From contig NZ_CP042652.1 of assembly GCF_013177675.1 (NCBI RefSeq), positions 1,488,001 to 1,552,000 of the forward strand: DNA of 64,000 nucleotides. The letters are read 5' to 3'. Origin of the DNA: Arcobacter acticola (GTDB lineage Bacteria; Campylobacterota; Campylobacteria; Campylobacterales; Arcobacteraceae). A program made the translations under genes and the position numbers. The number at the start of each line of letters is the position of its first letter. Positions within the stretch are counted from its first letter, which is position 1. The notes under the pieces are model-generated. The model was not told where the DNA came from and ran no database searches. It saw only the letters and a list, made by a program, of their open reading frames with translations. Positions 1 to 64,000 of this stretch are shown here, piece after piece.

Positions 1-973
1 TGCTGCAATACATTTAGCATTAAGTGCTATTAAACTTAAAAGAGGTGATAAGATTTTAATGTCTGTAAACTCTTTTGTTAATTTACCAGAAGTTGTAAGA
101 CACTTTGATGCTGAACCTATTTTTATTGATATCAATATGGAAGATATGAATATTGATATTAATAAATTTGAAGAAGCACTTGCAGCTAATGATTCAAAAA
201 AATTAAGAGGTGCTATTATTACTTTTGTAGCAGGTCAAGCACCTGATTTAGATAGAATTTATGATATTGCAAAAAGATATGGAATTATTTTAATTGAAGA
301 TTGTAGATCTAGTTTAGGTGGAACTTATAAGGGTAAAAAAATAGGAAATCTAAGAGCTGATATGACTATTTTTTCAACAAATCCATCAAATTCTAAATAT
401 GCAATTTCAAGATCTGGAGTTATTGTTACAAATAATGAAGATATAGCAAACAGAGCAAAACTACTTAGAACTCATGCACTTACAACTACTTATGATAGTT
501 ATGGGAATTTAGATTATGTATATGATGTTGTAGATATTGGTCATAAATATGATTTATCTGAACTTGATGCTGCATATGCATTAGCTCAGTTAAATAAAAC
601 AGAAAAGTTTATTAAAAGAAGAAAAGAAATAGCTAAACTTTATGAAAAAAGATTAACTGGTGTTAAACATATTGGAATTCCTTCACATAATGATGAGCAT
701 ATTTTTACACACTTTATAATAAAAGTTTCAAGAAATAGAGATGCCTTTGCAAGAGCTTTAAAAGAAAGGGGTGTTTCAACAGGACTTAACTATATTCCTT
801 TACATCTTTTATCTTATTACAAAACAAAATATTCTATTAAAATAACAGCTTTTTCTAATGCTTTAAATAACTATCAACAAATACTTTCACTACCAATATA
901 TGCTAGTTTAAGTGATGAAGATGTTAATTATGTTTGTGACCAAGTAATTGATGTTGCATCTGAGTGGATATAA
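1..973 (+). CDS. DegT/DnrJ/EryC1/StrS family aminotransferase, 5' truncated
   Basis: The reading frame is open from base 2 with no stop, so the gene starts before the window; the ATG at 59 is internal. The protein has the fold-type I pattern of sugar aminotransferases: a segment like the PLP-binding Asp region (LIEDCRSSLGG) and a C-terminal part with a YIPLH motif typical of the family. These enzymes usually transaminate nucleotide-linked keto sugars with PLP. The usual SFHPVK-ITTGEGG stretch reads STNPSNSKYAISRSG, so the Schiff-base lysine is displaced or replaced. The gene sits 6 bp before lpxK, suggesting a surface-glycan role, but the substrate cannot be read from the sequence. Confidence 0.8.
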   Translation, partial: AAIHLALSAIKLKRGDKILMSVNSFVNLPEVVRHFDAEPIFIDINMEDMNIDINKFEEALAANDSKKLRGAIITFVAGQAPDLDRIYDIAKRYGIILIEDCRSSLGGTYKGKKIGNLRADMTIFSTNPSNSKYAISRSGVIVTNNEDIANRAKLLRTHALTTTYDSYGNLDYVYDVVDIGHKYDLSELDAAYALAQLNKTEKFIKRRKEIAKLYEKRLTGVKHIGIPSHNDEHIFTHFIIKVSRNRDAFARALKERGVSTGLNYIPLHLLSYYKTKYSIKITAFSNALNNYQQILSLPIYASLSDEDVNYVCDQVIDVASEWI

Positions 974-979
974 ATTAAC

Positions 980-1933
980 TTGAAACAAAAACTATACTTA
1001 TGGATTGAAGATTATCTCTTCTTTCCAAATAGCTTACAAAAAATAATCTCTTTTTTACTTCTTCCTTTAACTTTTATTTATATGCTAATTATTTTAATTA
1101 AACGTGCAATGGCAAAAGAAATAGAGTTTGCTATTCCAATTATTTCAGTTGGAAATATAATTGTAGGTGGTAGTGGGAAAACTCCAGTTACTATAAAATT
1201 GGCTTCAAAATATGAAAATGCATGTGTAATTTTAAGAGGTTATGGACGAATTTCAAAGGGTTTATTTGTAGTTTCAAATAAAGGTAAAATTTTAGTAGAT
1301 GTAAAAACAAGTGGTGATGAAGCTATGCTTTTAGCAAACTCTTTACCAAAAGCTACGATAATAGTAAGTGAAAATAGAATAAAAGCTATTTTAAAAGCAA
1401 AAGAGCTTGGATGTAAAATAGTTTTTTTAGATGATGGATTTTCAAAATATCAAATAGCAAAATTTAATATTTTACTAAGACCAAAAGATGAACCAACAAA
1501 TGTCTTTTGTTTGCCAAGTGGTGGCTATAGAGAACCAAAAGGTTTTTATGCACAAGCTGATATTGAACTTCTTGAAGGAAGTGATTTTAAAAGAGTCATT
1601 AGTATTAAAAAAGATGGTATTCAAAGTGAGATTCCATCTCAAACAGTTTTAATAACAGCAATTTCAAAACCTAAAAGATTATTAGAGTATTTACCAAATA
1701 ATATAGAATTGATTTCTTTTTCTGATCATTATGATTTTACACTAGAAGATATTTCTAAAATACAAGAAAAATATAAAGATTACTCTTTTTTAACCACAGG
1801 AAAAGATTTTGTAAAATTAGAAAAATTCAATTTAAAAAATCTTTATTTAATGGATTTAGATATAAAAATTGATGATGAAGTTGATTTTTCTTTGATGAAT
1901 GAATATATAGAAAGTTTTAATAAAGGGGTTTAA
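980..1933 (+). CDS. lpxK: Tetraacyldisaccharide 4'-kinase (lipid A 4'-kinase)
   Basis: LpxK phosphorylates the 4' position of the tetraacyl disaccharide-1-phosphate in lipid A synthesis at the inner membrane. The 317-residue product has a hydrophobic N-terminal segment (about residues 20-41) followed by the family P-loop (VGGSGKTP, about residues 62-69) after the ISVGN lead-in, and the later FLDDGF motif. The length is normal for the family. The start is a TTG only 6 bp after the preceding aminotransferase gene; no better start is visible, and the N-terminus begins in the way expected for Campylobacterota LpxK. It appears to be in one operon with the genes on either side. Confidence 0.93.
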   Translation: MKQKLYLWIEDYLFFPNSLQKIISFLLLPLTFIYMLIILIKRAMAKEIEFAIPIISVGNIIVGGSGKTPVTIKLASKYENACVILRGYGRISKGLFVVSNKGKILVDVKTSGDEAMLLANSLPKATIIVSENRIKAILKAKELGCKIVFLDDGFSKYQIAKFNILLRPKDEPTNVFCLPSGGYREPKGFYAQADIELLEGSDFKRVISIKKDGIQSEIPSQTVLITAISKPKRLLEYLPNNIELISFSDHYDFTLEDISKIQEKYKDYSFLTTGKDFVKLEKFNLKNLYLMDLDIKIDDEVDFSLMNEYIESFNKGV

Positions 1934-1934
1934 A

Positions 1935-2135
1935 ATGATGGGTGTATTAGTATCTTCATTTTTAATGATATTTATAGTTTTTACTTTTATTTTATATATT
2001 TATATTTTAATTGATATTTTAAAACATGAATTTACAGGTTACAATAAAATTATATGGATTCTTGTTTTGATTTTTTTTCCAATTTTAGGTGCAATTTTGT
2101 ATTTAGTTTTTGGAAGGTCTCAAAGAATAAAGTAG
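1935..2135 (+). CDS. Small PLDc_N-domain membrane protein
   Basis: This 66-residue protein has two predicted membrane helices (about residues 5-26 and 38-58) joined by a short loop, then a basic tail (GRSQRIK). The pattern ILIDILKHEF...WILVLIFFPILGAILYLVFGR matches the PLDc_N domain, which often occurs alone as a small inner-membrane protein of unknown role. It starts 1 bp after the lpxK stop, so translation is probably coupled to lpxK. Its stop codon lies inside the ascending arm of a hairpin that probably ends the transcript. Confidence 0.75.
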   Translation: MMGVLVSSFLMIFIVFTFILYIYILIDILKHEFTGYNKIIWILVLIFFPILGAILYLVFGRSQRIK

Positions 2136-2151
2136 CAAAAAAAGCTACTTT
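2129..2151. terminator. Bidirectional hairpin terminator between the lpxK operon and hemN
   Basis: AAAGTAGC and GCTACTTT form a perfect 8-bp stem around an A7/T7 loop. The flanks are AT-rich in both directions, and the hairpin lies between convergent genes, so it can serve both strands. Confidence 0.7.
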
Positions 2152-2155
2152 ATAT

Positions 2156-3523
2156 TTAGATTGTTTTAGAGAATCTTCTTTTATCTTCAGGAATTTTATT
2201 TAAATATGCATCAAATGGCATACAAATATTTCTAATAAGCATAGTTCCTGTTTGAGATACTTCAATTTTCTCATTGCTGATTGTTATTAACTCAGCTTCT
2301 TCAAACTCTTTTAAAGCCTCTAGTGCATCTGCAAAGTACTTTTTGAAGTTAATATCAAATTCTTTTTCAACTCTTATTATATTTAAAGAGAAGTTACTCA
2401 TTAATTCCATAATTACAAATTGTCTTAATTGATCATCTAAAGATAATCTATAACCTTTAAATACAGGTAAATCACCATTATCAATAGCCTTTTCCCAAGG
2501 CTCTAAATCTTTGAAGTTTTGGGCATAATAATCAACACCATTTCCAATAGATGTAAGTCCGATTCCTATTAAATCAGCTCCACCTTTAGTTGTATAACCT
2601 TGAAAGTTTCTATGTAATTCACCTTTTTCAATGGCTTTAAATAGCTCATCTTCTGGTTTTGCAAAGTGATCCATTCCAACCATTTTATAACCGTTTGATG
2701 TAAAGAAATCAATTGTATCTTTTAGCATCTCTAGTTTTTCTTTTGGTTTAGGAAAAGTTGTTTCATCAAACTTTCTCATAGTTTTCATAAGCCAAGGAAC
2801 ATGAGCATAATTAAATACTGCAAATCTATCCGTATCTAAAGTTATCATTTTTTCTAAAGTTCTTTTGAAACTCTCTCTTGTTTGATGAGGAAGTCCATAT
2901 ATTAAATCTGTATTTACAGAATGAATTCCTGCTTCTCTTGCTATTTTAATCACATTTTGAGTTAATTCAAAAGGTTGAATTCTATGAATAGTTTTTTGTA
3001 CAGTTTCATCTAAATCTTGAACACCAAAACTTAATCTATTGCAACCACCAGCTTTTAAAACATCCATATGCTCTTTTGTAAAATGTCTTGGGTCTACTTC
3101 ACATGAAACTTCAGCATCACTAGCAAAATTTGGAAAAATATCTTTAATAGCAATAATTACTTCTTCTAATTGCTTAGGAGAGAAGAATGTTGGTGTTCCT
3201 CCTCCAAAATGCATTTGAGTTACAACTCTTTGTGTATTTAAATGATTTTTTAGAATATTTAACTCTTTTTTTAAATATTCTATATAAGTTACTTTTTTAT
3301 CTTCTTTTGAAGTAAAGATTGTATTACATCCACAAAAATAACAAGCACTTCTACAAAAAGGCATATGTATATATAAAGACAAGGCTCTATCATCACTTTG
3401 ATTTTTATAGTAATCTTTTAAGTCCTCTTGTGTAAACTCAACACTAAACTCAGGGGCTGTTGGATATGAAGTATATCTAGGCCCTGGTCTTGAATATTTC
3501 TCGAATTTTTTAAAATCTATCAT
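2156..3523 (-). CDS. hemN: Oxygen-independent coproporphyrinogen III oxidase
   Basis: This radical SAM enzyme converts coproporphyrinogen III to protoporphyrinogen IX without oxygen, in the cytoplasm. The 455-residue length is normal for true HemN. The cluster motif CRSACYFCGC (Cys57, Cys61, Cys64, then Cys66) has the CX3CX2CXC form of HemN, unlike HemW-type proteins. N-terminal YTSYPTAPEF is also a HemN signature. The start follows the argF stop directly, so argF and hemN form one transcription unit ending at the hairpin at 2129-2151. A second HemN-like protein, HemW, lies at 44828. Confidence 0.95.
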   Translation of the reverse strand: MIDFKKFEKYSRPGPRYTSYPTAPEFSVEFTQEDLKDYYKNQSDDRALSLYIHMPFCRSACYFCGCNTIFTSKEDKKVTYIEYLKKELNILKNHLNTQRVVTQMHFGGGTPTFFSPKQLEEVIIAIKDIFPNFASDAEVSCEVDPRHFTKEHMDVLKAGGCNRLSFGVQDLDETVQKTIHRIQPFELTQNVIKIAREAGIHSVNTDLIYGLPHQTRESFKRTLEKMITLDTDRFAVFNYAHVPWLMKTMRKFDETTFPKPKEKLEMLKDTIDFFTSNGYKMVGMDHFAKPEDELFKAIEKGELHRNFQGYTTKGGADLIGIGLTSIGNGVDYYAQNFKDLEPWEKAIDNGDLPVFKGYRLSLDDQLRQFVIMELMSNFSLNIIRVEKEFDINFKKYFADALEALKEFEEAELITISNEKIEVSQTGTMLIRNICMPFDAYLNKIPEDKRRFSKTI

Positions 3524-4453
3524 TTATTTAATATCTCTTTTTCTATCTAACCAAACCATTACACCTTTTTGTGCATGTAGTCTATTTTCTGCTTCTTCAA
3601 AGATTAAACTTTGAGGGCCTTCCATAACTTCTTCACTTACTTCATAACCTCTATATGCAGGTAAACAGTGTAAGAAAATAGCTTTTTCTTGCGCAACTTT
3701 CATCATATTTGAATCAACGATATAACCTTCAAAATCTTTTAATCTTTTTTCCTTCTCAGCCTCTTGCCCCATTGATACCCAAGTATCAGTTGTAACAACA
3801 GTAGAACCTTTTACAGCAACTTTTGGATCATTAGTTATAGTGATTTTTGCACCACTTAATTTTGCCATTTCAAGAGCATTTGCTAAAATTGAAGCATCAA
3901 CTTCATAACCTTTAGGTGTTGCAATTCTAAGTTCAAAACCAAGTTTTGCAGCCATATTAAGCCATGAATGAGCCATATTATTTCCATCACCAACATATGC
4001 AGCAACCAAATCTTTATCAAGACCTGCTTCTTGTATAGTCATATAATCAGCCATTAATTGAACGGGATGGAATTCATTTGTTAAACCATTTATTACAGGA
4101 ACTTTTGAATATTTTGCGAACTCTTCAATTTTACTATGTTCAAAAGTTCTAATCATTACCATATCAACCATTCTTGAAATTACTCTTGAAGTATCGCTCA
4201 TTGGCTCACCTCGTCCTAATTGAATATCATTTGATGATAGAAATAAACCTATACCACCTAACTGATAAATACCTGTTTCAAAAGATACTCTAGTTCTTGT
4301 TGAACTTTTTTCAAAAATCATTCCCAATGTTTGATTAGGCATATACTTTTTGAACTCTTTTGCTTTAGTCTCAGTTTTAATTTGTTTCGCAAGGTCTAGT
4401 ATTTCTAAGATCTCATCTTTAGAATAGTCTGCTAATGTTAAGAAATGTCTCAT
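3524..4453 (-). CDS. argF: Ornithine carbamoyltransferase
   Basis: ArgF makes citrulline from ornithine and carbamoyl phosphate in arginine synthesis. The carbamoyl-phosphate loop SSTRTR (about residues 50-55) and the ornithine-type HCLPAYRG motif near the C-terminus are present, which separate it from aspartate carbamoyltransferases. I place the start at the ATG at 4453, giving [10 protein letters not shown] and 309 residues, because AGAGGA lies just upstream at a normal spacing. An in-frame upstream start at 4483 would add ten atypical residues without a ribosome-binding site. hemN follows immediately. Confidence 0.95.
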
Positions 4454-4530
4454 CTTATTTCCTCTGTAAATTAATAAAAACAAACATTCTATTTAATTTA
4501 ACTTTATAAATACTTAAAATAGATAGTTTT

Positions 4531-4536
4531 ATTATA
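4531..4536 (-). promoter_or_regulatory. Possible -10 element for argF-hemN
   Basis: TATAAT on the minus strand lies about 75 bases before the argF start in the non-coding gap. No convincing -35 is seen, but a weak -35 is usual in Campylobacterota. Confidence 0.35.
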
Positions 4537-4644
4537 TATATTTTACTCTTTTTTAATTAATTATGTTTTACAAATAGCTTGGAGAGCCCATTTTATGACA
4601 CTTTTGTGACAAATTAACTCATTAGTTATTAAGAAATTCTCTTC

Positions 4645-4650
4645 TACAAT
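4645..4650 (+). promoter_or_regulatory. Possible -10 element for the nrdD operon
   Basis: TACAAT lies 27 bases before the nrdD ATG, with an AAAAAGGA ribosome-binding site between them. No FNR-type palindrome was recognised upstream, although oxygen control would be expected. Confidence 0.35.
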
Positions 4651-4677
4651 TACAAAATCTTTAAAAAGGAAATATAA

Positions 4678-6795
4678 ATGATTGATAATATATTAAAAAG
4701 AGATGGCTCAAAACAAAAATTTGAATCATTCAAAATAGAAGACGCAATAAAAAAAGCATTTAAAAGTGTAAACATTCAATATGATATTTCTATATTTTTT
4801 AATGTTTTGTTCGAAATAAAACAAAAAAGATTAGTTGCCGTTGAAGATATACAAGATATTATAGAAAAAGAGTTATTTAAAGCAAGATATTTTGATGTTA
4901 TGAAATCATTTATTTTATATAGACATTTGCATAAAATACAAAGGGAACAAATATTACAAATTGCAAGTGATACCACATATATAAATTCAACTCAAACAAT
5001 ACAAGAGTATATAAATGGAAATGATTGGAGAATAAAAGCAAATTCAAATACAGGATATTCTCACGCTGGACTTATAAACAATAGTGCAGGAAAAGTAATA
5101 GCAAACTATTGGCTTGATAAGGTTTACTCAAAAGAAGAAGGGTATGCCCATAGAAATGCTGATTATCATATTCATGATTTAGATTGTTTAAGTGGATATT
5201 GTGCAGGTTGGAGTTTAAGAGTCTTATTAGATGAGGGATTTAATGGGGTAAGAGGTAGAGTTGAAAGCACTGCTCCTTCTCATTTTAGAGAAGCTTTAGG
5301 ACAAATGGCAAATTTCTTAGGAATACTACAAAGTGAATGGGCAGGTGCTCAAGCTTTTAGTAGTTTTGATACTTATTTAGCTCCTTATGTTTTTAAAGAT
5401 AATTTATCATATAGTGAAATAAAAAAAGCTGTAAGATCTTTTATATATAACCTTAATGTTCCAGCGCGTTGGGGACAAAGTCCATTTACAAATATAACTA
5501 TAGATTGGACGGTTCCTTCTGATTTAAAAGATCAAATACCAACACGAAATCAAAAACATCTTCTAAAAGATTTTGTAAATGATGAATTATTGGAAAAAAT
5601 CAAAGAAAAAGGTTATAAGTCATTTGAAGAGTTAACTTATAAAGATTTCCAAAAAGAGATGAATCAAATAAATAAGGCCTATTATGAAATAATGACTCAA
5701 GGGGATAAAACTGGGCAACCTTTTACTTTTCCAATTCCAACTGTTAATATCACTGAAGATTTTGATTGGTATGGAGAAAATACAGATGTATTATTTGAAA
5801 ATACGGCAAAAATAGGAAGTTCATATTTTCAGAATTTTATAGGTAGTCAATATGTAAAAGATGAAAATGGAAATTTAGTTCCAAATGAGAAAGCCTATAA
5901 ACCAGGTCATGTACGTTCTATGTGTTGTAGATTACAACTTGACTTAAGAGAACTTTTAAAACGTGGTGGCGGTCTTTTTGGTTCGGCTGAAATGACAGGA
6001 AGTATTGGGGTTGTTACAATTAACATGGCAAGACTTGGATATTTATATAAAAGTGATATAAATGGATTACTTTTACGACTTGAAGAGCTAATGGAGCTTG
6101 CAAAATCAACACTAGAAAAAAAGAGGGTATTTGTACAAGATATGTATGAAAGAGGCTTATACCCATATACAAAAAGGTATTTACCAAGTTTTAATAACCA
6201 TTTTTCAACTATTGGTGTAAATGGAATGAATGAAATGATAAAAAACTACTTCGGAGAAAATATTGATATATCTACAACAGTTGGTAATAATTTTTGTATA
6301 GAAATATTAGATTTTATGAGAGATAAAATGATTAAATTTCAAGAAGAAACAGGAAATTTATATAACCTTGAAGCAACACCGGCTGAAGGAACTACTTATA
6401 GATTTGCAAAAGAAGATAAAAAAAGATATAAAGATATTATTCAAGCAGGTAAAAATAAAAATATCTATTATACAAATTCTTCACAACTTCCAGTTGATTA
6501 TACTGATGACCCCTTTGAAGCCTTGTCTTTACAAGATGAACTTCAATGTAAATATACAGGAGGAACAGTTTTACACTTATACATGAATGAAAGAATATCT
6601 TCAATAGATGCTTGTAGAAAGTTTGTAAAAAATACAATTACAAATTTTAAATTACCCTATATTACAGTGACACCACTGTTTTCTGTTTGCGAAATTCATG
6701 GTTATTTACATGGTGAACATGAATATTGCCCAAAATGCGATGAAGAAATCTTAAAAAAGGAGTTAAAAAATGATGGAAAAACAAGAATTGCTTGA
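4678..6795 (+). CDS. nrdD: Anaerobic ribonucleoside-triphosphate reductase, large catalytic chain (without its glycyl-radical domain)
   Basis: Class III ribonucleotide reductase makes deoxynucleotides under anoxia. The 705-residue protein begins with an ATP-cone (about residues 1-90, LKRDGSKQKFESFKIEDAIKKA) for allosteric control, continues with the ten-stranded barrel, including the MCCRL cysteine stretch and GSIGVVTINMARL, and ends in a zinc-binding part (VCEIHGY...CPKC). A normal NrdD continues after the zinc site into an RVxGY glycyl-radical loop. Here the chain stops at ...DGKTRIA, and the loop is encoded separately at 6770. The large chain therefore cannot carry the radical by itself. 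The activase gene follows in the same operon. Confidence 0.93.
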   Translation: MIDNILKRDGSKQKFESFKIEDAIKKAFKSVNIQYDISIFFNVLFEIKQKRLVAVEDIQDIIEKELFKARYFDVMKSFILYRHLHKIQREQILQIASDTTYINSTQTIQEYINGNDWRIKANSNTGYSHAGLINNSAGKVIANYWLDKVYSKEEGYAHRNADYHIHDLDCLSGYCAGWSLRVLLDEGFNGVRGRVESTAPSHFREALGQMANFLGILQSEWAGAQAFSSFDTYLAPYVFKDNLSYSEIKKAVRSFIYNLNVPARWGQSPFTNITIDWTVPSDLKDQIPTRNQKHLLKDFVNDELLEKIKEKGYKSFEELTYKDFQKEMNQINKAYYEIMTQGDKTGQPFTFPIPTVNITEDFDWYGENTDVLFENTAKIGSSYFQNFIGSQYVKDENGNLVPNEKAYKPGHVRSMCCRLQLDLRELLKRGGGLFGSAEMTGSIGVVTINMARLGYLYKSDINGLLLRLEELMELAKSTLEKKRVFVQDMYERGLYPYTKRYLPSFNNHFSTIGVNGMNEMIKNYFGENIDISTTVGNNFCIEILDFMRDKMIKFQEETGNLYNLEATPAEGTTYRFAKEDKKRYKDIIQAGKNKNIYYTNSSQLPVDYTDDPFEALSLQDELQCKYTGGTVLHLYMNERISSIDACRKFVKNTITNFKLPYITVTPLFSVCEIHGYLHGEHEYCPKCDEEILKKELKNDGKTRIA

Positions 6796-6937
6796 GAAAA
6801 ATAGCGAGAAAAGAACAAAGTGTATGGTTTATACTAGGGTTATGGGTTACCATAGACCAGTGGAAAGTTTCAACATAGGAAAAAAAGGTGAGCACAATCA
6901 AAGAGTTAAATTTATTGAATCAAAAGATTGTCTATAA
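6770..6937 (+). CDS. Separate glycyl-radical subunit of the anaerobic ribonucleotide reductase (55 aa)
   Basis: This short frame is shifted relative to nrdD, overlaps its last 26 bases and has its own AAGGAG seven bases before its ATG. The product contains RTKCMVYTRVMGYHRPVES, which matches the glycyl-radical loop at the C-terminus of NrdD; Gly26 in RVMGY is the expected radical site. The next gene, for the activating enzyme, overlaps its 3' end by 50 bases in another frame. The order large chain, radical subunit, activase suggests coupled synthesis of a three-part system. A frameshift in a once-fused gene is possible, but the well-spaced ribosome-binding site argues for a real gene. Confidence 0.85.
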   Translation: MMEKQELLEKNSEKRTKCMVYTRVMGYHRPVESFNIGKKGEHNQRVKFIESKDCL

Positions 6938-7592
6938 CATTACAAAATTTACAACAACAGATTATGTAGGACATTTGTCTTGCATAATTTGGTTTGTTTC
7001 TTGTAACTTTAGATGTTTGTATTGCTATAATGATAATATAGTTTATACAAAAGAGGGAAATTATACTCAAAATAATATTCTTGATTTTTTAAAAACAAGA
7101 ATTGGACTTCTTGATTCTGTAGTTTTATCAGGTGGAGAAGCAACCGTTCATAATGTTATACCAATTTGCAAAGAGATAAAAAAATTAGGCTTAAAAATAA
7201 AACTTGATACCAATGCTACAAATTTACCACAAATAAAAAAACTAATAGAATTAAATTTATTAGATTATATAGCCATTGATTTTAAAGCACCAAAGTATAA
7301 ATTTAAAGAAATAGTAGGTGTTGATATGTATGATAATACTATTAAGACTATACAATATCTAATAAGTATAGATTTTACTTTCGAATTAAGAACTACAATA
7401 AATAAATCTTTGTTAGATGAAAATGATATAAATAGTATGATAGAAACTATTTCTAATTTAGGATATAAAAATATTTACTATTTACAAAACTTCTTAGAAA
7501 CCTCATCAAATATTGGAAATATTTCTAAATCTTCTAATATAGATAAAAGTAAAATAAATACCCAAAATTTAACTATTCAATATAGAAATTAA
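6888..7592 (+). CDS. nrdG: Anaerobic ribonucleotide reductase activating protein (radical SAM)
   Basis: The activase uses SAM and a 4Fe-4S cluster to place the glycyl radical on the reductase. The 234-residue protein has the radical SAM triad CNFRCLYC (Cys39, Cys43, Cys46), then the glycine-rich SGGEATV motif and a KLDTNAT strand typical of this group. It is longer than the compact E. coli NrdG and resembles the larger NrdG2 type. The start is GTG with AGGA seven bases upstream, inside the radical-subunit gene. Its 3' end overlaps the convergent response-regulator gene by 24 bases. Confidence 0.88.
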   Translation: MSTIKELNLLNQKIVYNITKFTTTDYVGHLSCIIWFVSCNFRCLYCYNDNIVYTKEGNYTQNNILDFLKTRIGLLDSVVLSGGEATVHNVIPICKEIKKLGLKIKLDTNATNLPQIKKLIELNLLDYIAIDFKAPKYKFKEIVGVDMYDNTIKTIQYLISIDFTFELRTTINKSLLDENDINSMIETISNLGYKNIYYLQNFLETSSNIGNISKSSNIDKSKINTQNLTIQYRN

Positions 7593-8249
7593 ATATCCTT
7601 GTGCAGATATATTTTCAACTATTGATTTTGATGTTTTAAGTCTAAGTCTTTTTATAAAAGTTCTTAATCTCTCATCATTAACTTCTTCATCCCAAAGTAC
7701 TTCTTTAATATATTGATTACTTACTATGGTATTTTTATTTTTTATAAGTAAAAAAAGAAACTCTTTTTCTCTTTTTGTTAAAGTTATCAAAGAATTGTCT
7801 TTGTATAAAGACATAGTGTTATTATCAAAAATAAAATCCTCTTTTAGTAGAACTTGTTTTTGCTTGTGTAAGCTTGGAGCTATTTTATTTATATGCTCTA
7901 TTACTTCTTCTGGATCAAAAGGTTTAATAAAATACTTACTAATTCCCACATCTATAGCTTTTAAAAGCTTTTCTTTATCAGAATGAGCACTTAGAATAAT
8001 AATAGGAATAAAACTATCTAATTCTTTTATCTTAATAGTCATATCTAATCCATCACATAAAGGCATCATAATATCAGTTATTATGATATCAGGCTTAAAA
8101 GTTTTAAATTTTTTTAAACCTTCTATTCCATCTTTTGCAATTACTACAGAAAAGAAACAATCAGAAATGGCATCTTTTAAAAGTTGTGCAATTCTTTTTT
8201 CATCTTCTACAATTAGAATTTTTAGTGTTTTTAATAGTTCGTAGTTCAT
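7569..8249 (-). CDS. OmpR-family response regulator
   Basis: Residues 8-120 form a receiver domain with acidic pocket Glu15/Asp16, phosphoacceptor Asp59 (IITDIMMP) and Lys109 (FIKP). Residues 130-226 form a winged-helix DNA-binding domain (LTKREKEFLFLLIKN). It should bind DNA as a dimer when phosphorylated by the kinase encoded 20 bp upstream in the same operon. The target genes and stimulus cannot be read from the sequence. The 3' end runs 24 bases into the end of the convergent activase gene, so transcripts from the two operons overlap. Confidence 0.9.
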   Translation of the reverse strand: MNYELLKTLKILIVEDEKRIAQLLKDAISDCFFSVVIAKDGIEGLKKFKTFKPDIIITDIMMPLCDGLDMTIKIKELDSFIPIIILSAHSDKEKLLKAIDVGISKYFIKPFDPEEVIEHINKIAPSLHKQKQVLLKEDFIFDNNTMSLYKDNSLITLTKREKEFLFLLIKNKNTIVSNQYIKEVLWDEEVNDERLRTFIKRLRLKTSKSIVENISAQGYLISILNS

Positions 8250-8269
8250 ATTTGTTCCATATATATTAT

Positions 8270-9481
8270 TTATAAAACTAGTTTTATAGTAAAAATAGAG
8301 CCATCTTTGGTATTTTTATGGCTAAGTTGTCCATCTAAACTTTTTTCTATAATCATTTTAGACATAAAAAGCCCAAGTCCTGTTCCTTGAGATTTATGTT
8401 TTGTTGTAAAGTAGGGCTCAAATATTTTATCTATATTTTCTTTAGTAATTCCCCCTGCATTATCACTTATTTCTAAGAGAGAGTATTTTTTATCTAAAAT
8501 TTGCTTTTCTTTTAATGTAATCATTATAGTTCTATTTGTTATATCGTTTTGAATAAATGCATCTTTTGAGTTCTGAATTAGGTTTATGATTACTTGTGAA
8601 AGTTCATTTGATACACCTATAACTTTATAATTAATTGGAACATCAATTTGAATGTGAATATTTTCTAACTCTATTACCTTTCTTAGTACCATTAAAGCTT
8701 CATTTACAGCTTCTTTAATTTCAAAGCTTTTTTTCTCTTTTTGTGGATTAAAGAAATTTGAAAAATCTTCTATGGTTAAAGACATATTTGAAATAAGGCT
8801 TTTACTTTCTTTATATAATTCATCTACTTTTTTCTCATTGTTTTGTGTACAGGCTTTTTTCATATTAAAAAGTGTAAGATTAAGCTCTGTTAATGGCTGT
8901 CTCCATTGGTGAGCTATATTTGCTAACATTTGACCTAAACTTGCCATTCTTGATTGCCAAAAAAGAAGTTTTTGTTTCTCTTCATTTTTTTTAATCTCTT
9001 CTTGAACTCTTTGCTCTAGTGTTTTATTTAACTCTTTTAACTGTTTTGTTTGTTCTTTTACTTTTTGTTCTAAATTTAGATTTAACTGCTCAAGCTCTTT
9101 CTCTTTTAATTCAAGGCTTTTTTTGAGTTCAACTTCAGCAGTTACATCATATCTAATTGCAATAAATTCAATTATGTTTTGATTTTCATCTAGTATTGGA
9201 GTAATTGTAGTATTTAAATAAACTGTTGAACCATTTTTTGATAGATTTTTAACAGTTGCTTTAAAGGGTTTTTTTGAAAGTATTGTTTGCCATAGAGTTT
9301 CAAAATTTGAAGTAGCAACCTCTGGATGTCTTACGATATTATGGTTTTGACCTATCAGTTCATCATAAGAGTATCCAGAAATTTTGCAAAACTCATCATT
9401 TACAAAAGTTATAATTCCATTTATATCAGTTTTTGATACTATATTTGAATTTTCAATTGCTTCTTGATAAGTATTGCTCAT
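8270..9481 (-). CDS. PAS-domain sensor histidine kinase, soluble
   Basis: The 403-residue kinase has a PAS domain (about residues 5-115, with the aerotaxis-type stretch GYSYDELIGQNHNIVRHPE), a coiled coil (about 116-172), a DHp helix with the phosphorylated His191 in ANIAHQWRQPL, and a HATPase domain with ISDNAGGI and GTGLGLFMSK. No membrane helix or signal peptide is seen, so it probably senses an internal signal such as redox state or a bound cofactor. It is encoded just before its cognate OmpR-type regulator. The hemB gene ends next to its start. Confidence 0.9.
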   Translation of the reverse strand: MSNTYQEAIENSNIVSKTDINGIITFVNDEFCKISGYSYDELIGQNHNIVRHPEVATSNFETLWQTILSKKPFKATVKNLSKNGSTVYLNTTITPILDENQNIIEFIAIRYDVTAEVELKKSLELKEKELEQLNLNLEQKVKEQTKQLKELNKTLEQRVQEEIKKNEEKQKLLFWQSRMASLGQMLANIAHQWRQPLTELNLTLFNMKKACTQNNEKKVDELYKESKSLISNMSLTIEDFSNFFNPQKEKKSFEIKEAVNEALMVLRKVIELENIHIQIDVPINYKVIGVSNELSQVIINLIQNSKDAFIQNDITNRTIMITLKEKQILDKKYSLLEISDNAGGITKENIDKIFEPYFTTKHKSQGTGLGLFMSKMIIEKSLDGQLSHKNTKDGSIFTIKLVL

Positions 9482-9483
9482 TT

Positions 9484-10461
9484 TTAGTTTTGTTTTCTTA
9501 ATAATTCACAAACTTCTTTTGCATGGTAAGAGATAATTATATTAGCTCCTGCTCTTTTAAAAGCAATCATAGTTTCCATCATAACTCTTTCATAATCAAT
9601 TAATCCTGCAAGTCCAGCGTGTTTTAGCATTGCATACTCTCCACTTACATTGTAAACACATAAAGGAAGATTTGAAGCATTTCTAATGTCTCTAATTACA
9701 TCTAAAAATGCAAGAGCAGGTTTAACCATAAGTATATCTGCCCCTTCTTTTTCATCTTCTAATGATTCTTCAATGGCTTCTAGTCTATTTGCAGGATTCA
9801 TTTGATATGTTCTTCTATCTCCAAAAGATGGAGTAGATTCTGCAACATCTCTAAATGGTCCATAATATCCACTTGCAAATTTTGTAGAATATGCCATTAT
9901 TGGTAGGTTTTTAAATCCATTTTCATCTAAAGCATTTCTAAGTGTTGATATAATTCCATCCATCATTCCAGAAGGTGCAATCATATCAGCTCCAGCACGA
10001 GCATGAACGATTGCTTGTTGAGCTGAAATTTCTAAAGTTTTATCATTATCAACTGTTTGAGTTTTAGGATCAAGTATTCCACAATGACCATGATCTGTAT
10101 ATTCACAAAAACATAAATCAGTTACAATAAACATTTGTGGGAATTTTTCTTTAATAGCTTTTATTGTTCTTGAAATAATACTCTCATTACATAAACATTC
10201 ACTACCAACTGAATCTTTAACATCTGGAATGGCAAATAATATGATTGATTTTAAATTAATGCTTACAAGATATTCACACTCTTTTAATATTTCATCAATA
10301 CTCATTTGATAAACACCTGGCATTGAAGAAACTTCAGTTTTTATACCACTTCCTTCTCTTACAAATAATGGATATATGAAATCATCAGCAGTAATTGTAG
10401 TTTCTTGAACTAAATTTCTTAAAGTTTCATTTATTCTTAGTCTTCTAAATCGTTTAAACAT
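9484..10461 (-). CDS. hemB: Porphobilinogen synthase (delta-aminolevulinic acid dehydratase)
   Basis: HemB condenses two 5-aminolevulinate molecules to porphobilinogen in heme synthesis. The 325-residue length is standard. The zinc-type cysteine cluster ([12 protein letters not shown]), the first active-site lysine in YSTKFAS and the Schiff-base lysine in LMVKPALAF are all present. The start is supported by AGAGGT eight bases upstream. It is divergent from ribA across a 59-bp gap and lies 2 bp before the sensor-kinase gene, which it may be co-transcribed with. Other heme genes in the window are hemN and hemD. Confidence 0.96.
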
Positions 10462-10480
10462 TCTATTTACCTCTTTTGGT

Positions 10481-10486
10481 TATAAT
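10481..10486 (+). promoter_or_regulatory. Probable -10 element for ribA
   Basis: TATAAT, preceded by TTTTGGT, lies 34 bases before the ribA ATG in the 59-bp divergent gap with hemB. Placement and sequence fit sigma-70; the -35 is not conserved. Confidence 0.5.
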
Positions 10487-10520
10487 CCTCTGATTTTAAC
10501 AGTTTAAGGTTTAAATACAA

Positions 10521-11096
10521 ATGAATATAATACAATCAAATATAGCTAATTTACCAACAAAATACGGAAAATTTAAAATAAAAGCTTACAAAGACGCAAA
10601 TCAAGAGCATTTAGCAATTATGAGTGAGAATTTTGAAACTCTTGATGCACCTTATGTAAGAATACACTCAGAATGCCTAACAGGGGATACACTTGGAAGT
10701 TTAAAGTGTGATTGCCAAAATCAATTAGATTTATCACTAAAATTTATTGCTGAACATGGCGGTTTAGTAATTTACCATAGACAAGAAGGAAGAAACATAG
10801 GTTTACTTAACAAAGTTAATGCCTATGCACTTCAAGACCAAGGAAGAAATACTATTCAAGCAAATTTAGAATTAGGTTTTGGTGAAGATGATAGGGATTA
10901 CAGTATAGTTGGATATATTTTTAATGACTTAGGTGTAAAAAAGTTAAAACTTATTACAAATAATCCTAAAAAAATACAATATGTTGAATCTTTAGGAGTT
11001 GAAATAGTTGAACGAATTCCTGCAATTACAAAATCAAATAAATATAATGAAGCTTATTTATTTACAAAAAAAGAACATATGGGACACATGCTTTAA
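10521..11096 (+). CDS. ribA: GTP cyclohydrolase II
   Basis: RibA opens the GTP ring as the first step of riboflavin synthesis. The 191-residue stand-alone enzyme has the zinc site (GDTLGSLKCDCQNQL with an upstream SECLTG) and the catalytic RQEGRNIGL segment, so it looks active. This matters because the RibB protein at 19340 carries only a degenerate copy of this domain. Its TAA overlaps the rsmG ATG by one base (TAATG), so the two genes are translationally coupled. Confidence 0.95.
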   Translation: MNIIQSNIANLPTKYGKFKIKAYKDANQEHLAIMSENFETLDAPYVRIHSECLTGDTLGSLKCDCQNQLDLSLKFIAEHGGLVIYHRQEGRNIGLLNKVNAYALQDQGRNTIQANLELGFGEDDRDYSIVGYIFNDLGVKKLKLITNNPKKIQYVESLGVEIVERIPAITKSNKYNEAYLFTKKEHMGHML

Positions 11097-11680
11097 TGGC
11101 TTTAAAACAACTCTTAGAAGAACATAATCTTCAATTTGATGATAAGTTTTATGCAGATTGCAATGTCTTTATAAGACTGTTACAACAATGGGGGAAAGTT
11201 CACAATCTTAGTGGAAAACTTTCAAGAGAAGATATTGAAGAAAATATTTTAGATTCTATTTATCCTTTATCATTTATAGATAAATATGAAAGTTTTGCAG
11301 ATATTGGAACAGGGGCAGGTTATCCAGGTCTTATTTTAGCAATTGCTCAAAGAGATGTAAAATCATATCTAATAGAGCCAAGAATTAAAAGAGTTTCTTT
11401 TTTAAATTTTGTGAAAGCTAGTTTAAAACTTGATAACTTAACGGTACTTTGTAATAGAGTAGAAGAGGTTAAAGATTTACAAGTTGATTTAATTACCTCA
11501 AGAGCTGTTACAAATACTTCTTTACTTTTAGATATAACTACAAATATAAAAAAAGATAATAGCTCATATTTATTTTATAAGGGTAGTATGTTGGATGAAG
11601 AGTTAGAAGTAGCAAAAGTTAATGATTATAAAATAGTAAATAGAAAAGATAGAAATTATCTTTATATAAAAGGGGAATAA
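11096..11680 (+). CDS. rsmG: 16S rRNA (guanine527-N7)-methyltransferase
   Basis: RsmG methylates G527 of 16S rRNA with SAM as donor. The 194-residue protein, slightly shorter than the E. coli enzyme, has the SAM-binding loop DIGTGAGYPGL, the RIKRVSFLNFV segment and the TSRAVT motif of the family. It overlaps ribA by one base at its start and the next small gene by one base at its end, which places it in a tightly packed operon. Confidence 0.93.
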   Translation: MALKQLLEEHNLQFDDKFYADCNVFIRLLQQWGKVHNLSGKLSREDIEENILDSIYPLSFIDKYESFADIGTGAGYPGLILAIAQRDVKSYLIEPRIKRVSFLNFVKASLKLDNLTVLCNRVEEVKDLQVDLITSRAVTNTSLLLDITTNIKKDNSSYLFYKGSMLDEELEVAKVNDYKIVNRKDRNYLYIKGE

Positions 11681-11898
11681 TGCTTTTAAAAATAATAGCT
11701 ATATTTGTAGTTCTTTTTTTAGTTTATATTCTTTTTTTCAAAAAGAATAGAGAAAAAGATATTAAAAATAAGAAAAATGAAATTATAGAAGATGAAATGG
11801 TTGAATGTCCAACTTGTAAAATTTTCATATCTCAAAAAGAAGCAATTTTAAGCAATGGAAAGTTTTATTGTTCAAAAGATTGTTTGTTAAATAAGTAA
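11680..11898 (+). CDS. Small membrane protein with zinc-ribbon-like cysteines (PP0621 type)
   Basis: The 72-residue product has an N-terminal membrane helix (about residues 3-19), a highly charged linker, and a C-terminal ribbon with cysteine pairs CPTC and YCSKDC. The combination of helix and small metal-binding tail resembles the PP0621 family, whose function is unknown to me. It begins inside the rsmG stop codon and probably depends on rsmG for translation. Confidence 0.7.
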   Translation: MLLKIIAIFVVLFLVYILFFKKNREKDIKNKKNEIIEDEMVECPTCKIFISQKEAILSNGKFYCSKDCLLNK

Positions 11899-11907
11899 GG
11901 AAGTATA

Positions 11908-12279
11908 ATGATACTTATTGGAGATAAATTAGTACCTTTTCCAGAAATTTCATTTATTTCAAACATAGAGCAAATAAATAGTACAAAAGCTAATTCTATT
12001 GTACTATTTGTTTATGATGAAAAGTTATTAAAGTATGTGTGTGATAATGAATTACCATCAGCTGTGATTGTAAAATCAATAAAAGATGCAATATATTGTA
12101 ACAATTTGAACGTTAAATATATAATCTCAGAAAAAACTCTAGCTAGTCAAATACAAAAAATAGCAGATAATTATATGTATGATTCTAAAAATCTTGCAAT
12201 AATTGATTCAAATGATGAATTTGAAGAGATAGCGATAAATGAAATTGATGGTATTATTTACAGAAGTTTGATTCAATAA
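11908..12279 (+). CDS. Conserved hypothetical protein
   Basis: The 123-residue soluble protein has no motif I recognise. It alternates hydrophobic strands (NSIVLFVYDEK, SAVIVKSIKDA, VKYIISEK, NLAIIDSN) with helices, in a pattern like a small alpha/beta domain. GGAAG lies just upstream of the ATG. It sits between the rsmG-linked zinc-ribbon gene and a cytochrome c gene with spacers of 9 and 1 bp, so it is clearly part of this operon. Confidence 0.65.
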   Translation: MILIGDKLVPFPEISFISNIEQINSTKANSIVLFVYDEKLLKYVCDNELPSAVIVKSIKDAIYCNNLNVKYIISEKTLASQIQKIADNYMYDSKNLAIIDSNDEFEEIAINEIDGIIYRSLIQ

Positions 12280-12280
12280 A

Positions 12281-12625
12281 ATGATAAAAAAACTTTTTTT
12301 TCTTCTAATACTTAGCATATACTCATATGCGTGTAGTGGTGATTGTATGGCTTGCCATCCAATTTTAAAAGAATCAATAAAAGAAAAACATCACCAAATA
12401 TTAACTTCATGTATTGCTTGTCATACTAAAACTCCTGCTGCTATGGCTGAATGTGGAGGGGATTGTTTTTCTTGCCATTCTCAAAATAAACTTATTGAAT
12501 CAAATAGGATAGAGCATAAAAATTTAGCGTCTTGTAAAGAATGCCATATAAACAAAGAGGATTTATTTAAAAATCCTACTATGAATAGCGGTTCTACTTT
12601 ATCAGATTTACTTAATAATAAGTGA
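12281..12625 (+). CDS. Small multiheme cytochrome c with four CXXCH sites
   Basis: An N-terminal signal peptide (about residues 1-17) is followed by four heme-binding motifs in about 75 residues: CMACH, CIACH, CFSCH and CKECH. The mature protein of about 95 residues should therefore be a compact periplasmic tetraheme electron carrier. Further histidines (KHHQ, IEHKN) could be distal ligands. No reductase gene is nearby, so its partners are unknown. It follows the previous gene by 1 bp. Confidence 0.85.
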   Translation: MIKKLFFLLILSIYSYACSGDCMACHPILKESIKEKHHQILTSCIACHTKTPAAMAECGGDCFSCHSQNKLIESNRIEHKNLASCKECHINKEDLFKNPTMNSGSTLSDLLNNK

Positions 12626-12675
12626 TTTTTAGTTAAACTATTGACCTCTTATTAGATACAAAACTTAGGATAAAT

Positions 12676-12837
12676 GTGAAAGATATACTAGATACAATAA
12701 TACTTATTATGTTTGTAATTATGGTTGCAATGTTCATTATTAACTTTAATAGACAACAAATAAAAAAACATACAGATAAATTTGATGGAAATGAAAAAAG
12801 AAATACTGAAAAGAAGGAAGAAACAATAAATGAATAA
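12676..12837 (+). CDS. Small membrane protein overlapping glyS (53 aa)
   Basis: A GTG with AGGA five bases upstream opens a 53-codon frame. The product has one hydrophobic helix (about residues 5-24, rich in Ile and Met) followed by a lysine/glutamate-rich cytoplasmic tail. The last eight bases overlap the glyS start, and AAGAAGGAAG near its end provides the glyS ribosome-binding site. It may be a real small protein, or mainly a device coupling glyS translation. No family was recognised. Confidence 0.6.
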   Translation: MKDILDTIILIMFVIMVAMFIINFNRQQIKKHTDKFDGNEKRNTEKKEETINE

Positions 12838-14845
12838 ACCATTATTAATTGAAATTGGTGTTGAAGAATTACCAGCAATTCCATTTTTAAATGAATTGCC
12901 AAACATTGAAAAAAAATGGAGTGATATTTTAGAAAAAAATAGACTTTTATGTGATTTTGATTTCTTTTATACACCAAGAAGATTAGTATTATGGCATAGA
13001 GAGTTCCAAGTATCTCAAGAAGATTCTTTAATTGAACAATTCGGAGCTCCTGTTAAAATAGCTTATAGAGATGGAGAGCCTACAGGTGCTGCTTTAGGTT
13101 TTGCTAAAAAATGTGGAGTTGATATTTCAGAAATTGGGAAAATGGACCAAGGTAAAGGCGAAGTTTTATATTTTAAACAAGAAGTAAAAGGTAGTTTATC
13201 TTCTACTTTATTAAATAATATGGTAAATGAATTCATAGCTTCTTTAAACTTTGGAAAATCTATGAGATGGGCAAGTAGAACTGATAGTTTTATTAGACCA
13301 ATTAGATCTTTATCTATTATTTTAGGGGAAGAAATAGTTGATGCTGAACTATTTGGAGTAAAATCATCTAACTTCTCATTTGCTCATAGAATGGTTTCTT
13401 ATGAGCCATTTACTTACTCTTTTGCAGGGGATTACTTCTGTAAGCTTGATAAAAATGGTGTTATTTTATATCCAGATGAAAGAAGAGAAAAAATTCTTTC
13501 TCAAATGAAAGATATAGAACAAAGACACAATGTAAAAATTGATATTGATAAAGAATTACTAGAAGAGGTTGTTGCAATCACAGAATATCCAACAGCTTTA
13601 ATTGGTCAATTTGATATTGAGTTTTTAGAATTACCAGAAGAGGTAATTGTAACATCTATGAAAGAACACCAAAGATATTTTGCTGTTTATAAAGATGGAA
13701 ACTTAACAAATAATTTCATTGTTGTTTCAAATTCAAAAACAGAAGATTTTGGATACATAATTTCAGGAAATGAAAAAGTATTAAGACCAAGACTTGCTGA
13801 TGCAATGTTTTTCTATAAAAATGATATTAAAAAAGGCTTATCAAATGAAGGTCTCAAAAAACTAGTATTTGTTGAAGGTCTTGGATCTATGTATGAAAAA
13901 TGCGAAAGAGAAGCAAAAATTGCATCTTATTTAGCAGATATTTTTAAAGTTGAAGAAAAAGAGTTATTACAAAAATCTGTAATGCTTTCAAAAGCTGATT
14001 TAATGTCTGAAATGGTTTATGAGTTCACAGAACTTCAAGGACTAATGGGATATTACTATGCAAAAATAGCAAATGAAGATGAGTTAGTTTATACAGCACT
14101 TAAAGAGCAGTATTTACCAGATGGTGAAGACTCTGAGCTTCCATCAAATGTGTTCTCTTCAATTGTTGCATTATCTTATAAATTAGATAATTTAATGGGA
14201 TTATTCAGTGTTGGCAAAATTCCAACAGGTTCTAAAGATCCATTTGGACTTAGAAGAGCAGCAGCTGGAATTGTAAAAATTGCAATGGAACATAAATTAG
14301 CAATTGATTTAGCAAAAATTATTGATGCATTAAGTGCAAACTATAAAAACTTGGATAAAAAAGCTTTAATTGAGTTTTTTAATGAAAGATTATTTAAAAT
14401 ATTTGAGGTAAATCCAACTGTAATAAAAGCTGTATTAGCAAGTGGTGAAACAGATGTTTATAAAGTTTCTCAAAAACTTTGTGCATTAAATCCAATAGTT
14501 CAAAGTGATAACTTTAAAGAGTATGTTGCAACATTCAAAAGAGTTGCAAATATTATAAAAGATATTGATACTTCAAAAGAGTTAGCTATTGATGATAAAC
14601 TATTTGAAAATAAAGAAGAAACAGAACTATTTACAAAATACAATGAAGTATCTTCAAGAACATATGCAAGTTATGAAGAGGAATTAGAAGCTTTATTTTC
14701 TTTAAAAACTCAATTAGATAACTTCTTTGAAAATGTATTTGTAAATCATGAAAATGAAGCAATAAAAACAAATAGAAAAAATCTAATTGGACTTGTTTAC
14801 CAAGGATTTAAAAACATAGCAGATATTAAAGAAATTACTATTTAA
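12830..14845 (+). CDS. glyS: Glycyl-tRNA synthetase beta subunit
   Basis: This is the beta chain of the bacterial alpha2beta2 glycyl-tRNA synthetase. The 671-residue product shows the family landmarks LLIEIGVEELPA at the N-terminus, EEVIVTSMKEHQRYFAV in the middle and the C-terminal HD-like and anticodon-binding region (GSKDPFGLRRAAAGIVKI). The catalytic alpha subunit gene glyQ is not in this window and must be elsewhere. The start is supported by AAGGAAG and by the overlapping small upstream gene. Confidence 0.95.
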   Translation: MNKPLLIEIGVEELPAIPFLNELPNIEKKWSDILEKNRLLCDFDFFYTPRRLVLWHREFQVSQEDSLIEQFGAPVKIAYRDGEPTGAALGFAKKCGVDISEIGKMDQGKGEVLYFKQEVKGSLSSTLLNNMVNEFIASLNFGKSMRWASRTDSFIRPIRSLSIILGEEIVDAELFGVKSSNFSFAHRMVSYEPFTYSFAGDYFCKLDKNGVILYPDERREKILSQMKDIEQRHNVKIDIDKELLEEVVAITEYPTALIGQFDIEFLELPEEVIVTSMKEHQRYFAVYKDGNLTNNFIVVSNSKTEDFGYIISGNEKVLRPRLADAMFFYKNDIKKGLSNEGLKKLVFVEGLGSMYEKCEREAKIASYLADIFKVEEKELLQKSVMLSKADLMSEMVYEFTELQGLMGYYYAKIANEDELVYTALKEQYLPDGEDSELPSNVFSSIVALSYKLDNLMGLFSVGKIPTGSKDPFGLRRAAAGIVKIAMEHKLAIDLAKIIDALSANYKNLDKKALIEFFNERLFKIFEVNPTVIKAVLASGETDVYKVSQKLCALNPIVQSDNFKEYVATFKRVANIIKDIDTSKELAIDDKLFENKEETELFTKYNEVSSRTYASYEEELEALFSLKTQLDNFFENVFVNHENEAIKTNRKNLIGLVYQGFKNIADIKEITI

Positions 14846-14864
14846 TAGTTTTTTACTATAATTT

Positions 14865-14897
14865 ACTTGTAAAGCTAAGATTCTTGGCTTTGCAAGT
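14865..14897 (+). terminator. Probable terminator after glyS
   Basis: ACTTGTAAAGC pairs with GCTTTGCAAGT (one G-T wobble), extended by a few inner pairs. It is followed by TCTTCTTAAAAAATTTT, which is T-rich but interrupted. It lies 20 bases after the glyS stop. Confidence 0.55.
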
Positions 14898-14991
14898 CTT
14901 CTTAAAAAATTTTACTTCTTATAAACTATTAATAAAATCTTTAAATATATTATTCTATTACTTCTAAATTATATAAAAAAAGCCATTTGAT

Positions 14992-15000
14992 TGGTATAAT
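14992..15000 (+). promoter_or_regulatory. Extended -10 promoter element for the epimerase gene
   Basis: TTGGTATAAT contains a TG-type extended -10 followed by TATAAT (14995-15000), 33 bases before the likely ATG at 15033. A matching -35 is not evident. Confidence 0.5.
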
Positions 15001-15032
15001 ACAAAAATTAATTAACAAAAGTGAGTTTTCAA

Positions 15033-16163
15033 ATGAAATATAAAAATATACTAATAACAGGTGGAGCTGGATTTATAGGTTCTAATCTTAGTTTAAAGCT
15101 TATTGAAAAAGCTTATAATATTACTGTTTTAGATAACCTTTCTCCTCAAATACATTCTGAAAACTCACCACTTTATAACTCTATTAAAGATAAAGTGAGA
15201 TTTATAAAAGGAACTGTTCTTTCTTATGATGATTGGAAAAATGCCTTAGAAAATATAGATGTTGTTGTTCATCTTGCTGCTGAAACTGGAACTGGGCAAT
15301 CTATGTATGAAATAGAAAAATATACAGATGTTAATATCAAAGGTACTTCAATTTTCTTAGATATTTTAGCAAATGAAAAACATAGTGTTAAAAAAATGAT
15401 AATTGCTTCATCAAGGGCAATATATGGTGAGGGAAAATATGAATGTTCATCTTGTGGAATTGTTTATCCAAATGAAAGAAAAGATGAAGATATGGCAAAA
15501 AGTGATTTTGCTGTAAAATGTCCAGATTGTGGAATAGATGTAAAACTTCTAGCTACAGATGAAAATAGTAAAATTCATCCAAGTTCAATTTATGGTATCA
15601 CTAAACAAGTACAAGAACAAATGTTTATGGTTATGGGAAAAACATTAAATATTCCAGCGGTTGCATTTAGATACCAAAATGTTTATGGAGCAGGGCAGTC
15701 ATTAAGTAATCCATATACAGGAATACTTTCTATTTTCTCAACTCGTATAAAAAATGGAAATGATATAAATATTTTTGAAGATGGAAAAGAGAGCCGTGAT
15801 TTTGTTTATATTGATGATGTGGTAGATGCTACAATTTTAGGAATTGAAAAAGATGAAGCAAATTATGAAGTATTTAATGTAGGTCTAGGACTGGCTATTG
15901 ATGTAAATACTGTAGCAAATACACTTGTAAAAGAGTATAAAAGTAATTCTAAAATCTTAATTTCTGGTAATTATAGATTAGGTGATATAAAAGACAATTA
16001 TGCTGATTTAACAAAAATCCATTCAAAACTTGCCTTTACACCAAAAGTTAGCTTTGAAGAGGGAATTCAACGATTTACAAAATGGGTAAATGCTCAAGAA
16101 GTAGTTGTTGATATGTATGAAAAAAGTATTACGGAAATGAAAGAAAAAGGCTTATATAAATAA
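15033..16163 (+). CDS. NAD-dependent sugar epimerase/dehydratase with zinc-ribbon insert
   Basis: This extended short-chain dehydrogenase has the Rossmann loop GGAGFIGSN near residues 9-17 and the catalytic tyrosine/lysine in SSIYGITK. It differs from ordinary GalE-type proteins by an insert carrying CSSCG and CPDCG about 30 residues apart, which probably binds zinc. I associate this layout with dTDP-L-rhamnose 4-epimerase-like proteins, but the substrate is not proven. I prefer the ATG at 15033 because the GTG at 15021 has no ribosome-binding site. The gene stands alone between its own promoter and a hairpin. Confidence 0.8.
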   Translation: MKYKNILITGGAGFIGSNLSLKLIEKAYNITVLDNLSPQIHSENSPLYNSIKDKVRFIKGTVLSYDDWKNALENIDVVVHLAAETGTGQSMYEIEKYTDVNIKGTSIFLDILANEKHSVKKMIIASSRAIYGEGKYECSSCGIVYPNERKDEDMAKSDFAVKCPDCGIDVKLLATDENSKIHPSSIYGITKQVQEQMFMVMGKTLNIPAVAFRYQNVYGAGQSLSNPYTGILSIFSTRIKNGNDINIFEDGKESRDFVYIDDVVDATILGIEKDEANYEVFNVGLGLAIDVNTVANTLVKEYKSNSKILISGNYRLGDIKDNYADLTKIHSKLAFTPKVSFEEGIQRFTKWVNAQEVVVDMYEKSITEMKEKGLYK

Positions 16164-16183
16164 TATAAAGCTTTTGCTAGAAG

Positions 16184-16218
16184 GTAATTAAAGTATCTAA
16201 TTTAAGAACTTTAATTAC
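16184..16218. terminator. AT-rich hairpin between epimerase and HxlR genes
   Basis: GTAATTAAAGT and ACTTTAATTAC form a perfect 11-bp inverted repeat around a 13-base loop, placed between two convergent genes. Low GC makes it a weak terminator. Confidence 0.4.
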
Positions 16219-16607
16219 TAAGAAATTCCAATCTTCTTAGATATTTGTACTTCACAGCATTTATGGTCACTTGTGATTTTTCCATGCTCTTTAACGTAAG
16301 ATATTCCCCAGTTAAACATTTCTTTAAATACAGGTCTTAGTCTTTCTCCTGCTGGTGTTAATGAATAAACAACTTTTGGTGGAACAACTGCAAAAACTTC
16401 CCTATGTATAATGTTTTTTTGTTCTAATTCTTTTAATTTTACAGTTAATGTTTTTTGAGTTATCTCAGGAATTTCCTCATTTAAATCTTTAAATCTTTTC
16501 TCATTATCTAATAAGTGCCATATAATAGATAGTTTCCACTTATCATTAAAAATATCAACGGTAACTGCAACTGAACAATCATACTCTTTTTCATTTATTT
16601 TATACAT
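16218..16607 (-). CDS. HxlR-family winged-helix regulator
   Basis: The 129-residue protein is a typical HxlR regulator: a conserved cysteine near the N-terminus (Cys11 in EYDCSVAVT), the NDKWKLSIIWHLL helix, the recognition region EITQKTLTVKLKELEQKNII and the wing (VVPPKVVYSLTPAGERLRPVF). Several HxlR proteins sense electrophiles or oxidants through this cysteine and control oxidoreductases. It is divergent from a nitroreductase gene across 163-175 bp holding two dyads, so it probably regulates that gene and itself. Confidence 0.9.
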   Translation of the reverse strand: MYKINEKEYDCSVAVTVDIFNDKWKLSIIWHLLDNEKRFKDLNEEIPEITQKTLTVKLKELEQKNIIHREVFAVVPPKVVYSLTPAGERLRPVFKEMFNWGISYVKEHGKITSDHKCCEVQISKKIGIS

Positions 16608-16653
16608 TTTAATCCTTTATGAATAATTATATCATAAGATAACATAATATACT

Positions 16654-16682
16654 ATTACTTACATAAAATACTGTAAGGTAAT
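16654..16682. promoter_or_regulatory. Candidate operator dyad 1 (HxlR/nitroreductase gap)
   Basis: ATTACTTACA and TGTAAGGTAAT are imperfect inverted repeats eight bases apart. A diverged copy of the whole element starts 55 bp further on. Position between the regulator and its likely target suggests regulator binding. Confidence 0.55.
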
Positions 16683-16708
16683 ATTAAGTTCAATTAATGT
16701 AACATTCT

Positions 16709-16737
16709 ATTACTAACAAAAATTACTGTAATGTAAT
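16709..16737. promoter_or_regulatory. Candidate operator dyad 2 (HxlR/nitroreductase gap)
   Basis: ATTACTAACA and TGTAATGTAAT repeat the architecture of the element at 16654 in the same order and spacing, forming a tandem pair of operator-like sites upstream of the nitroreductase gene. Confidence 0.55.
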
Positions 16738-16782
16738 TTTATGTACATAAATAAAATAATATACAATTAAATGGAGAATAAT

Positions 16783-17445
16783 ATGGAAAATAAATTTTTA
16801 GAAGCAATGAAATTCAGACATGCAACAAAAGAGTTTGATTCAACAAAAAAAATTAGTGATGAAGATTTTGATACTGTTTTAGAATATGGAATTTTAAGTC
16901 CTAGTTCATTTGGATTTGAACCTTGGAAATTTCTTGTTGTTCAAAATGAAAATTTAAGAACTAAACTAAAAGAGTTTTCTTGGGGAGCACAAGGAACACT
17001 TCCAACTGCTAGTCATTTTATGATTATATTAGCTAGAAAAGAGAAGGGTATGAAATATGATAGTACATATATAAAACATATGATGAATGATGTAAAACAA
17101 TTTCCAGCTGATGTACAAGAAATATATTCTGGTTTTTATGAGAAGTTTCAAAAAGAAGATTTTAAAATTTTAGAAAATTCAAGAGCTATGTTTGATTGGT
17201 CTACTAAACAAACTTATATTGCATTGGCAAATATGATGACAGGTGCTGCATATATGGGAATAGACTCTTGTCCTATTGAAGGATTTGATGCAGATTTAAC
17301 AGAAGCTTTTTTAAGAGATGAATTAGATATTGATACACAAGAATATGGTGCAGCTGTTATGGTTTGTTTTGGATACAGAAAAGATGCACCTAAACATGAA
17401 AAAGTTAGACAAGATATTAATACTGTTACATCTTGGTATAAGTAA
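16783..17445 (+). CDS. Nitroreductase-family NAD(P)H oxidoreductase
   Basis: The 220-residue FMN-type protein has the N-terminal FRHATKEFD motif and the LSPSSFGFEPWKFLVV segment that binds the flavin phosphate in NfsB-like enzymes, and ends with GYRKDAPKHEKVR. Such enzymes reduce nitroaromatics, quinones and related electrophiles. I prefer the ATG at 16783 over the one at 16771, because GGAGA at 16773-16777 then serves as the ribosome-binding site. It is divergent from the HxlR gene and followed by an SDR gene 35 bp downstream, forming a probable electrophile-response unit. Confidence 0.9.
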   Translation: MENKFLEAMKFRHATKEFDSTKKISDEDFDTVLEYGILSPSSFGFEPWKFLVVQNENLRTKLKEFSWGAQGTLPTASHFMIILARKEKGMKYDSTYIKHMMNDVKQFPADVQEIYSGFYEKFQKEDFKILENSRAMFDWSTKQTYIALANMMTGAAYMGIDSCPIEGFDADLTEAFLRDELDIDTQEYGAAVMVCFGYRKDAPKHEKVRQDINTVTSWYK

Positions 17446-17480
17446 TCAAAAAATTTGTGAATCAAGTAAAAAGGAATTAT

Positions 17481-18290
17481 ATGCAAAAAACTATTTTAAT
17501 AACTGGCTCAACAGATGGAATAGGTTTTGAAACAGCAAAAACTTTGCTGTCTTTAGGACATAATGTATTGATTCATGGAAGAAATAAAGAAAAACTAAAA
17601 AGAGTTGAAGATACTTTAAATGAGTTTTCAAAAAATATACCAGTTAAAACTTATTGTGCTGATTTATCAAATTTAGAAGAGGTAAAAACTTTAGCTGAAA
17701 ATATAAGTAAAAATCATAAAAATATTGATGTAATTATTAATAATGCAGGTATTTATAAAACAACAAGTCCAATAACAAAAGATGGATTTGATATTAGATT
17801 TGTAGTAAATACAATAGCTCCATATTTCTTAACAAAATTATTACTACCCTTATTTAATAAAGACTCTAGAATAATTAATCTTTCTTCTGCTGCACAAGCA
17901 AAAGTTGATATTGATGCAATTAAGGGCAAAGTATTATTAAATCATGGGGAAGCTTATGCTCAAAGTAAACTAGCATTAACAATGTTTACTATTGTTCAAG
18001 CCCAAGAGCTAAAAAATAAAGTATCATCAATAATTTCAGTTAATCCAGCTTCATTATTAGCTACAAAAATGGTAAAAGAAGGCTATGGAATAATTGGAAA
18101 TGATATAACAATAGGTTCAAATATTCTGCTTGCAATGTCCTTAGATAAGAAATTTGAAAATATCAAAGGTGAATACTACGATAATGATAACAATAAATTT
18201 GCATTACCACATCCTTTTGGCCAAAATATTGAAAATTGTAAAATAATCGTAGATACAATAGAAGAAATTCTATTAGCTAAATTTGAATAG
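17481..18290 (+). CDS. Short-chain dehydrogenase/reductase
   Basis: A classical SDR of 269 residues: cofactor loop TGSTDGIGFE at about residues 8-17, NNAG motif, a serine in INLSSAA and the YAQSK catalytic pair. The substrate is unknown. The ATG at 17481 is chosen because AAGGA lies five bases upstream; an in-frame start at 17457 lacks one. It follows the nitroreductase gene closely and may share its HxlR-controlled transcript, which would fit detoxification of carbonyl or quinone compounds. Confidence 0.87.
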   Translation: MQKTILITGSTDGIGFETAKTLLSLGHNVLIHGRNKEKLKRVEDTLNEFSKNIPVKTYCADLSNLEEVKTLAENISKNHKNIDVIINNAGIYKTTSPITKDGFDIRFVVNTIAPYFLTKLLLPLFNKDSRIINLSSAAQAKVDIDAIKGKVLLNHGEAYAQSKLALTMFTIVQAQELKNKVSSIISVNPASLLATKMVKEGYGIIGNDITIGSNILLAMSLDKKFENIKGEYYDNDNNKFALPHPFGQNIENCKIIVDTIEEILLAKFE

Positions 18291-18349
18291 TTGAGTATTA
18301 ACTTTTTGATGCTAAAATAATATATTGATTTTAAGTTCAAGGAGTTTTT

Positions 18350-18370
18350 ATGGGGTTTAAATTCGTATGA
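18350..18370 (+). other. Six-codon leader frame in front of the lipoprotein gene
   Basis: The good ribosome-binding site AAGGAG precedes not the lipoprotein ATG but a six-codon frame (MGFKFV) whose TGA overlaps the lipoprotein ATG as ATGA. The lipoprotein start has no other ribosome-binding site, so re-initiation is likely. Confidence 0.5.
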
Positions 18371-18710
18371 AAAAAGTATTAATATTAGTTAGTGTACTAT
18401 TCTTAACGCTATTTTTTAGTGCTTGTGAAGAGAAACAAAATAAAATAAATAGGTATGTTCAAAACTGGACAGGGGTTAATGGTGTTTTAGAAATTTATGC
18501 AGGTGAAAAGCTTGTAAAACGGTTTATTTCAATTGATAAGCTTTCTACTGCAATTGCTACAGATGGAAAAGATGCTAGACCATATAGATATGGATACGGT
18601 TTTCTAGATGAAAACTTAAATTCAAAAAAGATTTAGATGAAAAGAAAGTATATTTTGAATTTTCTGATTATTCAACAAATTATATATTTTTTGAAAATCC
18701 AAATAATTAG
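18367..18710 (+). pseudogene. Small lipoprotein gene with a frameshift in an A6 run
   Basis: The frame begins with a lipoprotein signal (FFSAC, Cys about residue 20) and continues through RYVQNWTGVNGVLEIYAGEKL up to ...ENLNSKK, then stops at 18634-18636. In the next frame, sense sequence continues from the same point (DLDEKKVYFEFSDYS...) to a TAG at 18708-18710. One extra base in the A6 run at 18624-18629 would join them into one protein of about 114 residues. It is therefore a recent frameshift, a length-variable tract or a sequencing error. The function is unknown. Confidence 0.7.
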
Positions 18711-18724
18711 TTTGAAAGATTAGG

Positions 18725-18763
18725 TTTTATTTTTCGGAAAGGTTATATTTCCGAAAAATAAAA
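18725..18763. terminator. Strong bidirectional terminator
   Basis: A perfect 16-bp inverted repeat (18725-18740 with 18748-18763, GC core TCGG/CCGA) encloses the loop GGTTATA, with T-runs on both strands. It lies between the lipoprotein gene and the convergent tRNA operon. Confidence 0.8.
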
Positions 18764-18845
18764 GTAAAGCTAATGTTTCGCACGCATTAATTTATATTAT
18801 AAAACTAAATTTATTTTTACATTGTGAAAAAAGATTGAATTTTAG

Positions 18846-18922
18846 TGGAGCTGGTGAAGGGAGTCGAACCCCCGACCTGCTGATTACAAATCAGCTGCTC
18901 TAGCCAACTGAGCTACACCAGC
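18846..18922 (-). tRNA. tRNA-Thr (anticodon TGT)
   Basis: On the minus strand the acceptor arms GCTGGTG and CACCAGC pair, the anticodon stem CTGAT/ATCAG encloses a loop with TGT, and the T-loop GTTCGACTC is standard. CCA is encoded. It is the last of three tRNA genes in the transcript. Confidence 0.96.
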
Positions 18923-18949
18923 ATAAAAGCGTTGATATTTGCTTTAAAA

Positions 18950-19026
18950 TGGTGTCAAGAGAGGGACTCGAACCCTCGACCTCCGGCTTATGAGACCAGC
19001 GCTCTAACCAGCTGAGCTACCTTGAC
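18950..19026 (-). tRNA. tRNA-Met (elongator, anticodon CAT)
   Basis: Acceptor arms GTCAAGG and CTCTTGAC match with normal wobble. The anticodon loop CTCATAA gives CAT, and D and T arms are standard with encoded CCA. A fully paired first position marks it as non-initiator. A lysidine-modified tRNA-Ile with a CAT gene anticodon is the alternative, less likely from the overall sequence. Confidence 0.88.
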
Positions 19027-19056
19027 ATAAGACAACATTTTAAAGCAAATATTTTT

Positions 19057-19133
<77 letters not shown>

Positions 19134-19234
19134 ATTTGATATCTGTGAATGATAATAAGGATTAGTTACTTCAAATGAAGGTTTAAAAACTATTATTTTT
19201 CACTTGGTGATATTCCAAGCTTTTAAGTGGTGGA

Positions 19235-19263
19235 ATTATAGTTAAATAGGTGCCTATTGTCAA
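19235..19263 (-). promoter_or_regulatory. Consensus sigma-70 promoter of the tRNA operon
   Basis: On the minus strand TTGACA (19258-19263) is followed after exactly 17 bases by TATAAT (19235-19240). Transcription would start near 19228, about 95 bases before the initiator tRNA. Such a perfect match is rare in this AT-rich genome, where -35 boxes are usually absent. Confidence 0.9.
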
Positions 19264-19339
19264 GGCTTTTTAGATTAAATTTTGGATTTTTTGATATAAT
19301 AAATATATAATTAAAAACAATTACAAATAAAGAAGAAAT

Positions 19340-20371
19340 ATGAATGCAATACAAAGAGTACAAGAAGCAATAAAAGAGATTCAAAAAGGTAACATGGTAA
19401 TTATGTTAGATGATGAAGATAGAGAAAATGAAGGTGATTTAGTTTATGCAGCACCTTTGAGTAGTGCTGAAAAAGTTAACTTTATGGCTACTCACGCAAA
19501 AGGTTTAATTTGTGTATCAGTTACAAAAGAAACTGCGAACAGATTACAACTAAATCCAATGGTTAGTTCTAATACTTCATCTTATGAAACTGCATTTACA
19601 GTTTCAGTTGATGCAGCAGATGCAAGTACGGGAATTAGTGCAAAAGAACGAGATGATACAATCAAAATATTAGCTAATCCAATTTCAAATGCAATAGAAC
19701 TAGTTCGACCAGGACATATATTTCCATTAATTGCAAAAGATGGTGGAGTATTAGTAAGAACAGGACATACAGAAGGAAGTATTGATTTATGTAAATTAGC
19801 TGGCCTTAATGGAGAAGCTGTTATTTGTGAAATCATGAAAGAAGATGGAACAATGGCTAGACGTGATGATTTAGATATCTTTGCAGCTAAACATAATATG
19901 AAACAAGTATATATTTCTGATTTAGTTGAATATAGATTATCTCATGAAAAACTTGTAGAAGAGATTTCAAGTATAGATAAAAAATTCTTTTCATCAGATG
20001 TTAAACAAAAAGAGTTTAAAGATCATTTAGGGAATGTACATACTGCAATTGTATTTGGGAAAATAAAAGAAATTAGTGCTATTAAATTTCATACAATTAC
20101 AGCTGATATAAATTTATTTTTAAATGATGAAAAATTACATTCAATGTTAAAAACAATAAATTTCCTACAAGCTAAAGGTGGAGTTTTAATATTTTTAAAT
20201 GATGAAATGAGAAATAAAGAATCACAAAAAGATTATGGAATAGGGGCTCAAATTCTAAATTCTTTAAATATAAAACAAATTAAACTAATGACAAGTGGAG
20301 GAAAACATTCCTTTGTTGGATTACAAGGATTTGGTTTAGAAATAGTAGAAGAAATTCAAATAGAGTGTTAA
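19340..20371 (+). CDS. ribB: 3,4-dihydroxy-2-butanone-4-phosphate synthase with degenerate GTP cyclohydrolase II domain
   Basis: Residues 1-200 are a complete DHBP synthase (DDEDRENEGD near residues 24-33, THAKGLICV, and HTEGSIDL), which makes the four-carbon precursor of riboflavin from ribulose 5-phosphate. Residues about 210-343 resemble a GTP cyclohydrolase II domain, but the zinc cysteines (GDxxxSxxCDC) and the RQEGRGIGL segment are missing. This half is probably inactive, consistent with the separate intact ribA at 10521. A palindrome after the stop ends the gene. Confidence 0.93.
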   Translation: MNAIQRVQEAIKEIQKGNMVIMLDDEDRENEGDLVYAAPLSSAEKVNFMATHAKGLICVSVTKETANRLQLNPMVSSNTSSYETAFTVSVDAADASTGISAKERDDTIKILANPISNAIELVRPGHIFPLIAKDGGVLVRTGHTEGSIDLCKLAGLNGEAVICEIMKEDGTMARRDDLDIFAAKHNMKQVYISDLVEYRLSHEKLVEEISSIDKKFFSSDVKQKEFKDHLGNVHTAIVFGKIKEISAIKFHTITADINLFLNDEKLHSMLKTINFLQAKGGVLIFLNDEMRNKESQKDYGIGAQILNSLNIKQIKLMTSGGKHSFVGLQGFGLEIVEEIQIEC

Positions 20372-20383
20372 TTTAACACTCTA
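20361..20383. terminator. Palindromic hairpin after ribB
   Basis: TAGAGTGTTAA and TTAACACTCTA form a perfect inverted repeat overlapping the ribB stop, between convergent genes, with T-rich sequence after it on the plus strand. Confidence 0.6.
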
Positions 20384-20391
20384 TTTATAAA

Positions 20392-20886
20392 TTAGTAAAT
20401 TCCAGCAGCTGATTTTATTAATTCTAATGTTTTTTGAGGAATTATAAGATTAGCAGATAACTTATCTTCATTTTCTTTATAATATTTTGATTCTAAAATA
20501 GCATTGATTTTATCTTCAAATTTTTGAATTACAGTTTCTTGAGTGTCTTTATCTTCAATATCTAAAAATTGTCTAGGCTCTTGATTTACAATTCTTGCTA
20601 ATCTATAATTATATAAATAAGCATTATCATCATCTTCATTAAAAGCTTTACAAATAGTTTTATAAACATCATTTAGTTCTGATTCATATTTCTTATATAT
20701 AATACCAGCACTATCATTTAGAGATTTCGTGAAATTGTCATAATTAACAAATAAATCTTTTAATACATCGTTATCAACAGAATCTTCGTTGATATTATAT
20801 TTTTTTGACAACACATGATTACAACAGTAATAAACAACTTCCTCTTGATTCTTTTTAATTTCTTCTAAAAAAACCGATAACTTCAT
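20392..20886 (-). CDS. Conserved hypothetical protein, helical
   Basis: The 164-residue acidic protein has no recognised motif, signal peptide or membrane segment. Long amphipathic stretches (FLEEIKKNQEEVVYYC, YESELNDVYKTICKAF) suggest an all-helical fold. AGGAGAAAAA lies just before the ATG. It is flanked by the ribB hairpin and the pckA terminator, so it is probably transcribed alone or by read-through from pckA. Confidence 0.6.
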   Translation of the reverse strand: MKLSVFLEEIKKNQEEVVYYCCNHVLSKKYNINEDSVDNDVLKDLFVNYDNFTKSLNDSAGIIYKKYESELNDVYKTICKAFNEDDDNAYLYNYRLARIVNQEPRQFLDIEDKDTQETVIQKFEDKINAILESKYYKENEDKLSANLIIPQKTLELIKSAAGIY

Positions 20887-20913
20887 CTTTTTCTCCTAAT
20901 TTTATATTAAAAA

Positions 20914-20937
20914 AAGGAGTGAAAAAATCCACTCCTT
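20914..20937 (-). terminator. Rho-independent terminator after pckA
   Basis: On the minus strand AAGGAGTG and CACTCCTT form an 8-bp stem, followed directly by a run of seven T. It lies 33 bases after the pckA stop. Confidence 0.85.
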
Positions 20938-20969
20938 CAACAATAAACTTTTTATAGGAGAATTATATC

Positions 20970-22550
20970 TTATAAAACTGGTCCTGCAGCTGTGAAATCA
21001 TATTCACTTTCTAAAGTTAAGTATTTTTTAAAGTTAGAAATATACATAGTTGCTAATTTTTTAATAGTTTCATCATAAGACTCTTTATTTTCCCATGTAT
21101 TTCTTGGATTTAATACTTCTGTATCAACACCATTTAATGTTTTTGGAATAGTTAAATTAAATATAGGTAAAGTTTCAAATTCTGAATTATTAATAGAACC
21201 ATCTAAAATTCCATTAATACAAGCTCTTGTATTTTTAATACTCATTCTTTTTCCAACACCGTACGGACCACCTGTCCAACCTGTGTTTACTAGGTAAACA
21301 TTAACATTATGTTTATCAATTTTTCTACCTAATAATTCAGCATAAACTGTAGGGTTTAAAGGTAAAAATGCTTCTCCAAAACACGAAGAGAAAGTAGCGA
21401 TTGGCTCATTAATACCTCTCTCAGTTCCAGCAACTTTTGCCGTATAACCACTTAAAAAGTAATACATAGCTTGTTGTTTATCAAGTTTTGATACAGGAGG
21501 TAATACACCAAATGCATCAGCACATAAGAATATGATATTAGTTGGGTGTCCACCTTTCATATCAGGAGTATGATTCTCAATATGATTTAAAGGGTATGAA
21601 ACTCTTGTATTTTCAGTTTTTGATCTATCAGTATAATCAACCAGTCCATTTTCATCAGCAACTACATTTTCTAATATAGCGCCTTTTTTAATAGCTCCAA
21701 AAATTTCAGGCTCAGAACTTTCATCTAAATTAATTACCTTAGCATAACAACCACCTTCGAAGTTAAATACTCCATTGTCATCCCAACCATGCTCATCATC
21801 ACCAATTAAAGCTCTTTTTGGATCTGTTGAAAGTGTAGTTTTTCCTGTTCCTGAAAGTCCAAAAAATAAAGCTGTATCACCATTCTCACCAATATTCGCA
21901 GAACAATGCATAGGTAACTTACCTTCTAATGGAAGCCAGTAATTCATCATTGAGAAAACACCTTTTTTCATTTCACCTGCATACCAAGTTCCACCAATAA
22001 TTGCTATATTTTCTTCAACATTAAATATTACATAAACTTCTGAGTGTAAACCATGACTTGCATATGCCATATCAACAGTTTTACAAGAGTTATAAATCGT
22101 AAAATCTGGTTTAAAATTATCTAATTCTTCTTGTGTTTCAGGCATTATAAACATATTTTGAATAAAATGCGCTTGCCAAGCAACTTCAGTTATAAACCTT
22201 ACAGATTTTCTAGAATCTAAAGAAGCTCCACAATAAACATCAGTTACATATATATCTTTATTACTTAATTGCTTTTTAGAAGTCTTTAATAAATCTTCAT
22301 AAACTTCTTTTGAAACTTTATGATTAATATCTCCCCAAGCAATATACTTATTAGATGGGTCTTGATTTACAAAAAATTTATCTTTAGGACTTCTTCCTGT
22401 AAAAATACCTGTATCTATCATTAATGCACCAGTTGAAGATATTTTTGCACCTTCATTTGCAACAGCATCTTGCATTAATGAATCAACATCTCCATTTCTC
22501 TTAATAATTCCAACGTTTTCTAAACCTAATGAGTCTTTAATTTCAGACAT
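20970..22550 (-). CDS. pckA: Phosphoenolpyruvate carboxykinase (ATP)
   Basis: PckA converts oxaloacetate and ATP to phosphoenolpyruvate, CO2 and ADP, the entry step of gluconeogenesis. The 526-residue protein has the ATP-type P-loop [11 protein letters not shown], the metal-binding FEGGCYAK segment and the [12 protein letters not shown] motif. It is the last gene after oadG, oadA and oadB, all of which act on the oxaloacetate/pyruvate node. A clear terminator follows. Confidence 0.96.
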
Positions 22551-22577
22551 AATTTAACTTTCCTACCTGTTAATTTT

Positions 22578-23918
22578 TTATTTAAATATCGATAAAAGTA
22601 CACCAGCAGCGACTGCTGAACCAATAACCCCAGCAACATTAGGACCCATCGCATGCATTAATAAAATGTTCGATTTGTCATAAAGTTGACCTTCTTTACT
22701 TACTACCCTTGCTGCCATTGGTACAGCTGATACTCCTGCTGCTCCAATCAAAGGATTTATCTGATTATCTTTTGAGCTAACTAAATTCATTAACTTAGCC
22801 ATTATAACACCCATAGCAGTACCTGCTGAGAACGCTAAAAGACCTATGATCATAATTCCCATTGTCTCTGCTACTAAGAATTGCTCTGATGCTAGTTTTG
22901 AACCAACACCTAATCCTAAGAAAATAGTTACAACATTGATTAATGCATTTTGCATTGTATCAGAAAGTCTATCAACAACTCCTGATTCTTTTGCAAAATT
23001 TCCAAAGCATAGTGCTCCAATTAATGGTGCTGCATCTGGAAGTATTAAAATAGTTAAAGTTAATACTACCAATGGGAATACAATTTTCTCTAATTTTGAT
23101 ACCTTTCTTGAAGCTGGCATCTTAATTTTTCTTTCATTCATTGTAGTTAATGCTCTCATAATTGGCGGTTGTATAATTGGTACTAATGCCATATATGAGT
23201 ATGCAGCAACTGCAATTGCTCCTAGTAATTCAGGTGCTAATCTAGAAGCTATAAAAATAGATGTTGGTCCATCAGCTCCTCCAATAATAGAAATAGCAGC
23301 AGCTTGTTCTAGTGTAAAATCAATCCCTGGGAAATATTGTGAAAGTACAACAGCTCCCACTAATGATCCAAAGATACCAAATTGAGCAGCACCACCCAAT
23401 AATGCAGTTTTTGGATTAGCTAATAGTGGACCAAAGTCTGTCATAGCTCCTACACCCATAAAGATTAATAATGGAAAGAATTGATTTGTAATACCCATAT
23501 CATAAATAATTCCTAACATTCCACCTGGTCCTGCCATATTAGCAATTGGTATATTTGCTAATAAACCACCAAACCCAATTGGAATTAATAATAATGGTTC
23601 AAATCCTTTTTTAATTGCTAAATAAAACAATAAAAAACAGATTATTATCATAATAATTCTTCCTGCACCTTGAGCAAAGAAAGACATTTCATGACCATGA
23701 GAATCTAATACACCAGCTTGGGGTTGAAGCAATGCTTTTATTCCCGTTGTAGCATAAAATGATTCTACTAATTCACCCATTGTTTTTGAATGGTATGCTG
23801 GTTTTTCTGTAGTATTTTCTACAACATCTACACTTTGTGAAGCAAAGATATTTGTTGTAAACAAACTAAAGATAAGAAGAAAAGAAATTAATATACTTTT
23901 TTTCATATATTTTTTCAA
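22578..23918 (-). CDS. oadB: Oxaloacetate decarboxylase beta subunit (sodium-translocating)
   Basis: The beta subunit decarboxylates carboxybiotin and drives sodium export across the inner membrane. The 446-residue protein has an N-terminal signal-like helix, many membrane segments and conserved polar motifs in them ([10 protein letters not shown] with the key aspartate, [32 protein letters not shown]). The start is uncertain: a TTG at 23918 or the ATG at 23906; neither has a good ribosome-binding site. It lies directly after oadA. Confidence 0.92.
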
Positions 23919-23921
23919 ACA

Positions 23922-25763
23922 TTAACCAATAATGGCTAATGTTTGTCCCTCTTCAACAGATTGTGTATTATTTACTAATATTTTAGTAATCTTTCCAGCA
24001 ACAGGAGCATTAATATCTATTTCCATTTTCATAGCTTCAAGAATCATAATTTGTTGATCAGCTTCAACCATATCACCTTCTTTTACTAAGATCTTCCAAA
24101 CAGCACCATTAACAGCAGCTGGAACTTCAGTTCCATTTCCATTTGAAGATACAGATGCAGTACTTGCAGCAACTGGTGCAGCTGCCATTGGAGCTGATGT
24201 TGTATTAGAAACAGGAGTTACTTGAATATTTGCATCATTACCCTCAGCTATTGTTACATTAAATTTTTGACCATCAACTATTACTGTATAGTTTCCACTT
24301 GCATTTGCCATATCTTTTTCTCCTAATTTACAATCTTTATCATTATCACAAACATTATCATTTTTTCTAACATTTAAAGGTGATTCACCTTTTAAGAATG
24401 CAATTCCTTTTTCATCACAAGCAGCAGCAATAAAGATATTCTCTTCACTAGCTTCTATACCTTCCATTTCTAATCTTTGTTTCCAAACAGAGATTTTTTT
24501 CTTTTCATCTCTATCAGCGATATCTAAAGGATTTTCACTAGTTGGATCTAGTTTTAATTTTTCTGCTGCAAGAGCAATAATTTCAGGATCAGCAGGAACT
24601 GGAGTTTTACCAAAGTAACCTAATACCATTTTTCCATAACCAGGAGCAATTTGTTTCCAAGGACCAAACATTACATTAGCGTATGCTTGTTGCCAATAAA
24701 ATTGAGAAACTGGAGTTACAGATGTACCATATCCACCACGCTCAACTACTTCTCTCATTGCTTTAATTACTTCAGGGAATTTATCTAGTGTTCCATTATC
24801 TCTCATCATTTGAGTATTAGCAGTTAATGCTCCACCTGGCATTGGAGAGAAAGGAATTAAAGGAGATACTTGAGTAGCTTCTGGTGGAATAAAGTAATCT
24901 TTTAAACAGTGTTTTAATGTTTCTTGGTATTTTAGAACTTTTTCAATTTCTAAACCACCTAAATCATAATTCTTACCTTTAACTGCGTGTAACATAGTTA
25001 GGATATCAGGTTGAGAAGTTCCACCACTAACTGGAGAGGCAGCTAAATCAATACCATCAGCACCAGCATCAAGTGCAGCTAAATAACAAGCAACTGAAAC
25101 ACCTGCTGTTTCATGGGTATGAAGTCTAATATGAGTATCATATCCAACTAGATTTCTAGCCATTTGTATTGTTTCATAGATTTTTTGAGGAGAACTTGTT
25201 CCTGAAGCATCTTTAAAGCAGATTGAATCAAATGGTAAACCACTATCAAGAATTTGTCTTAGAGTTTTTTCATAGAAAGGTACATCATGAGCACCAAAGC
25301 AACCTGGAGGCAAGTCCATTAAAGTAACTACTACTTCATGGTTTAGACCATATTTTTTAATACATTCTGCACTATATTCAAGATTTTGAACATCATTTAA
25401 AGCATCAAAGTTACGAATTGTTGTTGTTCCATGTTTTGCAAACATTTTTGCATGTAAGTCGATTAGTTCTCTTGAACCCGTATCTAGCATTACAGTGTTA
25501 ATACCACGAGCCAAAGTTTGTAAGTTTGCATCAGGGCCTACTATTTCCCTAAATTTATCCATCATTTCAAATGCGTTCTCTTGCAGATAGAAGAACAACG
25601 ATTGGAACCTAGCTCCTCCACCAAACTCAAAGTGAGTTATTCCGGCTTCTTTTGCAGCTTCTACAGCTGGAAAGAAATCATTCATTAAAACTCTTCCTCC
25701 AAAGACAGATTGGAATCCATCTCTAAAAGTAGTGTCCATGATATCTATATATTTTTTAGACAT
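23922..25763 (-). CDS. oadA: Oxaloacetate decarboxylase alpha subunit (carboxyltransferase with biotinyl domain)
   Basis: Residues about 1-290 form a carboxyltransferase barrel with the metal-binding Asp in DTTFRDGFQS, the lysine in CFKDASG and the HTH pair in RLHTHETAG. A linker rich in Ala, Pro and Ser follows, then a C-terminal biotinyl domain with EAMKME. The first motif reads RDGFQS instead of RDAHQS; I recall the same in Campylobacter PycB. With oadB and oadG present, decarboxylation is the likely role rather than pyruvate carboxylation. AAGGG precedes the start. Confidence 0.92.
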   Translation of the reverse strand: MSKKYIDIMDTTFRDGFQSVFGGRVLMNDFFPAVEAAKEAGITHFEFGGGARFQSLFFYLQENAFEMMDKFREIVGPDANLQTLARGINTVMLDTGSRELIDLHAKMFAKHGTTTIRNFDALNDVQNLEYSAECIKKYGLNHEVVVTLMDLPPGCFGAHDVPFYEKTLRQILDSGLPFDSICFKDASGTSSPQKIYETIQMARNLVGYDTHIRLHTHETAGVSVACYLAALDAGADGIDLAASPVSGGTSQPDILTMLHAVKGKNYDLGGLEIEKVLKYQETLKHCLKDYFIPPEATQVSPLIPFSPMPGGALTANTQMMRDNGTLDKFPEVIKAMREVVERGGYGTSVTPVSQFYWQQAYANVMFGPWKQIAPGYGKMVLGYFGKTPVPADPEIIALAAEKLKLDPTSENPLDIADRDEKKKISVWKQRLEMEGIEASEENIFIAAACDEKGIAFLKGESPLNVRKNDNVCDNDKDCKLGEKDMANASGNYTVIVDGQKFNVTIAEGNDANIQVTPVSNTTSAPMAAAPVAASTASVSSNGNGTEVPAAVNGAVWKILVKEGDMVEADQQIMILEAMKMEIDINAPVAGKITKILVNNTQSVEEGQTLAIIG

Positions 25764-25768
25764 ATAAT

Positions 25769-26011
25769 TTAACCCTTTAGATTTTTATGATGTTGTACAG
25801 CTGCTATTACTGCTGCTATTTTTGCGTTATCTGTTTGTTTATTTGTACTTTTTGGTGTTACATTTGATACTTTATTTTCTGCTGGAAAATATTTTGTCAA
25901 AATTGCACCTTGTGCTTTTAGTACAAATATCATTATTGTTAGGAATGCAAATACTACACCCATACCTAAGAACATGAACTTTACTGATTCTGCGATTAAG
26001 TTTATTTCCAT
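25769..26011 (-). CDS. oadG: Oxaloacetate decarboxylase gamma subunit
   Basis: The 80-residue protein has one membrane helix (about residues 9-31) followed by a polar tail, the layout of OadG, which holds the alpha and beta subunits together. I place the start at the ATG at 26011, because GGAGAATAAT lies immediately upstream; an in-frame ATG at 26080 would add an unlikely 23 residues. It is the first gene of oadG-oadA-oadB-pckA. Confidence 0.85.
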   Translation of the reverse strand: MEINLIAESVKFMFLGMGVVFAFLTIMIFVLKAQGAILTKYFPAENKVSNVTPKSTNKQTDNAKIAAVIAAVQHHKNLKG

Positions 26012-26026
26012 ATTATTCTCCAAATG

Positions 26027-26041
26027 ATTACAAAATGTAAT
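26027..26041. promoter_or_regulatory. Perfect 15-bp palindrome upstream of oadG
   Basis: ATTACA-AAA-TGTAAT is perfectly symmetrical and lies just upstream of the oadG ribosome-binding site, where a bound protein could block transcription. The binding factor is unknown. Confidence 0.4.
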
Positions 26042-26283
26042 TATCATTGTAATAATATATAAAATTTGCTTTATTAACATTTATATTTCTAGCTGATTTA
26101 ATTAAATTTATAAATTTTTTTGTTTTTTTTTCTTTATAGAATTTTATCGCCAAATTCATAAATAAAACTGTCTATTTTTCTTAAAATATTCATAACATTA
26201 TTCTTGCTTTTAATGATTTTCTTTGCCAAAACATATCCTTTTTCTAAATATATTTCAAATTCTATAATATTAATGAATAATAC

Positions 26284-26312
26284 TTGAAAAATATTTCATT
26301 TTGTAATATAAT
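26284..26312 (+). promoter_or_regulatory. Sigma-70-like promoter of the S24 regulator gene
   Basis: TTGAAA (26284-26289) and TATAAT (26307-26312) are separated by exactly 17 bases. The start codon lies 30 bases downstream with AAGGAGATTTT before it. Confidence 0.65.
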
Positions 26313-26341
26313 TATAAATATAGACAAAAGAAGGAGATTTT

Positions 26342-26998
26342 ATGTTGATAGTAGATGAAATTATTGAAAAATTAAAAGACATATTAAGTGCCGATGGGAA
26401 AAATGGAAAAGTATTTGATAAAGATGTTGCTACTTCACTTGAATTAAGTCAAGCAAATTTTGCAACAATGAAAAATAGAGGAAAAATTCCATTTTCAAAT
26501 ATATTGAATTTTTGTGCTAAAAAAAAGATATCTATAAATTGGCTTTTATATGATCAAAATCCTGGTTCATTAGTTGATTCAACGGATAAATATTGGATTA
26601 AATATTATCCTTCAGTTGCCGTTAGTGCAGGGGGAGGTGCATATGAAGCTGAGGAAAACTATGAATCTTTGGCATTGCCTGAATATTTTATAAGTATGTT
26701 AGGTGGAAAAGAAAATTTAAAAAATATCGATGCTATAAATGTAGTAGGGGATTCAATGGAACCTACACTTAATAGTGATAACATTATATTTGTTGATAAA
26801 ACAAAAAAAGATGCCCTAAGAGATGGAATATATGCTTTTACTACAACTCATGGTTTATTTGTAAAAAGAATACAAAGAAGGGTTGATGGAAAGCTTGATA
26901 TCATTTCTGATAATAAAGATTATCCATCTCAAATTTTAAATAAAAATGATTTAGAGATATTAGGAAAAGTAATTAGTTCTTTTGGAATGGTTTATTAA
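26342..26998 (+). CDS. CI-repressor-like regulator with S24 peptidase domain
   Basis: The 218-residue protein has an N-terminal helix-turn-helix of phage CI type (about residues 5-70, DVATSLELSQANFATMKNRG) and a C-terminal LexA/CI-type peptidase domain with catalytic Ser138 (VVGDSMEPT) and Lys175 (LFVKRIQ). A possible self-cleavage site is the Ala-Gly in VSAGGG (residues 95-99). Such proteins can respond to DNA damage by self-cleavage. No phage genes are nearby, so it looks like a resident chromosomal regulator with its own promoter. Confidence 0.85.
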   Translation: MLIVDEIIEKLKDILSADGKNGKVFDKDVATSLELSQANFATMKNRGKIPFSNILNFCAKKKISINWLLYDQNPGSLVDSTDKYWIKYYPSVAVSAGGGAYEAEENYESLALPEYFISMLGGKENLKNIDAINVVGDSMEPTLNSDNIIFVDKTKKDALRDGIYAFTTTHGLFVKRIQRRVDGKLDIISDNKDYPSQILNKNDLEILGKVISSFGMVY

Positions 26999-27013
26999 TT
27001 TTATTTATATTGT

Positions 27014-28012
27014 TTAGAAAAGAGTTGCTATATTTTCTGATTTGATTAAATATTCATAAACTTCTTTGTAATTAAAACCTAGTATATAGATTCCATTAAA
27101 TTTAGATTTTCTTAATATGGGTTTTAATTGCTCAATATCATTCATAACTATTTGTTCATCTTTATCAAGGTAATCAATATATGAAGATGTAATAAAAATA
27201 GTTTTTGCATATTTATACTGTTTTTTCATATATGCAATTTCATCTTTATACAAATCTTTATTATTTTGACAAATAATAAATTTATCACTTTTCCCAAATT
27301 CTACTAAAGTTAAATTTCTATCTAGAAATAAAGGTTTAAAATTATAGAACAATTTTAATTTAGATAAATCTAAATTTTGTTGAAGAAAATTAAATACTTT
27401 TAGAAAATCTTCAATATATAAGCTTGAAATTTTTAATCTTGAGAAATATATATTTTCATAGGAAAAAGAAGTTTCAAACAAAGAGTGTTCAATTAAATTA
27501 TCAATAGTGTTTAATTTTACAATATCATTAAAATCTATATTTTTAGGATAAATACTATCTAGGTTATTTTTATCGTAAGATATTAAAATGTCATTATCTT
27601 CAATTTCGTCAATATATTTAAATATATTTTCTAATTTATTAGGAATTAGTTTAATATTTTTAGTGAAGTTTGTTGAATAAATCTTTAGTAAATCAAAGAT
27701 AGTTTTATTACAATAAAAAGCTTCGATATCTCTTATTGCCAATTTAAATCTAATTAGTTTAATTATACTTAAATCAATATTCTTTACTTTTATCCATGCA
27801 ATTTCATTATCTATTATTGGTACATTTGTATCAATAATTATTGCAAAAGCTCCATTTTTGATGGCTAATTCGATTTCATTTGTATTTTTAGCAATAAATA
27901 AATCGCCTTCTTTTACTTTATGGGAATTTGTTTTTATTGAATAAATAAAAGAGATTGATGGAGAGTTTAATAAACTTCCATCAACAATATCTAAAATAGA
28001 TGAGATTTGCAC
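27014..28012 (-). CDS. Conserved protein with MurF-like N-terminal domain
   Basis: The 332-residue protein starts with a segment like the N-terminal UDP-binding domain of Mur ligases (IVDGSLLNS...SIKTNSHKVKEGDLFIAKN, then a GA-containing helix). The ATP-binding GTNGKT/GSNGKTT motif of true ligases is absent, so ligase activity is unlikely. The rest has no recognised motif. It overlaps metG by one base and belongs to the same operon, a position I recall as conserved in Campylobacter. Confidence 0.6.
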   Translation of the reverse strand: MQISSILDIVDGSLLNSPSISFIYSIKTNSHKVKEGDLFIAKNTNEIELAIKNGAFAIIIDTNVPIIDNEIAWIKVKNIDLSIIKLIRFKLAIRDIEAFYCNKTIFDLLKIYSTNFTKNIKLIPNKLENIFKYIDEIEDNDILISYDKNNLDSIYPKNIDFNDIVKLNTIDNLIEHSLFETSFSYENIYFSRLKISSLYIEDFLKVFNFLQQNLDLSKLKLFYNFKPLFLDRNLTLVEFGKSDKFIICQNNKDLYKDEIAYMKKQYKYAKTIFITSSYIDYLDKDEQIVMNDIEQLKPILRKSKFNGIYILGFNYKEVYEYLIKSENIATLF

Positions 28013-29964
28013 TAGCTTATTTTTGTTCCAGCTTTTTTACTAGCTTGTGGTCTGATTAATGATAAACCATTTTCATCCCTTGCAGCCATTAACATTCCTT
28101 CACTTAACATTCCCATTAATTTTGCAGGTTTTAAGTTGGCTACAACACATGCTTGTGTTCCTACTAGTTCTTCAGCTGAATAATACTCTTTGATTCCAGC
28201 TAAAATTTGTCTATTTCTTCCTTCTCCTAAATCAACTTGAAGTCTTAAAAGTTTTGCCGATTTTGGAACTTCAACTGCTTCAACAATTGTTCCAATTTTT
28301 AGAGTCGTTTGGAAAAATTGATCAATTGTAATTAAGTTATCATCTTCAACTGTTTGTGTTTTATCTTCTTTTTTTGATTCACATTCTGTTTTTGTGATAT
28401 CAGAAGAAGCAGGTTGTTCTAATAAAACCTCTTCAATTCTTGGGAAAAGTTGATCTACTTTTGTAATTACTGTGTCTTCTAATAAATTTTTGTTTTTTAT
28501 CAAAGAGTTATAAGTAACTGTATCTATTTTCATTCCTAAAGAAGTTGCTATTTTTCCTATTTTATCTGGCATAACAGAATCTAAAAGAAGGGCAACCTTA
28601 GCCATAATATTTGTAATTAATGCAACTAATGCCATAGCTTCATCTGTTTTGCCATCTTTCATTAAATTCCATGGCTCATAATCATTAATTGCTTTATTTG
28701 CTATTGTTAATACTTTCCAAATATCTTCTAAATATTTGTTAATTTGCATATTAAAAATATAAGCTTCTACATTTTCTAAAACTGCATTAACTTCTTCTAA
28801 TTCTTTTGCATGGAATTTTTCCACATCTTTTGAACTTACTTTATAATCAAAATATTTTCCACTCATTCCTGAAATTCTATTTAATAAATTTCCTAAGTCA
28901 TTTCCTAAATCAGAATTAATTCTATCAATTAAAGCTTTTTGTGAAAAATCTCCATCTTGACCAAAAGGAACTTCTCTTAGCATGAAGTATCTAAATGCGT
29001 CTAATCCATATGCATCTGCAACAACTTTTGGATCTACAACATTTCCTTTTGATTTAGACATTTTCTCACCATCTCTTGTCCACCAACCATGAGCAGCAAT
29101 ATGAGTTGGTAATGGTAATTCTAAAGACATTAAAAATGCTGGCCAATAAATAGCATGGAATCTTAAAATATCTTTTCCTACTAAATGAACATTTGCTGGC
29201 CAAAATTTCATGTTAGCATCATCTGTTCCGTATCCAAGTGCAGTAATATAGTTCATTAAAGCATCTAACCAAACATACATAACGTGTCTTGGTTCATTCA
29301 TTGATTCTGGTAGTTTAACACCCCAATCAAAAGAAGTTCTTGAAATTGATAAATCTCTCAATCCACCTTTTACAAAGTTTACTATTTCATTTTTCTTTGA
29401 TCTTGGTAAAATACAGTCTTCATTTTCTTCATACCATTTAATTAATTTATCTTCATATTTTGATAATTTAAAGAAATAACTCTCTTCTTTTACAATAGAA
29501 GTAGGTCTTCCACAATCAGGACAAAATTGTTCATCAACTAATTGCTTTTCAGTAAAGAATGTCTCACATGATACACAATAATAACCTTCGTATTCACCTT
29601 TGTAAATATCACCTTTATTATACATAGTCTCAAATGCTTTTTGAACACCAAGTTTATGTTCAACATCAGTAGTTCTTATAAATTTATCATAAGTGATATC
29701 AAAATCATCCCATAGTTTTCTAAATTTACCAGATATTTCATCTGCATATTCTTTAGGAGTCTTTCCTCTTAATTCAGCACTTTGAGCAATTTTTTGTCCA
29801 TGTTCATCTGTACCTGTTAAAAGAAATGTATTTAATCCCGTTAATCTTGAGTATCTAGCTAGCATGTCAGCTATAATTGTAGTATATGCATGACCGATGT
29901 GAGCTACATCATTTACATAATAAATTGGTGTTGTTATATAAACATTTTTACAAGATTCTTCCAT
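28012..29964 (-). CDS. metG: Methionyl-tRNA synthetase
   Basis: The 650-residue enzyme has the class I signatures HIGHAY (near residue 22) and KMSKSKG, a zinc site between them (CVSCETFF...FCPDCG), an anticodon-binding helical domain, and a C-terminal tRNA-binding domain (about residues 545-650, KIGTIVEAVEVPKSAKLL) that also mediates dimerisation. A charged linker (about 515-540) joins the last domain. It charges both methionine tRNAs seen at 18950 and 19057. Confidence 0.97.
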   Translation of the reverse strand: MEESCKNVYITTPIYYVNDVAHIGHAYTTIIADMLARYSRLTGLNTFLLTGTDEHGQKIAQSAELRGKTPKEYADEISGKFRKLWDDFDITYDKFIRTTDVEHKLGVQKAFETMYNKGDIYKGEYEGYYCVSCETFFTEKQLVDEQFCPDCGRPTSIVKEESYFFKLSKYEDKLIKWYEENEDCILPRSKKNEIVNFVKGGLRDLSISRTSFDWGVKLPESMNEPRHVMYVWLDALMNYITALGYGTDDANMKFWPANVHLVGKDILRFHAIYWPAFLMSLELPLPTHIAAHGWWTRDGEKMSKSKGNVVDPKVVADAYGLDAFRYFMLREVPFGQDGDFSQKALIDRINSDLGNDLGNLLNRISGMSGKYFDYKVSSKDVEKFHAKELEEVNAVLENVEAYIFNMQINKYLEDIWKVLTIANKAINDYEPWNLMKDGKTDEAMALVALITNIMAKVALLLDSVMPDKIGKIATSLGMKIDTVTYNSLIKNKNLLEDTVITKVDQLFPRIEEVLLEQPASSDITKTECESKKEDKTQTVEDDNLITIDQFFQTTLKIGTIVEAVEVPKSAKLLRLQVDLGEGRNRQILAGIKEYYSAEELVGTQACVVANLKPAKLMGMLSEGMLMAARDENGLSLIRPQASKKAGTKIS

Positions 29965-29995
29965 TGTTTACCTTCTTTTCTTTTTTATAATTATA

Positions 29996-30199
29996 TTAAA
30001 ATTCAAATCCACCGCCAGCACCTTTATTCATAGATTCATAAACGGCAATGACATATTTCTTTCTTAATTCACATTCAAAAAACTCACCACAATCAGAACA
30101 AGATTTAAAACTTTTTTCTTCTTGGCAAGTTTTTAATTCAGACAACATTTTATCTAGTTTAATATCCCATTCATCAATAACTATATTATGATTATCCAT
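29996..30199 (-). CDS. Small conserved cysteine-rich protein
   Basis: This 67-residue acidic protein contains four spaced cysteines (TCQEE...[17 protein letters not shown]) that could bind zinc or an iron-sulfur centre, and ends in a glycine-rich tail (GAGGGFEF). Its first codons overlap the end of fbp by 8 bases. I recall a similar small protein between metG and fbp in Campylobacter; no function is known to me. Confidence 0.7.
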
Positions 30200-31034
30200 G
30201 AGCTTTATAAACTTCTAATACTCTTTTTATTTCTTCATTTGAACCAAAAAAACATGGTGATGTATCATGAATATGAGTAGTTTCTACTTCTAAAAGTCTT
30301 TTATGTCCATCAATAGCACCACCACCAGCTTTTTCATAAGCTAATGCAAAAGGGAAAACTTCAAATAATTGTCTTAATTTCCCTTTTGGTTTATCAGTTG
30401 TTCCTGGATATGAAAATAATCCACCACCTTTTAATAATATTTGATGTAAATCAGGAACCATACCACCACTATATCTTAGTCTATATCCATCATTGAAAAT
30501 ATCATCAACCATTTGTTTATGGTGAGGAGCCCAAGCACTTTGAGTAGAACCAGGTGCTTTTAAATTACCTTTTTGTTTTAAAACAATATTTTGAATAAAT
30601 TCAAATTTACCATGTTTTAATCTATACATTTTAACATCATCAATTGCTACTACCATTTCAACTCTTGGTCCAAAAACAACATAAACAGATGCTACAATAT
30701 TTTTAGCATTAAACTCATTTTTATAAATTCCATAAATAGAACCAACAGATAAGTTAACATCAACTAAAGAAGAACCATCTAATGGATCGTATGCAATTAA
30801 GTACTCACCATTTTCATTTAAATTAATAATATCTTCTTGTTCTTCTGAAACAATAGCTTTTACAGTTGGTAATTGCTTAAATATTCGTTCAATAATTATA
30901 TCACTTGCAATATCAAGTTTTAATTGAGTATCACCCGTAGAATTTTCTTGATCACTTTTACCTGTATCACCTGTTTCAATTAATTCTTTTATTTCAATAC
31001 TAGCTTCTTCGATTGCTTTAATTATTTCTTGCAT
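30192..31034 (-). CDS. fbp: Fructose-1,6-bisphosphatase class I
   Basis: Fbp removes the 1-phosphate from fructose 1,6-bisphosphate in gluconeogenesis, which fits the presence of pckA in this window. The class I metal site [22 protein letters not shown] is clear, as is the [13 protein letters not shown] substrate-binding segment. The 280-residue form starting at the ATG at 31034 is preferred because AGAGAG precedes it; an in-frame start at 31052 has no ribosome-binding site. The gene follows mobB by one base. Confidence 0.93.
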
Positions 31035-31035
31035 G

Positions 31036-31533
31036 TTATACTCTCTTTGCATTTTTATCTATCCAGTTTATTAATTCCTCTGGATTATTTAAGTCTAATA
31101 TTACTATATTTTCTGGTATTTCATTTTTATCAATAGTTTCATCACATGCTATTGCATCAGTCATACTAAAATAGCTTTCATCTAGTCTATCTCTAAAAAT
31201 TGAAATTCTTGGCAATTCTAAAGTTTTTAAGCCCTCAACTAACAAATAATCGAAGTCTTGAAATAAATCAATCATATCATCTATTGTTGATGTACTTTTT
31301 TTAAATAAAGTTGTTTTATTAGGACTTACCACTGCAACATCAGCACCTGTTTGAGAAAATTTGAAGGAGTCTTTTCCTTCTCTATCAAAAACAGCTTTAT
31401 CCTTTGGATCATGCTTAACAATACAAACTTTAAAACCATTATCTTGTAGTATACTAGCTACTTTTACAATAGCTGTTGTTTTACCACTATTTGAAGGACC
31501 TGAAAAGGCTACTATTAATCTTTTTTTATTCAT
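31036..31533 (-). CDS. mobB: Molybdopterin-guanine dinucleotide biosynthesis adaptor protein
   Basis: MobB is a GTP-binding partner of MobA in making the bis-MGD cofactor of molybdenum and tungsten enzymes. The product has the P-loop GPSNSGKTT near the N-terminus, the KHDPKD motif and LLVEGLK, all typical. The start may be the ATG at 31533 (165 residues) or a TTG at 31551; neither has a clear ribosome-binding site. It is the first gene of mobB, fbp, the Cys-rich gene and metG. Confidence 0.88.
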
Positions 31534-31751
31534 AAGTTGGATTTTATCCAAATGATTGTTAAAATTAATTTACATTAGAGATTTATTTTTTTATCAGCAT
31601 AGAAAGTTACTTTAACAGAATAAAAAAATTTAATTAAGAAATAAAATAAAATAATATATGAAGTGATTATTAATTATTTTAGCAAGTCTCCTAAATTAAC
31701 CTTAAAGCATAGTTAATGTAAAATGCCAACTAATCAAAACTTGGAGAACCA

Positions 31752-32240
31752 ATGCATAAATTTCTACCTCTAATATTAATTTCAATTTTATTTACTTCTT
31801 GTACTTCAAAAAATAGTGCTTTTAAATATTTTGAAAAAAAAGATGATATTGAAACAAAAAGTATTCAATTTACTAAAAAAGCTGACATATTAAAAGCTGA
31901 TGAAGTGGAAACTATTATGTGGGCTACATATTTAAATAAAATTGATAAAAATATTTATAACTTTAAAAAAGAGGTATTTTTAGTTTCTTTATATTTTGCA
32001 AATGTTGAATCTCAAAGTATTAAAACAAATGGCTATAAACTTCTATTAAATGGTAAAGAAGCTAGTTTACTTGAAAAGGTAGAAAAAGATAATGAAAATT
32101 TTAAAAGTTTAATGAATAAAAATAGTTGGGCGAATTATTATTTAGTTAAATTTGATACACAAAATGATAGTTCTAATTTAAGTTTAGAACTATCAAGTGA
32201 AGATTCTAGTAAGAAGGCGACACTAAACTTTGAAAGATAG
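31752..32240 (+). CDS. Putative lipoprotein
   Basis: The 162-residue product starts with a lipoprotein signal peptide (LLPLI-type hydrophobic core, lipobox LFTSC, Cys about residue 17). The mature part has a beta-rich pattern without recognised motifs. TTGGAG lies before the ATG. Its last 35 bases overlap the end of the convergent slt gene. I recall a secreted protein gene in the same place in Campylobacter. Confidence 0.7.
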   Translation: MHKFLPLILISILFTSCTSKNSAFKYFEKKDDIETKSIQFTKKADILKADEVETIMWATYLNKIDKNIYNFKKEVFLVSLYFANVESQSIKTNGYKLLLNGKEASLLEKVEKDNENFKSLMNKNSWANYYLVKFDTQNDSSNLSLELSSEDSSKKATLNFER

Positions 32241-33870
32241 TTGATAAAGAAATTGGATTTTCTTTATTTAAATAGTTATTATAAATATAATAGTTTGCTA
32301 AAACTTTTTTACCATATTCTCTAGTTTCTGCGTAAGAAATCAATTCCATACTTAAAAAAGGTTCATATTTATTTTTTTCTTTAAATAAACCTTTTTTTAG
32401 TTGAGTTCTTGTATATCCCGCACCACCATTATATGCATAGGCAATAAAAAGAGGATTATTATCAAACTGACTCATTAGTGAATCTAAATGAAAACTTCCA
32501 TATCTTATATTAGTTTGGGGAACAAATTGTTCATAGATATTGTAATCTTCTTTAAGTCTTTTTGCAATATCCAAAGATAAAAATGGCATTATTTGCATCA
32601 CACCTTGTGCTGAAGAAAAAGATATTGATGAAGGAATGAATAAACTCTCTTGTCTTGCAATTGAATAAAGTAACACTTGTTTATAAATATCATAATCTTT
32701 TACTATATCTCTAAATGGAGTAATAAAGTATTGAACTTGATATTTGTTATATCTTTGTAAAACAAAAGCATAGTGAGCTAAAGTTGTTTCATCTGTAAAA
32801 AGATTATAATATTTTGATAATTTAGCATCATCAAGATTTTTCTTTGTATCTTCAACAACATCCATCCATTTAAAAGCATCATAAATATCATATGATGTTT
32901 TTTCATTTTTTAAGTCGATGTTATAAACGATATTATCAATTTTCACATCTAATAACTCTTTTGCATATAAAGTATAAATACTAGTATCCCAACTTTTTGA
33001 TAACTCTACTAAAAAAGAGTTGTTTTGAGTAACTAAATACATCCAAAACAAAGTTTTATCTTTATCTACTTTTAAATATGATCTATTATAAGCATTGTAA
33101 AAAAAGTTATATGCACTACTTATATCATTGTTATTTACAGCATTTATTCCTAATGAAAACAATAAATGAGGAGCCAAGGTTTTATCATCTTTTAAAGAGA
33201 TTAGTGATTTCTGTAAATTCTTTAACTTATCATCATGAACAACATATCTTAGAAATCTTTCAAAATCTTTCTCTTTTGAAATTTTATTTATAAATTCAGG
33301 ATTCATAATCTTATTTAAAGTACTAACTCTATAATCACTTCCTGTGTCAAAGAAAATCCTAGAAAATCTGTTTGTATCTGAATTTATTAATGCATTAAAT
33401 GGATCATCAGAAGCAATTACTTCTAAATCATTTTTTAAAGTAGGGTAGGGATCAAGTTTACTAATGAAAAACTTTAAATCTTTTTTTGAAATTTTTGTTG
33501 CTTCACTTAAAGATAAGCCAAGAGCTATACATTTTGAATCTTCTTGTTTTAATTGCTCTATTGAGGCTCTATAACATTTTAAGTCAAGGGGCGCAGTTGT
33601 TTGAAATTTTTTATTAAAAAGTTTTTTTAAAGTTGCATTTCTTCCATTACCCATTTCATAAGCAGTTTTAGCATTTTCAAAAGAGATGTCTTCTTGTTCT
33701 AAATATTGAATAATAAAAAAATCTTTTGCTGATGATTGTGGTTTTTTTTCTAACCAATCAAGAGTAACTTTAAAATCTTTTTGTAAAAAATCTGTAGTGG
33801 CTGAAACATTGCCACTAGCAGATAAATTAAATAAAACAGTACTAACTAAACTAAGTATTATTTTTTTCAT
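32206..33870 (-). CDS. slt: Soluble lytic murein transglycosylase
   Basis: Slt cleaves peptidoglycan glycan strands in the periplasm, leaving anhydro-muramic ends. The 554-residue protein has an N-terminal signal peptide (about residues 1-19), a long helical repeat region (about 20-390) and a C-terminal SLT domain with the catalytic glutamate in ARQESLF, followed by SSAQGVMQIMP and AYNGGAG. The 3' end overlaps the convergent lipoprotein gene. yggT lies 7 bp upstream in the operon. Confidence 0.92.
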   Translation of the reverse strand: MKKIILSLVSTVLFNLSASGNVSATTDFLQKDFKVTLDWLEKKPQSSAKDFFIIQYLEQEDISFENAKTAYEMGNGRNATLKKLFNKKFQTTAPLDLKCYRASIEQLKQEDSKCIALGLSLSEATKISKKDLKFFISKLDPYPTLKNDLEVIASDDPFNALINSDTNRFSRIFFDTGSDYRVSTLNKIMNPEFINKISKEKDFERFLRYVVHDDKLKNLQKSLISLKDDKTLAPHLLFSLGINAVNNNDISSAYNFFYNAYNRSYLKVDKDKTLFWMYLVTQNNSFLVELSKSWDTSIYTLYAKELLDVKIDNIVYNIDLKNEKTSYDIYDAFKWMDVVEDTKKNLDDAKLSKYYNLFTDETTLAHYAFVLQRYNKYQVQYFITPFRDIVKDYDIYKQVLLYSIARQESLFIPSSISFSSAQGVMQIMPFLSLDIAKRLKEDYNIYEQFVPQTNIRYGSFHLDSLMSQFDNNPLFIAYAYNGGAGYTRTQLKKGLFKEKNKYEPFLSMELISYAETREYGKKVLANYYIYNNYLNKENPISLSTIFQSLVSPSY

Positions 33871-33877
33871 AATTCTC

Positions 33878-34150
33878 TTAAAAAGCTAGATTTTTCAAGA
33901 AAGTTTCTAAAAAGATTAAAGCAAAAATTAAAATAATTGGAGCTAAATCCATTCCACCAAAAACTGTAGGAATATATTTTCTAATTAGTGCATAAGCAGG
34001 CTCTGTTAGCCTATAAAGCATTTGAACTATTGGATTATAAGGATCAGGTTTAACCCAAGTTAAAATCGCTGAAATAATAATAACCCATTTATATAAAAAT
34101 ATAACACTTAAAACAACTGTAAATATAGAACTTAATAAGGCATCTATCAT
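33878..34150 (-). CDS. YggT-family membrane protein
   Basis: The 90-residue protein has two membrane segments (about residues 5-30 and 68-88) flanking the family motif [22 protein letters not shown]...RKYIP. Members are linked in other bacteria to membrane-protein assembly or osmotic tolerance; the exact role is uncertain. It overlaps the gltX stop by four bases (ATGA) and precedes slt. Confidence 0.88.
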
Positions 34151-35424
34151 CTTACTATTTCTCCTAAATAATTTTTAATTAATGGATAAATATCTGAAAT
34201 ATTTGGTCCATCATATGTACCTGTTAAAACATATCTTAAAGGCTTAGATAAATCTTTGTTTTTTAAATTTGTTTCTTGCTCAACATATTTTTCTAGTTTT
34301 TCAAAATCTTCAAAGAAGGGTGCTTTTTGTAAACAGTTTTTTATATTATGAAACTCTTTTTCAAAATCTTTACTAGATATTTTTTCTGCAAAAATTGCAG
34401 TAATATTTTCTTTTAACTCTTTTATTGTACTAAATTCATTTAAATATAATTTAGCAAGTTTCCCAATATCATTATCAGCAAATCCAAGTATTTTTGATAG
34501 TCTCATATCATCAATTGTTTCAAGATGTTTTTTATTAATAAATTTTAATTTATCAATATCAAATTTACTAGCTTTCTTTGATATGTTTTCTATTTTAAAC
34601 CATGAAATAGCTTCTTCTAGAGAAAATATTTCTTTTGGTGTTTCGTTTCCTAAAAGAACTAAATAATTTGCAATAGCACTTGGTAAAAAACCTTCGTCAA
34701 TTAGCCATTTTACTGAATTTAGATTTGTTTGTTCATTTATAATACTTGGTAAATGTACATATTTTATCTCTTTTGTATAAGATAAAGAATTTCTAACATG
34801 TATTTGTTTTGCAGTATTTGAAATATGTTTTTCATCCCTAATTACCATAGAAATATCCATAATCATATCATCAATTGCACATGCATAATTATAAGTTGGT
34901 TTTTTCCCTTGATTTAAAATAACAAATGAATCTACTTCTAAAGGAGTATAATCAAAATTGCCTCTTAATAAATCAGTAAATTTAATATTTGATTCTGGTT
35001 TTTTAATTCTAACAGTAAAAGGTGCATTTGTATTTAAAACTGTTTCATCTGATAAAGTTTCACAAAAACCATCATATGCAAAAGGTTTTCCTTCTGCTTG
35101 TGCTTCTTCTTTTAATTCTTCTAATTTATTATCAGAACAAAAACAAGCAAATGCTTTTTTTTGACTCATTAGTTGAAGTGCAATCTTTTGATGATATTTT
35201 AATGAATCACTTTGATGTGCAATATATTTATACTCTATTGAAAAAAGATTTAAGATTTCTATAATCTCTTTATCTTTACCTTCAATGATTTTTTCTGCAT
35301 CAATATCTTCTATTCTAATAACTAAATCTTCATTTAATTGTTTTGATACAATATAATTAAAAATAGCAACCCTTAGGTTACCAATATTCATATCTTCTAT
35401 TGGACTTGGGGCAAATCTTAACAA
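34147..35424 (-). CDS. gltX: Glutamyl-tRNA synthetase-like protein (GluRS2 type) with degenerate active site
   Basis: The 425-residue chain aligns over its whole length with the second glutamyl-tRNA synthetase of Campylobacterota, which charges tRNA-Gln in Helicobacter. RFAPSP, RIED, CAIDDM and [19 protein letters not shown] are kept. However HIGH reads NIGN (residues 13-16), TG before it reads IE, the RGEDH motif reads RDEKH (196-200), and the KMSKR loop expected between LPSII (225-229) and SVKW (237-240) is missing, replaced by NEQTNLN. The frame is intact, with a TTG start after AGGAAATAAT. It may be inactive or have a new role. Confidence 0.82.
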
Positions 35425-35425
35425 A

Positions 35426-36721
35426 TTATTTCCTTACTATTGAGAATGTTAAATTGTTAATTTCATTATGAGATTTTATATAAGAATTTAAATCTTCTAA
35501 TTTTAAATTTTGAATTTTTTCTAACTCTTTTTTAGAATAATCTTGTTCTAAACCTCTATAATACAAAGTGAACGCACTATTTAATCTTTGACTTAATGTT
35601 TCACTTCTTAAAGGTTCACTTCCTGTTAAAAAGTTTTTAGCAGCAGTTAATTCTTCTTGTGTAACACCATCTTTTACAAATTGAGCTACTAATTGTTTTA
35701 CTAAATCTTTAGCTTCATTAGCACTTTCATTTTTTGTTTGTAAATAACCATTAAAATAAGTATGAGATTTATTTATAGAAATAGAACCATAAGCACTATA
35801 TGCTAATCCTCTTTTTACTCTTATTTCTTCCATAAGTCTTGAACCAAAACCTGAACCACCTAAAATAAATGATGCAACTTTTGCTTTGTAATTTTCTTCA
35901 TCTTTTGAATCAGCATTAAATGAGCTTCCAAAATAGATATATGCTTGTTCTGTATCTTTTATTAAAGTTTTTTCATCATTCTTTGATATAAAATTTATTT
36001 TTTGAAATTCATTTTTTTGACCAACTTTTAAAGTTTCTAAAAATGGTTTAATGAATTTTTCAAACTCTTCTTCTTCAAAATCTCCACCTGCAACAATAAT
36101 TAAGTTACTTAATGAAATTGTATTAGTAATAAAATTTTCAATATCTTTTAACTGAATCTTTGAAGTAGTTTCAATAGTTCCAGAAGATGGATTTTCAAGT
36201 GCAGTTCCTGCAAAAAGAACAGATTTTAATTGATTTTGTGCAACATAATCAAAATCATTCTCTTTTCTTTTTAAAGAACCATTTTGAATAGTTTTTAACT
36301 TATCTAAGGTATCTTGTGAAAAATTTGGAGATTTTAAAAGATCTGTTAAAAGGCTAAGACCTTTGTTTGATTGCTCTTTTAAATTTGATAATTCAATAAC
36401 AAAAGTTTCAAATCCATTTGAAGTTGTTAAAGAAATAGCATTTTCTTCTAATTCTTGAGCAAATGCAGTAGCTCCAAGTTCTTTTGTTCCTTCATTTAAA
36501 AGTTTTGAAGATAGACTTACTAAGCCACTTTTGTCTTTATCTTGAATATATCCAGAGTTTTGAAAAACCAATTGTAAATTTAAAATTGGTAAACTTTTCT
36601 GTTCTTCAAAAATTATTGGTACTTGAATACCTTTTACATCAATATGCTTTATAGTAGCACCCATTAAACTCCCTTGTAATATTGCTAATATGATTAAAAA
36701 ATTATTTTTTATTTTAAACAA
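35426..36721 (-). CDS. M16-family peptidase-like protein lacking the zinc motif
   Basis: The 431-residue protein has an N-terminal signal-like segment (about residues 6-21) and two M16 half-domains. Where active members have HxxEH, this chain reads [15 protein letters not shown], so all zinc ligands are missing. The [13 protein letters not shown] motif of the second half is present. Such chains are usually the non-catalytic partner of an active M16 subunit, and no active partner is in this window. The start is a TTG with AAAGG upstream. It follows mqnC by 2 bp. Confidence 0.85.
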
Positions 36722-36723
36722 AA

Positions 36724-37797
36724 TTAGAACCTTTCTAGTATCTCATAAGCTGTATTTCTTTTTGCAGGATTTTCACCTATATCTTTAATAAGTCTTATCA
36801 TCTCTTCTTTATTCATTCTATTTTCAGCACCTGCTGCTTTTACAACATTTTCTTCCATCATTGTACTTCCAAGATCATTTGCTCCAAATTTTAAAGCTAA
36901 TTGACCAATATAAGAACCTTGTGTTACCCATGAACTTTGCATATTTGCAAAATTATCCAAATAAAGTCTAGAAACTGCTAATAATCTTAAATATCTATTT
37001 GATGATTGAGGTTGAATATCTGGTATTTCTGCTTTTAATTGAGTATTTGATCCTTGAAAAGACCACATAATAAAGGCTCTAAATCCACCTGTTTTATCTT
37101 GCAGTTTTCTTAAAAGCTCCCAATGTTCGATTATCTCTTCATCTGTTTCAACAGTCCCAAACATCATAGTAGCTGTTGTTTTCATACCAATTGAGTGAGC
37201 TAATTCATGAACTTCAATCCATTCTAAGCTATCCATTTTATTAGGAGCAATAATATCTCTTACTCTATCACTTAAAATTTCAGCTCCAGCTCCTGGAATT
37301 GAGCTTAAACCTTTATCTTGTAATCTTTTTAGAACTTCAATAATTTCAATTTTAGAAACTTTTGCGATATATTTAATCTCAATTGCAGAAAAACCATGAA
37401 TTGTGATTTGAGGATATTTTTCATGAATATGAGAAACTAATTCTTCATAATAATCAATTTTTAGTTTTGGATGAACTCCACCTTGAAAAAGTATTTGAGT
37501 TCCACCAATTTCCAATAATTCATCAATTTTCTGATCAATTTCATCAAATTTTAAAACATAAGAATCTTCGTCTCGACCATGTCTATAAAATGCGCAAAAC
37601 TTACAATCAACCCAACAAACATTTGTATAGTTGATATTTCTATCAACTATAAAAGATGTTATTTTATCAGGATGTAATTCAGCTTTTTTTTCACTTGCCA
37701 TTTTCCCAAGATCCAATAAAGATGCATTCTTTATTAAATGTAATGCATCTTCATTTGTTAATCTTTTTTTTAAATCTACGTCAATTTTTTTAGTCAT
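36724..37797 (-). CDS. mqnC: Cyclic dehypoxanthine futalosine synthase
   Basis: This radical SAM enzyme acts in the futalosine pathway of menaquinone synthesis. The 357-residue protein has the cluster motif CWVDCKFCAFYRH, the GGTQILFQGGVHP segment and the C-terminal GANDLGSTMMEENVVKAAG motif common to MqnC and related enzymes. The futalosine route is used by Campylobacterota instead of the classical Men route. No other mqn gene is in the window. It lies between bamA and the M16-like gene in one run. Confidence 0.92.
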   Translation of the reverse strand: MTKKIDVDLKKRLTNEDALHLIKNASLLDLGKMASEKKAELHPDKITSFIVDRNINYTNVCWVDCKFCAFYRHGRDEDSYVLKFDEIDQKIDELLEIGGTQILFQGGVHPKLKIDYYEELVSHIHEKYPQITIHGFSAIEIKYIAKVSKIEIIEVLKRLQDKGLSSIPGAGAEILSDRVRDIIAPNKMDSLEWIEVHELAHSIGMKTTATMMFGTVETDEEIIEHWELLRKLQDKTGGFRAFIMWSFQGSNTQLKAEIPDIQPQSSNRYLRLLAVSRLYLDNFANMQSSWVTQGSYIGQLALKFGANDLGSTMMEENVVKAAGAENRMNKEEMIRLIKDIGENPAKRNTAYEILERF

Positions 37798-37809
37798 ATT
37801 TTTATACCA

Positions 37810-40086
37810 TTAAAAACTTGAACCCAAAGAGAATTCAAATGATGATGTATCATCACCAGCTTCAGCATCAAGAGCATGAGCGAATATCAATTGTAATGGT
37901 CCCATAGGAGAAATCCACTCTAGAAGTGCTCCTGTACCTGATCTTTTTATTTCAGAGAATGAATCTTCACCAATCATACCATAGTCATAAAATAATCCCC
38001 ATCTCATTTTTGCACTTGGAATTAAAGGGAAACTCATCTCAACAGAATTTGCCCACATTTGTTTATAAGGATTTATTTTATATCCATCTGTACTTGTTGG
38101 GAATGCGTAAGAACTATATCCTCTTAAACTTTTTGCACCACCTAGGTATAAAGAGTCTCCTTGATTAATTTGACCATTATCAACTAAAATTTTCATTTGA
38201 GTTTTTAGTCTTAAAATCCAGTCTAATTCTGTTAAATCTTCTAATGAATAGAAATATTTTGCATAAGAACTTGATTTATAATATTTAGAATCTCCACCAA
38301 CTCCTGCATACTCAAGTGATGTTCCAGCTTTTACACCTTCTCTTGGATTATAAAAATCATCTGTATTATCGAAGTTTAAATAAGGTGTGATAGAACTTGA
38401 AACATATTCTGTATTTTCATATAATTTATGTGTTTCTTTAAAGGTGTCATCTTGCGCATCATATGTTGTTTTGAAATCATCATCATAATCATAGTCTTCA
38501 CTAACAAAATCTAATTTATATTTAGCACCAGCATATAAATCTCTAACTAATTGTCTTCCTAAAGAAACAGAGAAACCTTTTGTAGAAATAGTTGAATCAT
38601 AATAATCTCTATCAATATCAACATCACTATTATGGATTTCAACTTCACCATTATAGTTACTATCATTAATAGCTGGATTTTTTAAACTTAGTGTAAAATC
38701 ACTTGAATTAGCTGAAATATCAGCACTTATTCCTAAAGATAAACCAGAACCAAAGATATTTTTATCTGAAACTGATCCACTAACCATTACTTTATCGTAT
38801 GAACCGTATCCTCCACCAAGCATAATTGAACCTGTTGCTGCTTCTGTTACTCTTACAACGATATCCATTTTATCATCAGCAATTCTTTTTTCTTCAATAA
38901 CTACATTTTCAAAATAACTTGATCTTTTTAATTTTTTAGTTGAATCTCTAAAATCAGTTAGATTATATAAATCTCCTGGAGCTAAATAAACATCTCTTCT
39001 AACTACTCTATCAAGTGTTCTTGCATTTCCAGCTATTTTTACATCATTTATATAAACTTTTTTACCTGGAATTACATTGAAAATTACATCAACTTTTGAA
39101 TTAGCTTCATCTTTTTTTAGATCAAATCTAACATCTGCAAAAGCATAACCTTTATCAGCAACTTGTGTTTTAATATAATCTTGGTCAGCTCTTAATTTTT
39201 TAATATTAAAACTATTACCAACAATTAATTCTAATTCAGGATAAATAGTTGCAAGATCAACAATAGATGAATCTAAATATATTTTAATATCATTAGTTGT
39301 ATATCTATTTCCTTCTGTGATAAAGAAATCTAAATTAGCTTGATTAGATGCAAAATCAATATCTAAAAATGGTTCTTTAACTTGAGCATCCAAATAACCT
39401 TTTTCAAAATATAAATCATTAATTCTTCTTGCATCGTATTTTAACTGATCAATTTTAACTTCACCATCATTTTGACCAAACCACCAAGAAGCAAATTCAA
39501 TCTCTTTATTAGCTGTAACAAGATCAAAATCATCTTGTTCTAAATTATCAGAACCATGATAATTTGCTTTTTTTATAATGATTTCATCACCTTTATTTAC
39601 ATTAAATGTAAGTTTTAAAGATTGTTCATTTATTTTTTCAATTTCTGTTTCAACAACTGAATTTATAAAACCTTCACTTTCTAACATTGAAAGAAGTTTA
39701 TCTTTTGCTTCTTTAACTTTCTTTTCTGTATACATTGAACCTTTTTTCAGTTTTAGTACAGTTTTAAGATTATCAATGTCTTCACTTCTTGTTTTATAAC
39801 CTTTTATTTCAACACTTGCGATTGAAGGTTTTTCTGTAAATATTAATTTTAAATTTCCACGTTCGTTTATTACTTGGATATCATCAAAATAACCATATTG
39901 ATAAAGCTTTATTAGAGCTTCATTTAACTTATTCTCATCAAGCTCATCACCAACTTGCATATTTAATGTTTCATTCAAAATTTGTGGTGAGATTTTATTC
40001 ACATCTTTATATTCTATAGATTTTATTGCATCTGCGCTTAGTGCTGTTGCACAAGCCAAAGAAAATAGTACTACTTTATTTTTCAC
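37810..40086 (-). CDS. bamA: Outer membrane protein assembly factor BamA
   Basis: BamA inserts beta-barrel proteins into the outer membrane. The 758-residue protein has a signal peptide (MKNKVVLFSLACATALSADA), five POTRA domains (about residues 20-420) and a 16-strand barrel with the conserved LRGYSSYAFP motif of the loop 6 type and a C-terminal FSLGSSF ending in Phe. I place the start at the GTG at 40086: AAGGA is five bases upstream and it yields a clean signal peptide, while the ATG at 40104 has no ribosome-binding site. Confidence 0.94.
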   Translation of the reverse strand: MKNKVVLFSLACATALSADAIKSIEYKDVNKISPQILNETLNMQVGDELDENKLNEALIKLYQYGYFDDIQVINERGNLKLIFTEKPSIASVEIKGYKTRSEDIDNLKTVLKLKKGSMYTEKKVKEAKDKLLSMLESEGFINSVVETEIEKINEQSLKLTFNVNKGDEIIIKKANYHGSDNLEQDDFDLVTANKEIEFASWWFGQNDGEVKIDQLKYDARRINDLYFEKGYLDAQVKEPFLDIDFASNQANLDFFITEGNRYTTNDIKIYLDSSIVDLATIYPELELIVGNSFNIKKLRADQDYIKTQVADKGYAFADVRFDLKKDEANSKVDVIFNVIPGKKVYINDVKIAGNARTLDRVVRRDVYLAPGDLYNLTDFRDSTKKLKRSSYFENVVIEEKRIADDKMDIVVRVTEAATGSIMLGGGYGSYDKVMVSGSVSDKNIFGSGLSLGISADISANSSDFTLSLKNPAINDSNYNGEVEIHNSDVDIDRDYYDSTISTKGFSVSLGRQLVRDLYAGAKYKLDFVSEDYDYDDDFKTTYDAQDDTFKETHKLYENTEYVSSSITPYLNFDNTDDFYNPREGVKAGTSLEYAGVGGDSKYYKSSSYAKYFYSLEDLTELDWILRLKTQMKILVDNGQINQGDSLYLGGAKSLRGYSSYAFPTSTDGYKINPYKQMWANSVEMSFPLIPSAKMRWGLFYDYGMIGEDSFSEIKRSGTGALLEWISPMGPLQLIFAHALDAEAGDDTSSFEFSLGSSF

Positions 40087-40151
40087 AACTATCCTTAATT
40101 TCATTATAGGTGCAATAATATAGCTAAATATTCTTTATATAAATATTAAGA

Positions 40152-40157
40152 TATAAT
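40152..40157 (+). promoter_or_regulatory. Probable -10 element for tyrA
   Basis: TATAAT lies 31 bases before the tyrA start in the short divergent gap with bamA. Confidence 0.5.
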
Positions 40158-40188
40158 CTCATATATTAATTTATTAGAAGGTTGTATT

Positions 40189-41019
40189 TTGAATATAGGT
40201 ATTATTGGTTTAGGACTAATGGGAGGTTCTTTAGCAAAGGCTGTAAAAAGATATGGTATTGCAAAAAAAGTTTATGGTTTTACAAATAGTGAAAAAAATA
40301 AAAAAGATATTTTAGAGTTGAATTTAGTTGATGAATTAGTTGATTTAGAAACATTAAAAAAAGTTTCAGATGTTATTATTCTAGCAATTCCAGTTGATGC
40401 AATAATCTCTATGTTTCCAAACTTTTTGGATATAGATGAAAATACAACTATTATTGATATGGGCTCAACAAAAGAGTACATAGTTAAAAATATACCAGAA
40501 AAAATAAGAAAAAACTTTATAGCAGCTCATCCAATGACAGGAACAGAGAAATCAGGTCCAAAAGCTGCTATTGATGATTTGTATGAAGGTAAAACTGTTG
40601 TTTTATGTGATTTAGAAGACAATACAGAAGTACATATTAATAGAGCTTATGAAATATTTCAAGCAATTGGAATGAGAATAGTTGTTATGAATAGTTCTAG
40701 ACATGATATTCATGCGTGTTATATGTCTCATTTACCACATCTTATCTCTTTTTCTTTAGCAAATACGGTAATGGGCCATGAAGATCCAAAATCTATTATT
40801 GCTCTTGCTGCTGGTGGATTTAAAGATATGAGTAGAATTGCAAAATCAAGTCCGATAATGTGGAGTGATATTTTCAAACAAAATAAAAAGAATCTTCTTG
40901 ATTCAATGGATTTATTTGAAAAACATTTAAAAGATGCTAGAAAATTAATAGAAGATGAAAATTATGATGAACTTCAAAATTGGATGAAAAAAGCAAATAC
41001 TTTGCATGAGATACTATAA
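40189..41019 (+). CDS. tyrA: Prephenate dehydrogenase
   Basis: TyrA oxidises prephenate to 4-hydroxyphenylpyruvate in tyrosine synthesis. The 276-residue protein has the NAD loop GLGLMGGSLAKA at residues 6-17, IDMGSTKEYI, HPMTGTEKSGP and the later SHLPHLISFSLA helix, all typical of monofunctional TyrA. The start is TTG, with AGAAGG upstream. It stands alone between its promoter and a hairpin shared with convergent folP. Confidence 0.93.
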   Translation: MNIGIIGLGLMGGSLAKAVKRYGIAKKVYGFTNSEKNKKDILELNLVDELVDLETLKKVSDVIILAIPVDAIISMFPNFLDIDENTTIIDMGSTKEYIVKNIPEKIRKNFIAAHPMTGTEKSGPKAAIDDLYEGKTVVLCDLEDNTEVHINRAYEIFQAIGMRIVVMNSSRHDIHACYMSHLPHLISFSLANTVMGHEDPKSIIALAAGGFKDMSRIAKSSPIMWSDIFKQNKKNLLDSMDLFEKHLKDARKLIEDENYDELQNWMKKANTLHEIL

Positions 41020-41033
41020 ATTTAGTATCTCAT
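41006..41033. terminator. Hairpin between tyrA and folP
   Basis: ATGAGATACTA pairs perfectly with TAGTATCTCAT around the loop TAAATT, followed by GTATTTTACTTTTT on the plus strand. It overlaps the tyrA stop and lies between convergent genes. Confidence 0.65.
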
Positions 41034-41045
41034 GTATTTTACTTT

Positions 41046-41849
41046 TTAGTTTATATTATTAATAGCTTCAAAAACTTTTATTGCTTGAAAGTGCTCTTTT
41101 ACGTCATGACATCGAATAATAGAAGCACCATTTCTAATAGATTCTAAATGAATAGCTATTGTTCCAGGTAGTCTATCTTCCACAACGGAAGGTACTATCA
41201 TGTTAATCATAGATTTTCTACTAGCTCCAATTAAAAGTTCGTATCCAAAAAGAGAGAAATAGTTTAGTTTTTTAATTAGAGTTAAGTTATGTTCTAAGTT
41301 TTTGCCAAATCCAATTCCCACATCTAAAACAATATCATGTATTCCAAAACTTTTTGCTTTTTCAATTTGTTTAGAAAAGTAGTCATTAATTTCAAATATA
41401 ACATTTGTATAAGAAGGATTATTTTGCATGTTTTTAGGATTGTTTTGCATATGCATAATTACAACTTTTGCATCATAAGAAGCTGCGATTTTACAAACTT
41501 CGTCATTTTGTAAACCTGTAATATCATTTACAATTTTAAAACCCTTGTTTAAAACATAATCTAAAACTTTTGGAGTATAAGAATCTATTGAGAAATCAAC
41601 TTTTTCATAATATTTATTTTGATAGATAGTATCTACAATATCTTTTATTCGAGACAATTCTATATTTTCATCAACAGCAATACTTCCAGGTTTACTTGAA
41701 ACGGCGCCAATATCTATTATATTAGCACCATCTTCAATCATTTTTTCTATTAAAAAAGAGGCTTGCGAATTATCAAATCTACTATTTTTGAAAAAAGAAT
41801 CTTCATTTGCATTTAAAACACCCATTATTTTTGTTTTACAATTTTGCAT
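41046..41849 (-). CDS. folP: Dihydropteroate synthase
   Basis: FolP condenses p-aminobenzoate with the pterin pyrophosphate in folate synthesis and is the target of sulfonamides. Motifs of the barrel are clear: MGVLNANEDSFF, GANIIDIGAVSSKPG, NDITGLQ, LDVGIGFGKN, IGASRKS and GASIIRCHDVKEH. At 267 residues it has the usual length. It is the last gene of nudH-lysC-hobA-holB-folP. Confidence 0.94.
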   Translation of the reverse strand: MQNCKTKIMGVLNANEDSFFKNSRFDNSQASFLIEKMIEDGANIIDIGAVSSKPGSIAVDENIELSRIKDIVDTIYQNKYYEKVDFSIDSYTPKVLDYVLNKGFKIVNDITGLQNDEVCKIAASYDAKVVIMHMQNNPKNMQNNPSYTNVIFEINDYFSKQIEKAKSFGIHDIVLDVGIGFGKNLEHNLTLIKKLNYFSLFGYELLIGASRKSMINMIVPSVVEDRLPGTIAIHLESIRNGASIIRCHDVKEHFQAIKVFEAINNIN

Positions 41850-41860
41850 ATAAAACCTTT

Positions 41861-42505
41861 TTAGTGTTTGTTTTTTTGGTTAGCAAGAAATAAAAGCAGG
41901 GTTGTTAACACATTTATAGGTCTAGAGTTTAACTCTAATAATTTTATAGATTTTGAAAAGAAATCTAGTTCTTTATGTGATAACTTTATTTTTTGATTAT
42001 TTACTTTTAATAAAATTGATTCAACAATATCTTTTGCTTCATTTTTAGAAATCTTTTGATTTTCTTTTAAAAAATTATAAATATCTTTTAAATCTAATTT
42101 ATTTATATTTAATAATGACTCATTTTTTAAAAGAGATTTTTTAAGATACTTATATGGTAATCTTGAATAAATCGTAGGTAACATGGATGTTTTAGAGTTT
42201 GTAATTATAATAAATACTACATTTCTAGGAGGTTCTTCTAAAACTTTTAATAAAGAGTTTTGAGCTTCTTTTCTAAAAGTAGCACCACATAAAAATATAT
42301 ATTTTATATCATTTGAAGCTATATATGCCTCTTTTATTGCAAGATTTGCTTGTGTAATTTGAAATTCATCTTTTTCTTCATTTTTTATAATTCTTGTTGA
42401 GTGCAAAGGATATTTTGGAATTAATTCACTAAGTGTTAATTCAACATCATTTACTATTAAAATACAAGAATGATCAATAAAATTCAACAAATTAATTTTC
42501 CACAT
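41861..42505 (-). CDS. holB: DNA polymerase III delta' subunit (short form)
   Basis: The 214-residue protein shows the clamp-loader middle segment (DIKYIFLCGATFRKEAQNSLLKVLEEPPRNVVFIIIT and IYSRLPYKYL) that identifies delta'. It is much shorter than the E. coli subunit and lacks the usual P-loop region, as I recall for Campylobacterota. It overlaps hobA by 14 bases and is followed by folP, a gene order also known in Helicobacter. Confidence 0.88.
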   Translation of the reverse strand: MWKINLLNFIDHSCILIVNDVELTLSELIPKYPLHSTRIIKNEEKDEFQITQANLAIKEAYIASNDIKYIFLCGATFRKEAQNSLLKVLEEPPRNVVFIIITNSKTSMLPTIYSRLPYKYLKKSLLKNESLLNINKLDLKDIYNFLKENQKISKNEAKDIVESILLKVNNQKIKLSHKELDFFSKSIKLLELNSRPINVLTTLLLFLANQKNKH

Positions 42506-43043
42506 TTATTTCAGCAAATAAAGACGCACTTACTGATTTATTATATAATCTAAACATTTGTAAAAGTTTCATATCTAGGGCCTCATCATTCGATTTTAAA
42601 TTAAAAGCATCTTGTTTTTCTTCATCAAATAACCATAAAAAAGAGTGTTTTAAAACTTTTGGAATAATGGCTCGTACATCTTGACTTCTTCCTATGTACC
42701 AAAAACAATATCCATTTGGAAATGAAATACTTAACATATCTTTTATATATGCTATATCTTCATCAGATTTTACTGTATCCATATATCTATAAAAAGATTT
42801 AAAATCATAAAATGGTAAAAATGGTCTATTTAATTTTGTTGAATTGATATTTCCTAAAATATACTCTAAAAACCATTCTCTTTCTTTATCTGTAACAACT
42901 ATTATAGAGAAACCTCTTTCTAGTAGATTATAGATATTTTTAGAAACTAATGGAGTCCATTCATATTTTTTTTCCTCCAACCAAGGAGAGATAAGTCTAT
43001 CTTCCCTGATTGTATCAACTGTCCAATTTAAAAATTCTTGCAC
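42492..43043 (-). CDS. hobA: DnaA-binding initiation regulator HobA
   Basis: HobA, found in Campylobacterota, binds domain I of DnaA and promotes its assembly at the origin; it resembles E. coli DiaA. The 183-residue protein matches in length and in its opening (FLNWTVDTIREDRLISPWLEEKKYEWTPLV). Its presence is one of the best indicators of the phylum here. It lies between lysC and holB, with a 14-base overlap into holB. Confidence 0.9.
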   Translation of the reverse strand: MQEFLNWTVDTIREDRLISPWLEEKKYEWTPLVSKNIYNLLERGFSIIVVTDKEREWFLEYILGNINSTKLNRPFLPFYDFKSFYRYMDTVKSDEDIAYIKDMLSISFPNGYCFWYIGRSQDVRAIIPKVLKHSFLWLFDEEKQDAFNLKSNDEALDMKLLQMFRLYNKSVSASLFAEINVEN

Positions 43044-43045
43044 TA

Positions 43046-44257
43046 TTATTTATCCAAATCGTAAGCGTCGTGTAAAGCTCGAACTGCTAATTCTGCGTAT
43101 TTTAAATCAACAATCATAGAAATTTTAATTTCACTTGTTGAAATAATTCTGATATTAATATTTTCATTTGCCATTGCAGTAAATGCTTTTGAAGCAACAC
43201 CTGTGTGAGATTTCATACCAACACCTACAATTGATACTTTACAAATTGCTTCATTGTAATCAATATTTTCAGTATCTTTTTTAAATTTCTCCATAACGTT
43301 TTTACAAATTAATAAATCAGTTGTAGGAATAGTAAAATCTAAATCAGTTTTACCATCAACACCAACTGTTTGAACTATCATATCAACATTTATGTTTTCA
43401 TCTGCAAGTGAAGTAAAAATAGCTGCTGCAATTCCTGGTTTATCAGTAACTCCATACATACCAACTCTTACTTGATTTTTATCTAAAGCGATTCCACTTA
43501 CAACTGGTTTTTCCATAATATTTTCTTCCTTTGTTATTAATGTACCTTCAACTTCTGGCGTAAAGCTGCTTCTTGATACTAAATTTACATTTAATTTTTT
43601 TGCCATTTCAACTGATCTATTTTGTAATACTTTTGCACCCAATGATGCTAATTCTAACATTTCATCATAAGATATTTTTTCTAGTTTTTTTGCTTTTGGT
43701 TCAATTCTAGGGTCGGTTGTATAAATACCATCAACATCAGTATATATTTCACAAACATCAGCTTCAATAGCTCCTGCAATTGCTACAGCTGTTAAATCAC
43801 TCCCACCACGACCAAGAGTTGAAACTCTTAGTGTATCTTGAACAACACCTTGAAAACCAGCAACAATTATAATGTTACCGTCGTTAATTGCTTTTTTCAT
43901 TTCTGTTGTATCAATTGATTCAATTCTAGCTTTTGTATGTGCACTATCAGTGGTAATTCCTGCTTGTCTACCACTCATAGACATAGCTTTTAAACCCATT
44001 TCATTTAATGCAATTGATAAAAGCGCAGAAGTTACTCTCTCCCCTGAGCTTAATAACATATCAATTTCATCTAACTTTGGAGTTTTTGAATAATACTCAG
44101 CATATTCAATCAACTTATTAGTTTCACCACTCATCGCAGAAACAACAGCAATTACATCATGACCTTCGTCTTTAATTTTTTTAATGATATTTGCAACATT
44201 TTGAATTCTATCAAGTGTACCAACACTTGTTCCACCAAACTTAAGTACTTTTAACAT
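43046..44257 (-). CDS. lysC: Aspartate kinase
   Basis: LysC phosphorylates aspartate, the first step towards lysine, threonine, methionine and diaminopimelate. The 403-residue protein has KFGGTSVG near residues 5-12, STLGRGGSDLTAVA and EIYTDVDGIYTTDPR in the kinase domain, and two C-terminal ACT domains (about residues 265-400) with VGVGMKSHTGVASKAF for feedback control. The length is that of the ACT-regulated monofunctional type. It is followed by hobA. Confidence 0.96.
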   Translation of the reverse strand: MLKVLKFGGTSVGTLDRIQNVANIIKKIKDEGHDVIAVVSAMSGETNKLIEYAEYYSKTPKLDEIDMLLSSGERVTSALLSIALNEMGLKAMSMSGRQAGITTDSAHTKARIESIDTTEMKKAINDGNIIIVAGFQGVVQDTLRVSTLGRGGSDLTAVAIAGAIEADVCEIYTDVDGIYTTDPRIEPKAKKLEKISYDEMLELASLGAKVLQNRSVEMAKKLNVNLVSRSSFTPEVEGTLITKEENIMEKPVVSGIALDKNQVRVGMYGVTDKPGIAAAIFTSLADENINVDMIVQTVGVDGKTDLDFTIPTTDLLICKNVMEKFKKDTENIDYNEAICKVSIVGVGMKSHTGVASKAFTAMANENINIRIISTSEIKISMIVDLKYAELAVRALHDAYDLDK

Positions 44258-44274
44258 CTAATTTTTTATCCTTT

Positions 44275-44772
44275 TTAAATATAACCTTCAGTTTTAAAAT
44301 ATTGTAAAACTTGTTTGTAAACAGTTCTTTTGAAGAAAGTTATATAATCATAAATATTTTTAGTAGGCACAAACTTATATTCGCTAAATTCAGGAAGCTC
44401 TGTGTTTATATTCACTCTAGCGCCTTTTTTCAATTTTACTAAATAGTATTTTTGTCTTTGACCATCGTAAGGATACATCCTTTTTGCAATGGCAGGAGGA
44501 AATTCATATGAAACCCATCTTGGGTATTCAGCAATAATTTCTATTTCCTTTGTACCGATTTCTTCTTCTAGTTCTCTAAAAAGTGCTTCCTTCGCAGTTT
44601 CACCCTCGTCAATTCCACCTTGTGGAAATTGCCAAGCATTTTCTACATCAGTTCTTGATGCAATAAATATTTCACATGTATGAGGATATTTTGCTGATAA
44701 TACAATTGCTGCTACATTAGGTCTAAATTTTTTCGTCTCGTTATTAATTGTTATTTTAGTTTTATCAGTCAT
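44275..44772 (-). CDS. rppH: RNA pyrophosphohydrolase (Nudix)
   Basis: RppH removes pyrophosphate from 5'-triphosphate RNA and so starts mRNA decay; Nudix proteins of this type also hydrolyse dinucleoside polyphosphates. The 165-residue chain has RPNVAAIVLS, WQFPQGGIDEGE and the full Nudix box (GGIDEGETAKEALFRELEEEIG). It is the first gene of the run ending with folP, and is divergent from hemW. Confidence 0.92.
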   Translation of the reverse strand: MTDKTKITINNETKKFRPNVAAIVLSAKYPHTCEIFIASRTDVENAWQFPQGGIDEGETAKEALFRELEEEIGTKEIEIIAEYPRWVSYEFPPAIAKRMYPYDGQRQKYYLVKLKKGARVNINTELPEFSEYKFVPTKNIYDYITFFKRTVYKQVLQYFKTEGYI

Positions 44773-44787
44773 AAATATATTTTCCCT

Positions 44788-44793
44788 TATAAT
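44788..44793 (+). promoter_or_regulatory. Probable -10 element for hemW
   Basis: TATAAT lies 34 bases before the hemW TTG start, in the gap divergent from rppH. Confidence 0.45.
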
Positions 44794-44827
44794 TAGCCAG
44801 ATATTTTACAAAAACTAGGATTAAAAA

Positions 44828-45895
44828 TTGCTTTTATATATACATATTCCCTTTTGTGACAGTAAATGTTTTTACTGCGCATTTAATTCATATACAGATA
44901 GATTTCACTTAAAACATGAATATATGAATGCATTAAAAATACAACTAAGAAATGACATAGAAAATTATATTATTAAAGATAATAAAAAGATTGAAACTGT
45001 TTTTATAGGTGGGGGAACTCCTTCAACTATTAAGGCTTTTGAATATGAAGAAATTTTTGAAATAATAAAACCGCATTTAGAAAAAGATGCAGAAATAACA
45101 ACCGAAGCAAATCCTAATTCAGCCTCATATGAATGGCTTGAAAGTATGAATAAATTAGGAGTTAATCGTGTTAGTTTTGGTGTGCAAAGTTTTGATACAG
45201 CAAAGCTTAAATTCCTAGGTCGAGCGCATAGTAGTAATAGTGCTATTACTGCTATACAAAATGCTAATGAAATAGGATTTAAAGGGATTAATTGCGATAT
45301 TATATATGGAGTACAAAATGATACTTTAGAGAGTATGAAAAAAGATTTTGACATGGCTTTTTCTCTTCCTATTACTCATCTTAGTGCTTACTCTTTAACT
45401 ATAGAAGAAGGTACAAAATTCTTTGATAGATCTAGCGTGAAAATTGATGATGAAGAGTTATCATATGAAATATTTGACTATATAAATAACAAAGGTTTTC
45501 ATCAATATGAGATTTCAAATTTTGCAAAAAACAAAGTTTCTGAGTCAAAACATAACTATGGATATTGGCAACATAAAGAGTATTTAGGAGTAGGCGCAGG
45601 TGCTGTTGGATATGTTAAAAATCAAAGATATTACCCATCTAAAGGTATTGAAGAATATATAAAAAATCCTTTAATAAATGAGAGAGAAGATATAAGTTTA
45701 GATGATATTAAAACAGAAAAAATACTACTTGGTTTTAGGTCTTTAAATGGTGTAGAAAAATCACTTTTTGATGAAAAAGAGATGAAAAAAGTAGATGATT
45801 TAATAGAAGGTGATAAACTTTACATGGAAAATGAAAGAATTTTCAATAAAAATTTTCTATTATCAGATGAAATTGCATTATATATTTTAGATTAA
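44828..45895 (+). CDS. hemW: HemW-like radical SAM protein (heme chaperone)
   Basis: The 355-residue protein has the radical SAM triad CDSKCFYC (Cys10, Cys14, Cys17) followed by AF, where true HemN has a fourth cysteine. GGGTPST, EANP and NRVSFGVQSF are shared HemN/HemW motifs. HemW proteins bind heme and help insert it in respiratory enzymes; they lack coproporphyrinogen oxidase activity. The true HemN is at 2156. The start is TTG with AGGA seven bases upstream. Confidence 0.9.
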   Translation: MLLYIHIPFCDSKCFYCAFNSYTDRFHLKHEYMNALKIQLRNDIENYIIKDNKKIETVFIGGGTPSTIKAFEYEEIFEIIKPHLEKDAEITTEANPNSASYEWLESMNKLGVNRVSFGVQSFDTAKLKFLGRAHSSNSAITAIQNANEIGFKGINCDIIYGVQNDTLESMKKDFDMAFSLPITHLSAYSLTIEEGTKFFDRSSVKIDDEELSYEIFDYINNKGFHQYEISNFAKNKVSESKHNYGYWQHKEYLGVGAGAVGYVKNQRYYPSKGIEEYIKNPLINEREDISLDDIKTEKILLGFRSLNGVEKSLFDEKEMKKVDDLIEGDKLYMENERIFNKNFLLSDEIALYILD

Positions 45896-45911
45896 TCATC
45901 TTAATAAACTT

Positions 45912-45922
45912 TATAATATAAT
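45912..45922 (+). promoter_or_regulatory. Probable -10 region for prmC
   Basis: Two overlapping TATAAT hexamers (45912-45917 and 45917-45922) lie 28-38 bases before the prmC ATG, with AAAAGGT between. Confidence 0.4.
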
Positions 45923-45949
45923 CAACACTTTTAAAAGGTAAATAAAATA

Positions 45950-46777
45950 ATGACTATAAAAGACACTATAAGAAAATATACAAATGAACTAAAACAAGTA
46001 ACTCATATTCCAGCAAAAGAGGTTGAAATATTGATGTTACACCTTTTAGGAAAAAATACAATATGGCTTCATTTAAACTATAACGAAGAGTTTACAAAAG
46101 AAAAAGAGCTAGAAGTATTAGTTAAAAAAAGAGCTACAAATTATCCAATAGAATACATTATAAATAAGGCTTCATTTTATGGAGAGATGTTTATAGTAAA
46201 ACCAGGGGTTTTAATACCAAGACCAGAAACTGAAATATTAGTAGAAAATGCCCTTGAAATTCTAAAAGATAAAAAAGAAACTATAAAAATGTTAGAAATA
46301 GGGACAGGAAGTGGAATAATATCTGTAATGCTTGCAATGTTAATTGAAAATATAAAAATCATTGCAGTAGATATTAATGAAAAAGCAATAGAACTAGCAA
46401 AAGAAAATGCCATAAAACATGGTGTTGAAAATAAAATAGAGTTTAGATTAAGTAATTTATATGAAAATGTAAATGAAGATGATATTTTTATGACTATCTC
46501 AAATCCTCCATATATTGCAAATGATTATAAACTTCCAACAAATGTAAAATACGAACCCTCAAATGCTTTATTTGGTGGAAATATTGGAGATGAGTTATTA
46601 AAAGATATTATAAAAGATACAAATAGTAAAAAAATCCCTTATTTACTTTGTGAAATGGGTTATGATCAAAAAGCACCTTTAGAAAACTATTTTAAAGAAT
46701 TTAATATTGACACATATAATTTTTACAAAGATTATGAAAAATTTGATAGGGGCTTTACTCTAAAGTTTAAAGTTTAA
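45950..46777 (+). CDS. prmC: Peptide chain release factor N5-glutamine methyltransferase
   Basis: PrmC methylates the glutamine of the GGQ motif in release factors RF1 and RF2. The 275-residue protein has an N-terminal helical domain, the PGVLIPRPETE linker, the SAM loop EIGTGSGIISV and the catalytic SNPPYIA, with LLCEMGYDQ near the end. Length and motif order are typical. It is followed by an M3 peptidase gene 30 bp downstream. Confidence 0.95.
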   Translation: MTIKDTIRKYTNELKQVTHIPAKEVEILMLHLLGKNTIWLHLNYNEEFTKEKELEVLVKKRATNYPIEYIINKASFYGEMFIVKPGVLIPRPETEILVENALEILKDKKETIKMLEIGTGSGIISVMLAMLIENIKIIAVDINEKAIELAKENAIKHGVENKIEFRLSNLYENVNEDDIFMTISNPPYIANDYKLPTNVKYEPSNALFGGNIGDELLKDIIKDTNSKKIPYLLCEMGYDQKAPLENYFKEFNIDTYNFYKDYEKFDRGFTLKFKV

Positions 46778-46807
46778 AAAATAAAGAAATTAAAAAAAGG
46801 AATAAAA

Positions 46808-48775
46808 ATGTTTAAAGAATTTAATTTAGAAAATTTAGAAAATTCAAAGGAATTAGTTGAAAATTTATTAAATGAAAATAGAGAAGAAATTAATGAATTA
46901 TTAAAAATAGAAAATAAAACTTATAAAAATTTTGTTTTACCATTTCAAGAAATAGGGGAGAAAACTAGTGAATTTTTAACTCCAATCTTCCATATTGACT
47001 CTGTAAAGAATTCAGAAATAACAACAAAAGTATATGAAGAGTGTATGCCCGTTGTATCAAAATACGATACAGATATTTCTCAAAATGAGAATATTTATCT
47101 AGCTTTAAAAGATATACAGTCTAAAGAAAAAAGTAGTTTAACTGATATACAAAATAAAGTATTAGAAAATGAAATAAGAGACTTTAAATTATCAGGTTGC
47201 CACCTAGATAATAACAAAAAGAAAAGATTAGAAGAGATAAGTTTAAGACTTAGTGAACTATCTCATAAGTTTTCTCTAAATCTTTTAAATGCAACAAATG
47301 AATTTGAAATGATAATTGATAACTTTGAAGATGTAAAAGAAATTCCTGCTTCTGATTTAGAATTAGCAAAATTTGAAGAAGATGGAATTACTAAATATAA
47401 ATTTACACTTCAAGCGCCCTCTTATTCTGCATATATAACGTATGGAACTTCAAGAGAAAAAAGAGAAGAGCTTTATAAGGGATATTGCACAAGAGCTCCT
47501 CAAAATGGAAAAATAATAGAAGAGCTTTTAGCTTTAAAAAATGAAAAATCTAAAATCTTAGGTTTTAATTCTTATGCACAATATTCACTTGCTACAAAAA
47601 TGGCTTCTAAAGAAGAAGATGTTATTACATTTTTAGAAGAACTAGGTGAAAAAGCAAAAGTTAGAGCAAAAGAAGAATTAAATGAAATAAAAGAATTAGC
47701 TATAAAAGATGGAATAATTGATTTTAGATCAAGTGATATGTCTTATTATTCTGAAAAATTAAAAAAAGCTCAATATGATTTAGATGAAGAGTATTATAGA
47801 CCTTATTTTGAACAAGAATCAGTTCTTAATGGATTCTTTGATTTCTTGCATCAAATGTTTAATATTAAATTTACAAAAGTAGATGTTCCTTCTTGGGATG
47901 AAAAAGTTAGAGTTTATGATTTAAGTGAAAATGATAAAACAATGGCTAGAATTTATATTGATTTAGAGGCTAGAAAAGATAAACGTGGTGGTGCTTGGAT
48001 GAATAACTGGCATTCTCACTATAAAACTTCTGATGGAGAAATAAAACTTCCAACAGCATATATAGTAGGAAATTTTCCTCAATCTACAAAAGATACTGCT
48101 TCATTATTAAGACATTCTGATGTTGTTACACTATTTCATGAAATGGGACATGCATTACATCATTTATTAAGTAAGGTAGAAGAACCATTTGTAAGTGGAA
48201 TTTCTGGAGTTGCTTGGGATACAGTTGAGTTTCCATCACAATTTTTAGAATACTTCTCTTATGATAAAGATGTTTTAAAATTATTTGCAAAACATTATAA
48301 AACAAAAGAAGTTCTAGATGATGTTGCAATAGAAAAAATTATAAAAGCAAAAAATTTCCAATCTTCATTATTTACAGTTAGACAAGTAGAATTTGCATTG
48401 TTTGATTTTAAGCTATATCAAAAGTTATACAAAACAGAAGATGAAGTACAAAATTTACTTGATGGAATTAGAGAAGAGTTCTCAGCTATGATTCCACCTT
48501 CATATAATAAGTTTCAAAATGGATTCTCTCATATCTTCTCAGGTGGATATGCAGCTGGATATTACTCGTATAAATGGGCTGAAGTACTAAGTGCAGATGC
48601 TTTTTATATGTTTATTGATTCAGGAAATATCTTCAATAAAGAACTAGGAATAAAATATAGAGATACTATTTTAAGCCAAGGTGGTTCATATGATATGGAC
48701 AAATTATTTTTCGATTTTGCACAAAGAGAGCCAAGTGTTGATTCTTTATTAAAAATTGATGGAATTATTAGCTAA
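46808..48775 (+). CDS. M3-family oligopeptidase (oligopeptidase A-like)
   Basis: The 655-residue zinc peptidase has the thimet-type active site HEMGHALHHLL with the downstream glutamate in a conserved EFPSQFLEYF segment, and the SGGYAAGYYSYKWAEVLSADAF motif near the C-terminus. Such enzymes degrade short peptides, including cleaved signal peptides, in the cytoplasm; no export signal is seen. AAAAAGGAATAAAA precedes the ATG. It appears to be in one run with prmC. Confidence 0.92.
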   Translation: MFKEFNLENLENSKELVENLLNENREEINELLKIENKTYKNFVLPFQEIGEKTSEFLTPIFHIDSVKNSEITTKVYEECMPVVSKYDTDISQNENIYLALKDIQSKEKSSLTDIQNKVLENEIRDFKLSGCHLDNNKKKRLEEISLRLSELSHKFSLNLLNATNEFEMIIDNFEDVKEIPASDLELAKFEEDGITKYKFTLQAPSYSAYITYGTSREKREELYKGYCTRAPQNGKIIEELLALKNEKSKILGFNSYAQYSLATKMASKEEDVITFLEELGEKAKVRAKEELNEIKELAIKDGIIDFRSSDMSYYSEKLKKAQYDLDEEYYRPYFEQESVLNGFFDFLHQMFNIKFTKVDVPSWDEKVRVYDLSENDKTMARIYIDLEARKDKRGGAWMNNWHSHYKTSDGEIKLPTAYIVGNFPQSTKDTASLLRHSDVVTLFHEMGHALHHLLSKVEEPFVSGISGVAWDTVEFPSQFLEYFSYDKDVLKLFAKHYKTKEVLDDVAIEKIIKAKNFQSSLFTVRQVEFALFDFKLYQKLYKTEDEVQNLLDGIREEFSAMIPPSYNKFQNGFSHIFSGGYAAGYYSYKWAEVLSADAFYMFIDSGNIFNKELGIKYRDTILSQGGSYDMDKLFFDFAQREPSVDSLLKIDGIIS

Positions 48776-48826
48776 ATTTTGCAATAATACGATAATAATA
48801 ACAATACCAACAAGGATTTGATAATC

Positions 48827-49315
48827 ATGACAAATGCAGAAACAATTACGAAATTAAATAACGCTTTAAGTACTTTAATTAAGGCATACGAAGAGCTTCA
48901 AGAAGATAATAGTAATTTAAAACTTAGAATTAATGAGTTAGAAGATGAAGTATTAGAACTAGAAGGTGCTAAAGAAGATTTAGAGAAAAATGTTGATGAA
49001 TTTAAAAATCATACGCAAGAAGATAGATCAAACATTAGTACTATGTTAGGTAAAATTGAAAGTATATTAAATAGAAAAGCTTCAGATAATAGTAATTCTT
49101 CAAGTAATTCTACTCCAACAGCTTCTGAAAAAGAAAAGAATGAAGATAAGAAAGATGACGTGCTAGTTTTAGAAAGTACTCCTTTAAATAATTCAAGTTC
49201 TTCAACACCTGTTGCTCCTCAAAATGTTTTGAAAAAAGAAGAGGAAGATGTAAGTAGTAGTAATAAGATTGATTTAAATAGAATGGCATCATTGTTAAAT
49301 GGATTTAATCACTAA
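48827..49315 (+). CDS. Uncharacterised coiled-coil protein with low-complexity tail
   Basis: Residues about 5-80 form a strongly predicted coiled coil rich in Leu, Glu and Lys (NLKLRINELEDEVLELEGAKEDLEKNV, split here by heptads). Residues about 85-150 are low complexity, rich in Ser, Asn and Glu (DNSNSSSNST), and a short C-terminal segment (KIDLNRMASLLNGF) looks like a docking motif. The ATG at 48827 is chosen because AAGGA lies ten bases upstream. The shape resembles a small cytoskeletal or cell-division adaptor, but I recognise no family. Confidence 0.6.
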   Translation: MTNAETITKLNNALSTLIKAYEELQEDNSNLKLRINELEDEVLELEGAKEDLEKNVDEFKNHTQEDRSNISTMLGKIESILNRKASDNSNSSSNSTPTASEKEKNEDKKDDVLVLESTPLNNSSSSTPVAPQNVLKKEEEDVSSSNKIDLNRMASLLNGFNH

Positions 49316-49330
49316 AAAGCTAAGTAAAAA

Positions 49331-49603
49331 ATGATTACTTTAGTAAATAAAGATTCCTTGTATAATATATTTGGAGTTCAAGATTTTGATTTGTTAGAAG
49401 GGGCTATAGATAATATGGCACCTTCCCTTGTAGAATACTATTTATCGAGCTTTTGTGATAGTTCTGATGAAATGTATTTTAACAAAAGAGATGTGGAAGA
49501 ATCAATTTCAATAGGGGATTATAACTTATACATTGACTATAGTAAAAATATCTATTTAGAAGTACTTCTAATGAATGATGATAGTACTCAAACTCTTTGG
49601 TAG
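49331..49603 (+). CDS. Hypothetical protein, acidic
   Basis: The 90-residue protein has no signal peptide, membrane helix or recognised motif. It is acidic, with a helical first half (NKDSLYNIFGVQDFDLLEGAID) and strand-like second half (DYNLYIDYSKNIYLEVLLM). It follows the coiled-coil gene by 15 bp, and is the last plus-strand gene before the strand switch at 49.6 kb. Confidence 0.55.
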   Translation: MITLVNKDSLYNIFGVQDFDLLEGAIDNMAPSLVEYYLSSFCDSSDEMYFNKRDVEESISIGDYNLYIDYSKNIYLEVLLMNDDSTQTLW

Positions 49604-49619
49604 GTATAATTTATAGAGA

Positions 49620-49976
49620 TTAAATATTAGATAATATTAAATTTTCTATACCTTTACACTCACCAATATGTGGTAATAATATAAATTCTATTTCAGGATA
49701 TCTTTTTTTAAATTTTTTTATTTCTGCTGGAATATCTTCTTTTACATGTTTTCCTGCTGCTAGAAAATATGGAAATACTTTTATAACCTTACATCCATGT
49801 GTAATAGCTTTATTTATAGAAACAAAAATTGATGGTTCTGCTAGTTCTAAAAATGCATAAAAAACATCTAATTGTTCATCTTTTAAATTTTCTTTTATTT
49901 TGTCAACAATTCTTTTAATTTCATTATTAGAACTTTCTACTTTACTTCCATGAGCCACAACAATTAAAGCTTCCAT
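49620..49976 (-). CDS. CbiX/SirB-like sirohydrochlorin chelatase, single domain
   Basis: The 118-residue protein matches the single-domain CbiX type: VVAHGSKVESSN at the N-terminus with the metal-binding His9, a FLELAEPSI helix and VFPYFLAAGKHVKEDIP with a second His. Such chelatases insert cobalt, iron or nickel into sirohydrochlorin for siroheme or cobalamin. No other genes of those routes are near. GGAAG lies upstream of the ATG. Confidence 0.82.
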   Translation of the reverse strand: MEALIVVAHGSKVESSNNEIKRIVDKIKENLKDEQLDVFYAFLELAEPSIFVSINKAITHGCKVIKVFPYFLAAGKHVKEDIPAEIKKFKKRYPEIEFILLPHIGECKGIENLILSNI

Positions 49977-50036
49977 TTTTCTTCCTTTTTATTTCTTATT
50001 TTAGTAGTTTAATTATAATTTAGTATTCGATAAATG

Positions 50037-51104
50037 TCAACTCATCAAATCAATTGTTGCTTTTAATCTTTCCTTGTCAAAGTGTGTATAAATTCTTGAA
50101 GTATTAATATCAGCATGACCTAAAGCTTCTTGAACTAATATCAAATCATGATGTTTTTGGTAAAGTAGGGTTGCAAAACTATGTCTTAACATATGAGCAC
50201 CATTTTTTTCTTTCCTTATTCCTGCACTTATTAGTATATTTTCAACAATTCTACTAACATATGCCTGTGTTAATCTATTTCCTGATTTGTTACAAACTAA
50301 TAAATCACTGTTACAAACTCTAATATTAAGCCAATTTTTTAATTCATCTTCTATTATTGAAGATTTAATCATTACAATTCTTGGTTTATTTCCTTTTCCT
50401 TTTATTTGTAAAACATAGACATTATCTTCTTTAAACATGTCTTTTAGTTTTAAATTAAGAATTTCACTAACCCTAATACCTGTATAAATAATGATTTTTA
50501 AAATAAGCCTATTTCGATAAGCTATATTTTCAGTAAACTCAAAATCATCAATCTCACTTAAAAATCTATCTATTTCACTTTTATTCATGTAAGAGGGTAG
50601 TTTAGTACCACTTTTTCCGCTTAATCCACCCCAGTTTTTTAACTCTATTTTATATAAATATGAACTACCATCTTCATTTTGGTTTTGTTTATCTATATAT
50701 GAGAACAAAGCAAGTAGGGCAATTCTATGATTTTTTTTTGAAGCATCTGATAATGAACTAGTTTCTGATGCTAAAAAATCACTTAGTAATTCTTCATCAA
50801 TTTCTTTCATTGAAGCAAGTCCTAGATTAGCTATGAAATTGTATAGCTTTAAAAGAGGGTTAAAATATGTATTTATTCCACTTAAACCTATATTTCTAGC
50901 ATCTTTTACAATAATAGACAATTCATCTATACTTTTTGTACCTTTTACTAATGATTGAATAATAAAAGCTAAACGTTCTTTGTCAGTTACTTGTCTATTT
51001 GATAAGGTTGTTAATTTGTACCTTATAAATCTTTCAATCCAAAATAAAAGAGTTCTATCAAAACTATTTGTAAAATCTAAGTCATATCTCATGCATGTAT
51101 CCAT
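50037..51104 (-). CDS. xerH: XerH-type tyrosine recombinase
   Basis: XerH is the single recombinase that resolves chromosome dimers at dif in many Campylobacterota. The 355-residue protein has the N-terminal SAM-like arm-binding region (about 1-175) and a catalytic domain with Arg in YTGIRVSEIL, HMLRHSF, the histidine in LGHADINTS and the nucleophile Tyr in RIYTHF. It is longer than XerC/XerD, as expected for XerH. A dif-like palindrome lies 59 bp upstream, which supports a chromosome-resolution role over an integrase of a mobile element. Confidence 0.92.
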   Translation of the reverse strand: MDTCMRYDLDFTNSFDRTLLFWIERFIRYKLTTLSNRQVTDKERLAFIIQSLVKGTKSIDELSIIVKDARNIGLSGINTYFNPLLKLYNFIANLGLASMKEIDEELLSDFLASETSSLSDASKKNHRIALLALFSYIDKQNQNEDGSSYLYKIELKNWGGLSGKSGTKLPSYMNKSEIDRFLSEIDDFEFTENIAYRNRLILKIIIYTGIRVSEILNLKLKDMFKEDNVYVLQIKGKGNKPRIVMIKSSIIEDELKNWLNIRVCNSDLLVCNKSGNRLTQAYVSRIVENILISAGIRKEKNGAHMLRHSFATLLYQKHHDLILVQEALGHADINTSRIYTHFDKERLKATIDLMS

Positions 51105-51160
51105 TTGTTAAGTATTGTTGTATAAAGTGTTATTATAAGTGATTCTATCATAAGTATATT

Positions 51161-51197
51161 TAATTAGTATTGAAAACTATAATTTTCAAACTAATTT
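51161..51197. other. Candidate difH chromosome-dimer resolution site
   Basis: ATTAGTATTGAAAA (51163-51176) and TTTTCAAACTAAT (51183-51195) are near-perfect inverted arms separated by the six bases CTATAA, the geometry of a Xer site. The inner arms GAAAA/TTTTC resemble the Campylobacterota difH sites as I remember them. It lies immediately upstream of xerH. Confidence 0.7.
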
Positions 51198-51217
51198 ATA
51201 TAAAAGAGAAAGTACTA

Positions 51218-52291
51218 CTATTTTCTTTTTCCTTTTGCAAAATCTATAATATAATCAGCTATTTGATCTAAATGAATTATATCTTTCACTGCACCTGCTT
51301 GAATAGCTTTCATAGGCATTCCAAAAACAACACAACTTTCTTCATTTTGAGCAATTGTATATGCACCATTGTCAAAAAGTTCTTTCATAGCAATTGTTCC
51401 ATCATCTCCCATACCTGTCATCATAATTGCCATTGCTGCAGAACCAATGTTATTATTAACAGATCTAAATAAAACATCAACACTTGGTTTATGCTGACTT
51501 ACTTTTTTTGTATCTAAAAGTTTTGTTCTATATTCATTTCCGATTTTTTCAATAGTAAGATGCATATTCCCAGGGGCTAGATATCCATGCCCTCTTTCCA
51601 AAATCATTCCATCTGTTGCTTCACAAACAGTAACTTGTGAATAATCATTTAATCTATGAGCAAAAGAGTTTGAAAATCCATAAGGAATATGTTGTGTTAT
51701 TAAAATAGGAGGTAAATCAGATGGTAATTTTTTAAAAACCCTAAGTAAAGATTCAACTCCACCTGTTGATGAACCAATTGCAATAAGTTTCATTCCGGGT
51801 AATTTTGAAGGGTTTGAAGGTATTACTTCATCGGGATGAATTTTATATTCAATATTTAAAGTATTTGTAGGAACTTTTTTAGTTCCTTTTGGTTTTTTTA
51901 AAGTATATCTTTTTAATAAGAATGTTAAGTTTAATAGTGTATCTTTAACTCTATCTTGAAAAGACTGCATAGATTCACCATTAGATGGTTTTGGGATAAA
52001 TCCTACAGCACCATCATCAAAAATATCATTACCTCTAACACTTTCTCCTGAAATAATAACTGCAGGCATAGGGTGAAGTCTCATTAAGTTTCTTAAAAAA
52101 ACAACTCCATCCATTTTTGGCATATTTATATCAATAGTAACTAAATCTGGTTCATATTCTTTAATTTTTTCTCTAGCATCAAAAGCATCTGTAGCAACAC
52201 AAACAACTTCAAACTCATCAATAGAATTAATCATATCTTTAATAATTCTTCTCATAGAAGCTGAATCATCAATAACTAAGACTGTATACAT
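51218..52291 (-). CDS. cheB: Chemotaxis protein-glutamate methylesterase CheB
   Basis: CheB removes methyl groups from, and deamidates, chemoreceptors. Residues about 1-120 are a receiver domain (VLVIDDSASMRR and phosphoacceptor in LVTIDINMPKMDG). Residues about 165-355 are the methylesterase domain with GSSTGG, ITQHIP and MMTGMGDDG. The ATG at 52291 is preferred to an upstream GTG. It is the last gene of the cheY-cheA-cheR-cheD-cheB run and unlike many Campylobacter CheB proteins it retains the receiver domain. Confidence 0.95.
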   Translation of the reverse strand: MYTVLVIDDSASMRRIIKDMINSIDEFEVVCVATDAFDAREKIKEYEPDLVTIDINMPKMDGVVFLRNLMRLHPMPAVIISGESVRGNDIFDDGAVGFIPKPSNGESMQSFQDRVKDTLLNLTFLLKRYTLKKPKGTKKVPTNTLNIEYKIHPDEVIPSNPSKLPGMKLIAIGSSTGGVESLLRVFKKLPSDLPPILITQHIPYGFSNSFAHRLNDYSQVTVCEATDGMILERGHGYLAPGNMHLTIEKIGNEYRTKLLDTKKVSQHKPSVDVLFRSVNNNIGSAAMAIMMTGMGDDGTIAMKELFDNGAYTIAQNEESCVVFGMPMKAIQAGAVKDIIHLDQIADYIIDFAKGKRK

Positions 52292-52321
52292 CACTATTTA
52301 CCAACTTCTTTTTTAATTTTA

Positions 52322-52999
52322 TTAGAAAAGTTCTATTTCCATTTGAGGTTCTGCTTCTTTTTTATCAAAACCAAATAATTCAACTCCTCCAACATATTCT
52401 TTAAGAACAGGTGCTTTTGTAATCTCTTGTTGTAATGATTTTTCCTCTGAGTAAATTTTACTATCAGTTTCTGATTTTTGAGTAACTTTTATAAAAGTAT
52501 CAAAATCATTTGCTAAAAGAATAAGACGACCATGCTCTCCACGTGTGTGTTCACTTAGAAGTTTAAATCCTTCTGATTTACAAAAATCCTTTGCAAATTC
52601 AACATTTCTAAATCCAATAGATTGAGAAGATAAATTTATTTGCATAATATCAGCACCACCTGATATTTTAGCAACCATATTAGTTTTTTTACAACCTAAT
52701 TTATACATTTCATTTAACATAGCTTCAACAGAATAAAGACCATATTTCATATCATCATTTGTATTATTTGTCTTTGGTAATAAAAAGTGATTCATACCTT
52801 TTATTTTGGCTACTTTATCATAGAACATAATAGCAACACAAGAACCTAATAAGGTTTTAAATGCAATTTCTTCTATATCATTTCCAACTGCAAATTCTCC
52901 ACCAATTATTGTGTGAGTTGAATAACCTTTTGTTTTTTGAGTAAATCTAATAGCTGAGGCTTTTTCGATACTTCCATCTTTATGACCAATAATAATCAT
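52322..52999 (-). CDS. cheD: Chemoreceptor glutamine deamidase CheD
   Basis: CheD deamidates glutamines of chemoreceptors. The family cysteine is in LLGSCVAIMFYD, the histidine in GMNHFLLP and SGGADIM follows. At 225 residues it is longer than usual, with extensions at both ends; the C-terminal tail includes VELFGFDKKE. The start overlaps the cheR stop by four bases (ATGA) with AAGGATATC upstream. Confidence 0.92.
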   Translation of the reverse strand: MIIIGHKDGSIEKASAIRFTQKTKGYSTHTIIGGEFAVGNDIEEIAFKTLLGSCVAIMFYDKVAKIKGMNHFLLPKTNNTNDDMKYGLYSVEAMLNEMYKLGCKKTNMVAKISGGADIMQINLSSQSIGFRNVEFAKDFCKSEGFKLLSEHTRGEHGRLILLANDFDTFIKVTQKSETDSKIYSEEKSLQQEITKAPVLKEYVGGVELFGFDKKEAEPQMEIELF

Positions 53000-53841
53000 A
53001 TGATATCCTTTTCTTTAACAAAGATATTTTGCCCTACTCTTTTTACATAGTGAACTAAATCTTGAGGATTTTCAGAATGTCCTAAGTATAAAGTACCACC
53101 AATCTTTAAGTGTTTAAATAGTTTTTTTAGAATTTTATTCTGATCTTCTGATGAAAAATATATCAAAACATTTCTACAAAAAATAACATCAAATTGATGA
53201 GAGGAAAAAGGATATGTATTATCATTTAAATTCATAACTTGAAAAGTAATCATTCTTTTTAGTTCATCATTTACTTTAATTAAAACTTCTTCCCCCGCAA
53301 GATTTTTTTGAACTCTTCTTTTGAAATATTTTTGAGGTTTTATCCATGATGGAAATTCCTTTGATGATTTTGAATATCTATAAATTCCATTTGCAGCATA
53401 TTCAAGTACGCTTGTATCAATATCAGTAGCAATAATTGAAGCTAATATATTTTTATTCAATTGATCTTTTGCTTCAAAAACACTCATTGCCATAGAGTAA
53501 GGCTCTTCTCCCGTTGATGATGCAGAACAATACATCTGTATTTTATTTCCATTATTTGCAAACATAGGAAGAACTCTATCTTTTAAATCTAAAAAATGAA
53601 AATCTTCCCTAAAAAAATGGGTTTTATTAGTAGTAAAAGAGTTTATAAACTCTGTTAAATGATTACCTTGTTCAATAGATTTTAATAAATCAACAACATC
53701 ACCATTATAATTACAATTTCTTTTTAATTTATCAATTCTATTTGAAATCATAATATCTTTATTATCAGCTAGAGTAATGCCAGTTAAAGAATAAAGAAGT
53801 TTTTTTACTTTTTCATGAATTTCTTGTGTCGAATTACTCAT
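52996..53841 (-). CDS. cheR: Chemotaxis protein methyltransferase CheR
   Basis: CheR methylates receptor glutamates using SAM. The 281-residue protein has the N-terminal helical domain, FTTNKTHFFRE, the SAM loop MYCSASSTGEEPYSMAM and the FDVIFCRNVLIYF motif, ending in GGTLYLGHSE. It lies between cheA (5 bp) and cheD (overlap), and with cheB gives a complete adaptation module. Confidence 0.95.
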   Translation of the reverse strand: MSNSTQEIHEKVKKLLYSLTGITLADNKDIMISNRIDKLKRNCNYNGDVVDLLKSIEQGNHLTEFINSFTTNKTHFFREDFHFLDLKDRVLPMFANNGNKIQMYCSASSTGEEPYSMAMSVFEAKDQLNKNILASIIATDIDTSVLEYAANGIYRYSKSSKEFPSWIKPQKYFKRRVQKNLAGEEVLIKVNDELKRMITFQVMNLNDNTYPFSSHQFDVIFCRNVLIYFSSEDQNKILKKLFKHLKIGGTLYLGHSENPQDLVHYVKRVGQNIFVKEKDII

Positions 53842-53846
53842 TTAAA

Positions 53847-55937
53847 TTATGAAGCCCTTTTTACAGAATTCATATCTTTTTCAACTTTTATTTGAGCGTT
53901 AATGATACCAATAACATCCAAAATTAATCCGATACTTCCATCTCCTCTTACTGTTGCTGCACCAATACCTTGTACACTTCTAAAGTTTTTATCTAAAGGT
54001 TTTACGACAACTTGATGTTGATTTAAAAACTCATCAATTGATAATGCAACTTTTGTATTTCCAGATTTTACAACTATTAACATTCCTTCTTCAAGTTTAT
54101 TAAAACTTCTTTCTAAACCAAATAATTGATGTAATTTAACAACAGGAATAAACTCTTCTCTTAACATTAATAAATCTTGAGTCCCATCTCCAATCTTTTT
54201 AATCATTTCTGAAGTTGGTTGTAAAGATTCAACAATTGAACTTAATGGTAGAATATATTTTTGACTTCCTACTTTTATATCTAATCCATCTAATATTGCA
54301 AGAGTTAATGGTAACATTATTGTAATAGTTGTACCTTTTCCTATATGAGTATCTAGTTTAATAGCACCACCAAGTTTATGAATATTAGTTTTTACAACAT
54401 CCATTCCAACACCACGTCCTGAAATATCTGTAATTTCATCCGCTGTTGAAACACCTGCTCCAAAAATTAGCATTGCTTTTTCATTTTCACTCATTGTGCT
54501 ATATTGATTTTCATCAATTTGACCTTGTTCCAATGCTTTTAATGCAACTTTATCAGAGTTAATACCTTTTCCATCATCTTGGATTGTAATTATCATTTGA
54601 CCATTTGCTTGTTCAGCTGAAATACTAATCGAACCAATATCGGGTTTTCCAGTTAATTCACGTTCACTTGGTGTTTCAATTCCATGATCTAATGAATTTC
54701 TAATAATATGCATTAAAGGATCTGTTAGACCTTCAATCATTGCTTTATCAATTTCAACATTATCTCCATAATGTTTAAATTCAACTTTTTTACCAAGTTT
54801 TTTAGAAATATCCCTAACAACTTTTGGAAATTTTGAATAAATTGAATCCATAGGAACCATTCTAATACTCATAATAGAATCTTGCATATCTCTAATATGT
54901 CGTTCTAGTAATTCAAGTCTTTCTAGTACTGAGTTTCTTGTTTTCGATTCTTCAATTGTAGAAGAAAATTGAGTTAACATAGCATTTGTAATAACTAAAT
55001 CACCAACATTATTCATCAATAAATCAATTTTATCTAGATTTACTCTAATACTATTATTATTGTTTGAAACTGGCTTTTTAGAAGCAGATTGTTCATCATT
55101 TTCATCATTTGATACAACTCTTTGTTTTCTTACAGCTATATTTTGCACAGGAGCAGGAGTTTCTAAAGTAGGAGTTTTTTCCTCTATATCATTAATTATC
55201 ATTTGTGAATTAGGTGTGATTTCTGGTACATCATCAAAAAATCCAAAATGTTCTTGATCTTCATTAGTTAATTTAAAATCACTATCTAAAGCATTTCTTG
55301 ATATTTCTTCCAAATCTTCATCATAAAAACCATAATTTCTTTGATCTTCATCTAAATCATCATCTGCAAAAATACCATAAGCTTTTACTTTATTATCTCT
55401 TTGTTCATTTAATTCATCATCAAAAAAACCAAAGTTGTCACTATCTAATGATGTAGAATTTTCTTCTTTTTTTACTTCAATAACTTTTTTTACTTCTTCT
55501 TTCTTAACAACAGGTTCTTGTTCTTTTTTTGCAACATTACCACTTGAGTAAGCTCTAAGTTCTTGTAATAAATCAGTAGTCATGCTAGTAAATGTTTCTC
55601 TAGTTAATGTCTCTGAAACTTCAAGATCTAAAATTTCTTTCATTACATCTAGACCATCAATTAACGTTTCAGCCATCTCAGGAATAAACTCAATTTTGTG
55701 ATTTCTTAATTTATCCATTAAGTTTTCAACATCATGAGTAAATTCAGCGAATAATGCTAATTCAACAGATGCTCCGCTACCTTTTAAAGTATGAACATCT
55801 CTAAAAAGTTGTCCCATTTCTTCATCTGTTAAAGAACCATTATTTTCAGCTTCCAAAAGTACATTATCTGCTGATTCGAATAATTCTGCGGCTTCTTCAA
55901 GAAACATTTCTCTATATTTTGATATATCAAACGACAT
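53847..55937 (-). CDS. cheA: Chemotaxis histidine kinase CheA
   Basis: The 696-residue kinase has an Hpt domain with His49 in DVHTLKGSG, a charged linker, dimerisation helices (about 300-370), the HATPase domain (HIIRNSLDHGIE, DDGKGI, GRGVGMDVV) and a C-terminal CheW-like domain. No receiver is fused at the end, unlike Campylobacter CheA. In the linker the motif [N/A/H][F/Y]G[F/I][F/Y]xDD repeats four times (near residues 168, 186, 201 and 230) where a P2 domain would be expected. GGAG precedes the ATG. Confidence 0.95.
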   Translation of the reverse strand: MSFDISKYREMFLEEAAELFESADNVLLEAENNGSLTDEEMGQLFRDVHTLKGSGASVELALFAEFTHDVENLMDKLRNHKIEFIPEMAETLIDGLDVMKEILDLEVSETLTRETFTSMTTDLLQELRAYSSGNVAKKEQEPVVKKEEVKKVIEVKKEENSTSLDSDNFGFFDDELNEQRDNKVKAYGIFADDDLDEDQRNYGFYDEDLEEISRNALDSDFKLTNEDQEHFGFFDDVPEITPNSQMIINDIEEKTPTLETPAPVQNIAVRKQRVVSNDENDEQSASKKPVSNNNNSIRVNLDKIDLLMNNVGDLVITNAMLTQFSSTIEESKTRNSVLERLELLERHIRDMQDSIMSIRMVPMDSIYSKFPKVVRDISKKLGKKVEFKHYGDNVEIDKAMIEGLTDPLMHIIRNSLDHGIETPSERELTGKPDIGSISISAEQANGQMIITIQDDGKGINSDKVALKALEQGQIDENQYSTMSENEKAMLIFGAGVSTADEITDISGRGVGMDVVKTNIHKLGGAIKLDTHIGKGTTITIMLPLTLAILDGLDIKVGSQKYILPLSSIVESLQPTSEMIKKIGDGTQDLLMLREEFIPVVKLHQLFGLERSFNKLEEGMLIVVKSGNTKVALSIDEFLNQHQVVVKPLDKNFRSVQGIGAATVRGDGSIGLILDVIGIINAQIKVEKDMNSVKRAS

Positions 55938-55951
55938 AAGAGCTCCTTTAT

Positions 55952-56320
55952 TTATCTACTTAAAACTATATTTACTGCTTTTAAAAGTTGATCCGGTACA
56001 AATGGTTTTACAATCCATCCTGTTGCACCTGCGGCTTTACCTTTAGCTTTCATTTCATCGCTTCTTTCAGTTGTAAGTACTAAAATCGGTTTTTTTGAAT
56101 ACAGTGGCACCTTTCTTAATTCACTAATAAGTGTTAGTCCATCCATATTTGGCATATTTACATCTGTGATAATTAAATCAAAATTAGCAGCTTTAGCTTT
56201 TGCTAAACCATCAACACCATCAACAGCTTCCGTTACATCTGTGTAACCACCTTCATTTAATGCGTAGTTAAGCATATCTCTTAGCATTGTAGAATCATCT
56301 ACGATTAAAAGCTTAGCCAT
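55952..56320 (-). CDS. cheY: Single-domain response regulator CheY
   Basis: The 122-residue receiver has the acidic pair in LIVDDSTMLRD, the phosphoacceptor Asp in LIITDVNMPNMDG, Thr in VLTTE and Lys in IVKPF. It is the first gene of the che operon, 14 bp before cheA, so it is the likely output of this kinase, either at the flagellar switch or as a phosphate sink. AAGGGG precedes the ATG. Confidence 0.93.
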   Translation of the reverse strand: MAKLLIVDDSTMLRDMLNYALNEGGYTDVTEAVDGVDGLAKAKAANFDLIITDVNMPNMDGLTLISELRKVPLYSKKPILVLTTERSDEMKAKGKAAGATGWIVKPFVPDQLLKAVNIVLSR

Positions 56321-56355
56321 ATTAAAACCCCTTAAGTTTTTAAAAATTTATTTAT

Positions 56356-56361
56356 ATTATA
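56356..56361 (-). promoter_or_regulatory. Probable -10 element of the cheYARDB operon
   Basis: TTAGTATAAT on the minus strand lies about 36 bases before the cheY ATG, in the gap after pnp. Confidence 0.5.
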
Positions 56362-56493
56362 CTAACGTAAGAAATATTAATTTAGGGTTAGAATAAAGAT
56401 TATTTTTTGTGTTTTGATAATTAAATTAGAGGAATATTGATAAAATGGTGCTTTAAAAAGTTATTTGAAGTATTTTAAGAGTTTAAACAAGAG

Positions 56494-56513
56494 TAAGGAT
56501 TAAAAAATCCTTA
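56494..56513 (-). terminator. Hairpin after pnp
   Basis: TAAGGATT and AATCCTTA form an 8-bp stem with a short T-rich loop, 17 bases after the pnp stop on the minus strand. The T-run after it is weak. Confidence 0.5.
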
Positions 56514-56529
56514 ATTCTTAATTTATTAT

Positions 56530-58704
56530 TTAATTCATTGATAATTCAATTCTATCTTTTTTAACTTTTAAAACTTTTACTTCAATTTCTTGTCCAACAG
56601 ATAAAACATCTGATACATTAGTAACTCTTTCTTTCGAAATTTTTGAAATATGTAAAAGACCTTCTCCACCTTTTGCAAGAAGAATAAATGCACCAAAATC
56701 TACAACTCTTTCAACTTTTCCAAGAACAACTTCATCAGTAGCATATAGTTTTTCAAAATCAATATTTTTTGGACTATCTTTTCTAGCAGGCGCATTATTT
56801 GAAATAGTTTTAATATGCTCACAAGCATCTAAAACATTTTGTTTACTTCCACCGCTTACTTTTACCATTCCATTATCTCTATCTAAATCAATCGATACTG
56901 TGAATTTCTCAATAATTTCTTTAATAGTTGCCCCTGCTTTTCCAATAATAACCATTATTTTACTAGGATCAATTGCAAATTGTTCAACTAATGGTAGTGC
57001 ACCACTTGGAATTATGTCAAGAGCTGCTTCTTCCATTAATACTAAAATATGATCTCTTCCTTCTTTAGCTTGCAATAAAGCCTCTTTTAAAACTGATAAT
57101 TCAATACCACCAAGTTTTATATCCATTTGTAAAGCTGTAATTCCTTTTGAAGTTCCTGCAACTTTAAAGTCCATATCTCCATCATGATCTTCTAATCCCA
57201 TGATATCTGTAAGAACAGAATAACTATCACCTTCTACAACCATACCCATAGCAACTCCAGCAACTAATCCAGAAATAGGAACTCCTGCTGCTTTTAAAGC
57301 TAATGAACCACCACAAACAGTTGCCATTGAAGAAGAACCATTTGATTCAAGAATTTCAGAAACTAATCTTACTGTTTCATTGTAATCATCATCAATTGTA
57401 GATTCAAGTGCTTTTTTACCTAAATTTCCATGTCCTAGTTCACGTCTTCCTACTCCAAACATAGGTTTAGCTTCACCAACTGAGAAACCTGGAAAGTTAT
57501 AATGAACCATAAATCTATCTACTGAAGTTGATTTTTCAGTTAATATTTCATACATTTGTCCATCTTTTGCACCTGCAACTGTTGCTATTACTAAAGCTTG
57601 TGTCTCACCTCTTGTGAATAAACAAGAAGAGTGAGCTGATGGTAAAATATTAGTTTCAATTGAAATTGGTCTTACATCTTTAAGCCCTCTTCCATCTGCT
57701 CTTACTTTATCTGTAACTATCATATGTCTAACTATTTCTCTTTTTACAATTGAAACTGCTTCATAAATAGTTGAATAATCTAATTCATTTGTAGTGCAAT
57801 ATTCATTTTTAGAGATCACTTTAGCAACATCTTTTAATTGAGTTGCTCTTTCACTTTTTGCCAGTTTTTTAATAGCTTCTCTAATTTCAGTAGAGAAATT
57901 ATCTCTTACATAATTAATTACAGATTCTTCTATTGTAAATTGAACTAATTCAACTTCAACTTGTTCTTTACAAACTGCTTCAAAACCTTTCTCATATGTT
58001 AAGTTAGCTTCATTAAGTGCATTTTGAGCAAATCCAATTGCTTCAACTAACATATCTTCATCCATTTCATTTGCATTATGAATTTTTGTGAAAGCTTCAA
58101 TATCAACTTCAATTAATTCAGCAGAAGAAATAGTTTTCATTTCAATCATTAATAATTCATCTTTAGATCCAGCAACATATAAATCTAAAACAGAGTTTTC
58201 AATTTGTTCAGAAGTTGGATTAATTACATATTCATTTTCAATTTTTGCAACTCTTACACCACAAACAGATTTTCTAATTGGTAAGTTTGAAGTATATAAT
58301 GCAGCATTTGCAGCATTTAATGCTAAAGTTTGTAAATCTACATTTTTATCAGCACTTAATACCATAACAGTAATTGTTGTAGGATAAACATAACCTTTAG
58401 GGAATAATGGTCTTAAACTTCTATCAATAACCCTTGAAGTTAAAGTTTCAAAATCACTTGGTTTTCCTTCTCTTTTAATAAAACCACCTGGTAATTTTGC
58501 TGCTGCATATGTTTTTTCAATATATTGAACAGTTAATGGAGTAAAGTCTTCACTTACTGGATTGTCAAATTCACTAACAACGCTTGCTAATACAACTGCA
58601 TTTCCTAATTTTGCTAAAACTGATCCATTAGCTTGTTTAGCTACTTTATCAAACTCAAAAATCTCTCTTTTTCCACTTAATTCAAATTCACAAACTGTTG
58701 ACAT
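56530..58704 (-). CDS. pnp: Polyribonucleotide nucleotidyltransferase
   Basis: PNPase degrades RNA from the 3' end by phosphorolysis and can add tails. The 724-residue protein contains two RNase PH-like domains separated by a helical segment, with LPGGFIKREGKPSDFETLTSR in the first and the second holding VGEAKPMFGVGRRELGHG and DHDGDMDFKVAGT, followed by a KH domain (IIGKAGATIKEI) and a C-terminal S1 domain (GKVERVVDFGAFILL). Length and order are standard. It follows the phosphoribosyltransferase gene by 6 bp. Confidence 0.97.
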   Translation of the reverse strand: MSTVCEFELSGKREIFEFDKVAKQANGSVLAKLGNAVVLASVVSEFDNPVSEDFTPLTVQYIEKTYAAAKLPGGFIKREGKPSDFETLTSRVIDRSLRPLFPKGYVYPTTITVMVLSADKNVDLQTLALNAANAALYTSNLPIRKSVCGVRVAKIENEYVINPTSEQIENSVLDLYVAGSKDELLMIEMKTISSAELIEVDIEAFTKIHNANEMDEDMLVEAIGFAQNALNEANLTYEKGFEAVCKEQVEVELVQFTIEESVINYVRDNFSTEIREAIKKLAKSERATQLKDVAKVISKNEYCTTNELDYSTIYEAVSIVKREIVRHMIVTDKVRADGRGLKDVRPISIETNILPSAHSSCLFTRGETQALVIATVAGAKDGQMYEILTEKSTSVDRFMVHYNFPGFSVGEAKPMFGVGRRELGHGNLGKKALESTIDDDYNETVRLVSEILESNGSSSMATVCGGSLALKAAGVPISGLVAGVAMGMVVEGDSYSVLTDIMGLEDHDGDMDFKVAGTSKGITALQMDIKLGGIELSVLKEALLQAKEGRDHILVLMEEAALDIIPSGALPLVEQFAIDPSKIMVIIGKAGATIKEIIEKFTVSIDLDRDNGMVKVSGGSKQNVLDACEHIKTISNNAPARKDSPKNIDFEKLYATDEVVLGKVERVVDFGAFILLAKGGEGLLHISKISKERVTNVSDVLSVGQEIEVKVLKVKKDRIELSMN

Positions 58705-58710
58705 TATTTT

Positions 58711-59361
58711 TTATCCTTTATTTATTTTCTCTATATCTTCGAAGCTAACATCATCTAAACTATCATAATAAAAATTAATTGAGACAAAATGATCTAATTT
58801 TTTTACAAAATATAAATCGTCTGCAATTGATTCTATTGTGGGAATACTAGCTGTTGGTAAAATTGGAGTTGCTACTGAAATAGATTTTGCTTTTAAATTG
58901 ATAGCTGTTTTTATACATGCCATCATTGTTAATCCTGTATTAATACCTTCATCAACTATTAATACATTTTTATTTTCTAATTTCTCAATTTTTTCACCAT
59001 GTCTAAATCTACTTACTCTTTGAGTAATAGACTCTTCATAAACTTGTTTAGATCTTGCATATACATAATCTAAACTTATATCAAAAGCCTTAACTAACTC
59101 TTCATGTATTAAAACTTCCTCATGTTCTGTTACTACGGCAATTTCACAAAATTCATTATTTGGTGCAAATATTTTTTCCGAAAACATAATATCATATTTA
59201 CCATTTAAAGCGTTAGCAATTATTTTAGCTATTTCAAAACCACCATAAGAACTAGAAATTACAGTCCAATCTTCTAATTTCATACTATCTATTGGTAAAA
59301 TATCTAGTAATCTATAAGCAGCTACTTCTCTATTCTTAAAATATATTTTATCTGAATTCAT
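58711..59361 (-). CDS. Phosphoribosyltransferase-family protein
   Basis: The 216-residue protein has the PRPP-binding loop VLIVDEGINTGLTM typical of type I phosphoribosyltransferases and an N-terminal YGGFEIAKIIA segment. The substrate is not evident and the hood region is unlike common purine or pyrimidine salvage enzymes. The ATG at 59361 overlaps the lptD stop as TGATG; an in-frame TTG one codon earlier is less likely. It lies between lptD and pnp in one operon. Confidence 0.82.
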   Translation of the reverse strand: MNSDKIYFKNREVAAYRLLDILPIDSMKLEDWTVISSSYGGFEIAKIIANALNGKYDIMFSEKIFAPNNEFCEIAVVTEHEEVLIHEELVKAFDISLDYVYARSKQVYEESITQRVSRFRHGEKIEKLENKNVLIVDEGINTGLTMMACIKTAINLKAKSISVATPILPTASIPTIESIADDLYFVKKLDHFVSINFYYDSLDDVSFEDIEKINKG

Positions 59362-61481
59362 CAATTATTATCTTCTATTTCATATTTTTGATTAATTCCA
59401 CCTATTGGTTTTAATGTTAAAGTTACATAAAATACCTGTTGATCAACCCCATCTGAATCAGAAGATGATGCAACAATCTCATTTTGGAATTTAAGATTTA
59501 GATTCCAACAACTATCATCTATTCCTAGAGAAACACCTTGTTTACTTCTTTTATTTTCAAGTAAATTATAATTTTCATAATAAGAAACTTTATAATCTTT
59601 TGATAATTTATATGATGTACTAATTCTATATGATTCTAAATCTTCTCTATCATTGCTTGTATTGTCAGTTTCTTTTGATTGGTAATAACCTAAAGTTAAT
59701 GATGCGTCTTGATATGTAAATGTACTACTAACTGAGTTTTCAACAAACTTTTCATCTTGAACATTATATACAGTTTTACCAGAAACACTACCATAATCAT
59801 GATTCACTTTTACATAGTTCTCTAAATCTTGCAGTTTTGGATTATCTAGGTCATCATATAAAATAGATTGAGAAACTTTGTGATTTACTAGTTGCTTTAA
59901 ACTATTTTTTCCATAAATTGATTGATTTACTGATAATTCAATATTTTTTTCTTCATCAACTATATCAAAAGCTTCTAACTCTGTCTCTTTATCAGAACCA
60001 TCTTCTGTTGTTATTTGATATAAATCACCATCTTCTTTTAGATTCGTAGGAATTGAATATTTAGCATTTAAATTAACTGTATGTAAATATTTATCATATG
60101 GTTTAATTAAATCACTACCTACTGAAATAGAAGCTCTATTTTGAATCAAATCACCATCTTCATAATTATCACTTCCAAAATTATCATAATCATATTTCAT
60201 TAAAACTATTTCATTTTCTAAATTAAGGTACATAAAATCATCTAGAAAATATTTACTATAACTAATAGGAGCGCTTATTTTATAAACATTTGCAGTTATA
60301 CCTTCATCTCTAGTGTAGTTACTAGCTTTTGTATCTAATGAATAAACTAAGTTATCGATAAATGATTCTTTATTATAAGAGTGAAACTGTACTTGCGGTA
60401 ATTCTTGAAGAGTTCCTGCATTACTATCAGCAGAAGTATCTATATAGTATCTTCCATATACCCCTGTATAATAATCATTTGTATTGTAAAAATAATTGAT
60501 TTTTGACTCAACTTCTGAATCTGTTGAAGTAGTTGTATCATCATTTTCTAAGGTTATATACTCAACATCATTTAAGTAATTAATAGATGTATATAAACCA
60601 TCTTGAGCTTTACTGCTTTTAGCAAAAATATTTCTTTTTTGGTAATCTAAATCAAAACCATAGTGTAAATCACTATCTAAACTATTATCTATTACATAAT
60701 CATCTTGCTCTTTAAATATCCCTGTTTTCATCTGTAAAATAGAATCTTGTGAGTCAGCATATCTATAATATAAATATGAACCGTATCCCCTAGTAGTTCT
60801 AATTTGAGGTACTAATTCAAAATCATAGTTTAGAGCAGGAGCATAAAATATAGGTTGAGAGTAGTATAAACCTTCTCCACTTGAAAAACCTAATGTTGGT
60901 ATTAATAAACCTGTTCTTCTAGTTTTATCAGCTGAAAAACCTAGGTAGGGACTATATAAAATAGGTACATTTTTTATATATAATCTTGGATTATATGTAT
61001 TGATCCATTTATCTTCTGTATTATAATCAGCACTAGAAGCTCTAATACTCCATATAGGATCTAAACAATCACAAGATGAAAGAATAGTACTATCTAGTTC
61101 TACTATTTCAGTTTCTTTTGTAGAAGCATTTGAATTGATCCAAATTTTATCTTTTGATTCATACAAAAACATTGGGTTTTGAGTAAAAGCATCTTTTTTT
61201 AAGTCAACAAAAGCATATTCACTTTGAGTTTGAATATTATTTTCTTTTATAATTAAAACATTATTAAATAACTCAAAAGTTTCATTGTCTTTATTATATA
61301 TTATTTTGTCAGCACTTAAATAATAAGTTGGAGAAAAAACAACAACATCTCCTGTAGCAACAACAATATTATCTTTTGTATCTATATTTTTTGAGATTAA
61401 CTGAAATTTCTCATTTTTTATTTCTTCTGCACAAAGTAATGAAGATGTTATTATCAATGAAGCTATAATTTTTTTATACAT
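59361..61481 (-). CDS. lptD: LPS-assembly protein LptD
   Basis: LptD forms the outer-membrane barrel that delivers LPS to the cell surface. The 706-residue protein has a signal peptide (about residues 1-18), a beta-jellyroll N-terminal domain (VVATGDVVVFSPTYYLSADKIIY) and a long barrel with PILYSPYLGFSADKTRRTGLLIPTLG, a conserved LptD stretch, ending with many aromatic strands. The start overlaps the RDD gene by eight bases. With lpxK and bamA it gives three outer-membrane biogenesis genes in this window. Confidence 0.92.
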   Translation of the reverse strand: MYKKIIASLIITSSLLCAEEIKNEKFQLISKNIDTKDNIVVATGDVVVFSPTYYLSADKIIYNKDNETFELFNNVLIIKENNIQTQSEYAFVDLKKDAFTQNPMFLYESKDKIWINSNASTKETEIVELDSTILSSCDCLDPIWSIRASSADYNTEDKWINTYNPRLYIKNVPILYSPYLGFSADKTRRTGLLIPTLGFSSGEGLYYSQPIFYAPALNYDFELVPQIRTTRGYGSYLYYRYADSQDSILQMKTGIFKEQDDYVIDNSLDSDLHYGFDLDYQKRNIFAKSSKAQDGLYTSINYLNDVEYITLENDDTTTSTDSEVESKINYFYNTNDYYTGVYGRYYIDTSADSNAGTLQELPQVQFHSYNKESFIDNLVYSLDTKASNYTRDEGITANVYKISAPISYSKYFLDDFMYLNLENEIVLMKYDYDNFGSDNYEDGDLIQNRASISVGSDLIKPYDKYLHTVNLNAKYSIPTNLKEDGDLYQITTEDGSDKETELEAFDIVDEEKNIELSVNQSIYGKNSLKQLVNHKVSQSILYDDLDNPKLQDLENYVKVNHDYGSVSGKTVYNVQDEKFVENSVSSTFTYQDASLTLGYYQSKETDNTSNDREDLESYRISTSYKLSKDYKVSYYENYNLLENKRSKQGVSLGIDDSCWNLNLKFQNEIVASSSDSDGVDQQVFYVTLTLKPIGGINQKYEIEDNN

Positions 61482-61914
61482 TAACTACCAACGTTTTTCC
61501 TGTTATATCATGAAATGTTCTTCTACCTTCATTAAAAAAACCAATTAAAAAACCTACATAAAAAAACATCTCAGAGAATATTCTTCCAACTGATCTTAAA
61601 AATGATGAAAAAAATGAAACTTTTCCCCATGAATCAACATCTATAACTCTTATTTTTGCAACAATTTTACCTACTGTTGCACCAAAATACCAAATAAAGA
61701 AAGTATGATATGCAACTTTTAGTGCTATTAATGGCATAACTAAATCAGTTTTCATTAAAAACATCATTGCCTCCATATCATCACTATGTGAGATTATACT
61801 ATTCCAAAATATTACCATAATAATTACAGTAATTAATAAATCATCAATAACATAAGCAAATGCTCTTGATTTCATTGATGCTAATTGTAGATTATTATTA
61901 CTATTTTCTTGCAT
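61474..61914 (-). CDS. RDD-family membrane protein
   Basis: The 146-residue protein shows the RDD pattern: R-AFAYVIDDLLIT at the first membrane helix, three or four membrane segments in all, and the GATVGKIVAKIRVID motif followed by GRRTFHDITGKTLVV. Function of single-domain RDD proteins is not settled. It overlaps lptD by eight bases and lies 6 bp after purD. Confidence 0.85.
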   Translation of the reverse strand: MQENSNNNLQLASMKSRAFAYVIDDLLITVIIMVIFWNSIISHSDDMEAMMFLMKTDLVMPLIALKVAYHTFFIWYFGATVGKIVAKIRVIDVDSWGKVSFFSSFLRSVGRIFSEMFFYVGFLIGFFNEGRRTFHDITGKTLVVNV

Positions 61915-61920
61915 TAATAT

Positions 61921-63186
61921 TTACTTTAAAGCTTGATATGCAATATCAGATCTACATTTTTTCCCAGCAAAATGAACCTGCCCACATAAAGCATAAGCTC
62001 TATCTCTTGCTTCTTTTATACTTTTTCCAAATCCTACACAAACAAGTACTCTTCCACCTGTTGCCATTAACTTATCATCAATTTTTTCAACACCAGCATA
62101 TGAAATATGAGAATTATTTAATAAATCTTCATCAACAATATCATCAACTATAATTTCAGCAGGTGTACTAGAACCATATGGATAATTACCACTTGCCATT
62201 ACAACACCAACACTAAATTCATTTTTGATTTTAATATCTAATTTATCAAGTTGTTTTGTAGCACCTTTATAAAAAAGTTCAGAAACAGTAGTTTCTAATA
62301 AAGGCATTAAAATTTCACACTCTGGATCACCAAATCTTACATTATATTCTAAGATAATTGGTTCACCTTTAACAACCATAACTCCAATAAAAAGAACACC
62401 TTCAAAAGGAGCACCTTCTTGTTTCATACCAGCTAGTGTTGGAATAATTACTCTTTCTTCAATTTTTTTATAAATGTCATCATTTACTAAAGGAGTTGGA
62501 GCATATGCACCCATACCACCTGTATTTGGTCCAGTATCACCATCCCCTATTCTTTTATGATCTTGAGCAGCTGGTAAAACTTTATAGTTTTCACCATCAC
62601 AAATAGCAAAAACTGATAATTCATAACCATCTAAATACTCTTCAACAACAATAGAAGTTCCAGCATCACCAAAAGAAGTACCTGATAACATATCAGATGC
62701 TGCTTCTTTAGCTTCTTGTTTTGATTGAGCGATAATTACACCCTTACCACCACATAAACCATCTGCTTTTACAACAATTGGTAAATTCATAGTATCTATA
62801 AAATCATGTGCTTCTTTTTCATTTGAAGTCTCAATAAACGCTGCTGTTGGTATGTTATATTTTTTTAATATATTTTTCATATAAACTTTTGAACCTTCTA
62901 GTTGAGCTGCAGCAGCACTTGGTCCAAAAATAGTTAAACCATTTTCTTTAAATATATCAACAACACCATCTACTAATGGAGCTTCAGGCCCAACAATAGT
63001 CAAATCAATAGAATTATCTTTTGCCCAAAGAGCTAATTGTTTATAATCTTTTATATTTATATTTGTTCCCAATTTATCAGTAGCACCATTTCCTGGCATA
63101 AAAAATAAATTATGAGCATTTTCTTTAAATATTGCTAATCCAATAGAGTACTCTCTACCACCATTACCAAGTATCAATATATTCAC
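61921..63186 (-). CDS. purD: Phosphoribosylamine-glycine ligase
   Basis: PurD makes GAR in purine synthesis. The 421-residue ATP-grasp enzyme shows [13 protein letters not shown] at the N-terminus, [35 protein letters not shown] and [13 protein letters not shown], all hallmark motifs. The start is GTG at 63186 with AAGGA seven bases upstream. The gap upstream holds a probable 6S RNA, so purD may be expressed by read-through from that promoter. Confidence 0.96.
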
Positions 63187-63194
63187 GATAATTC

Positions 63195-63382
63195 CTTAAA
63201 TAATAATTTTAGTACCCAAGTAGCCGCTAACCATTTAAATGGCCCTAAAAGCCAATAAGCGCACATAAGAGATATATTTTAGGAGCTTAAACGTAATGAA
63301 AAGCTGCACACCGTATATCTACAATCACGTACAATACAAAATTATCGGACCCACAACAATGGAAATCCCGAACTACTTAGAT
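63195..63382 (-). ncRNA. ssrS: Probable 6S RNA
   Basis: The 231-base gap between purD and hemD can fold on the minus strand into one long interrupted hairpin. ATCTAAGTAG (63373-63382) pairs with CTACTTGGGT (63214-63223), CCGATAA with TTATTGG further in, AGATATA with TATATCT, and AGCTT with AAGCT near the tip. A promoter-like -10 sits seven bases before the first stem. Size, shape and place directly before purD fit the 6S RNA of Campylobacterota as I remember it. Ends are approximate, and a covariance-model search was not possible. Confidence 0.65.
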
Positions 63383-63388
63383 AATCTC

Positions 63389-63394
63389 ATTTTA
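63389..63394 (-). promoter_or_regulatory. Probable -10 element of the 6S RNA
   Basis: GGATAAAAT on the minus strand contains TAAAAT at 63389-63394; a start seven bases on falls at about 63382, the first base of the long stem. Confidence 0.5.
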
Positions 63395-63417
63395 TCCAAA
63401 GATGGTTAAAATTGAGT

Positions 63418-64000
63418 TTAAATTAAAAATTGCTTTGCTAGTTTTATACACTCATCAATTGATGTTTCAGAACTAATAGTATAATCAACATTTTTTGGTA
63501 GATAAAGAGCTGTAGTTTTTCCAATAACTATGGCCTTATATGAATCATTCCAAGAATATTGTTGGAAGAAACACTCTACACTTGAAGGTGATGTAAAAAT
63601 AAAAACAGAATTGTTTTCTAAAGCAACATTTGACTTTTTACAAGAAGTTTTATATACAACTAATTCATCCAATAAAACATCATTATTTTTTAGTATATCA
63701 ACTAAATTTGAAACAGTTTTTAATGCTTTTATATAAAGAACTTTTTTGTTTTTTAATAGCGCTATTAATTCTTGAGCGAAATCATTTCCATGGGATGTAA
63801 TGCCAGTAAAAGCAATTTTTCCACCTAACTTTTCAATAACTTGAGCAGTTTTAGGAGCAATGGCGAAGGAAGGTATTTTTTTCCAATCTTTATTAAAAGA
63901 TTCTAAAGAATAAACTGCATTTTTTGATGTGAAAATTAGAGCATCATATTTTAATAAATCTATTTTTGATTCTATATATTCTATTTTGAAAACTTCTAAA
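63418..64000 (-). CDS. hemD: Uroporphyrinogen-III synthase, 5' truncated by the window edge
   Basis: One open frame runs from the stop at 63418-63420 to the window edge without interruption, so the true start lies beyond 64000; a TTG at 63672 is internal. The visible 194 residues show the two-domain HemD pattern: DALIFTSKNAVYSLES, AIAPKTAQVIEKLGG, GITSHGNDFAQELI, then VFIFTSPSSVECFF and AIVIGKTTALYL. HemD closes the tetrapyrrole ring, following HemB and HemC in heme synthesis. Confidence 0.9.
   Translation of the reverse strand, partial: LEVFKIEYIESKIDLLKYDALIFTSKNAVYSLESFNKDWKKIPSFAIAPKTAQVIEKLGGKIAFTGITSHGNDFAQELIALLKNKKVLYIKALKTVSNLVDILKNNDVLLDELVVYKTSCKKSNVALENNSVFIFTSPSSVECFFQQYSWNDSYKAIVIGKTTALYLPKNVDYTISSETSIDECIKLAKQFLI

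Follow-up and report, generated by a model that had tools for sequence, protein, structure and literature searches.

A glutamyl-tRNA synthetase paralogue of Arcobacter acticola with lost catalytic motifs: probable retention of GluRS2 as a non-catalytic protein in GlnRS-bearing Campylobacterota

The stretch of DNA analysed here (the window) covers 64,000 nucleotides of the 3.02-Mb, one-contig genome of Arcobacter acticola, whose close relatives carry Aliarcobacter names. On its reverse strand lies gltX2, a gene for a second glutamyl-tRNA synthetase (GluRS2) that is read from a TTG start codon as an uninterrupted frame, with its ribosome-binding site inside the end of the preceding gene (Table 1). 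The order gltX2–yggT–LT–fbp is kept at most loci across the order, and the sequence-only reading, which had described a full-length, uninterrupted GluRS paralogue in a conserved operon place, was right about both the gene and its setting. Between fbp and the LT gene, and overlapping fbp, there is also a MobB-like frame with the P-loop GPSNSGKTT (31036–31551).

Table 1. Features of the gltX2 locus, in window positions.
Feature	Position	Strand	Remark
LT (lytic transglycosylase-like) gene	32206..33870	-	downstream of gltX2
yggT	33878..34150	-	start codon shares 4 bases (ATGA) with gltX2 stop
gltX2-derived pseudo-synthetase (GluRS2), 425 aa	34147..35424	-	presumed catalytically dead
In-frame deletion junction, 8 residues of KMSKS loop gone	34725..34726	-
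RGEDH to RDEKH	34825..34839	-
Putative zinc-site span, retained (Cys94, Cys96, Tyr117, Cys121, window numbering)	35062..35145	-	from conservation
HIGN (HIGH signature) to NIGN	35377..35388	-
PTG to PIE	35395..35403	-
M16 peptidase-like gene	35426..36721	-	upstream of gltX2; selection control
Shine-Dalgarno AAGGA for gltX2 TTG start	35431..35435	-	from sequence; within end of M16 gene

By family and predicted structure, the protein is a GluRS. It scores 351 bits against the NCBIfam model gltX_bact (TIGR00464; cut-off 289.95) and carries the domains tRNA-synt_1c and Anticodon_2, the latter (residues 316–415) as a weak match of 28.3 bits that is over threshold. A GluQ-RS identity was rejected, as the score against that NCBIfam model (133.6 bits) falls below its cut-off (276.7) and the protein has both the Anticodon_2 match and, in the model, a helical C-terminal domain. 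The structure predicted from a 53-sequence alignment (mean pLDDT 94, pTM 0.88) matches a GluRS (2cfo_B) over its whole length (Z 35.9, rmsd 3.6, 421 residues aligned) and also the GluRS of the Thermotoga maritima transamidosome (3al0_C; Z 33.0). The predicted fold is thus that of an intact GluRS, in agreement with the earlier claim that the fold-defining parts are conserved. Neither the HIGH nor the KMSKS signature of TIGR00464 is present—the first reads NIGN and the second has an 8-residue deletion—and a gene named glutamate--tRNA ligase through a curated model, above cut-off, can evidently lack the catalytic signatures.

Specifically, the intact reference in all 22 GlnRS-less Aliarcobacter genomes reads PTGDMHIGN, RGEDH and GKKMSKRDD[AE]S, and the corresponding stretches in the window protein are PIEDMNIGN, RDEKH and a KMSKS loop minus those 8 residues. 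Among sites invariant in intact enzymes, 15 of 24 motif sites are changed versus 30 of 260 elsewhere and, as judged from this alignment, the concentration of changes at the motifs is therefore not chance. Alignment with these 22 copies bears out the altered HIGH, PTG and RGEDH and the absent KMSKR loop that the sequence-only reading had noticed. It does not bear out the rescue that reading had entertained, in which SKKASKF serves as a functional KMSKS-like loop; SKKASKF pairs with SKSxAKF, a separate element that intact enzymes carry besides KMSKR. The protein is presumed to have no charging activity.

The host genome encodes three tRNA-synt_1c proteins, namely GluRS1, GluRS2 and GlnRS. The GlnRS is complete (753 aa): its HIGH and VMSKR motifs are intact and it has a GatB_Yqey domain at the C-terminus. 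GatB is present too; the search for another gltX, a glnS and gatCAB that had been proposed from the sequence thus finds GluRS1, GlnRS and GatB, and rules out that GlnRS or GatCAB is missing. No AsnRS was found in this genome, nor in any of 80 surveyed (0/80), and GatB occurs in 79 of the same 80. Since these genomes hardly differ in either gene, there is no contrast from which retention of GluRS2 could be explained by a need for GatCAB or AsnRS.

Presence of GlnRS and inactivation of GluRS2 go together. Within the genus, a full GluRS2 frame is present in every one of the 31 genomes; its motifs are intact in the 22 genomes without GlnRS and altered, in varied combinations, in 9 of the 9 with it. 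The survey was extended to 73 further Arcobacteraceae genomes and 49 from other families of the order, in part drafts that may miss glnS or gltX2, and motif columns were scored in 143 alignable GluRS2 sequences. Of 95 genomes that encode full-length GlnRS, 91 have a GluRS2 lacking the KMSKS lysine, as against 1 of the 46 that have no GlnRS (Fisher p 2.5e-24 within Arcobacteraceae, in a test that ignores phylogeny), a breadth that rules out a recent decay confined to one genus. The exceptions are few. Four genomes with GlnRS and an intact GluRS2 (G085, G092, G271, G311) are transitional, and the lone altered copy without GlnRS comes from a genome that is 74% complete (G046), whose GlnRS may simply be missing from the assembly. 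GluRS2 is intact in both genomes with a fragmentary glnS; one of these fragments (G053:C171:7988-9214) has many stops and is possibly a failed takeover or the result of poor assembly. A further genome (G110) has GluRS1 and GatB and neither GlnRS nor a full GluRS2, together with a 289-aa GluRS-like frame (C55:17004-17804); its GluRS1 may be non-discriminating.

Among the 91 copies without the KMSKS lysine (hereafter, dead copies), 83 have also lost RGEDH and HIGH, 7 have also lost RGEDH, and 1 has lost KMSKS only; in most the KMSKS loop is deleted outright. This nesting suggests that KMSKS was lost before RGEDH and RGEDH before HIGH, as a cross-species pattern and not an observed time course. 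At the HIGH histidine the commonest residue in dead copies is Asn, at only 0.23. The putative zinc-site residues (Cys93, Cys95, Tyr116 and Cys120 in alignment numbering) are conserved at 0.89–0.94 among dead copies, and the three Cys do not vary in the 53-sequence structure alignment either.

Inactivation has arisen many times. On a tree of the flanking genes yggT, M16 peptidase and LT (89 taxa), with inactivation treated as irreversible, about 17 events are needed in Arcobacteraceae, a count that rests in part on weakly supported nodes and that gene transfer could reduce; the genus's own flanking-gene tree needs 6. Two near relatives (G022 and G023; L043, L042) differ by a dS of 0.48 in GlnRS and about 0.1 in GluRS2 (91.5% and 97% identity, respectively), a divergence that fits horizontal transfer of glnS on several occasions and suggests its separate acquisition or recombination. 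Members of four families carry glnS at or beside gltX2: in 11 genomes of family f10 it immediately precedes gltX2 on the shared strand, in six genomes of f7 and two of f4 it is a tandem or divergent neighbour of gltX2, and in one genome (G040) it follows just after yggT. Such adjacency supports a functional tie and could also reflect the mode of glnS transfer; in most Arcobacteraceae glnS lies away from gltX2, which counts against the reading of GluRS2 as a partner of the GlnRS route developed below.

Dead copies are not pseudogenes but are under strong purifying selection. Pairwise codon models were applied to close pairs with both copies dead, as dS is saturated in deeper pairs, and gave omega of 0.06–0.16 in Arcobacteraceae and 0.11–0.34 in other families (intact pairs, 0.02–0.10); omega = 1 was rejected for every dead pair (likelihood ratio 13–212). 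The dN/dS check named in the sequence-only reading thus points to purifying selection. In Aliarcobacter pairs, GluRS2 rises from 0.024 (intact) to 0.085 (dead) and flanking genes of the same pairs show no matching rise (dead versus intact genomes: LT, 0.038 vs 0.030; M16, 0.066 vs 0.049; yggT, 0.016 vs 0.031; mqn-like gene, 0.016 vs 0.024; bamA, 0.045 vs 0.037), which rules out lineage-wide relaxed selection. Neutral evolution would produce ~91 nonsense hits for each unit of dS, and the chance of zero stops is ~1e-4 at dS 0.1 and ~1e-14 at dS 0.35; in the dead GluRS2 copies stops are absent where dozens would be expected. The window gene accordingly has neither the interrupted frame nor the omega near 1 of a pseudogene, and shows what is expected of a non-catalytic synthetase paralogue (i.e., catalytic motifs lost, remainder under purifying selection).

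The distribution of constraint is informative as to what is being kept. By column class, dead copies give values of 0.107 at charged, 0.112 at polar and 0.080 at hydrophobic sites; charged and polar sites thus come close to hydrophobic ones in constraint, which argues against a need for mere foldability. By region (boundaries drawn from homology; dead/intact values), relaxation is greatest at the KMSKS loop (0.218/0.020; 11-fold), followed by Rossmann-b (0.115/0.015; 8-fold), the HIGH part (0.103/0.019; 5-fold) and the stem-contact part (0.099/0.023; 4-fold), and is least in the anticodon-binding domain (0.153/0.055; 2.8-fold) and the acceptor insertion (0.089/0.038; 2.3-fold).

We propose that GluRS2 originally produced Glu-tRNA(Gln) as the substrate for amidation by GatCAB and that, once glnS had been gained and GlnRS charged tRNA(Gln) directly, GluRS2 catalysis became dispensable, since a genome with a complete GlnRS no longer needs Glu-tRNA(Gln) from this enzyme. 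Its ATP-handling elements would then have decayed, in the order suggested by the nesting, and the remainder would have been kept by selection for a second, non-catalytic function that was present already or was gained. Strong purifying selection on a dead protein argues for such a role, although by itself it does not identify the ligand. The retained function may be tRNA binding, most likely of tRNA(Gln), through acceptor arm and anticodon, and the pseudo-synthetase may assist or regulate the charging system formed by GlnRS and GatCAB. We consider it probable, with some reserve, that acquisition of glnS has time and again converted GluRS2 into a conserved pseudo-synthetase, which has no catalytic activity and probably binds tRNA(Gln). 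The more specific form, in which horizontal gain of GlnRS repeatedly made GluRS2 a tRNA-binding partner of the direct route and the second function had always been there, is for us an even call. Two alternatives had first been raised from the sequence: that the tRNA-Gln route was lost, or that the protein took on a new role without catalysis. A complete GlnRS and strong purifying selection indicate both, one after the other.

Several observations count against this reading. Five GlnRS-bearing genomes (G147, G196, G205, G290, G331) lack a GluRS2 frame, and gltX2 can thus be lost; in one of them it is cleanly deleted, leaving glnS, 18 bp, yggT and then LT and fbp (G331; L245:6192-8790). In another (G205) the class Ic synthetase profile finds only GlnRS and no GluRS at all, probably owing to an assembly gap, though the assembly is rated 100% complete. 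Most of the C-terminal domain is gone in two genomes (G161, G302), and residues of the substrate pocket such as Tyr177 and Arg195 stay below 85% conservation in dead copies. As a separate observation, frame length varies: one retained frame has an in-frame deletion of ~86 residues (G049), and one dead frame of 523 aa is ~90 residues longer than its relatives (G329; L194:4600).

The main rival to a retained pseudo-synthetase is that gltX2 serves as a translational leader, its frame kept only for coupling to yggT and its product useless, with no demand other than to fold harmlessly. The ATGA overlap, seen in 81 of the 91 loci with a dead copy and 41 of the 50 with an intact one, speaks for it, as does the G331 locus, where glnS occupies the place of gltX2 directly before yggT. 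Yet a leader needs a frame and not a particular sequence, and omega of ~0.1 with charged and polar sites nearly as constrained as hydrophobic ones is more than it would require; the frame is also retained at loci without the overlap (G161, G228, G301). We regard this explanation as unlikely. Somewhat similar in standing, and in our view rather improbable, is a scaffold role, in which dead GluRS2 is a structural partner of the amidotransferase that is still required for Asn-tRNA(Asn). The glutamine transamidosome of T. maritima, whose structure is solved, contains a bacterial GluRS, and the match of the predicted model to that GluRS and the near-universal GatB without AsnRS fit the idea; the five genomes that lost GluRS2, however, retain GatB and are also without AsnRS.

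Two further explanations fare worse. Progressive shortening and complete loss now and then are what a slowly decaying pseudogene, so far uninterrupted, would produce, but the minute chance of zero stops and the rejection of omega = 1 in every dead pair refute it, and we give it very little credence. That GluRS2 is still active despite its unusual motifs, perhaps with another substrate, would suit the intact fold of the predicted model and the largely conserved Arg2 (window Arg3), Arg36 and Asp39; against this, the KMSKS lysine is gone in 91 of 91 dead copies, usually with the loop, 83 of the 95 GlnRS-bearing relatives have an altered HIGH and four copies begin after it, so that continued activity seems most improbable. 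If the pseudo-synthetase reading is true, the second function of GluRS2 shows itself only after its catalysis is no longer needed. The lineages studied here then form a replicated natural experiment—an enzymatic job lost many times, with active-site decay in similar order and the protein retained—in which a hidden function can be separated from catalysis and tested.

Among known systems, the closest is the Helicobacter pylori-type GluRS2 of GlnRS-less Campylobacterota, reported as a tRNA(Gln)-specific GluRS (PMC3927822). The window protein is orthologous to it by sequence (52–77% identity to intact copies) and shares its gltX2–yggT–LT order and its fold; those enzymes keep HIGH, RGEDH and KMSKR, whereas none of the three is left in the window copy, whose genome has GlnRS. 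The GluRS2 of T. maritima is likewise a second GluRS copy and non-charging by report, being inactive toward both tRNA(Glu) and tRNA(Gln), with an anticodon-binding domain on a gene-duplicated catalytic domain (PMC3927822); compared by description, it resembles the window protein but is not linked to gain of GlnRS. HisZ, a synthetase fold kept for a regulatory or accessory role (PMC9734150), and other non-charging synthetase paralogues retain the fold as the window protein does, but HisZ belongs to a different synthetase class, and the conversion of GluRS2 has happened over and over at a single locus. GluQ-RS (YadB) is also a relative of the GluRS catalytic domain, yet it lacks the anticodon-binding domain, while the window protein keeps that domain and has lost the catalytic motifs. 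We found no earlier report of a dead GluRS2 in Campylobacterota in the open-licence literature. GluRS2 and GlnRS had been noted together in 6 of 10 epsilon-proteobacteria, including Arcobacter nitrofigilis and Sulfurimonas autotrophica, with the suggestion that GlnRS is the non-functional partner (PMC3927822, published in 2014). For the genomes studied here the motif and selection data say the opposite, i.e., that the idle partner would be GluRS2 and not GlnRS, and the pattern of dead GluRS2 copies reverses the published guess.

Follow-up and report, generated by a model that had tools for sequence, protein, structure and literature searches.

Most bacteria have the XerCD/dif system, with a pair of recombinases acting at a site of 28 bp. 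Both this system and streptococcal difSL/XerS resolve chromosome dimers by tyrosine recombination at a single site close to the terminus, and the same would apply to the locus described here. XerS was stated to be phylogenetically unrelated to XerH (PMC2731167).

The difH/XerH system of H. pylori (5jjv/5jk0; PMC5241119, PMC3325230), in which the left arm is bound and cleaved first (PMC5241119), shares with our locus the arm design, the extra base in the left arm and a homologous recombinase. The two differ in the centre of the site (CTATAA here, CTGCAC in H. pylori) and in the distance between xerH and difH, which is 59 bp here and about 2 kb in H. pylori 26695 (PMC2731167). The KOPS proposed for H. 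pylori is AGTAGGGG (PMC3325230), whereas our candidate is AAGTAGGG(C). Two further described systems are those of A. nitrofigilis, whose difH has the same letters as ours (PMC2731167, PMC3325230 Table 2), and A. butzleri. In both species, difH is linked to xerH in the same way, intergenic, low in G+C and located near mid-chromosome. The A. butzleri site lies 66 bp from xerH and differs in the right outer arm; otherwise nothing of substance sets it apart.

The difH site, its partner genes and its place on the chromosome

An inverted repeat consisting of two arms around a 6-base centre was located at positions 51162-51196 of the window, i.e., the whole 64,000-nucleotide stretch of DNA that was analysed (Table 1). 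An earlier, sequence-only reading had described a dif-like inverted repeat next to xerH, and the repeat is present as described, with arms of 15 and 14 nt and CTATAA at its centre. The arms form 14 paired positions, and the left arm contains one extra base. By alignment, the conserved outer GT of the left arm corresponds to G3/T4 of H. pylori difH, and the one-base insertion and the conserved outer T match the description in PMC5241119. TTGAAAA and TTTTCAA in the arms agree with the consensus of PMC2731167 Table 2. Alignment with known difH sequences bore out the dif-like character of the site: its 31-mer is identical, in 31 of 31 letters, to difH of A. nitrofigilis (PMC3325230 Table 2). The site is non-coding, lies between cheB and xerH, and is low in G+C (5 of 31 letters). 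Allowing up to three mismatches, the 31-mer was found once in the 3,019,071-base genome, at 1,539,164, and no better dif match exists elsewhere within this limit.

The window was also scanned for repeats that have a centre of 6 bases and 14 or more pairs, with no more than one bulge. Four hits were obtained at three places, the difH repeat included (two hits share one place). The same scan of ten first-order random windows gave no hit in nine and two in one. An inverted repeat of the difH type alone is thus uncommon but not unique in the window, and the site was identified as difH because its letters equal those of a published difH, not because of the repeat alone. A repeat search of the window did not return the difH repeat because of the bulge. 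Another strong inverted repeat, terminator-like in appearance, with a CGGAAA...TTTCCG core, AT-rich flanks and 16 pairs, was seen at 18726-18763.

Table 1. Positions of the features in the window.
Feature	Position	Strand	Remarks
Left arm AATTAGTATTGAAAA	51162-51176 (15 nt)	+	From sequence; arm role from PMC5241119
Central hexamer CTATAA	51177-51182	+	From sequence; nearly self-complementary, inner TATA
Right arm TTTTCAAACTAATT	51183-51196 (14 nt)	+	From sequence
difH 31-mer TTAGTATTGAAAACTATAATTTTCAAACTAA	51164..51194	+	Published match and single genome copy; arms extend to 51162-51196
xerH (tyrosine recombinase XerH)	50037..51104	-	355 aa as called; 5jjv_A, E 1.3e-107; Pfam PF18644, PF00589
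Putative -10 box TAGAAT of xerH promoter	51142..51147	-	16 nt from difH edge
cheB-type gene	51218..52294	-	PF01339, PF00072; usual difH neighbour opposite xerH
Candidate KOPS AGTAGGG, to difH	8410..8416	+	
Candidate KOPS AGTAGGG, to difH	26743..26749	+	
Candidate KOPS AGTAGGG, to difH	33439..33445	+	
Candidate KOPS AGTAGGG, to difH	50164..50170	+	
Candidate KOPS AGTAGGG, to difH	50713..50719	+	Last before site
Candidate KOPS AGTAGGG, to difH	53032..53038	-	First beyond site; genome position 1,541,032

The neighbouring gene was correctly taken for xerH. Its product carries both Pfam domains, and its best solved relative is H. pylori XerH (PDB 5jjv, E 1.3e-107), to which it aligns nearly end to end; the stretches HMLRHSFATLLYQK and ...SRIYTHFDK align with 5jjv without gaps. 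It is the sole full-length match in the genome, where two other proteins, 28-30% identical, match weakly and in the catalytic part only. The true start of xerH is probably at 51092, and the called start four codons early, because most relatives align from residue 5 (MRY.LDF) onward. The gene for an FtsK that includes a gamma domain lies at 1,567,857, 29 kb from difH. Since dnaA is found at base 304, difH, at 51.0% of the ring, sits opposite the origin, half-way round the chromosome.

The sequence-only reading had further argued from gene directions on both sides of the site. Genes are indeed on the plus strand from 44.8 to 49.6 kb and on the minus strand from there to the window end, but the switch lies 1.6 kb to the left of difH, with a cbiX-like gene and xerH in between, and is preceded by another minus run at 41.0-44.8 kb. 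In a 0.8-Mb sample of the genome (40 stretches), 58.5% of ORF bases run with replication toward difH, and the best gene-strand change point, at 1,397,275, is 142 kb away; the strand argument is thus weak, and the switch was dropped as proof. GC skew, proposed as a check, had the right sign on both arms (positive in 7 of 10 stretches left of the terminus region, negative in 9 of 10 right of it), but its cumulative maximum is at 1,395,001, 144 kb from difH, in a noisy curve (400-kb stretch, 1.34-1.74 Mb). This offset is beyond the range of the difH sites in PMC2731167 Table 2, because the distances listed there reach about 90 kb; the genome here is larger. The change point of the gene-corrected skew at fourfold sites was flat, with its best value at 1,654,494, 2.3 log units above dif. 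GC skew was therefore not kept as the main proof.

A candidate KOPS converging on difH

All 7-mers of the 0.8-Mb sample were ranked by the strength with which they point to difH. AGTAGGG ranked first, with 39 copies toward the site and 2 away from it, and was the most polar of the 7-mers with at least 30 occurrences in this sample. The polarity is not due to codon use, because the motif is found on either coding strand: 14 of the toward-pointing copies are sense, 21 antisense and 4 intergenic. The base before the motif is A in 27 of these 39 copies, and the base after it is C in 20.

The whole genome contains 132 copies, of which 113 point toward difH and 19 away; in this count, 32 of the reverse places were assigned to the region beyond 2.08 Mb from the order of the places. 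Between 330 kb and 2.08 Mb, where all places were read, 75 copies point toward difH and 3 away. In the first 330 kb after dnaA most copies point the wrong way, and polarity is poor near the origin. The sole best switch interval, 1,538,713-1,541,032 (2.3 kb), contains difH. A search for polar motifs of the KOPS type, as suggested by the sequence-only reading, thus gave a positive result, and it is stronger evidence than gene strand or GC skew. Two of the AGTAGGG sites lie inside xerH and may have been inherited along with it.

As AGTAGGG was chosen on its own genome, the relatives serve as the test, with the reservation that they share descent. In the own genome there are 132 copies versus 160 of the pattern read backwards; in 10 of 10 relatives, AAGTAGGG exceeded the backwards control. 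The best switch interval of AAGTAGGG holds dif in all five relatives counted, G006, G002, G003, G009 and G023 (the rest of the ten genomes being G013, G017, G021, G043 and G057); 86 of 87 places were used for G002 and 45 of 49 for G023.

For comparison, the E. coli KOPS GGGNAGGG was found 8 times toward difH and once away, and the H. pylori octamer AGTAGGGG, which equals the seven letters of AGTAGGG plus one, 6 times toward and once away; both are too rare in the 0.8-Mb sample to judge. We infer that AAGTAGGG is read by FtsK and regard it as a candidate KOPS. No statement of AGTAGGG as a KOPS for Arcobacter was found in the available parts of open-licence full texts (including PMC5495459, PMC13342612 and PMC3025954).

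Conservation, promoter, orientation and phage insertions in relatives

A single copy of the exact core TTGAAAACTNNAATTTTCAA is present in 28 of the 31 genus genomes and, over the full set of 100 genomes, in 45 (own included). Two of the three genus genomes without it, G024 and G029, have sites that differ from the 31-mer at 1 and 3 positions. xerH was found in 30 of the 31. In the 95% complete genome G004 (L061, L083), dif adjoins cheB and no xerH was found. In G020, the third genus genome without the exact core, no dif-like site was seen in the 12 kb read at the native xerH. A second XerH (64% identity) is located 15 kb from the native gene with a dif of the GG/CC type (L078 7537-8649, L079), and dimer resolution has possibly been taken over by this incoming module. 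A 56,750-base contig of another genome (G010:C2, L089) encodes an XerH that is 57% identical, next to a dif-like site, and also has a broken second copy.

A loose dif scan upstream of xerH (up to 3 core mismatches) was abandoned, as it also gave matches in 96 of 370 control pieces. The stricter scan (up to 8 mismatches of 31) gave close matches at 56 of 74 loci, counted by eye, versus 23 of 800 control pieces; it covered 74 of 80 loci, as the other six began too near a contig end. In 16 of these 56 sites, which lie in named genomes, both arms carry the TTGGAAA and TTTCCAA form (also counted by eye); this matched change in the two arms suggests that the site coevolved with XerH. This second difH type, TTGGAAA...TTTCCAA, was seen upstream of more distant xerH genes at several loci (L108-L148).

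In 29 of 30 xerH genes from the genus and the near family, difH is located 19-74 bases before the aligned xerH start. Of 28 intergenic stretches, the own one among them, 27 have a -10-like hexamer at a distance of 15-18 nt from the edge of difH (the 28 are the 30 orientation rows minus G028, with a short gap, and G029, with dif 2.4 kb from xerH). Shuffled controls gave a mean of 2.7 and, in 200 shuffles, at most 8 of 28. With the -10 box at this distance, the -35 region would overlap or touch difH, and XerH may repress its own gene.

The left arm faces xerH in 9 of 30 cases and the right arm in 21 (G029 included, despite its distant dif); these rows leave out L051, L061, L070 and L071, pieces without xerH, and L060, a cut-off second copy. 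On a xerH tree from a quick search, at least four orientation changes are required, three of them forced by well-supported branches; without G029, there are about three (tree read by eye). When the own genome was compared with G016, the flanks and the cheB-dif-xerH order were unflipped, indicating that the orientation change is confined to the difH site. The flip could have come about through a few base changes, or through a small inversion at the two arms of the repeat.

Phage-like elements were found at difH in relatives. In G007 (L080/L091, C1:1,083,817-1,107,858), the left difH half at 1,083,817 and the right half at 1,107,828 beside xerH bracket two head-to-head elements of about 12 kb each, which are separated by a complete difH in the reverse orientation. 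Among the genes of the G007 element are those for a phage lysozyme and an endonuclease of the replication type. Nine proteins were tested, with no match to an integrase family. A 9.3-kb element in G059 (L106, 664-9989) is flanked by dif (664) on one side and, next to xerH, by a half-site (9,959) on the other; its match to a viral coat family (P2 C-terminal domain) is weak, under the curated cut-off. The dif flank of a viral contig (L173) equals that of G002, and this contig carries a filamentous-phage set composed of a secretin, a Zot-family assembly protein and a replication protein. A related small winged-helix gene stands beside dif in six genomes of the genus (G002, G029, G009, G007, G017, G023). 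The Xer-using Vibrio phages (IMEX) CTX-phi, VGJ-phi and TLC-phi (PMC5357621) are likewise small and use the host Xer at dif, as the G007 and G059 prophages appear to do; in contrast to the Vibrio phages, the host site of these prophages is a difH with one recombinase. They occur in relatives, with none in this window. No description of XerH-linked prophages, or of an Arcobacter filamentous phage or inovirus at dif, was found in literature listings.

Proposed function and alternative readings

The site is almost certainly the difH of this Arcobacteraceae chromosome, at which XerH and FtsK would resolve dimers. Homologous recombination would join two sister chromosomes into a single ring. At the division septum, FtsK would then pump the DNA, in a direction set by the polar (A)AGTAGGG, until the difH copies are brought together. 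XerH, whose gene adjoins the site, would bind with one monomer per arm and cleave the stronger left arm first, and strand exchange across the 6-base centre would give two single rings. Binding, order of cleavage and dependence on FtsK are proposed here by analogy with H. pylori.

The repeat starts 23 bases past the cheB stop codon and could form a hairpin with a 6-base loop, so that it might be read as an intrinsic terminator or other hairpin for the end of cheB rather than as a recombination site. Its arms, however, are rich in A+T (5 of the 31 letters are G or C) and do not resemble a G+C-rich stem, and its letters are those of a conserved difH that is kept in relatives with other DNA beside it. 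Genus-wide conservation and motif polarity already refute this reading, and its probability is close to nil. It is very improbable, too, that the site is mainly an operator through which XerH or another protein controls xerH, with recombination being secondary. Although difH abuts a conserved -10 box in nearly all of the intergenic stretches, in other Campylobacterota difH lies up to 214 kb from xerH and keeps both its sequence and its near-terminus place (PMC2731167 Table 2). The small prophages inserted in difH of relatives, and the XerH copies of 57-64% identity on DNA that may be mobile, could be taken to mean that a mobile element uses the site for attachment, with this xerH as its integrase. 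We give this hardly any credence: the genome has no second dif-like site within three mismatches, no phage gene was noticed among the called ORFs around difH, cheB is found near dif in many relatives, and xerH is present throughout nearly the whole genus.

Besides acting as the resolution site, difH might form a self-regulating unit with xerH in the Arcobacteraceae, an idea that we put forward tentatively and consider, in all its parts jointly, rather unlikely. difH would lie over the -35 side of the promoter, and bound XerH would repress xerH. FtsK arriving along AAGTAGGG would trigger recombination and at the same time clear the promoter. Since KOPS point inward on either side and the centre is close to a palindrome, the site would be free in its orientation; it would accordingly be flipped in place, and small phages lacking an integrase would insert there.

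Resolution of dimers by XerH at difH is a system already known in kind, and the candidate KOPS converging on the site is the most useful addition. difH marks the chromosome resolution point of this genome and is a clean case of a system with a single recombinase. With the candidate KOPS, work on Arcobacter FtsK has a concrete motif to test, and the natural variants among the relatives, with flipped sites or with prophages inserted, allow the role of difH orientation to be tested.
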